Shown here: piece by piece, positions 1 to 25,088 of the stretch
How the letters are laid out: each line of letters opens with the position of its first letter
Position numbering within the stretch: position 1 is the first letter of the stretch
Virus record (IMG/VR): IMGVR_UViG_3300037847_000274
Location: 1-25,088 of that record
DNA: 25,088 nt
Strand: one strand, 5' to 3'
Source: a virus
Notes under the pieces: model-generated
Seen by the model: only the letters and a program-made list of their open reading frames with translations
The model's database searches: none
What the model was told of the DNA's origin: nothing
Made by a program: the position numbers and the translations under genes

Positions 1-19
1 TCATATCATAAGTAGCCAT
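1..19 (-). CDS. 5' fragment of the gene downstream of the capsid gene
   Basis: Only the first six codons (MATYDM) lie in the window; the gene runs leftward off the edge. The ATG is preceded on the minus strand by a G-run (GGGGG) about eight bases upstream that can serve as a ribosome binding site, and the capsid gene stops 15 bases earlier, so it is co-transcribed with it. In podoviruses this slot usually holds an adaptor or tail-tube gene, but six residues cannot show that. Confidence 0.5.
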
Positions 20-33
20 AATATATACCCCCT

Positions 34-1107
34 TTACGCTGCGTTGTACTTGGCATTAACAAGAGCTTCTGGACGAAGAATCTTTCTGCCATATAGATGC
101 ATACCACGTACAATGTCAGCAAAGCTGTCAGGGTCACGATATGTTTCTGTTTTATTGATCTGCTCTGCAGTTGCAACAGCAGAATCATGTCCACCTACAA
201 TAATACCATAGTTGGTGTTTTGGTTAGCAGTACCAGTTGTACCCGGTCCACTATTAATTTTTGGTAGATTGCTTGAAGTATATACACGGAAACCGTGGAA
301 GTTATTCAAGGCAAGACCATTACGTAGTCCACCTGATTCACCGAAGTCTGCGTTAAAAAGACGTGAGTCTTCGTCACGAAGAATTTCCATGAATACTGGG
401 TCAACAACTAACCAACGACCTTGTGTATCAACTTGTTGTTGATCTAACAAACGAGCCATACGAGCTACAAGCATTGATGGTGAAACTGTTGCTGTTGGCA
501 TTGCTGTAGCACCCGGTAAACGTGCTGCCACTGGTATTGAATGGTCACCAGCAGAAGTTGTTGTAATGTTACCAAAATCGCCCTTCTTTAATTGCATGTT
601 AGAAAGCAATTCATTAGAGCCAGCAGTAGATACAGCTTTAGTTCCGTTTACTTGGTCATTAGCTGTGTCGGCTGCAGAGTGTAATGCAGACTGTTTAAAA
701 CCTGACAAATAACCAAGAACTTCTTGGTCATGTTGATCAGCTAAACGATATGCTGCACGGTTAGTAGCAAGATCCATGAAGTTTACATGTGAATGTGCTT
801 CCTCAATGTCATCAATTTTAAAAGCAAAATAGTTTGCTTTATCGACAACTAGAGAAAAATCTTCATCGTCTAGATCTTGTGCAGAAACCTGAGTTCCACG
901 AGCATAGCTGCTTACTGAGATTTCTGGTTCTTTGATGATTTTCACTGTATCGCCTTGAGCAGCAATCTCTCCAAAGTAATCGGAGTTTGTGATATCACCA
1001 ACAACGGTAGACTTGCGGAAAGCAAGCTGTACCTTTTTAGAATAGATTACAGAACTAAAATTACCATTAGGTAAGTTACCGTAACCCGATGTTGTTGAAA
1101 AAGCCAT
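34..1107 (-). CDS. Major capsid protein
   Basis: 357 aa. The N-terminal region (FSTTSGYGNLPNGNFSSVIY, then KKVQLAFRKS and an FGEIAAQGDTVKI stretch near residues 45-57) matches my memory of capsid proteins of marine podovirus-like phages, presumed HK97 fold. The C-terminal half has the usual capsid features GRWLVVDPVFMEILRDED and GFRVYTSSNLPKI. It would form the icosahedral shell together with the upstream scaffold. The start is fixed by a perfect AGGAGG eight bases before the ATG. It has its own promoter 210 bases upstream, inside the scaffold-capsid gap, which fits the need for hundreds of copies. The assignment rests on sequence character and position after terminase, portal and scaffold. 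Confidence 0.88.
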   Translation of the reverse strand: MAFSTTSGYGNLPNGNFSSVIYSKKVQLAFRKSTVVGDITNSDYFGEIAAQGDTVKIIKEPEISVSSYARGTQVSAQDLDDEDFSLVVDKANYFAFKIDDIEEAHSHVNFMDLATNRAAYRLADQHDQEVLGYLSGFKQSALHSAADTANDQVNGTKAVSTAGSNELLSNMQLKKGDFGNITTTSAGDHSIPVAARLPGATAMPTATVSPSMLVARMARLLDQQQVDTQGRWLVVDPVFMEILRDEDSRLFNADFGESGGLRNGLALNNFHGFRVYTSSNLPKINSGPGTTGTANQNTNYGIIVGGHDSAVATAEQINKTETYRDPDSFADIVRGMHLYGRKILRPEALVNAKYNAA

Positions 1108-1316
1108 GATTAAATCCTCCTGATGTTGGCTTTGAGTTACAAAGCTAAACGTACCATTAAAGAGGCTGAATGTTTTCTAGGGTGCAATATAGTATCAGTT
1201 GGCCTACCAATACCTATCGGGCCTGTACTTACTCAGGTAATTCTTGTTGTGTTTAGACTTTTTGAAAAGGTTAGCACAGAGGTAGTCTGAATGAGGCTCT
1301 GTTTGCTATGACCTTA
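1108..1316 (-). other. Long untranslated leader of the capsid mRNA
   Basis: About 200 bases lie between the promoter at 1317-1344 and the capsid ATG, with no open reading frame I can support. The stretch holds small inverted repeats: TTGG-ccta-CCAA near 1200, TTAC-tcag-GTAA near 1229-1240, and CAGAG...CTCTG around 1275-1302. The ribosome binding site AGGAGG is at the capsid-proximal end. A structured leader stabilising an abundant capsid mRNA is plausible but inferred. Confidence 0.45.
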
Positions 1317-1344
1317 GTTATATTAACAAAATTAAATTTGTCAA
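1317..1344 (-). promoter_or_regulatory. Leftward late promoter before the capsid gene
   Basis: On the minus strand: TTGACA (1344-1339), a 16-base spacer, then TATAAC (1322-1317) followed by TAAGG. The -35 is a perfect sigma70 hexamer and the -10 matches five of six. The same arrangement, including the TAAGG discriminator, recurs at 16707-16734 ahead of the whole leftward block, which makes chance unlikely. It would give extra capsid transcription independent of the long operon. Confidence 0.75.
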
Positions 1345-1350
1345 CATCTT

Positions 1351-2232
1351 TTATCTGGCAGTACCAGAAATATCGTAAATAAATTTGTTAGAACGAAGAG
1401 CTTCGTTTATTTTATCTTGGTTCTTTTCAAATTCTTTAGCAGACATCTTAGCTACATCAGATTCTTTAACATAACTTTCTGCATCATCTGCATCTACAGA
1501 TGTCTTACTTCTTTTTGTAACAACAGAAGCAGCAGCTTTTTTATTTGCTTTCTTATCTTCTTTTGTTATTTTGTGGTCTACTTTATATAAATCAATTACT
1601 CTTACGACAGAAGCAGGATCATCTGCATTTTCATACAGAGCATCTTGAACCCACTTAGGTTGTTCTTCTGCCCAGTTGTGAAACTTATCTGAAGCTTTTA
1701 ATTCATCAAAGTCAGAGTGTTGCTCTCTTATTTCAGCTTCTAACTCCATACGTCTAGCTTTATCTTGAACTTCATCTATTTGTTGAAGTCTTTTTTCTGC
1801 TTTGCTAAACATTTCTTGAGCTTTTTTAGCTGCTACTGCTTCTACAATACCTGCAACATCTGGATATTTTTTAGACCATTCTGCAATATCTTCATCAGAT
1901 TTAGGTGGAGTAACAGAGGTATTCTCTAACCTATTTTCAAGAGCTTCTAATCTTTCTTTCCACTCTTTTTCTTTTTCACCCATATGGCGTCTTAAATCAC
2001 CATAACGCTTTTTAAAAGATTTTTCTTCTGCAGATAGCGTTTCTTCTTTAACTTCTGTATCGGCCTCTTTTTCTTCGGTAACTTCCTCTTTAGTTTCACC
2101 ACGTTGTTGGGCTTCAAGCTCTGCTATCTCCTTTTCTTCATCTTCCATTCGTTGTTGTCGTTTTGCGTAGTTAGAACCACGATCAACAAATCCTGCAGTT
2201 TTTGGTGTTTCAATTTCTGCTAGTTCAGGCAT
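1351..2232 (-). CDS. Capsid scaffold / assembly protein
   Basis: 293 aa, highly charged and largely helical: Glu/Lys-rich coiled-coil character at residues 25-110 and 140-175, then a Lys-rich tail. This composition and the position directly before the major capsid gene are typical of podovirus scaffolding proteins, which occupy the procapsid interior and leave or are degraded at DNA packaging. A segment EWSKKYPDVAGIVEAVAAKK near residue 120 is common in marine phage scaffolds (from memory). The start is supported by AGGAGAG before the ATG. No protease domain is visible, so any maturation protease must lie elsewhere. Confidence 0.75.
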   Translation of the reverse strand: MPELAEIETPKTAGFVDRGSNYAKRQQRMEDEEKEIAELEAQQRGETKEEVTEEKEADTEVKEETLSAEEKSFKKRYGDLRRHMGEKEKEWKERLEALENRLENTSVTPPKSDEDIAEWSKKYPDVAGIVEAVAAKKAQEMFSKAEKRLQQIDEVQDKARRMELEAEIREQHSDFDELKASDKFHNWAEEQPKWVQDALYENADDPASVVRVIDLYKVDHKITKEDKKANKKAAASVVTKRSKTSVDADDAESYVKESDVAKMSAKEFEKNQDKINEALRSNKFIYDISGTAR

Positions 2233-2319
2233 TGTATCTCTCCTTTTTATGTTGGGGTCAGCCGTAGCTGAGTAGCCTTATCGTTATCAGTATAGGATAC
2301 GATTAATAGGTTATATAAC

Positions 2320-5300
2320 TTATTTCTTCTTTTTCTTTTTTATTAAACCGCCTTTATTGATACCTGTTGAATCATCATCATAATCACTTGCTTTATCATC
2401 ATCATATATCGAAGATGATGTATTTAAAGACATAGAAGATGGTCCACCATATTGCCCTTCACCTCTTGGGTCATCTGGTCTTGTGTCTGATCCTGTCATT
2501 CCTCCACCTGCTCCAGCAGTTCCACCCGGAGAAGTTATAGTAGGTGTTTTGGTTTGACCACTATCATCTGTTGTGTATGTATATCCATAAGAAGGACCAG
2601 AACTTGGTGGACCATCATCATCTTTTTTCTTACCATCATCTTTTGTTGGGGTTGTAGTTGGTTGTTGTTTTATTATTTCAGAAAGAGGTACACCAGTTGC
2701 TGCTGCTATTTCTTCTGGTGTTAATATACCATCATCATTTTTATCAGCTTTATTCATAAATGAACTTGTGTTTAATCTACCAGTAGCTATAGTATCTGCA
2801 AGTTTTCTATTAACATTGTTGTCATCAATATATTTATCAATAGTAGCTTCCATAGCTTCAATTTCTTTATCACTGTATTTTTTATTACCACCGACTTCAA
2901 GAACTTTAGCTACCTCTAATGCTGCTCTTGCTTTTGCAACATTACTTAGTTTACCAATACTACCTACAGCTTGAACAATAGGCATATTAGATAATAGACC
3001 ACCTACAAGACTTTCATCTTTTTGCTCTGGTGCTAGTATATTATTAATATACCCCTGTGTATCATTTAAGTCTACATCTTCATACCAAGGTTTAACTTCA
3101 GGCATATCTGGACCATCATCATCATCTCTTCTTGTTGATGGTGCTTTTGGTGCGGTATAGTTTGGATCTATTACACACATAGTTCCATCCCACATCATTC
3201 CTTCAGGGCATCCACCTTCAGGTTCTTTTGGTGCTGGACCAGTTGGTACACCTCCTATATAAGGGGCAGATGCTTGTACAGTCATTCCACCCGGAGTAGC
3301 ATAAGCTGGCATATAAGGTTGTTGATATGGTGCAGTAACCATACCTGCATTATAATAACCTTTAACTTGACCACCTTCATTTAAAGTATTTATTTGAGAA
3401 GTCATTTCTTGTTTAGTAGCACCAAGGTTTCTTTCGTCACCTGCTATAGATTGGAGGAACTCTAATTCTTCTGAACTTAATTCTTCAGAAGAAGAAGATC
3501 TAACAGGTGTAGGTCTTTCAATAGGTTCACCACCTATTCTGCCATTCTCTTCCATATCTTGCAAACCCATCTTAGCTTGTGTTCGCAAGTCTTCAAAAAA
3601 CTTTACACCATAAAAACGAACTACATCAGCAGGTACGACATACTCTCCCTCTGAAAGTCTTGCTGGTACATCATCTCTTACTTCTTTAGCAAGAGATCCG
3701 GGTGGTACTTCATTACCAGATACAGGATCAGTTGTTGTTCCATCATCTGCAATACCCCCTTCTTCAAATATCATTTCCATTTGTCCGTCCATATTTTCTA
3801 CTGATCCTCCTTCAGCAAATCTAAATTGTGTAAATTCTCCTATTTCAAAATCTGAAATATCTATTATTATTGGTTCAAAAGATTTTATAATACCTTCTTT
3901 AGGTATAATATTTGGGTCAGATCTTGTCCTCATATCTACACTTGAAAATGAAATAAGATCGTCTTCTTTTCTTTTAAAATCTATTCTACCGTTAGTTTCT
4001 GATTTTAATTCTTTTAAAACTTTAATAGCTGCATCTTCATACGTTGCTTTTAAAGCTGCTTTAGAAGCTCCTTGTCCTTCTCTAACTCTTAAAATAGATT
4101 GTATAGGAGGAATAATTATTTTATTTATACCTCGTTCTTTTGAGTCTTTAATTACACCTAGTAAAGCAGTACGAACTGAACCAGTTAAATTTAAAGGTAC
4201 TAAATTATCCTCAAAATCTTTTACGTTTATTTCTTCAAATATATCTATGAGGTCAGACCTCATTAGATTATCATTATTTTTATTATAATTTCTTACCTCT
4301 TTTTTAGTAAAAACATAATCACCTAAAACATTAAGAAAAGCATCATCAACAATAGGAAAATAACCCGGAGTGGTCTTTCTTGTAATAGCACTCTTTTTTA
4401 AATTAAATTCTTTTGCTAACTCATCAACAACCTGTTCATAAGTAATTTCATTACGTATGTGTTTATCTTTTAACTCTGCAAATTTTTTAACTGTATCAAT
4501 AAGACCTACTCTTATTGCAGTTTCTGCAGTATCTTGATCTGTTATACTATCAAAATTATAATTATAACTATTTATTTTATCTTTAAATTTTTTGCTAAGT
4601 GGAACATTTCCAGCAACATATCTAAAAACAAAATCGCTAAGTTCAAGTTCATAGTGTAAAGCTATATCACCTAAAGTTGGTGTGTCTCCTATCTTTTTTT
4701 GAAGATCAGTTTTTTGTTTGCCTGTTTCTTTACTTGCTATTACAGCATTTTGTACAGCATCACTTTGAAGTTCATCAACAACTGCAACTGATTTATCTTT
4801 ACTTCCAGTATTTGGGTCCATATAATCAATATAAGTTACTCTAGCATGAGATATAACATCATCTCTTTCACCCCAATGACCTAATAAAGCATCGCTATAA
4901 TTACTAGTTTTTTTATTTTTATTTCTTATTAATATTTCTGCGTAATCAAAATCGTCTGGGTTAGGTGGTAATGTTATTAAAGACCCGTCATTATTTTTAA
5001 ATCTAATAGCTCTTGTAATTCTTTGTTGATTACCGTATAAAGGTTTTTTATTTTGATCTCCTACTTCAAATCTAGGATTAGTAAGAACTTCTATTTCTAC
5101 TTGTGGTGTATTTTCTTTTGCAAGAGAAAGTAGTTCATCTTTGTTATATACTTTATCATCTTCTAATATATCAAGAAGTCCTGACCAATATAACTCTTGT
5201 TTATTTATATTAGGTGCATTTTCTTCTAAATATTTTTTAGCTACTTTACCAGATATACCTTTTTTACCAACCCTATTTTCTAACGCAGTAGTTATAGAAC

Positions 5301-6639
5301 TATAAAAATCTCTGGTATAAAATTGTTCATCTTTTAGAAGACTTGTTTCAGCACCTTCAATTAAATCTTCTGAATCTATGTCACCGAATGCAGCTTGTGC
5401 AGCACCAGTTTCAAAAAGTCTTTTTTCTGTACTTTCTTTTATAAGTGGAGAAACTTCACTTTTAGGTAATGTATCAGTAGATTTTCTTTGTACTGGTGTT
5501 ATTTGAGATCTATCAAAGTCTGATGTATCTTTAGGTGCTAATCTAATATTACCACCTGACATACCTACACGATTAGGATCAACCTCAATACGTTTAGCAA
5601 AATCTATTGCTTGTTTTCCTGCACCTGATTTAAGTGCTTTCTTCGCAACAACTGCAGTAGCAGCACCAGCAGGAACTAACTCTAAAGCTGTAAGTGCATC
5701 TCCAAATACACTTTCTCTGGCTCTATTTACTTGCTCATCTGTAGCATCTGCATATGTAACATTGTACATACGTTTAAGTCGCATATCTAAATCTTCAGTA
5801 CCAAGTCTTTGTACACTGTCTGCAATATCTTTTACAACACTTTTAGTTGTATCAATTGGGCTTGTTACAAATTCTTTTGCACCTTCGTATGCACCTACTG
5901 CTATATTTTTAAGAAACCCAAGCTCATCTTTATTAAACTCTGTTCCAAGTTTTTCACCAAAAGATTCATACTTATTATCTAAACCAATAATATTATCTAC
6001 GAGTAGCTCTACATAACCCATTCCCTTTTTAGGTTGTGCATTAACTGCACTATTAATTTTTTCAGGGGTTACCCTAGATCTTCTTTTAGGTTTTAATTCT
6101 GGGTATATTACATCTCCACCTTCATTAAAACCATCTTCAGTTGGATAGTATTCTACTCCAAACTTACGTAAACCTATAGCAGCTAAAGCTTTACCAATAC
6201 CTTTTGCGTAACTGCCCATATCATAGTAAAAATTACTTTCTTCTTTTTCAGGCTCTACATTTTCATATACTTTTTCTGGATATCCTCTTTCTATTTCTTC
6301 TGGATTATCCATAGTAGAAGATCTCCATTTAGCATATTTATCTGCTTCTTCTACCGTTTCAAATGTTGGTAGTTTTTCTCCAGTAATAAAATCTCTACCT
6401 TCACTATCTTTTAATTTTTGTTTTACTTCTTCTCTACTTAGTATTGAACCATCTTTATCAACACTAGGGGCAACTATGTATCCTGTACCAAAAGGTATTG
6501 TTACTGTTTGTTCAGAATATTTAGTTCCTTTTTTACCTGTAATATCACCTGTTTCATCAATATAAAGAGGTCTACCACGTAGTGTAGTCTCTTTTGTTTT
6601 ACTTCTAGGTCTAAGTTTAGGAACTAAACTACTTTTCAT
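2320..6639 (-). CDS. Giant polyvalent virion-associated protein (1439 aa)
   Basis: This is the largest gene here. Visible blocks in order: an N-terminal segment with LPTFETVEEADKYAKW (about residues 90-105), a motif found in many marine phage proteins; a central region around residues 588-630 with GHWGERDDVISHAR and later VVDELQSD, resembling the 'HYGEPNVLAHIR...EEIQSD' element of large phage polyvalent proteins; a segment PARLSEGEYVVPADVVRFYG, also recurrent in marine phages; a Gly/Pro-rich stretch; an EF-hand-like loop DKNDDGILTPEE near residue 1300; an acidic Asp/Ser/Gly-rich region; and a KKKKKK end. 'GG' turns (NEGGQV, NKGGLI) recur. It lies between portal and scaffold genes, so injection into the host or an internal virion role is possible. 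No catalytic motif was identified. It overlaps the next upstream gene by 11 bases. Confidence 0.7.
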   Translation of the reverse strand: MKSSLVPKLRPRSKTKETTLRGRPLYIDETGDITGKKGTKYSEQTVTIPFGTGYIVAPSVDKDGSILSREEVKQKLKDSEGRDFITGEKLPTFETVEEADKYAKWRSSTMDNPEEIERGYPEKVYENVEPEKEESNFYYDMGSYAKGIGKALAAIGLRKFGVEYYPTEDGFNEGGDVIYPELKPKRRSRVTPEKINSAVNAQPKKGMGYVELLVDNIIGLDNKYESFGEKLGTEFNKDELGFLKNIAVGAYEGAKEFVTSPIDTTKSVVKDIADSVQRLGTEDLDMRLKRMYNVTYADATDEQVNRARESVFGDALTALELVPAGAATAVVAKKALKSGAGKQAIDFAKRIEVDPNRVGMSGGNIRLAPKDTSDFDRSQITPVQRKSTDTLPKSEVSPLIKESTEKRLFETGAAQAAFGDIDSEDLIEGAETSLLKDEQFYTRDFYSSITTALENRVGKKGISGKVAKKYLEENAPNINKQELYWSGLLDILEDDKVYNKDELLSLAKENTPQVEIEVLTNPRFEVGDQNKKPLYGNQQRITRAIRFKNNDGSLITLPPNPDDFDYAEILIRNKNKKTSNYSDALLGHWGERDDVISHARVTYIDYMDPNTGSKDKSVAVVDELQSDAVQNAVIASKETGKQKTDLQKKIGDTPTLGDIALHYELELSDFVFRYVAGNVPLSKKFKDKINSYNYNFDSITDQDTAETAIRVGLIDTVKKFAELKDKHIRNEITYEQVVDELAKEFNLKKSAITRKTTPGYFPIVDDAFLNVLGDYVFTKKEVRNYNKNNDNLMRSDLIDIFEEINVKDFEDNLVPLNLTGSVRTALLGVIKDSKERGINKIIIPPIQSILRVREGQGASKAALKATYEDAAIKVLKELKSETNGRIDFKRKEDDLISFSSVDMRTRSDPNIIPKEGIIKSFEPIIIDISDFEIGEFTQFRFAEGGSVENMDGQMEMIFEEGGIADDGTTTDPVSGNEVPPGSLAKEVRDDVPARLSEGEYVVPADVVRFYGVKFFEDLRTQAKMGLQDMEENGRIGGEPIERPTPVRSSSSEELSSEELEFLQSIAGDERNLGATKQEMTSQINTLNEGGQVKGYYNAGMVTAPYQQPYMPAYATPGGMTVQASAPYIGGVPTGPAPKEPEGGCPEGMMWDGTMCVIDPNYTAPKAPSTRRDDDDGPDMPEVKPWYEDVDLNDTQGYINNILAPEQKDESLVGGLLSNMPIVQAVGSIGKLSNVAKARAALEVAKVLEVGGNKKYSDKEIEAMEATIDKYIDDNNVNRKLADTIATGRLNTSSFMNKADKNDDGILTPEEIAAATGVPLSEIIKQQPTTTPTKDDGKKKDDDGPPSSGPSYGYTYTTDDSGQTKTPTITSPGGTAGAGGGMTGSDTRPDDPRGEGQYGGPSSMSLNTSSSIYDDDKASDYDDDSTGINKGGLIKKKKKK

Positions 6640-6826
6640 TATTTACTTTATCTCTTAATCTAGTTAAAGAACGTAAAGCACGTATCTCACCCTGATATCT
6701 AAATATTTCTGCAGGGTCATCAAGTTGTTCTATTTGTTTATGTGCAAAGCCAATACGAAAATACATTTCATCTAACATTGCATCCCACTGTGGTTTATTA
6801 TTTACCACTAATTTTAGGTTGCTCAC
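6629..6826 (-). CDS. Small portal-adjacent protein
   Basis: 65 aa, helical, with an N-terminal LVVNNKPQWDAMLDEM and a conserved-looking core QIEQLDDPAEIFRYQGEIRALRSL. Its start overlaps the portal stop (ATGA type) and its end overlaps the start of the 1439-aa gene, so it is translationally coupled to both. I recall similar small proteins beside portal genes in marine podoviruses but know no function. Connector or head-tail accessory protein is only a guess from position. Confidence 0.7.
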   Translation of the reverse strand: MSNLKLVVNNKPQWDAMLDEMYFRIGFAHKQIEQLDDPAEIFRYQGEIRALRSLTRLRDKVNNEK

Positions 6827-8910
6827 TGTACTGCTGCTCCTTGCTCATTTGCTGCAAATCCGGGTTCTCCGGGTTGTGGTACATTACCAGTGCCTATAGT
6901 TCCCCCACCTGCTCCTGTAGGATCTTCTGCTTGAGCACCTGCTGGTGCTTGCTCTGGAGTTTCTGGTGGTATAGCTTCAGGATTTTCTTCTCTAAACTGT
7001 TTTAGTATCTCAGCTTGTATTGCAGCATCAGATAAAGAATTAACAAGTTTGTCTGGATCAAGATCCATTGATTTACAAATTTCTCGAATAACATAATCCA
7101 TTCTAGCAAAAGGTGCAAGAACAGGATTTTGTACAACTTGTAAAAATTGCATAAGTCTTTGACTACGAACTTCATTAGCCATTAAACTTTCAGTTCCTCT
7201 AGATTTAATCTCTAGATCACCTTTAATTTCTGGATCATAGTCAAACTGCATATTAAAGCTATAGAAAGCTTTTGCTAACGGAGTTAATAGATAATCATCT
7301 ACATTCTTAACTACATTCCGTATGCTACCGTTGGCAGCAGACATGAGCATACTAATACCAGAAGCAGTACGACCAACACCTGATACGCCTGTTTGACCAT
7401 GTGCGAAAGATGGAAAGCCAGTTGATTCATCTGCTAATACTCTTGCCTTATCGAACATCTGCATGTTCTCGTTAGATACATTTGGAAACTTCGTGCCAAA
7501 GATTGCTTGACCCGGAGCACCACCTTGTCTACGAAATACTTTACCCGGATATACAGAAAGATCTTGACCCGGAGTTAAATTTGTTTCGTCAACTTCAATT
7601 AGCATATTACCAGATAATGCAGCGTTGTCAACTGCCATTCTCATAAAGCCATTCATTAAAGTTTGTGTGTCATCCATATTTTCTGCAAGTCCAACACCAA
7701 AAAGATTGTATGGATTTATTTCATATGGAACTGCATAGTAGGGTATAATAGCAGGAGTAAATGGATTAATTACAAGACGTAATACTTGTCCATTACAAAT
7801 CCAAATATTTACACTTACTTCATCTAAGTTTTTAAACTCTTTTGGTATTTCTACATCATGTTGCTCAATAACTTCAGTGTCTACATTACCCCAAAATTCT
7901 AAAACTTCATATCTTTCTGGGCTTGCTTCTTGAGCATCATCTTCCATAACCTGTTCCCACCATTCTTTTGTGTAGGATTCACCAAGTTTAATTGCAGTAT
8001 CTATAGAGTTACTTCTAAAAAAAGGTCTGTTTTTTAAAGCACGTATTTGAGAACGAGACATTTTATGTCGTTCAACAACATATTCTGCTTCGTCCATATT
8101 AGCTGCATCAGGATCTGGATAAAAGTTCCAGATAGATACAGATGATGTTTGAGGAATAGTTTTAATTATAGGTGAATATTCACCATCTTCTGTCCAGTTT
8201 GGATATTCTTTATCAACAGCAAATGGTCCTTTCATTACACCTGTACCAAACAATGATGTTTCAAAAGCTGCTACACGTAATTGCTTATTTGCATTTGACT
8301 CTTCTAACTGGTCATGTATTTTCTTTTCCATTTTCTTTGCTGCAATCATTGCAGGATGAACAGTTATCTGAGTAGATGTTGTTCCCGGTCCTTCTTTAAT
8401 TATTTCATTTACAGGTGCAAGTTCATCTTCTAAACCAGCAAGTCTTTCCTGTAACTGTTGATACGTTTCACCGGGAAGAGGTTTCATATCTTCTTCTGTA
8501 ACACCAGAGGCTTTCTTTAAATTTTCATCTGTTTCAAAATGCACTGATTCTGCAACACCTTCTGGAAGTGTTGTAGGTTCAATAGAAATAGGAAATTTAT
8601 TATTACCAAAAAGAACTTCTACAATTTGTCCATATGCAGCAAGAACTTTTGTTTTCGTAACTTTTACAAAAACTCTTGATTTTTCAGTAGAAGTAAATTG
8701 TACATCAGGTCCGTATATACCACGATAATTACGATAAGCTTTTATCCATCTTTGCTCTTCTGTTTCTCTTGCTGTCGATGCTTTTTTATATTTATCTTGC
8801 ACCATACCAACAATAGTTCCTGCAACAGGATCATCATAACTATCCTCTTTACTATCTTCTATTGCACTAGAATCTGTAGAGTCAATGATATCTTCTAAAT
8901 CTTCTTCCAT
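6823..8910 (-). CDS. Portal protein
   Basis: 695 aa, the length range of podovirus head-tail connectors, which form a dodecameric ring at one capsid vertex for DNA entry and exit. Supporting segments: RWIKAYRNYRGIYGP near residue 50, SIWNFYPDPDAANMDEAEYVVERH near the middle, PYYAVPYEINPYNLFGVGLAENM, and GISMLMSAANGSIRNVVKNVDDYLLTPL, all characteristic of large marine portals. The C-terminus is Gly/Pro-rich and low-complexity. It follows the large terminase by nine bases, the standard packaging-module order, and has an AAGGA ribosome binding site. The acidic N-terminus is unlike the conserved core. Confidence 0.9.
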   Translation of the reverse strand: MEEDLEDIIDSTDSSAIEDSKEDSYDDPVAGTIVGMVQDKYKKASTARETEEQRWIKAYRNYRGIYGPDVQFTSTEKSRVFVKVTKTKVLAAYGQIVEVLFGNNKFPISIEPTTLPEGVAESVHFETDENLKKASGVTEEDMKPLPGETYQQLQERLAGLEDELAPVNEIIKEGPGTTSTQITVHPAMIAAKKMEKKIHDQLEESNANKQLRVAAFETSLFGTGVMKGPFAVDKEYPNWTEDGEYSPIIKTIPQTSSVSIWNFYPDPDAANMDEAEYVVERHKMSRSQIRALKNRPFFRSNSIDTAIKLGESYTKEWWEQVMEDDAQEASPERYEVLEFWGNVDTEVIEQHDVEIPKEFKNLDEVSVNIWICNGQVLRLVINPFTPAIIPYYAVPYEINPYNLFGVGLAENMDDTQTLMNGFMRMAVDNAALSGNMLIEVDETNLTPGQDLSVYPGKVFRRQGGAPGQAIFGTKFPNVSNENMQMFDKARVLADESTGFPSFAHGQTGVSGVGRTASGISMLMSAANGSIRNVVKNVDDYLLTPLAKAFYSFNMQFDYDPEIKGDLEIKSRGTESLMANEVRSQRLMQFLQVVQNPVLAPFARMDYVIREICKSMDLDPDKLVNSLSDAAIQAEILKQFREENPEAIPPETPEQAPAGAQAEDPTGAGGGTIGTGNVPQPGEPGFAANEQGAAVQ

Positions 8911-8919
8911 ATTTTTTCC

Positions 8920-10461
8920 TTAATATCCAAAAGTAGGATCGCTAATTTGAAATCCAGAACCTTGTGTAGGAGCAAAATCAAATAAGTTGCTTCGTGGTCT
9001 AGTCATTATGCCATATCTTAATGCATCGTACAAGTGATCTTCTGCATTTGTATTTACATCTTCAGGGTTATTTTTATCTAATGGTAATGCAGGAAGTTGA
9101 GAGATTAAATTTTTACAGTTATTAAATATAACTAATCTAGGTTCTTCTGTAAACTCATCTACCTGAAGTCTTCGATGTAATTCGTTTTTACCTGCTACAC
9201 GAGAGCCTTTTGATCTATCAGATGGCCTCCACCTACAACCTTTAATAATCATTTGTTCTGCTAGGCTAGGTCCAGTATCTCCACGTTTATGCCACAATGA
9301 AGAGTCAAGAACTCCATACTTTATTTTATCTTCTTGTTCTGCTGCTAGTATTAAATCAGCTAAATCTGTAGCAGTAACTTTAGATACATACATTTCTCTG
9401 TATACTACAAGTTGTTCATCTGGAGTTACAGCAAACCAAAGAACACCTGTATAAGAACCATAACCATAGTCACATGCTCTAAATTTTACCCAGTTATTTG
9501 GTATATCATAAGGATCTATTACATGTATCTTACGATTAAATTCTGGAAATGCAGCACCTTCATTAATATCCCAATTACCTTCTAGTAATTGTTTTCTCTG
9601 ATGCTCTGGCAACGAAAGCAAATTTGCTTCGTACATACCATCTTCTGCTAAATAAGGATTATCAAAAAGGGTAGCAGGTATGAACCTACGTTTAAATAAT
9701 GGTTGACCTTCTTTCGAATGTCCTTTAGGCCAAACAACTGTTTCTCCTGTTTCATAATCTTGTGCCCAAAAACTTTTATTAGGCACTTCTGGATCTATAA
9801 ATGTTTTCTTAACCCAACTATGCCCCGGACCACCGGGGTTACTTGTTGCTCTCATATACAAAGGAAGACCACTTGCTTTTGTAGCACGTAGTCTCGATCT
9901 CATATAATTCCAAGGATAAGGGCTAGGCCATTGTGTAAGTTCATCAAAACCAATCCAGTTAAAGGCTTGACCCTGATATCGCATAACATCATCATCTCTA
10001 TCTAAATAAGACATCCAAAGTGTTGCACCTGATGGTGCTACCCAAGTCTTATCCCTTTCCATAAACTTGATACCCGGAACTGCTTTAGGATACAGATCTT
10101 TAGAAATAGATACAAGCTCTCTTAACTCTTCTGTACTTCTACGTACTAAAAGCATTCTTGCTTGTGGATTACTAAAATATCTAACTGGGTCTACAACTAA
10201 ACTGTATGACTTACCACCACCAGCAGATCCACCATAAAGAACTTCTTGTTCTGTTGACGACAAGAAATCTGTTTGCGGTCCTTTATTAGGTTTAAAAACT
10301 ACTTCTTGTTCTACAAACTCTTCTTCATAGACTAGAGGCTGTTTTAAGTTCTTTTCCACCGAGTCTTTCTGCTTCAAGCTTCTTCGCTTTTTCGAGGGCT
10401 TTTTTATATTTTTCAGCGAGGTGGCGTTGGTTTGCAGCTTCTCTTTGACGTTTTCGCTCAA
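8920..10461 (-). CDS. terL: Terminase large subunit (packaging ATPase-nuclease)
   Basis: 513 aa as drawn. Walker A GGSAGGGKS lies at residues 77-85 and a Walker B-like NWIGFDE at 168-174, followed by the coupling segment ATSNPGGPGHSW near 205-216. The C-terminal nuclease begins at FRACDYGYGS (Asp331), with further acidic positions in DSSLWHKRGDTGPS and EDHLYDALRYG near 475-479. It cuts concatemeric DNA and pumps it through the portal. The start at 10461 is a TTG and makes a 137-base overlap with the preceding gene. A GTG at 10359 (residue 35) would cut the overlap to 35 bases and may be the real start, since the conserved domain begins only near residue 56. Confidence 0.92.
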   Translation of the reverse strand: MSENVKEKLQTNATSLKNIKKPSKKRRSLKQKDSVEKNLKQPLVYEEEFVEQEVVFKPNKGPQTDFLSSTEQEVLYGGSAGGGKSYSLVVDPVRYFSNPQARMLLVRRSTEELRELVSISKDLYPKAVPGIKFMERDKTWVAPSGATLWMSYLDRDDDVMRYQGQAFNWIGFDELTQWPSPYPWNYMRSRLRATKASGLPLYMRATSNPGGPGHSWVKKTFIDPEVPNKSFWAQDYETGETVVWPKGHSKEGQPLFKRRFIPATLFDNPYLAEDGMYEANLLSLPEHQRKQLLEGNWDINEGAAFPEFNRKIHVIDPYDIPNNWVKFRACDYGYGSYTGVLWFAVTPDEQLVVYREMYVSKVTATDLADLILAAEQEDKIKYGVLDSSLWHKRGDTGPSLAEQMIIKGCRWRPSDRSKGSRVAGKNELHRRLQVDEFTEEPRLVIFNNCKNLISQLPALPLDKNNPEDVNTNAEDHLYDALRYGIMTRPRSNLFDFAPTQGSGFQISDPTFGY

Positions 10462-10738
10462 TGGTCACTCTCTTCATTAATCCAACATGAGAAATATATC
10501 TACCTGATTGTTCACTTAACCAAGCAGATACATCCCTATAGCTATACTGTTTTAAATATTTTTTTGCTTCTTCCAAAAGATTTAACTCTTTTGGTATTGG
10601 AAGCAGTATATCAGAATCATCAGGGTCTTGTCTATAGCCAAAGGGAACATGTCTGCCAACTCTTACAACAGATCTCCATTCAAACTCTTCACCTTTGTCA
10701 GGTGCTGGTAGTTTCCATGTTTTAGTTATTTTATTCAT
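10325..10738 (-). CDS. Conserved DNA-binding-like protein between terminase genes
   Basis: 137 aa. An N-terminal region with FGYRQDPDDSDILLPIPKEL leads into LLEEAKKYLKQYSYRDVSAWLSEQSGRYISHVGLMKRV, which looks like a helix-turn-helix recruitment domain, followed by a long Lys/Arg/Ala/Glu helix from about residue 90. Proteins of this build sit immediately before the large terminase in several marine phages (from memory). It may assist DNA recognition for packaging; that role is inferred. Its ATG is embedded in the stop region of the small terminase gene and its tail overlaps the terL reading frame. Confidence 0.7.
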   Translation of the reverse strand: MNKITKTWKLPAPDKGEEFEWRSVVRVGRHVPFGYRQDPDDSDILLPIPKELNLLEEAKKYLKQYSYRDVSAWLSEQSGRYISHVGLMKRVTIERKRQREAANQRHLAEKYKKALEKAKKLEAERLGGKELKTASSL

Positions 10739-11090
10739 CTTTTGGCGGTAAAATAAAAAGTGGACTTGTTGTAGCTACTTCTACTTTGTCTGTAGCTTTA
10801 AATCCACCACGATCTAATATATCTTTTGCTGCTGCCATCTTTTCTTTATTACCTAAATCAGTAGGATTTTCCATAATTTGTCTCATAGAAAAAGCAGCTT
10901 TAGTTGCAGTAGATGCAATAAACTTTTTAGTTCTTTCTGCTATCTCTTCCTGTAATGCATTTACAACAGAAGAAGTTGCAACATTATCAGAATATCCAGC
11001 CATTCTTTTAGCTGTAGCAAAATCACCATTCGCATCTTCAAAAAGAACATTTAAAAATGTTTCTTGTTTTTCTGTTAGGGTACGAGTCAT
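10731..11090 (-). CDS. terS: Terminase small subunit-like protein
   Basis: 119 aa. The N-terminal LTEKQETFLNVLFEDANGDFATAKRMAGYS is a helix-turn-helix of the kind seen in phage small terminases. The middle helices (NALQEEIAERTKKFIASTA) and the segment NKEKMAAAKDILDRGGF fit the oligomerisation part, and the end LFILPPKDE is also typical. It would recognise the packaging site and load TerL. AAGGA lies before the ATG. Position two genes before terL supports the call. Confidence 0.8.
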   Translation of the reverse strand: MTRTLTEKQETFLNVLFEDANGDFATAKRMAGYSDNVATSSVVNALQEEIAERTKKFIASTATKAAFSMRQIMENPTDLGNKEKMAAAKDILDRGGFKATDKVEVATTSPLFILPPKDE

Positions 11091-11371
11091 TTTGTTTTCC
11101 TTACAGTTCCACCTTTTGCGGCTCTAAAGGCTTTGGTCTTTTTTGCAATTTTCTTAGGTTGAGCCACATGCTGCTTACCTGCCTTAGTGCCTTTTCGTTT
11201 TGCTCTGGAAGTGGCTGCGTACTCACTAGCACTAAGAGACTTAATAGCCGCAGTAGGTAGGTAACGTTCACCAGTAGCTTTAGGGCCTTGCGTAGATGGT
11301 TTACCACTTTTAGTTCGCCATTTCTGTTTTGTCCAAGACTTTAAACTTTTTTGTGATTTAGATAAGGCCAT
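11087..11371 (-). CDS. Lysine-rich small protein
   Basis: 94 aa, strongly basic, with KSWTKQKWRTKSGKPSTQG, a middle RYLPTAAIKSLSASEYAAT, and KAGKQHVAQPKKIAKKTKAF. I recall the same signature in marine phages and algal viruses but know no function; a DNA-associated or packaged basic protein is a guess. It overlaps the small terminase start by four bases and begins right after the 24-aa mini-gene. Confidence 0.7.
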   Translation of the reverse strand: MALSKSQKSLKSWTKQKWRTKSGKPSTQGPKATGERYLPTAAIKSLSASEYAATSRAKRKGTKAGKQHVAQPKKIAKKTKAFRAAKGGTVRKTK

Positions 11372-11446
11372 TTAGCAACAATCACACTCTGGATTACATT
11401 TACGGTTTACTAAGGCACACCAAAGTCTTTTTAAGTATCTTTTCAT
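11372..11446 (-). CDS. 24-aa cysteine-rich mini-protein
   Basis: The peptide begins MKRYLKRLWCALVNRK and ends in a cluster CNPECDCC, giving five Cys in 24 residues. It has a near-perfect ribosome binding site, GGGGGAGG, six bases before its ATG. The ATG overlaps the stop of the upstream gene (ATGA) and its TAA is directly followed by the next ATG, so the frame fills a gap exactly. These packing signs make it a probable real gene. A basic amphipathic helix with a C-terminal Cys knot could bind metal or membrane; that is inference. Confidence 0.6.
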   Translation of the reverse strand: MKRYLKRLWCALVNRKCNPECDCC

Positions 11447-11625
11447 TTGTAGCCTCCCCCTGCTGCTTTATAAGCTTTCGCAAGCATTTGAGCTTTACGA
11501 GCACTCCATTGACCCGGAGCACCACCTTTGCCACCTGCTTTTATTCTGGCAAACTGACGTTTACGCATTGTAGGTTTTGTATAGTTACCTGCTTTATTAA
11601 CTGTGCTTTTTTTCTTCGCTGCCAT
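11443..11625 (-). CDS. Small basic protein with GGKGGAPGQWSARKAQ motif
   Basis: 60 aa. MAAKKKSTVNKAGNYTKPTM is followed by RIKAGGKGGAPGQWSARKAQMLAKAYKAAGGGYK. This motif is familiar from many marine phages and some algal viruses; the function is not known to me. It overlaps the 3' end of the DUF1127 gene by 29 bases and the start of the 24-aa gene by four. An ATATAAGGAGAG ribosome binding site precedes the ATG. Confidence 0.75.
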   Translation of the reverse strand: MAAKKKSTVNKAGNYTKPTMRKRQFARIKAGGKGGAPGQWSARKAQMLAKAYKAAGGGYK

Positions 11626-11773
11626 ATATAACTCTCCTTATATCGCCTCGACCTAATCCTATGTCATTTAGGTCTTTGTCACTCATCATTTGCAGTAATC
11701 TAAAGTCTGCACGTTTTTGTTGGGCGATTTCATGCTTTTTCCAAGCATTTCTAAAAAATTGTTTTACACTCAT
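11597..11773 (-). CDS. DUF1127 (YjiS-like) small protein
   Basis: 58 aa: a basic N-terminal helix (KQFFRNAWKKHEIAQQKR) and then DFRLLQMMSDKDLNDIGLGRGDIRRVIYG. The LSDxxLxDIGLxRxDI pattern is the DUF1127/YjiS signature, common in alphaproteobacteria, where small DUF1127 proteins have been linked to RNA turnover and metabolic adaptation. The ATG is preceded by AAGGAGAT. A promoter-like sequence lies about 55 bases upstream. A phage copy could modulate host RNA metabolism; this is inference. The frame ends inside the next gene in another reading frame. Confidence 0.75.
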   Translation of the reverse strand: MSVKQFFRNAWKKHEIAQQKRADFRLLQMMSDKDLNDIGLGRGDIRRVIYGSEEKKHS

Positions 11774-11825
11774 AACTATCTCCTTTGTGTTACCTTTGTT
11801 AGGCAGGAGTAGTTATATTCATTTA

Positions 11826-11854
11826 GTTATAACATACTACAGACAATATTGCAA
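11826..11854 (-). promoter_or_regulatory. Possible internal leftward promoter before the DUF1127 gene
   Basis: On the minus strand: TTGCAA (11854-11849), a 17-base spacer, then TATAACTAAA from 11831. The -10 and following bases resemble the two strong leftward promoters, but the -35 matches only four of six. A second TATAACTA lies 14 bases downstream. It is placed in the only sizeable gap of this part of the block. Confidence 0.45.
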
Positions 11855-11859
11855 CCCCG

Positions 11860-12225
11860 TTATGTCGGCTGGTAATACTCAGCACCTGATAAAGTTACAT
11901 GAAAGTCAGAACTACTTTCTTCAAAACATACAATTTTATCACCTGCAGATAGTGCTAGATATGCACCACCTTGTATTACATTTTCATTTGTACTTGCTGC
12001 TAAACTTACTTCATCTACAATACTGTGATAAGTAGTTGTCGCTAGTTCGTACCATTGTATACTATATTTTTTAGCTCCTGTTGCTCCGTTAGATACATGC
12101 AAAAAAGTAATGAGTGACACATGATTATTTGGACATGTGTACACTACATCACCACTTGCACCACCTGCTGTTGCAGATAAGTTTTTTGCTTTTGTAAAGT
12201 ATTTAGCTACAGCAGGGTTTGCCAT
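11860..12225 (-). CDS. Probable virion structural protein
   Basis: 121 aa, beta-rich with few charges: an AKNLSATAGGASGDVVYTCP opening, then VSLITFLHVSNGATGAKKYSIQWYE and an end LSAGDKIVCFEESSSDFHVTLSGAEYY. The pattern resembles small phage surface or fibre-accessory proteins that show a 'nnhvSlit-lhvsNgt--a-kysi-wy' strand series. It has no signal peptide and no membrane segment. It is adjacent to the barrel-like protein with no spacing. The function assignment is tentative. Confidence 0.55.
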   Translation of the reverse strand: MANPAVAKYFTKAKNLSATAGGASGDVVYTCPNNHVSLITFLHVSNGATGAKKYSIQWYELATTTYHSIVDEVSLAASTNENVIQGGAYLALSAGDKIVCFEESSSDFHVTLSGAEYYQPT

Positions 12226-12576
12226 TTAAAATTTTAACTTTGCACCAATTGTAATATCACCAAACTCAAAGTTTGAATCTGATGATACTTCTGTATATGT
12301 AGTCATACCTTTCCAAGCGTACTCAGCTTTCCAATCTACACCAGTAAAGATATCTCCATTATTAATATCTAATACATCAATAGTTGTTTCTGCAGAAAAA
12401 GAAACTCCATATGCTCCCATACTTACTGTAGGAGTAAAATCTAGTTCCCATGTTTCTGTTCCTGTGGTATAGCTCATATCTGTTTCAGCACCAATAGATA
12501 AGCCATAACCTAAATCAATAGCCGATGCTGATGTGGCTGCAACTGCTATTGCAGATGCTAATAGTAATTTTTTCAT
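12226..12576 (-). CDS. Exported beta-barrel-like outer-membrane protein
   Basis: 116 aa with a clear Sec signal peptide (MKKLLLASAIAVAATSASA, cleavage likely after residue 19). The mature part is alternating polar/hydrophobic strands (ETWELDFTPTVSMGAYGVSF, FTGVDWKAEYAWKGMTTYTE) and ends in a terminal Phe (AKLKF), the recognition signal for BAM insertion into the outer membrane. About eight strands would fit, as in small OmpA/OmpX or phage Lom-type barrels. It could alter the host surface, for example superinfection exclusion; that is inference. It has an AAGGAAAA ribosome binding site. Confidence 0.65.
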   Translation of the reverse strand: MKKLLLASAIAVAATSASAIDLGYGLSIGAETDMSYTTGTETWELDFTPTVSMGAYGVSFSAETTIDVLDINNGDIFTGVDWKAEYAWKGMTTYTEVSSDSNFEFGDITIGAKLKF

Positions 12577-12586
12577 TTTATTTTCC

Positions 12587-13060
12587 TTATTTCATTCGTT
12601 TTAGTATACTGTTAATTTCTCGAATACGAGCTTGTTCACGTCTTTTTACTACAGGTGGTTTTTTCTTTTTACCTGCATCAACTATTTTTTGCAATCTTCG
12701 TTTTTCTGCTTGTAGTTTTGCAATACGTGCCTGTTTACCTGTAGGATTTTTACCAACCGAAATTTGTTTTTCTATATCACTTTTTGTCATAGATCCAACA
12801 ACAAGAGGCTCAACGGTAATTTCTGGTTTAGACTTTGATTTATTATTTGGTTTTGGTTTAGGTTTAGGAGGAGATTTTTTAAGATCTTCTGCGTAAACTG
12901 CAGCCATTACTTTACCATTTTTATCTGTGTAATAAAGTGAGCCAGCTTTCTTAGCTGCTGCAATACTTTTATATTTACCAGCATCTTTTTTAGCTTGAGT
13001 AGCTGTTTTACCCATAGCTTTTAGTTTAGCGTTTAGATATGAACGAAGTGTCATAGCCAT
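12587..13060 (-). CDS. Lysine/proline-rich phage protein
   Basis: 157 aa. The N-terminal 70 residues (KAMGKTATQAKKDAGKYKSI, then AAAKKAGSLYYTDKNGKVMAAVYAED) form the only compact part. A KSPPKPKPKPNNKSKSKP linker follows, then a basic helical tail. The 'KAGSLYYxDKNGKVM' element is familiar from marine phage small proteins; the function is unknown to me. It is co-directional and tightly spaced with its neighbours. Confidence 0.6.
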   Translation of the reverse strand: MAMTLRSYLNAKLKAMGKTATQAKKDAGKYKSIAAAKKAGSLYYTDKNGKVMAAVYAEDLKKSPPKPKPKPNNKSKSKPEITVEPLVVGSMTKSDIEKQISVGKNPTGKQARIAKLQAEKRRLQKIVDAGKKKKPPVVKRREQARIREINSILKRMK

Positions 13061-13071
13061 TATTTATACTC

Positions 13072-13410
13072 CTACTTATTGTATGTATCTTTGGCAGTTC
13101 TAATACCAGTATTCATTGTACCAGTAGATTTGACCATTCCACCTTGGTTATACATAGCTACTTTACCGCCTTTAGCGTATGCTTTTTTCTTCATCATACC
13201 ACCTTTAGCATAACCTTTTTTCTTAGCCATACCACCTTTATTCATGTAACCCATTTTGTTACGAACACCTTCAGGTAGTTTTGATAAACCTTTATTTCCT
13301 TCAGGTACAGTTTTTAGGCCACCCATTGCGTAACCTTTTTTCTTCATGCCACCTTTAGCATAACCTTTTTTCTTCATGCCGCCTTTAGCATATCCTTTCT
13401 TTTTCATCAT
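13072..13410 (-). CDS. KKKGYAKGG-repeat protein
   Basis: 112 aa made largely of a repeated decapeptide (MKKKGYAKGG and variants KKKGYAMGG, AKKKGYAKGG, KKKAYAKGG, YMNKGGMA), with a non-repetitive insert KTVPEGNKGLSKLPEGVRNK. There is no hydrophobic core, so it is probably disordered and highly cationic. Similar 'KGG' proteins occur in marine phages. Nucleic-acid condensation or packaging is a guess. The start overlaps the stop of the 228-aa gene (CAATGATG), and a second ATG follows at once. Confidence 0.65.
   Translation of the reverse strand: MMKKKGYAKGGMKKKGYAKGGMKKKGYAMGGLKTVPEGNKGLSKLPEGVRNKMGYMNKGGMAKKKGYAKGGMMKKKAYAKGGKVAMYNQGGMVKSTGTMNTGIRTAKDTYNK
13150..13410 (-). repeat. Tandem 30-bp coding repeats
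   Basis: A 30-bp unit encoding one Met-Lys-Lys-Lys-Gly-Tyr-Ala-Lys-Gly-Gly block is repeated in register three times from about 13320 to 13410, with diverged copies at 13150-13250. The near-identity of adjacent units at the DNA level (ctttttTCTTCATGCC on the plus strand) suggests recent slippage expansion. Confidence 0.6.
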
Positions 13411-14093
13411 TGATACTCTTTATCCTCACTGTATAAATTGTTAAATACTCTTTGTGTATCCCAGACGTACTCTACGTCTTCTTTAGAGTTGTATATATTT
13501 TGATTAGGTTTAAAGTCTGGAGCACCTTCTCCTGTTTCAAACCATGCTGGGTGAGTTACTCTCACTCTATTATTGGGTAACGCAACTATGTTACCAGTGT
13601 AATTACCAGCGTCTAACAACTCTAATACGTGAGACTGTTTATGTTGGGCTGGATCATCAGCAACTTCACTATCTGTGTAGTCTACTGTAAAATAATATTT
13701 AGCTGGATAGAACTCTCCATCTATTTTCGCTATCCACGGTGCTGGACTCGCCCTCTCCAGTTTGTAAACTGAGTGATAGTGCGACATACAATCCCAAGGC
13801 TGCGCCAAGTAAGGTGGTAATTGTTCGGGCCATTCTTCCAACGGTGTATCTGCTACGAGTGCTACAAGAGGTAATCTAGCCCACATCGCACCGCCATGTA
13901 TATTGGGGCTATCACTATCATCAGACTCACAGCCTGTAAAAATAACTTGAAAGCTGAGAGTCCTGTTTGGCATAGTAGTGACACCAATGACCATACAATG
14001 TAAGAACTCTCCATGATACTCTTCTAAGTTTTTTGTATATTCTCTTCTAACCCATGCTTTAAAGTGAGGGATACTACTTGTTAGATACGGCAT
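13407..14093 (-). CDS. Conserved phage protein of unknown function
   Basis: 228 aa, mixed alpha/beta, rich in Trp and Tyr, without membrane segments. Noticeable segments are HCMVIGVTTMPNRTLSFQVIF, GAMWARLPLVALVADTPLEEWP, LAQPWDCMSHYHSVYKLERA and GNYTGNIVALPNNRVRVTHP. I have seen similar proteins in marine phages but cannot name the function; a structural role is possible since it lies in the late block. The ribosome binding site is AAGGAAA before the ATG. Its start overlaps the previous gene by 20 bases. Confidence 0.7.
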   Translation of the reverse strand: MPYLTSSIPHFKAWVRREYTKNLEEYHGEFLHCMVIGVTTMPNRTLSFQVIFTGCESDDSDSPNIHGGAMWARLPLVALVADTPLEEWPEQLPPYLAQPWDCMSHYHSVYKLERASPAPWIAKIDGEFYPAKYYFTVDYTDSEVADDPAQHKQSHVLELLDAGNYTGNIVALPNNRVRVTHPAWFETGEGAPDFKPNQNIYNSKEDVEYVWDTQRVFNNLYSEDKEYQ

Positions 14094-14367
14094 TATGTTT
14101 CCTTCGCAGTTCTGCTTTAGCTTGTTTAAATAGTTTTGCTATTGCAGTTTTCCCCATAACTTTAGCACGTTGTTCTGCTACTGTCAATATTTGAATTTTT
14201 CTTGCGTAAGGTTTTTTAATTCTTTTTACTTTTGCTATTGTAGCTTTTGCATCAGCTACTGTCGCAAATTTTATTGATACTGTATCTTTTGGATTTTCAT
14301 CTGTATATAGTCTTCGACCAGACCCTTTAGGTTTTTTACCCGTACCTACTTTAGGATCTTTAGCCAT
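14074..14367 (-). CDS. Small basic protein (GTGKKPKGSGRRLYTDENP type)
   Basis: 97 aa. The N-terminal GTGKKPKGSGRRLYTDENPK and following VSIKFATVADAKATIAKVKR, KPYARKIQILTVAEQRAKVM form a recognisable unit seen in other marine phages, from memory. The function is unknown. The central helix-strand pattern looks folded, unlike the neighbouring KGG proteins. It overlaps both neighbours. Confidence 0.65.
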   Translation of the reverse strand: MAKDPKVGTGKKPKGSGRRLYTDENPKDTVSIKFATVADAKATIAKVKRIKKPYARKIQILTVAEQRAKVMGKTAIAKLFKQAKAELRRKHNAVSNK

Positions 14368-14555
14368 TATAAACTTGTTCCAATCTTAAAACAGGCAGGT
14401 CTAGAAAACATGCCTTGTGACTGCATCATAAGAGTAACTCTATCTGTTTCTTCTTTACATAGTTCTTCTGTAACAAATAGCTCTTCTTGTTTTGCAAATA
14501 CAATACACGATTGAGCATAAGGTGTGCTACATGCTAATACAATAGCAAGCCACAT
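14367..14555 (-). CDS. Small exported cysteine-containing protein
   Basis: 62 aa from the ATG at 14555, which overlaps the preceding stop as TAATG; an in-frame GTG six bases earlier is less likely. A hydrophobic N-terminus MWLAIVLACSTPYAQSC looks like a short signal peptide ending near Ala-Gln; the mature part holds Cys residues that could form disulphides in the periplasm. It lies near the lysis genes, so an accessory lysis role (spanin-like) is conceivable, but no lipobox-plus-coiled-coil pair is evident. Confidence 0.55.
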   Translation of the reverse strand: MWLAIVLACSTPYAQSCIVFAKQEELFVTEELCKEETDRVTLMMQSQGMFSRPACFKIGTSL

Positions 14556-14848
14556 TACCACTTAACCTTGTGTGACCAATACCTAGCACTTAGTTTACTT
14601 GGCTTTGAATCCTGTGCATTATGTCTTGCATAGTAACTTTTCTTACGTGCTTTGTCTTTTGCAGTCTTGGGATTCTTACCTGCACCTTTTACACCCTGTT
14701 GACCAAAACGAATAAACTTATAAGTGTCACCTTCTTTTGCCATCACACAATGTGATTTAGTAGGGTGACTAGGAGTTCTCTTAGGTTTGTTTACACCTTT
14801 CAAACCCTCTTCTTTCATTTTGGTTTTTACACGTTCAGGTATAGACAT
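14555..14848 (-). CDS. Small basic protein with GQQGVKGAGKNPKTAKDKA motif
   Basis: 97 aa. HPTKSHCVMAKEGDTYKFIR, then FGQQGVKGAGKNPKTAKDKA, KSYYARHNAQ and a C-terminal LSARYWSHKVKW form a strongly patterned family that I recall from marine phages and large aquatic viruses. The function is unknown. It begins at the TAATG junction with the next gene. Confidence 0.7.
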   Translation of the reverse strand: MSIPERVKTKMKEEGLKGVNKPKRTPSHPTKSHCVMAKEGDTYKFIRFGQQGVKGAGKNPKTAKDKARKKSYYARHNAQDSKPSKLSARYWSHKVKW

Positions 14849-15045
14849 TATTTTTTCTTTTTTGCAGTAGGTTTCTTTTTAGCTAAACCACCTTTAGCCA
14901 TACCAGATTTTTTAGCACCAGATTTTTTGCCTAACTTTTTCTTAATTAAATCTTCAATTTCTTTTTCAACTTTTTTGGTTACTTTAAGATTACTTGTATC
15001 AAACAACATCCTTAAAGCTTTTGTAATTTGATCTTCTTTTGCCAT
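14848..15045 (-). CDS. Lys-rich small protein with KKPTAKKKK tail
   Basis: 65 aa. An N-terminal helical part (QITKALRMLFDTSNLKVTKK) precedes a strongly basic Ala/Lys tail with one AKGGLAKK block. It is related in style, not clearly by descent, to the KGG-repeat protein. AAGGAAAA lies before the ATG. No function is assigned. Confidence 0.6.
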   Translation of the reverse strand: MAKEDQITKALRMLFDTSNLKVTKKVEKEIEDLIKKKLGKKSGAKKSGMAKGGLAKKKPTAKKKK

Positions 15046-15055
15046 TTTATTTTCC

Positions 15056-15526
15056 TTATACCATTAACTCAAAATGTGGTCCATCAATAAATGGCCTACG
15101 GCCTTGTGATCTACGAAGATCAATGTATTCATTCATTGCTTCTTCCATTGTACCACTGTAATCTACGATATTACCCACTGACCAAGCTGCACCCCACTTG
15201 ATAGCACAACCAACTTCTTTCGCTGCTGCTTTCATTGCATCAGCAATATCATCATAAACATTTATTTCCCAAACTACATCTGAGCCATCATAAGCTACAA
15301 GGTCTACAGCGTGTGAGTATCCTGTGTCTTGTATAAGGTGTTTACTCTTCATAGTCTGTGATCGTCCAGATTTAAACAGACGCTCTTGTTCTGCCAAATC
15401 TCGTACACCATATGTAACTCCGAAGTCTACTTTAGTCACTTCAATAGCTTTTTTCACTGTCTCCACCATATCAGGGTGGACACCTTCTAGTTTACCTAGT
15501 GACCTGCTTGATAATTTAAATGCCAT
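15056..15526 (-). CDS. Endolysin: M15-family L,D-/D,D-peptidase
   Basis: 156 aa, the usual length for phage VanY/T5-type M15 peptidases that cleave peptidoglycan stem peptides at lysis. Zinc-site residues are visible: His63 in SKH, His72 and Asp75 in GYSHAVDLVAY, and His151 in DGPHFEL. The N-terminal GVTYGVRDLAEQERLFKSGR is the conserved substrate-side segment. There is no signal peptide, so it would depend on the membrane protein two genes upstream for release. It overlaps the 77-aa gene by one base. Confidence 0.88.
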   Translation of the reverse strand: MAFKLSSRSLGKLEGVHPDMVETVKKAIEVTKVDFGVTYGVRDLAEQERLFKSGRSQTMKSKHLIQDTGYSHAVDLVAYDGSDVVWEINVYDDIADAMKAAAKEVGCAIKWGAAWSVGNIVDYSGTMEEAMNEYIDLRRSQGRRPFIDGPHFELMV

Positions 15527-15759
15527 TATTTTTTCTTCCTATTGTCTGTTGTATAGAGAACCATACCACCTTTACGATAATCTTTACTATCTGCTTTTTT
15601 CTTTTTTTGAGATGCTTTCCATTCTTTATATAATTTAGGAAATGACGATCTTGCCTTTTTGTAATTTCCATCAGCTATCAGTTTGTCAAAGGCACGTTGT
15701 TGTGGAGAACCACCAAATCCTATTTTAGTTAAAAAAATTTGCATACTACTTTTTGTCAT
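15526..15759 (-). CDS. Small basic protein between holin and endolysin
   Basis: 77 aa. It begins MTKSSMQIFLTKIGFGGSPQ, continues with RAFDKLIADGNYKKARSSFPKLYKEW, and ends in a basic KKKKADSKDYRKGGMVLYTT tail. The KGGM element links it to the other basic small proteins. The function is unknown; placement inside the lysis cassette does not show a lysis role because similar proteins are scattered through the block. Confidence 0.6.
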   Translation of the reverse strand: MTKSSMQIFLTKIGFGGSPQQRAFDKLIADGNYKKARSSFPKLYKEWKASQKKKKADSKDYRKGGMVLYTTDNRKKK

Positions 15760-15761
15760 AG

Positions 15762-16148
15762 CTATTTTCCAAAAAACTTAGTGGCTGACCTTACAGCGAA
15801 GCTACTTGCTACGATTACACCCAAGGTATAGCTATACCACTGGGGCATGGACTCCAATGCAGCAAAGCCATTTGCTACTGCTGCGTTAGCCCATTCAAAC
15901 GGTAAAAATGCAAGGATAAGTGGAATTGAAAAAAGCAAAACCAGATACTCATCTTTCCACGAGTTCTGGGTTCCTTGTGCCATTATCTTTTCCCACTCCG
16001 CTTCTGACGTAGCGGCTGAGAGCATTATCTGAGCTTCCGCTTCTGCCTTGGCTACCTTTACTTTATTCTGTGCAGCCTTTTCTTCTACCTTACCATTTAA
16101 CCACGTACCTGCTAATTGTGATACTGGTCCAAGTAATTGTCCTATCAT
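15762..16148 (-). CDS. Holin-like membrane protein (GTA-holin type)
   Basis: 128 aa. The amphipathic Lys/Glu/Ala N-terminal half (about residues 20-60) has an AEWEKIMAQGTQNSWKDEYL stretch leading into two hydrophobic segments at about 68-84 (LVLLFSIPLILAFLPF) and 104-120. A short basic tail SATKFFGK follows. This build matches the gene-transfer-agent/marine phage holin family with C-terminal membrane helices. It would form the inner-membrane lesion that lets the endolysin out. It lies two genes upstream of the M15 endolysin in the same transcription unit. Confidence 0.75.
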   Translation of the reverse strand: MIGQLLGPVSQLAGTWLNGKVEEKAAQNKVKVAKAEAEAQIMLSAATSEAEWEKIMAQGTQNSWKDEYLVLLFSIPLILAFLPFEWANAAVANGFAALESMPQWYSYTLGVIVASSFAVRSATKFFGK

Positions 16149-16447
16149 TTTTTATTTCCTATCGCATTAAACCCAAAGTATGCACCTACTAGTGCTGATA
16201 CTGATACGACATAAATATTAGCTATGTCTGCTATTAACATTGCTGCTGTTTCCATACCAATCAATGTGCAGAGAAAGATACCCATAGGGTAAAGCACCAT
16301 TCCAGATAAAGCAAACCAAGTCATGTTGCGTTGTGCATCACGCTTGGCATCTTCATCTTCCATTTTTCTTCGTCTATCTTCTAGGTAGATCTCACGTTCT
16401 TCAGCGTCAAGCTTACCATTCTTATCTAAGTCATACTCTTCTACCAT
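16145..16447 (-). CDS. EF-hand membrane protein
   Basis: 100 aa from the ATG at 16447, which overlaps the previous stop as TAATG. A canonical EF-hand loop DLDKNGKLDAEE occupies residues 6-17, with Asp/Asn/Glu at the calcium-liganding positions. A charged helix and two hydrophobic segments (about 43-63 and 75-93) follow. It overlaps the holin gene by four bases, so it may act with it as an antiholin or calcium-sensing partner; that is inference. An in-frame TTG nine bases upstream is a less likely start. Confidence 0.7.
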   Translation of the reverse strand: MVEEYDLDKNGKLDAEEREIYLEDRRRKMEDEDAKRDAQRNMTWFALSGMVLYPMGIFLCTLIGMETAAMLIADIANIYVVSVSALVGAYFGFNAIGNKK

Positions 16448-16683
16448 TATTCCCAATCTCTTTTTCTGTTTGGTTCAAATACGTCTTTGCGCTCCAACAT
16501 ACCTTCTAGGTACATTGCACGTTCTACATGATCTAGTGAATATCTAACGCCAGTATCCTCGTGTATTTTCTTTCGTACATAGAATACATCTGACCTTGGG
16601 ATATGAACTCTTCTGAGTCTGCCCTCATCTTCATTTGCAAGAGCTTTATAAAACTCTTCAATGACATTATCGTGAGAATACAT
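16447..16683 (-). CDS. First gene of the leftward block, unknown function
   Basis: 78 aa from the ATG at 16683: MYSHDNVIEEFYKALANEDE, then VFYVRKKIHEDTGVRYSLDHVERAMYLEGML. Helical and charged, it might be a small DNA-binding or adaptor protein, but no motif is clear. A TTG at 16692 is also possible and would sit eight bases after AAGGA. The predicted transcription start is near 16700, so either choice gives a very short leader. Confidence 0.6.
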   Translation of the reverse strand: MYSHDNVIEEFYKALANEDEGRLRRVHIPRSDVFYVRKKIHEDTGVRYSLDHVERAMYLEGMLERKDVFEPNRKRDWE

Positions 16684-16706
16684 TTTAGGCAAAATAATTA
16701 TCCTTA

Positions 16707-16734
16707 GTTATACGTTTTGAAAATTCGATGTCAA
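16707..16734 (-). promoter_or_regulatory. Leftward promoter for the late block
   Basis: On the minus strand: perfect TTGACA (16734-16729), a 16-base spacer, TATAAC (16712-16707), then TAAGG. It is identical in both boxes, spacing and discriminator to the promoter before the capsid gene. It is placed just before the first leftward gene and could drive the full 16.7-kb late operon. Confidence 0.78.
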
Positions 16735-17150
16735 GAACTTTTACTGCCTACGACAGAAAAATTTTTACATACGCCTTAAAGAATATAACTATTAATAATA
16801 ATAACTATTAAGTATTATTATCTATTAAGTATTAATACCTCTAAGTATTATACTATAAGTAATTATACCGCCATTCTATCATATGTCAAGCCTTAATGTA
16901 AGAAATATTATTAATAATATTAATATATGTTGTTATCAACATCAAAATACTACATATAGGTCTTTGAACTATATACATTTACCCAAAGTCAACAAAATAA
17001 TCTTCTTTTATTTACGAATAAAAAGAATATTCTTCTATATATTCTACATATAAAAGAATATATTTCCAATATAAGTATTAAACCCTTGTTATTACTATAT
17101 ATTATTCTATATAGGTGGTAACCTGCAAGTAGTTACCAACTAAAATACCA
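16735..17150. other. AT-rich divergent region without genes
   Basis: About 415 bases of extremely AT-rich DNA separate the leftward and rightward blocks. It contains repeated TATTAAGTATTA/CTAAGTATTA units around 16806-16855, a 16-bp palindrome ATATTATTAATAATAT near 16906-16921, AGAATATTCT and further TATA-rich inverted repeats near 17025-17060. The position, repeats and easy melting would suit a replication origin or operator region, but no initiator-binding repeats are recognised. A weak rightward promoter could be TTGTTA (17086) -N16- TATATA (17108). Confidence 0.5.
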
Positions 17151-17152
17151 CC
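17114..17152 (+). other. Inverted repeat GGTGGTA...TACCACC
   Basis: GGTGGTA (17114-17120) and its exact complement TACCACC (17146-17152) flank an inner stem GGTAAC...GTTACC. The element borders the AT-rich region and leads into a CCCCTCTGTCAT that recurs at 21715. It could be a cruciform-forming site or RNA hairpin; the function is unknown. Confidence 0.4.
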
Positions 17153-17478
17153 CCTCTGTCATTATGGGTATACACGTACCTATAGACCCGCCATGGCTCA
17201 TGCACGGGTAGCCCCTACAGGGCTTCCTACGTGTAAAATCCTACGGATTTACAGCTACATACAATGCTAAAGCATTGTTTTCTATTGTTTTTACAAACAA
17301 TAAGGGATTATCTGCCTGTAAATATCAAGATATTTATGGATGGTTTTGAAAAACTAGGTAAAATTACCTAGAGACAACCATATCCCCTTGGGATTAATCC
17401 TGCATATACACCCTTAGCTTTTCCTTGCGCATTATGCCCACCAAAAGTTGAGAAAGTTTTCCCCTAAAGGGGAAGTGT
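17151..17478 (+). ncRNA. Hairpin-rich non-coding leader or candidate structured RNA
   Basis: No convincing reading frame is present. Successive hairpins on the plus strand include AGCCC/GGGCT near 17208, ACAATGC-taaa-GCATTGT near 17260, TATTGTTT-ttac-AAACAATA near 17282, TAAATATC-aa-GATATTTA near 17319, CTAGGTAA-aa-TTACCTAG near 17354 enclosed by ATGGTT...AACCAT, and TTCCCC-taaa-GGGGAA near 17459. The nested pair around 17340-17390 gives a longer stem. This could be a structured 5' leader of the early mRNA or an independent RNA; the strand is assumed from the downstream genes. Confidence 0.4.
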
Positions 17479-17499
17479 AATCTCGGAAGTTCCGTGAAT
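17479..17499 (+). repeat. 21-bp palindromic repeat, copy R1
   Basis: Core CTCGGAAGTTCCGTG, followed at once by a second hairpin AAACTC-taaa-GAGTTT. It lies 110 bases before the first early gene. It is one of six same-orientation copies sharing CGGANDTTCCG. Confidence 0.8.
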
Positions 17500-17528
17500 A
17501 GGTAAACTCTAAAGAGTTTAAAAAGTGC

Positions 17529-17558
17529 TTGACTTTCGATTTGGATCAGTGTTACAAA
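17529..17558 (+). promoter_or_regulatory. Possible rightward early promoter
   Basis: TTGACT (17529), an 18-base spacer, then TACAAA (17553) followed by GTAAGG, reminiscent of the TAAGG after the leftward promoters. The -35 is good and the -10 moderate. It would start transcription about 45 bases before the first early gene and downstream of repeat R1. Confidence 0.4.
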
Positions 17559-17592
17559 GTAAGGGCTTCGGCAATGGTGCTGAAGCATAACC

Positions 17593-17607
17593 CAAATCGG
17601 AGATTTG
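17593..17607 (+). promoter_or_regulatory. Shine-Dalgarno presented in a hairpin loop, gene at 17610
   Basis: CAAATC-gga-GATTTG forms a six-base-pair stem whose three-base loop is GGA; the GGAGA ribosome binding site begins in this loop and runs into the 3' arm, and the ATG follows two bases after the stem. The same arrangement occurs before the gene at 18336. This decides the start at 17610. Confidence 0.6.
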
Positions 17608-17609
17608 AT

Positions 17610-18260
17610 ATGACAAATACAGCAACTTTACCTACGGTAACATTGAACAGCACTTTCAAGCTAGGACGTAAGTCCTACACAATGAGGGAAGCCATACAAC
17701 ATGGTTGTAATGTTCACGACAAGATATGTCTTCTTACAGAAGATTGGAAAGCTGATGCTTTGCCTCTCTATAGAGAGTTTGGCAACATTTGTTTACAAAT
17801 GGAAGCACTCTTTCTTGGTAACAAGAAAGCTTACGGTAGCTTTATAGCTACCACCGATTTCAGCAATGATGTAATCAGCTCTGCTGATAAGTATGATGCC
17901 AAGTGGATTGCCACTCACTGGACTAAAGTCCAGAGCTTAAATAAGTCTGGAAGACTTAATGCTCTTGGCGTATCTTCCATTAGGAAGATTGTGCTTGAGG
18001 CTTACCCAGAGCTTCGTAAGAAGCCGAAAGCTGATAAACCTGCTTCAGCAGGTAATACTTCAAAAGGCAAGCCAAAGGCTTCCCCAGAGGTCACAATGGC
18101 TGGAAACGAAGTTTCCAAGATCAAGCCTACAGTCTTTGAGACTGTCGTTGCCAAGAACGAAGTTGAACTTGCAGAGCAAGTTTTCGATCAGATGCAAACC
18201 CTTGGGTTTGACAGACTGAAGTTCTCAAGAGCATTCAATGCTCTTTTCAAGAAGTCGTAA
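17610..18260 (+). CDS. First early gene, unknown function, hairpin-tiled coding DNA
   Basis: 216 aa. It starts MTNTATLPTVTLNSTFKLGR; the middle part (NICLQMEALFLGNKKAYGSF, KWIATHWTKVQSLNKSGRLN) looks helical and globular. A Lys/Pro/Ala/Ser linker KKPKADKPASAGNTSKGKPK lies at about 142-165, and the C-terminal helix VELAEQVFDQMQTLGFDRL is followed by a FNALFKKS end. I recognise no family. Upstream TTG and ATG codons in frame are rejected because GGAGA precedes this ATG. The coding DNA is exceptional: about twenty short perfect hairpins lie inside it (see findings). As the first gene after the divergent region it may encode an early takeover or regulatory protein; that is inference from position. 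Confidence 0.7.
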   Translation: MTNTATLPTVTLNSTFKLGRKSYTMREAIQHGCNVHDKICLLTEDWKADALPLYREFGNICLQMEALFLGNKKAYGSFIATTDFSNDVISSADKYDAKWIATHWTKVQSLNKSGRLNALGVSSIRKIVLEAYPELRKKPKADKPASAGNTSKGKPKASPEVTMAGNEVSKIKPTVFETVVAKNEVELAEQVFDQMQTLGFDRLKFSRAFNALFKKS

Positions 18261-18290
18261 GACTTCCTTGAGCTTCCCTTCGGGGAAGCT
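18251..18290 (+). terminator. Double hairpin after the first early gene
   Basis: GAAGTC-gtaa-GACTTC (18251-18266) spans the stop codon, and AGCTTCCC-ttcg-GGGAAGCT (18271-18290) follows, a perfect eight-base-pair stem with a UUCG tetraloop closed by C-G. No T-run follows, so it is more likely an mRNA-stabilising or processing hairpin than a rho-independent terminator. Confidence 0.55.
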
Positions 18291-18293
18291 TCC

Positions 18294-18314
18294 ATTCACG
18301 GATTTTCCGTGATT
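18294..18314 (+). repeat. 21-bp palindromic repeat, copy R2
   Basis: Core CACGGATTTTCCGTG between the double hairpin and the next gene; its end lies 21 bases before the ATG at 18336. The inner base pair differs from the other copies, but the outer CACGG/CCGTG arms are perfect. Confidence 0.8.
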
Positions 18315-18317
18315 AAC

Positions 18318-18334
18318 TTTAATCGGAGATTAAA
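18318..18334 (+). promoter_or_regulatory. Shine-Dalgarno presented in a hairpin loop, gene at 18336
   Basis: TTTAATC-gga-GATTAAA, a seven-base-pair stem with loop GGA, ends one base before the ATG. The loop and first 3'-arm bases make GGAGA. The stem sequence differs from the copy at 17593 while the loop and geometry are the same, which points to selection on structure. Confidence 0.65.
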
Positions 18335-18335
18335 A

Positions 18336-18533
18336 ATGTACGAAAAATATCTTGGTGTTAATATATTAACACATGGTTCTGTTGATGAAGCAAAATACTT
18401 TTGCTTTGCTTATCAAGGTCAACTCATAACCGATGGTTATGGTAACACTCTCAAGCTTGAAAAGAGAGGTGAAAACAACCTTGACAGAGTCAAGGGATTT
18501 ATAGAGTGCTTAGCAGCACTCGGTGAAATTTAA
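18336..18533 (+). CDS. Small early protein, unknown
   Basis: 65 aa: MYEKYLGVNILTHGSVDEAK, YFCFAYQGQLITDGYGNTLK, then a helical end. The fold looks like a small alpha/beta protein; no family is recognised. The start at 18336 is chosen over an in-frame earlier codon because the GGA-loop hairpin immediately precedes it. Coding DNA carries GTGTTAA-tata-TTAACAC, AGCAAAA-tac-TTTTGCT, CATAACC-gat-GGTTATG and GAGTGCT-tagc-AGCACTC hairpins. A rho-independent terminator follows. Confidence 0.65.
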   Translation: MYEKYLGVNILTHGSVDEAKYFCFAYQGQLITDGYGNTLKLEKRGENNLDRVKGFIECLAALGEI

Positions 18534-18536
18534 AAT

Positions 18537-18560
18537 AAGCCCTCTTCGGAGGGCTTTTTT
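18537..18560 (+). terminator. Rho-independent terminator
   Basis: AAGCCCTC-ttcg-GAGGGCTT with an immediate run of T's. Eight base pairs with a UUCG loop closed by C-G make it a strong intrinsic terminator for rightward transcription, three bases after the stop of the 65-aa gene. It implies a new promoter or read-through control for the genes from 18701. Confidence 0.85.
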
Positions 18561-18565
18561 AGTTT

Positions 18566-18700
18566 ATACTTCTTTGAAGTATATCTATTCTCGGAAATTC
18601 CGTGAATGGTTAAACTTCTTTGAAGTTTATTTTTTCTTTTTATTAATAATAAAAAAGAGAGACCTCTGCAAAACTAGACCTTTGAAACAGGAGAATACCT
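18566..18700 (+). other. Leader with repeat R3 between two similar hairpins
   Basis: ATACTTC-ttt-GAAGTAT (about 18567-18583), then the 21-bp repeat R3 (18587-18607, core CTCGGAAATTCCGTG), then AAACTTC-ttt-GAAGTTT (about 18613-18629), then an AT-rich run and the CAGGAGAATACCT ribosome binding site for the gene at 18701. The two flanking hairpins share stem and loop sequence (ACTTC-ttt-GAAGT). No reading frame is supported here. Confidence 0.6.
18587..18607 (+). repeat. 21-bp palindromic repeat, copy R3
   Basis: Core CTCGGAAATTCCGTG; the outer A/T bases also pair, so apart from one T-T mismatch in the arms it is symmetric. It sits 93 bases before the ATG at 18701. Confidence 0.8.
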
Positions 18701-18937
18701 ATGAAACTACCAGACATGAACAACGTGTATGTAACACACAAGGGAAGAGAGATATCTATCTCTCACCATAGAAATTATGGGAATTGGCATGATGAGCGAG
18801 AGATCGCTGTATTACCCGATAAAGACAAGGGCGAAACATATGACATAACATTTTATGGCAGATCGCTAGACAGTTTAATCAATAGATTAATAGAAGTTCG
18901 TGATAACATTGATAAGGAGAGTACGAATGCTAAATAA
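18701..18937 (+). CDS. Small early protein, unknown
   Basis: 78 aa: NNVYVTHKGREISISHHRNY, REIAVLPDKDKGETYDITFY, GRSLDSLINRLIEVRDNID. The strand-rich first half and C-terminal helix resemble small phage proteins I cannot name. CAGGAGAATACCT precedes the ATG; the same ribosome-binding string recurs before the genes at 19355 and (shorter) 24356. The end overlaps the next start by 11 bases. Confidence 0.65.
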   Translation: MKLPDMNNVYVTHKGREISISHHRNYGNWHDEREIAVLPDKDKGETYDITFYGRSLDSLINRLIEVRDNIDKESTNAK

Positions 18938-19190
18938 ACTTAATTACATAGAACATTGGGGCTACGTAGAACACGTAGACCATAACAAAATTCTTGGTTA
19001 CAAGACCTGTATCTTTACTGGTAAAGATAATGTTATGCCTTTGCCTATAAGACAGGGGCAACTTGAAGCTTGGGTAGACTCTACCATCTTGGTACAAGAT
19101 GCGTTCCCTCATCTAAACAAGAGCCAAAGGGAATTTATTAAATCAGGTTGTAGCCCAGAGGATTGGGATATACTATTTTCAGACGAGTGA
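18927..19190 (+). CDS. Conserved early phage protein (EWD-type C-terminus)
   Basis: 87 aa from the ATG at 18927, preceded by AAGGAGAGTACGA. The end VQDAFPHLNKSQREFIKSGC, SPEDWDILF follows the 'vQd-fP-L---eREfl-tG-tpeEWd-lF' pattern seen at the C-terminus of small early proteins in many tailed phages. The function is unknown. An earlier in-frame codon at 18900 lacks a ribosome binding site. Confidence 0.7.
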   Translation: MLNKLNYIEHWGYVEHVDHNKILGYKTCIFTGKDNVMPLPIRQGQLEAWVDSTILVQDAFPHLNKSQREFIKSGCSPEDWDILFSDE

Positions 19191-19194
19191 TAAC

Positions 19195-19398
19195 ATGATA
19201 CCTAAACGCAACAGGTCTGCCAGACGTGCAGATAAGTATTGGCAATCTGTTTTCTTACAACAGATGTTGATGCCTCAACGGGGCTTGACAAACAAGTTAG
19301 ACCTCGCTAAACCTAATCTCGGAAATTCCGTGAATGAAAAACAGGAGAATACTAATGGAAGAATTAATCGACAAAGTTATAGACCAAATCAAAGATGA
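19195..19398 (+). CDS. Doubtful small basic reading frame
   Basis: 67 aa, starting MIPKRNRSARRADKYWQSVF, basic and low in hydrophobics. It begins four bases after the previous stop without a clear ribosome binding site and runs through repeat R4 and into the next gene in another frame. The N-terminal 40 residues could be real and the rest read-through; alternatively the whole frame is fortuitous. Confidence 0.35.
   Translation: MIPKRNRSARRADKYWQSVFLQQMLMPQRGLTNKLDLAKPNLGNSVNEKQENTNGRINRQSYRPNQR
19285..19313 (+). promoter_or_regulatory. Possible rightward promoter abutting repeat R4
   Basis: A perfect TTGACA at 19285, 17-base spacer, TAAACC at 19308, then repeat R4. The -10 is poor (three of six). 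If used, R4 would lie at the transcription start, the position of a repressor operator. Confidence 0.3.
19315..19335 (+). repeat. 21-bp palindromic repeat, copy R4
   Basis: Core CTCGGAAATTCCGTG, preceded by AAACC like R5. It is 19 bases before the ATG at 19355; the ATG formed at its 3' edge (19334) is in frame with that gene and could be an alternative start. Confidence 0.8.
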
Positions 19399-19504
19399 TT
19401 TGGATAAACGTGAGTTACTAGCGTTACATGAATTGCTTTTGTGTATCCCTAAAGAAAATTTAGAAAGTTTTTTATCGGAGGCAAACCTATGCAATACGAA
19501 GTAA
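19355..19504 (+). CDS. Small acidic/helical early protein
   Basis: 49 aa: MEELIDKVIDQIKDDLDKRE, LLALHELLLCIPKENLESFL and a short tail. An amphipathic helical hairpin is likely. CAGGAGAATACTA lies directly before the ATG, the same ribosome-binding string as the gene at 18701. It overlaps the next gene start by 16 bases. No function is known. Confidence 0.6.
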   Translation: MEELIDKVIDQIKDDLDKRELLALHELLLCIPKENLESFLSEANLCNTK

Positions 19505-19710
19505 ATATCGTTCACAACATGAACAAGGAAGCTAATCCAGACAGCACCAAGATTATCTGGAAGCATTGGGGTAGGCTAGTATTATCTAGCGACAGCAAAG
19601 AGATGGCTCTTGAAAAGGCTAGACATCTGCAAGATGTACTAGGTCAAGACTATAAGACAGAGACATGGCTTGCCATGAAAGTATCAGAAAGGGTACGTGA
19701 TGAAAGTTGA
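19489..19710 (+). CDS. Small early protein, unknown
   Basis: 73 aa: MQYEVNIVHNMNKEANPDST, WKHWGRLVLSSDSKEMALEK, ARHLQDVLGQDYKTETWLAM. Beta-strand start, then helix, then strand, as in small single-domain phage proteins. TCGGAGG seven bases before the ATG is a strong ribosome binding site. It overlaps the next gene by 11 bases, consistent with translational coupling. Confidence 0.65.
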   Translation: MQYEVNIVHNMNKEANPDSTKIIWKHWGRLVLSSDSKEMALEKARHLQDVLGQDYKTETWLAMKVSERVRDES

Positions 19711-20098
19711 AATCTATTTTAATTTACATAAGCGACTGTTCTCTATAAGAGAACGACATGGCAAAGTGATTGCTCACAAAAGATGGGTGGGTCTAGTTAG
19801 ACCTACGTTTGTTGTGCAGCAAGGTGGACGTGAACGTGTTCTTAGAGACAAGTCTAAGAATGTTCATGCTTTCGTTAGACCCGAAGGGTATCAGGGTATG
19901 GATGAGGTAATACCCTTTGACATACTGGATGGCTACACGACTGTACGTTACAACCCGTACAAGTACGCATCATTTGTGGACGAGAACGAAGATCCTATCT
20001 TCGAAGCTGATGTTGGATTCATGTACCTTGACAAACAAAATAAACCTGTTATTAAGGTAGCAAGCTTGGATCAAGCACAACAAATACTAGAAACCTAA
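19700..20098 (+). CDS. Conserved phage early protein (NLHKxLFS type)
   Basis: 132 aa from the ATG at 19700 (AAGGG six bases before). It begins MKVEIYFNLHKRLFSIRERH, GKVIAHKRWVGLVRPTFVVQ, then GGRERVLRDKSKNVHAFVRP. The 'vyvNLHK-lfSv--GkVvaha--v-l-----V---Gr-rV--e-kKnVHAfv' pattern is widespread in tailed phages infecting proteobacteria; the function is unknown. The stop codon TAA forms the left edge of repeat R5. Confidence 0.7.
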   Translation: MKVEIYFNLHKRLFSIRERHGKVIAHKRWVGLVRPTFVVQQGGRERVLRDKSKNVHAFVRPEGYQGMDEVIPFDILDGYTTVRYNPYKYASFVDENEDPIFEADVGFMYLDKQNKPVIKVASLDQAQQILET

Positions 20099-20117
20099 TC
20101 ACGGAGATTCCGAGAAT
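20097..20117 (+). repeat. 21-bp palindromic repeat, copy R5
   Basis: Core CACGGAGATTCCGAG. It begins in the stop codon of the 132-aa gene and ends in the start codon of the GP88-like gene, so it is the whole intergenic space. GGAG inside it is nine bases from the ATG and must also act as the ribosome binding site; symmetric base pairing would then occlude it. Confidence 0.8.
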
Positions 20118-20814
20118 GACTGTAACAACCCAAGAACTAAATGATCTATTCAGACACTGTGCAGATATTGGCATGGCGGCAACGGATAGACCTATCAACG
20201 ATACAGAGAACCATACTGGTTCTTGTGATCACAGAACAGATTACTGTGATGACACTTGTTATAACATTAAGTTATACAATATGTATCCTAACATGGCTAA
20301 ACGTGATGACAGATGCGAGACTATCTGGCAGAAGCTAGACAAGTCTAACTCTGACTTCACTCAATTCTTTAGTCGTAAACAGTACGATACTAGTCGTGTA
20401 CGTCACATGACCAGAGGCGAAGCATTCAAAGACATCAAAGATGTCTATCGTGTAAAGACTATGTGCTTGCTCAATCCCGACATCTTGTGGTGGATACCGA
20501 CACGAGCATGGCGTAACCCAAGGATAAAATCCTTGATTGAGAAAGAGCTAATGCCTCTTGACAATTGTGCAATCAATGCTTCACTAGATCCATCTAACAG
20601 CAAAGCTGAATGGCAGATGCTGATTGACGATGATTGGAACATCATGTTCTATGGTGATGATACGTTGACACATGATCCTGTATATGGCAAACGTATGTTT
20701 GCTTGCCCCAAGACACACAAGGGTCTGAAGGGTCACTGCATGGATTGCAAGGCAGGTTGCTTTGCACAGAAGACTATTAACCGAACCCAGATAGTTCATC
20801 TATCTGAACACTAA
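20116..20814 (+). CDS. GP88-like cysteine-rich protein
   Basis: 232 aa. A Cys/His-rich start GSCDHRTDYCDDTCYNIKLY, a middle VRHMTRGEAFKDIKDVYRVK followed by LNPDILWWIPTRAWRNPRIK and NCAINASLDPSN, and an end ACPKTHKGLKGHCMDCKAGC. The order (Cys cluster; 'fw-yTRaWR'; 'aS-D'; 'CP-t----C--C--C') agrees with the mycobacteriophage Gp88-type family as I remember it. The Cys residues probably bind metal. The biochemical role is unknown. It starts within repeat R5 and ends at repeat R6. Confidence 0.6.
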   Translation: MTVTTQELNDLFRHCADIGMAATDRPINDTENHTGSCDHRTDYCDDTCYNIKLYNMYPNMAKRDDRCETIWQKLDKSNSDFTQFFSRKQYDTSRVRHMTRGEAFKDIKDVYRVKTMCLLNPDILWWIPTRAWRNPRIKSLIEKELMPLDNCAINASLDPSNSKAEWQMLIDDDWNIMFYGDDTLTHDPVYGKRMFACPKTHKGLKGHCMDCKAGCFAQKTINRTQIVHLSEH

Positions 20815-20833
20815 TCACGGAATTTCCGTGAAT
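20813..20833 (+). repeat. 21-bp palindromic repeat, copy R6
   Basis: Core CACGGAATTTCCGTG, the most symmetric copy: arms of eight around one central base. It overlaps the stop of the GP88-like gene and lies 24 bases before the DUF932 start. Confidence 0.85.
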
Positions 20834-20857
20834 GAAACTGAATGGAAGGAGAAACAA

Positions 20858-21703
20858 ATGCCATTCGATTATACTACAGACTTTGTACCAACAACCTTAG
20901 ACTTTGAAATAGAGTTTGAACCTACCAAGTTCAAAGACAAGAAGTACGTTATCAATGCCGATACAGGTGAATACCTTGGTATTGTTGGCAAAGACTTCAA
21001 GTGTGCGAACCACGGTGATTTCTTTAGACGTGTACAGCAAACACTCACAGAGACTCTACGTCCAGAGGATACCATGAACGCTACCTACAAGTGGCGTAGA
21101 GCACGAGGTGATGCATGGGCTATGCTTGACATTACCTTACCTGATATGCAGGTGGATATCGAGACAGATAGACACACAACTACGATTGGTAATCGTATCA
21201 TATCATTACATGGTATTGATGGCTCTTGTTCTAACCAAGTATTCTTTGGTCAGATAGATTTCTTTTGTACCAACGGTATGATCCGTGGTGAATACGATAA
21301 GATCCGCAAGAAGAATACTTCTAACTTTACGTTAGATGGTTTCATCAACGAGCTACAGAACTCTCGTAGAGACTTCTACGAAGAGACTGCCAAGATGAAA
21401 GTCTGGGCTAAGACTGACCTCAAGTATGTAGATGTGGAAGCATTGCTAGAAGCAATGATACCATCCAAGAGAAAAGCACAGAGGATGTTCGAACTCTATA
21501 ACATAGAGAGACAGACTCGTGGTGCTAACAAGTGGGCACTGTACTCAGCCTTCACGAACTATGCATCATATGCAGATGAACGTAACGGCTTCAAACTACG
21601 TGACACTGGCAACGATACTCAGGCTGTATCTATGTTCTCAAGAGAACAAGAGGTATCTAAATGGGTATCAGACAACCGCTTCACTCAGCTACAAGCTGCA
21701 TGA
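20858..21703 (+). CDS. DUF932 family phage/plasmid protein
   Basis: 281 aa from the ATG at 20858, preceded by GGAAGGAG; an upstream in-frame GTG at 20828 lies inside repeat R6 and is rejected. The segments KKYVINADTGEYLGIVGKDF, ANHGDFFRRVQQTLTET and GSCSNQVFFGQIDFFCTNGM are the DUF932 (TIGR03299-like) signature. The family is common on phages and plasmids; its biochemical role is not established. It directly follows the GP88-like gene, and a gap with a promoter follows. Confidence 0.8.
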   Translation: MPFDYTTDFVPTTLDFEIEFEPTKFKDKKYVINADTGEYLGIVGKDFKCANHGDFFRRVQQTLTETLRPEDTMNATYKWRRARGDAWAMLDITLPDMQVDIETDRHTTTIGNRIISLHGIDGSCSNQVFFGQIDFFCTNGMIRGEYDKIRKKNTSNFTLDGFINELQNSRRDFYEETAKMKVWAKTDLKYVDVEALLEAMIPSKRKAQRMFELYNIERQTRGANKWALYSAFTNYASYADERNGFKLRDTGNDTQAVSMFSREQEVSKWVSDNRFTQLQAA

Positions 21704-21714
21704 GGTGGTAGTTT

Positions 21715-21726
21715 CCCCTCTGTCAT
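21715..21726 (+). repeat. CCCCTCTGTCAT element, second copy
   Basis: Identical to 17151-17162. Both copies follow a GGTGGTA (here four bases upstream, there 30) and both precede regions with few or no codons. This copy lies 35 bases before the promoter at 21761. Confidence 0.4.
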
Positions 21727-21760
21727 ATCCAAACTTTTTCTGTATTTGTAGTATTGGGTA

Positions 21761-21788
21761 TTGACATTGGGGGAACTTACTATATTAC
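21761..21788 (+). promoter_or_regulatory. Rightward promoter
   Basis: Perfect TTGACA (21761-21766), 16-base spacer, TATTAC (21783-21788) followed by TTAAA. Same 16-base spacing as the two strong leftward promoters. It lies in the 116-base gap after the DUF932 gene and would serve the gene at 21820 onward, including the integrase. Confidence 0.55.
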
Positions 21789-21819
21789 TTAAACCATTCA
21801 CAAGCATAAGGAGTAAAAA

Positions 21820-22047
21820 ATGTTTGTATTATTCGCAACTAAACCAACTCAAGACGGATGCAAAGGTTTCCGTTTCAACTTCCTTGGCATCAAGGGTATC
21901 TACCGTAAGCGTAGTATTATCAATCGTGGTTGGACTATCGAAAGAGGTAAGTGTATGACTAACATACATCTGGGTAAACGATCTGTTTATATAGAGCGTA
22001 AACCTAATCGTACCTCTGTGCGTAAGCTACATCATTTCGCAGGTTAG
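21820..22047 (+). CDS. Small basic early protein
   Basis: 75 aa: MFVLFATKPTQDGCKGFRFN, FLGIKGIYRKRSIINRGWTI, then a basic end. Net charge is strongly positive, so nucleic-acid contact is possible, but no motif is recognised. AAGGAGTAAAAA precedes the ATG. The next gene begins one base after its stop. Confidence 0.6.
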   Translation: MFVLFATKPTQDGCKGFRFNFLGIKGIYRKRSIINRGWTIERGKCMTNIHLGKRSVYIERKPNRTSVRKLHHFAG

Positions 22048-22048
22048 T

Positions 22049-22315
22049 ATGCAGAAGTTTTACTATGTAGTTGAACTATATGTAGATGAACTAAACGAGT
22101 GCCTCATTATGAGGTGCTCGACCTGTGAAGGTGCAGATCATATTTGTGGTTTACTAAACGAGGCTTTCCCCGAAGCCGTGTTTGATGTTTGGGATAGCGA
22201 ACCAGTGTTGGCTATGAGAGACTATGACCCAGAAAGATATCAGGAGATAAAAAATGTCTTGACTTCTAGGCCAACTCGACCACAACTAATAGTTATCGAA
22301 GGAGGCAAAAGGTAA
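22049..22315 (+). CDS. Small acidic protein, unknown
   Basis: 88 aa: YYVVELYVDELNECLIMRCS, TCEGADHICGLLNEAFPEAV, FDVWDSEPVLAMRDYDPERY. Alternating strand and helix with four Cys, of which two (CSTC) are close together. The DNA for residues 14-22 forms a ten-base-pair stem CGAGTGCCTC/GAGGTGCTCG with two G-U pairs. The stop overlaps the next ATG (TAATG). Confidence 0.6.
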   Translation: MQKFYYVVELYVDELNECLIMRCSTCEGADHICGLLNEAFPEAVFDVWDSEPVLAMRDYDPERYQEIKNVLTSRPTRPQLIVIEGGKR

Positions 22316-22515
22316 TGTACCTTGTCGAAATCACACATAATGACGAGACAATATGCAAATCCTATCAGGATTTACTATCTGATAGTGTTGATATTGCTAA
22401 TCAATCTTCTTACAAGGGGTGTCTTGTTCGTATCTACGAATGTATACAAGGACTAGACGCTTACGAAAAGATTACGAAAGTATTATCTTGGGAAGATGAT
22501 GGTGTCAGAACATAA
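22315..22515 (+). CDS. Small acidic protein, unknown
   Basis: 66 aa: MYLVEITHNDETICKSYQDL, LSDSVDIANQSSYKGCLVRI, YECIQGLDAYEKITKVLSWE. A short alpha/beta domain with no recognised family. Its ATG overlaps the previous stop, and GGAGG is seven to eight bases upstream inside the preceding gene. A long hairpin follows its stop. Confidence 0.6.
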   Translation: MYLVEITHNDETICKSYQDLLSDSVDIANQSSYKGCLVRIYECIQGLDAYEKITKVLSWEDDGVRT

Positions 22516-22521
22516 AAAATA

Positions 22522-22554
22522 ATAACAAGGTATTGTTTTACAGTGCCTTGTTAT
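22522..22554. terminator. Long hairpin before the integrase
   Basis: A 14-base-pair stem (ATAACAAGGTATTG paired with CAGTGCCTTGTTAT, two G-U in the plus-strand RNA) with loop TTTTA. In the rightward direction no T-run follows. In the leftward direction the stem is followed by ATTTTTT, so it could stop antisense transcription. It may instead insulate integrase expression. Confidence 0.5.
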
Positions 22555-22579
22555 GTTACCATTAGCTTTGGGGAATGCG

Positions 22580-22660
22580 ATGGAATACGATTGGTGGAAT
22601 AGCATGTCGTATGTGGATGATCCGCATGACGATTGCACACACTGGGTAGGAAAGATATGA
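22580..22660 (+). CDS. 26-aa mini-gene coupled to integrase
   Basis: MEYDWWNSMSYVDDPHDDCT and six more residues, acidic and Trp/Asp/His-rich. GGGG lies nine bases before the ATG, and its TGA overlaps the integrase ATG (ATGA). The arrangement suggests a leader peptide tying integrase translation to its own, though a chance frame is not excluded. Confidence 0.4.
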   Translation: MEYDWWNSMSYVDDPHDDCTHWVGKI

Positions 22661-23739
22661 GATACACAGAAAAAGTAAAATTAAAATCTGGTTTGGTGTG
22701 GCGATTTACCCCACCTCAAGCTGCTATAGATGCAGGTGTTGTATCACGTCAGACCTTTCACGATGGAAGGACTGCAAGGTATGAAATACCTAGACTGATA
22801 CAGAAGGTAGACGATTTCCGTAGTGGAAAAATTGTCGCAGGAAATATTGGTGCGACCAGTACAATACTACAAGTATATAAATATTATATTAGTACTAATA
22901 ACTTTAGGTCTTTAGCTTACAGTTCTCAAAGACAGTACGAATATTCTATGAACTCTATTAGTAATACTATTATTGGTGGTAGGACTTTAGGTTCTATTAA
23001 GGTTGAAGACCTTAATGCTTTTCATTGTTCGCAAGCTTACGAGGCTTGGGTCATTGGCGGTAGTACAGCCAAAGCTAACCAACTATCTAGGGTTTTATCT
23101 GTACTACTAAACTATTGCATATCTTTAGATATCATAGACCATAATCCTCTTTCGAAGATTAAAAAGAAAAAGCATCAGCCTGTCTCAGAGGTATGGACTC
23201 AGGAGCAGGTAGAATTATTTCTAGACACTGCATTCTCTAAGTGGGAATGGAGAGCTATTGGTCTTGTCGTATTACTCTGTTACGAGTGGGCACAAAGACC
23301 TAACGATATACGATTACTGAAGTGGGATGCCTTGGATATGGATAAATCCGTGGTAACTATTACTCAGACAAAACGTGGTGCTACTGTACAACTACCTATC
23401 TCTAACGAGATAAAGCAGATGCTCTCTGACCAGAGAAAGGATTGGGACTTCCAAGAGTATGTAATACCTTATCAGAGGCCATCAGACGGGGCATACAGAC
23501 CCCTAACGAGATCTCATATATCCCTATATGCAAACAGGGTAAAAGAGAACTGTGGACTACCAAAATTTTTGAAGGTTGGTAACCTCAGAAAGAGTGGGAT
23601 TGTTGAGATGATTGACTCTGGTGTAGACCATTTACAGATCATGTCTGTCACTGGTCACCAGAACATATCGTCACTCAATCCGTATCATAAACACACACTT
23701 GATGCTGCTACTTCAGCATTGGAAAGGAGAAAGAAATGA
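22657..23739 (+). CDS. int: Tyrosine-recombinase phage integrase
   Basis: 360 aa from the ATG at 22657 (TAGGAAAG before it). The N-terminal part carries the arm/core-binding region (YKYYISTNNFRSLAYSSQRQ and the helices to residue 165). Catalytic positions: Arg214 in WAQRPNDIRLLKW, Lys239 in TQTKRGAT, Arg311 in GNLRKSG, His334 in VTGHQN and Tyr343 in NPYHKHT. The first box-II His of the usual HxxR motif is replaced by Gly308. It should integrate the phage into the host chromosome, so the phage is probably temperate; attP is not identified. The next gene overlaps by four bases. Confidence 0.88.
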   Translation: MRYTEKVKLKSGLVWRFTPPQAAIDAGVVSRQTFHDGRTARYEIPRLIQKVDDFRSGKIVAGNIGATSTILQVYKYYISTNNFRSLAYSSQRQYEYSMNSISNTIIGGRTLGSIKVEDLNAFHCSQAYEAWVIGGSTAKANQLSRVLSVLLNYCISLDIIDHNPLSKIKKKKHQPVSEVWTQEQVELFLDTAFSKWEWRAIGLVVLLCYEWAQRPNDIRLLKWDALDMDKSVVTITQTKRGATVQLPISNEIKQMLSDQRKDWDFQEYVIPYQRPSDGAYRPLTRSHISLYANRVKENCGLPKFLKVGNLRKSGIVEMIDSGVDHLQIMSVTGHQNISSLNPYHKHTLDAATSALERRKK

Positions 23740-24245
23740 ACAGATTTCTTATCAACTATACACCAGACCTTATTGCCGCAGACCTATGCGATAAGCATGT
23801 AGTAAAGATGCCACTCGAAGAAGCACAGATGCTATGCACTGTGGTACGTAAGTACAATAACGAGTATGCAGATGAGCATGAATTGTATCGTGCTGTACAT
23901 CAGAAGCATCCATGTACTATCTGGGCAGGTATGACTAGTGGTAATTATAATTTTGCCCTTGGCATGTTTGATGCTATGTGTACCGAGTATAGATACAGAT
24001 ACGGTAGAACACATGCTTCCTATAGGTTGTATGACGCTTTAAAAGATGCAGAGAAGTATGTACCCGAAGGTACAATGACCCCACACCCTGAATGCTTCAG
24101 TGAACATACGCATCTGAAGTCTGGTAAGGATTGGCCTATTGTAAGCTATCGTCAGTTCTACAAAACAAAACAAGACAGGTTCAAAATGGTGTGGACTAAG
24201 CGACCTGTACCCTATTGGTTTGAAGATGCATATCATGCCGTATAA
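23736..24245 (+). CDS. Conserved aquatic-virus protein, CDKHVVKM type
   Basis: 169 aa. FLINYTPDLIAADLCDKHVV, KMPLEEAQMLCTVVRKY, HPCTIWAGMTSGNYNFALGM, and a C-terminal FKMVWTKRPVPYWFEDAY. I recall this pattern (CDKHVVKMxLExAQML ... HPCxxWxxxSxxNYxW ... RPxPxWF) in many marine phages and giant viruses, where it is sometimes annotated as a pyrimidine-dimer DNA glycosylase. Similarity to T4 DenV is not evident to me, so I leave the activity open. It overlaps the integrase stop and is thus expressed with it. Confidence 0.65.
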   Translation: MNRFLINYTPDLIAADLCDKHVVKMPLEEAQMLCTVVRKYNNEYADEHELYRAVHQKHPCTIWAGMTSGNYNFALGMFDAMCTEYRYRYGRTHASYRLYDALKDAEKYVPEGTMTPHPECFSEHTHLKSGKDWPIVSYRQFYKTKQDRFKMVWTKRPVPYWFEDAYHAV

Positions 24246-24363
24246 AAATAAACACGTAGGCTATGATGACGATGGTAAGATCCTGATCATAGCCACAAAC
24301 AAAAGGATAGTCATTGACTATATGAAAAGTGTAACAAGTAAAAAGGAGAATACAGATGCCTAA
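24235..24363 (+). CDS. Small overlapping early gene
   Basis: 42 aa: MPYKNKHVGYDDDGKILIIA and TNKRIVIDYMKSVTSKKENT. It fills the gap between the 169-aa gene (11-base overlap) and the zinc-ribbon gene (eight-base overlap). The ribosome binding site is weak (GAAG). The strand-rich sequence and exact packing favour a real gene. Confidence 0.45.
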   Translation: MPYKNKHVGYDDDGKILIIATNKRIVIDYMKSVTSKKENTDA

Positions 24364-24550
24364 GTGTGAAAACTGTGGTGATGAAGAAGAAGCGCTACAC
24401 TATACAGAATGGAATAATGGCACAGATTGTGGTGATTTGTGTGAAGTATGTGCAGAAATGTTTATAAATATGGAGGATGATGATGAAGATGATTTTGACG
24501 AATGGTATACTAAAAAAGGAGGAAGCTCATGCGGTATGAGGTTAGAGTAG
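24356..24550 (+). CDS. Small acidic zinc-ribbon-like protein
   Basis: 64 aa. CENC at residues 4-7 and CEVC at 29-32 make a four-Cys zinc site, with an extra CGD Cys at 25; a very acidic stretch MEDDDEDDFDEW follows. AAAAGGAGAATACAG precedes the ATG. It may be a protein-interaction or transcription-modulating factor; the target is unknown. Confidence 0.65.
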   Translation: MPKCENCGDEEEALHYTEWNNGTDCGDLCEVCAEMFINMEDDDEDDFDEWYTKKGGSSCGMRLE

Positions 24551-24693
24551 AAATCTCCGAGCTTGTCGAGGCCGACAGTCCGAAGGAGGCACAGCAAAAG
24601 TTCATGGAGAACTTTGAGTATGCTGACGTAAAGTATGGAACGTGGCACGTTGAGCCTGATGACGTTGAACCAATGGAGGGACCAGATGCCTAG
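24529..24693 (+). CDS. Small acidic early protein
   Basis: 54 aa: MRYEVRVEISELVEADSPKE, AQQKFMENFEYADVKYGTWH and an acidic end. AGGAGG six bases before the ATG is a strong ribosome binding site. It overlaps both neighbours in other frames. The 'YEVRVxxxxxVEADSPKEAxxKF' start is a common pattern of small phage proteins. Confidence 0.65.
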   Translation: MRYEVRVEISELVEADSPKEAQQKFMENFEYADVKYGTWHVEPDDVEPMEGPDA

Positions 24694-24874
24694 AAGAGTT
24701 ATACCATCTAAAGTATTTAGACATTGGGCTAATTGCTTTGCAGATGGTACACTGGATGATGACTATGCACCAGAGTTAGCAGAGCTACTAATGCTATTAG
24801 CTGCGAATGCAGAGTTTAATGATGAAATGAGAAAGACCTACGGTGGTGATTATTATGCGAGTACCTACCATTAA
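24686..24874 (+). CDS. Small early protein, unknown
   Basis: 62 aa from the ATG at 24686, preceded by GGAGGG: MPRRVIPSKVFRHWANCFAD, GTLDDDYAPELAELLMLLAA. An amphipathic helix dominates the middle. An earlier in-frame ATG (24635) lies deep inside the preceding gene and lacks a ribosome binding site. Confidence 0.6.
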   Translation: MPRRVIPSKVFRHWANCFADGTLDDDYAPELAELLMLLAANAEFNDEMRKTYGGDYYASTYH

Positions 24875-24992
24875 AATTAATCCTGTTGCAAAAGCTGTAA
24901 GACAACCTAAGTTTAAGCAACAGGTCATACCTGATAAGAAGAAACCTAAACCTCTGCGAAAGCAGAAGCATAAAGGAAAGGATGCTGAATGA
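24855..24992 (+). CDS. Small basic early protein
   Basis: 45 aa: MRVPTIKINPVAKAVRQPKF, KQQVIPDKKKPKPLRKQKHK. Very basic and probably disordered; nucleic-acid contact is plausible. It overlaps the previous gene by 20 bases and the next ATG by four (ATGA). GGTGGTG is a modest ribosome binding site. Confidence 0.55.
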   Translation: MRVPTIKINPVAKAVRQPKFKQQVIPDKKKPKPLRKQKHKGKDAE

Positions 24993-25088
24993 AACTATAC
25001 AGAAACAGCAATGGTGTATGGGCAGGTACACAAGCCGATGCACGTAAGATGTGTGGCAAAGACTACATGTCTGTCGATGTACCAGTAG
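24989..25088 (+). CDS. 5' part of a rightward gene at the window edge
   Basis: MKLYRNSNGVWAGTQADARK followed by MCGKDYMSVDVPV, open at the right edge. It starts in an ATGA overlap with the preceding gene, with AAGGAAAGG about 11 bases upstream. The 'VWAGTQADARK' stretch suggests a small phage protein seen near replication genes, but too little is present for a call. Confidence 0.5.
   Translation, partial: MKLYRNSNGVWAGTQADARKMCGKDYMSVDVPV

Follow-up and report, generated by a model that had tools for sequence, protein, structure and literature searches.

Why would a stretch of viral DNA, coding and non-coding alike, be filled with short perfect hairpins, and what keeps them there? The question is raised by a 25,088-base virus record, which we refer to as the window. 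Its terminase is 71-77% identical to the terminases of HMO-2011, CRP-9 and CRP-13, and the window is therefore a fragment of an HMO-2011-type marine phage; relatives of both terminase and portal are present, and the arms diverge as they do in HMO-2011. Phages of this group are reported to be dominant and widely distributed in the ocean (PMC9038755). The structural genes are read leftward from 16692 and other genes rightward from 17610, with the hairpin zone lying at the start of the rightward arm (Table 1). A promoter-like site with a perfect sigma-70 consensus (TTGACA-16-TATAAT) is located on the minus strand at 16889-16862 and reads into the leftward structural arm.

Hairpin density in the window

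The original prediction listed 13 hairpins in the 651-bp first rightward gene and claimed that such repeats exceeded chance. All 13 proved to be exact perfect inverted repeats, and the excess was stronger than had been claimed. The gene, which encodes 216 aa, contains 18 stems of at least 6 bp, compared to 2.46 in codon-preserving shuffles (maximum 8 in 200) and 4.77 in shuffles preserving both codons and dinucleotides (maximum 10 in 60). For stems of at least 7 bp, the gene has 12, while the two controls gave 0.66 (maximum 3) and 1.40 (maximum 4). Neither type of shuffle ever reached the observed counts. Because the controls preserve codons, composition and codon use are excluded as the cause of the density.

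Perhaps the density is a property of the first gene's coding sequence? We rejected this, since the density crosses the gene ends and includes the leader. As had been predicted, the leader is hairpin-dense and the pattern continues into the 65-aa gene, whose 5 stems of at least 7 bp compare with 0.84 in shuffles. Counting stems of at least 7 bp with loops of 2-8, we found 15 in 17001-18000 and 19 in 18001-19000 (dinucleotide shuffles, 0.4 and 0.8); the other kilobases of the window have mostly 0-2, with up to 6 in the 19-21 kb region. Hairpins with a stem of at least 6 bp cover 45% of 17200-18640, compared to 3% in shuffles. The zone also extends past 18630: right-arm genes to approximately 22 kb carry about 3-5 times the codon-shuffle count, and left-arm structural genes about 1.4-2.4 times.

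The hairpins are small, with stems of 6-9 bp and loops mostly of 3-5 nt, at about 15-27 per kb. We found no Rfam match in the window, and apart from a 17-nt intergenic module the hairpins share no sequence. A mobile element of the Rickettsia palindromic element, REP or MITE type was rejected, as the hairpin copies have no common sequence. Promoter-like hairpins such as those of the N4 virion polymerase, and sites resembling lambda boxB, were considered but not retained, since the hairpins have no sequence in common in either their stems or their loops. A loop preference on the sense strand that was strong in first counts weakened once redundancy was removed (TAAA, 10:7; GNA triloops, 22:8 versus a background of 54:34), and the GGA loops are partly Shine-Dalgarno sites.

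Several recurrent elements were observed in the window. Hairpins with a Shine-Dalgarno GGA triloop have covarying stems in relatives and occur also in HMO-2011 and CRP-1; this display of the Shine-Dalgarno sequence ahead of two genes, in triloops whose stems covary, is clearly a feature at the RNA level. The 17-nt palindromic module (TCTCGGAAATTCCGTGA type) has six intergenic copies between right-arm genes, at 17481, 18296, 18589, 19317, 20099 and 20815, and HMO-2011 and CRP-1/CRP-345 have their own, different modules (AGTCCGACAGCGGACT; GTCCAAYGTTGGAC). Modules of this type are possibly operators, processing sites or terminators. A conserved non-coding stretch, AGCTTTTCCTTGCGCATNATGCNCACCAAAAG (window 17418-17475), is common to the leaders of two relatives, L003 and L110, and lies directly 5' of the CCCCTAAAGGGG hairpin. 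A ribosome-binding module, AAACAGGAGAATACNNATG, is repeated before several right-arm genes (window 18685, 19339 and 24340).

Table 1. Features of the hairpin zone, in window coordinates
Feature	Position	Strand	Basis
Non-coding leader 5' of first rightward gene, dense in hairpins	17236..17520	+	Hairpin list, L110 comparison
Hairpin AAATCC-TAC-GGATTT; loop inverted (GTA) in relative L110	17236..17250	+	
Hairpin TAAACTC-TAAA-GAGTTTA; loop inverted (TTTA) in L110	17503..17520	+	
Hairpin CAAATC-GGA-GATTTG with Shine-Dalgarno GGA in loop, immediately 5' of ATG	17593..17607	+	Stem covaries in relatives
First rightward gene, 216 aa, basic (pI 9.5), without known family; 18 hairpins with stem of at least 6	17610..18260	+	
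Hairpin AGCTTCCC-TTCG-GGGAAGCT, 3' of stop codon; also in L110	18271..18290	+	
Second Shine-Dalgarno-in-loop hairpin, TTTAATC-GGA-GATTAAA, 5' of 65-aa gene	18318..18334	+	
65-aa gene; 5 hairpins with stem of at least 7	18336..18533	+	Codon shuffles
Terminator-like hairpin, UUCG loop and T tract	18537..18560	+	
Hairpin TAAACTTC-TTT-GAAGTTTA; loop inverted (AAA) in L110	18611..18629	+	
Fading part of zone across further right-arm genes	18701..21703	+	

Paired changes in stems and inverted loops

Is it structure, rather than a sequence motif, that is maintained, as was originally proposed? The comparison with homologues supports the proposal: stems show compensatory paired changes and slower synonymous change, and zone stems are kept twice as often as chance hairpins elsewhere. 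Neither shuffles matching the observed count nor homologues with freely broken stems were obtained. Homologues that are 65-71% identical are encoded on nine contigs, and the dense zone is present in all nine. In the codon alignment, stems at homologous places carry paired changes, such as GGA CGT AAG TCC versus GGT CGT AAG ACC and ACA GTC TTT GAG ACT GTC versus ACT GTC TTT GAG ACA GTG; other hairpins have moved. Both arms lie within an intact open frame and encode conserved residues, as in coding palindromes of the Nematomorpha type. Two-sided Watson-Crick changes exceed the expectation under independence, most clearly in close pairs (5 versus 0.6 expected for L010/L002; 4 versus 0.4 expected for L002/L008). 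In most homologue-group pairs, codons in stems have changed synonymously about half as often as codons outside (e.g., 10/59 versus 48/110, p=0.0006); between the window and L010, stems do not show this slower change.

The non-coding leader can be followed in the same way. The window and L110 leaders are 88.5% identical, and of their 54 stem pairs 53 are unchanged, 1 has changed on both sides and 0 on one side. Within the window's subgroup, leader stems changed by 1.9-3.6% and their surroundings by 9-13%, that is, 3-7 times less in stems. Strong conservation of leader stems is limited to this subgroup: over all pairs the figures are 144/1626 for stems versus 1107/8509, and in several pairs stems changed faster than their surroundings. 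Relatives keep 60% of zone stems compared to 29% of chance hairpins elsewhere in the genome, and the two-sided share of changes in kept stems is 0.50 versus 0.26 elsewhere (p=6e-30; this and the other small p-values are strong rather than exact and overstate certainty, because the counts are unique comparisons that are not phylogenetically independent). Comparing L110 (1606-2241) with the window (17610-18260), we also observed that the first gene is mosaic: its flanks are 89-94% identical, the middle is replaced and protein identity is 49%. This suggests recombination in a fast-evolving gene.

We wondered if the hairpins carry marks of template switching, for which spacer inversion and arm homogenization are known footprints (PMC8604942, PMC8794818). 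We examined cases in which two phages have an identical stem and a differing loop, using matched non-hairpin sites as controls. Among fully changed 3-nt loops, the new loop was the reverse complement of the old in 11/25 cases versus 9/371 control sites (p=7e-10); among 4-nt loops with two changes, the figures were 14/55 versus 52/2989 (p=3e-12). All sequences compared are metagenomic or isolate consensus, and in the closest pair, the near-identical L004/L005, the hairpin TATACTTC-TTT-GAAGTATA is also found with an AAA loop, while CACGGAAATTCCGAG versus CACGGAATTTCCGTG shows an inverted centre and a corrected arm mismatch together. Spacers are thus replaced by their reverse complement on unchanged stems, and both arms change together with mismatches corrected. 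Of the three causes originally suggested, template switching that perfects quasi-palindromes is therefore well supported by the sequences compared, and a purely mRNA-based cause is disfavored for reasons given below. Hairpins in single-stranded DNA, acting in replication, are a possible third cause. Counted per hairpin, loops were inverted in 9/342 cases in the zone versus 3/405 elsewhere, a difference that is only suggestive (p=0.075) and does not establish that template switching is locally raised.

A first-gene family and its zone

What sort of protein does the first gene encode, and does the zone travel with it? The 216-aa product has a pI of 9.5, its family a pI of about 8.7, and the family's N-terminal 125 residues a pI of about 10. 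In the protein and its relatives, the N-terminal domain is helical, the linker that follows it is of low confidence, and the C-terminal part has two helices. It had no match in PHROGs, Pfam, PDB by sequence, PDB by fold, or BFVD, and a relative was not found in genome_contigs. Using the neighboring gene with a DUF932 domain as an anchor, we obtained 80 further loci; wherever a locus extends far enough, its hairpin-dense gene is the first rightward one (190-230 aa), and counts in other right-arm genes stay low. An iterated profile links the first-gene proteins to HMO-2011 gp74 (4e-47) and, weakly, to the protein in L110 that is homologous to that of the window (2e-4). The window protein likely belongs to the same family as gp74, a placement that is marginal because the latter match is weak.

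A further scan, which located 171 first-gene loci, gave 79 genes of HMO-2011-type marine phages, 57 of them non-redundant. Of the non-redundant first genes, 53/57 exceeded all 50 codon shuffles (mean, 9.3 versus 1.54). When the loci are aligned at the gene start, hairpins are no denser than background up to -1100 and modestly frequent in an AT-rich stretch at about -950 to -750. Their density climbs from about -450 to a peak at -300 and holds at 14-18 per kb across most of the gene. The zone then crosses the first-gene end and fades over 1.5-5 kb.

Cultured HMO-2011, CRP-1 and CRP-345 have both the first-gene family and the zone. The family is absent from 10 of the 13 sequenced relatives, and so is the zone from 9 of the 10; in the tenth, CRP-9, the zone is weak. 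If CRP-9 is scored as having no zone, family and strong zone are associated (Fisher p=0.0035). This co-occurrence may reflect a functional tie or just shared descent. Our literature searches for hairpins in HMO-2011-type phages returned no earlier description, and a survey of these phages mentions neither palindromes nor inverted repeats. We conclude that the feature is real and conserved and, as far as our searches reached, undescribed.

Proposed origin and retention of the hairpins

The retention of stems in the zone, the two-sided changes, the loop inversions and the leader data together favor template switching plus selective retention, an explanation to which we give about an even chance. 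The zone heads a rightward, probably early, operon of HMO-2011-type phages; under this explanation, short inverted repeats there would form and be kept perfect through DNA polymerase template switching: after one arm mutated, the other would be copied as its complement, and the spacer would sometimes be reversed in place. In the zone, unlike the rest of the genome, the structures would also be retained by selection, leaving hairpins in coding and non-coding DNA. The sequences themselves show the density and where it is conserved, the paired changes in stems, the inverted loops, and stems being kept more often than chance hairpins. Selection would work through hairpins, either in the 5' part of the operon's transcript or in DNA that is single-stranded, and that the phage gains by them is something that we infer. 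It is possible, though doubtful, that this is a new kind of element: a kilobase-scale, motif-less array of mini-hairpins, tied to a basic helical first-gene family, actively kept perfect through template switching and serving, as DNA or as RNA, when infection begins.

Perhaps the main cause is instead selection for hairpins in early mRNA (for nuclease resistance, evasion of RNA-targeting immunity, or blocking of Rho or backtracking), with template switching just supplying variants? This would fit a zone that begins at the operon head and fades along it, the Shine-Dalgarno sequences in covarying loops, and the halved synonymous change in stems of most homologue pairs (p down to 6e-4). RNA structure should tolerate G-U, and the sense strand should therefore be favored. 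Among one-mismatch stems of the 57 loci, G.T indeed outnumbered A.C (54 versus 28, p=0.005; null, about 15:16), a sign of some role at the RNA level, which a process confined to DNA would not predict. However, in the window's subgroup, where the zone is extreme, G.T equaled A.C (9 versus 8); an early excess there (25:12) was lost in a wider subgroup sample (31:23; 9:8). The folding excess was -110.7 sense and -108.8 antisense kcal/mol/kb in the subgroup's zone, and -56.9 sense and -54.8 antisense over the 57 loci. These strand differences (-1.9 of -110.7 and -2.1 of -56.9 kcal/mol/kb, p=0.11) are not significant, and for first genes alone the mean difference was -0.1 (p=0.92). The strand test itself works: the E. 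coli rRNA control gave -26.8 sense and -13.7 antisense kcal/mol/kb, half of its excess being strand-specific. Both strands of the zone carry almost the same folding excess, in contrast to rRNA, which disfavors a purely mRNA explanation; nor would selection on RNA be expected to invert loops. Symmetry between the strands dominates the pattern, and the wider family adds a modest signal of the RNA type. For the resistant mRNA originally envisaged, the strand symmetry of folding and the modest G.T excess of the wider family point in different directions, and we consider mRNA selection somewhat unlikely as the main cause.

Could the hairpins be functionless, the zone being a template-switching hotspot created by a replication origin, R-loops or heavy transcription beside the divergent promoters? 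Loop inversions and arm conversion, the strand symmetry of the folding excess, the sharp left edge adjoining an AT-rich intergenic stretch and the one-sided fading across gene boundaries are all consistent with this. Transcription-associated quasi-palindrome mutation is known in yeast (PMC3820800), and template switching alone can make arms look conserved (PMC8604942). However, leader stems in the window's subgroup change 3-7 times less than their surroundings, a hotspot does not predict the association with one first-gene family, and the per-hairpin inversion rate is not clearly higher in the zone. We regard a neutral by-product as unlikely. That the basic helical protein encoded by the first gene targets the array, as DNA or as RNA (for instance, an origin or regulator inside the gene for its binding protein), is improbable: the zone is centered on the first gene, the family is basic, and 3/3 relatives with the family have a strong zone while the 10 without it lack one, but the hairpins share no sequence, the protein matches no known family or fold, and the sequenced relatives are few and related, so that co-inheritance is enough to explain the association.

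As HMO-2011, CRP-1 and CRP-345 are cultured, it is testable whether short coding inverted repeats in general are a mutational by-product or a selected feature, and whether template switching can render a whole operon structured.

How does the zone compare with known systems? The coding palindromes of Nematomorpha mitochondria (Mikhailov et al. 2019, PMC6649704) are likewise perfect inverted repeats in functional protein-coding genes with both arms coding; their positions are partly species-specific, and template switching has been discussed as a possible mechanism. Those repeats average 43 bp, reach 142 bp and occupy mitochondrial genes, whereas the phage stems are 6-9 bp and confined to one operon end. 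In yeast coding genes, template switching homogenizes arms and inverts spacers of coding inverted repeats (Abraham and Hazkani-Covo 2021, PMC8604942), but as scattered single events in 39 genes, with spacer inversions only at arms of >9 bp; the phage zone is dense and has inversions at arms of 6-8 bp. Template switching also creates and maintains RNA hairpins, a single event accounting for loop inversions as well as for changes on both sides of a stem (Monttinen and Loytynoja 2022, PMC8794818), though at rRNA and microRNA loci with known RNA function, where loop inversions are rare. Transcription-associated mutation in yeast turns imperfect into perfect inverted repeats, only under high transcription (Kim et al. 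2013, PMC3820800); that work used reporter assays and described no natural hairpin zone. Beside these systems, the phage zone offers a natural, closely packed record of template switching in a phage group reported to be dominant in the ocean, and shows coding genes evolving under a second, structural code.
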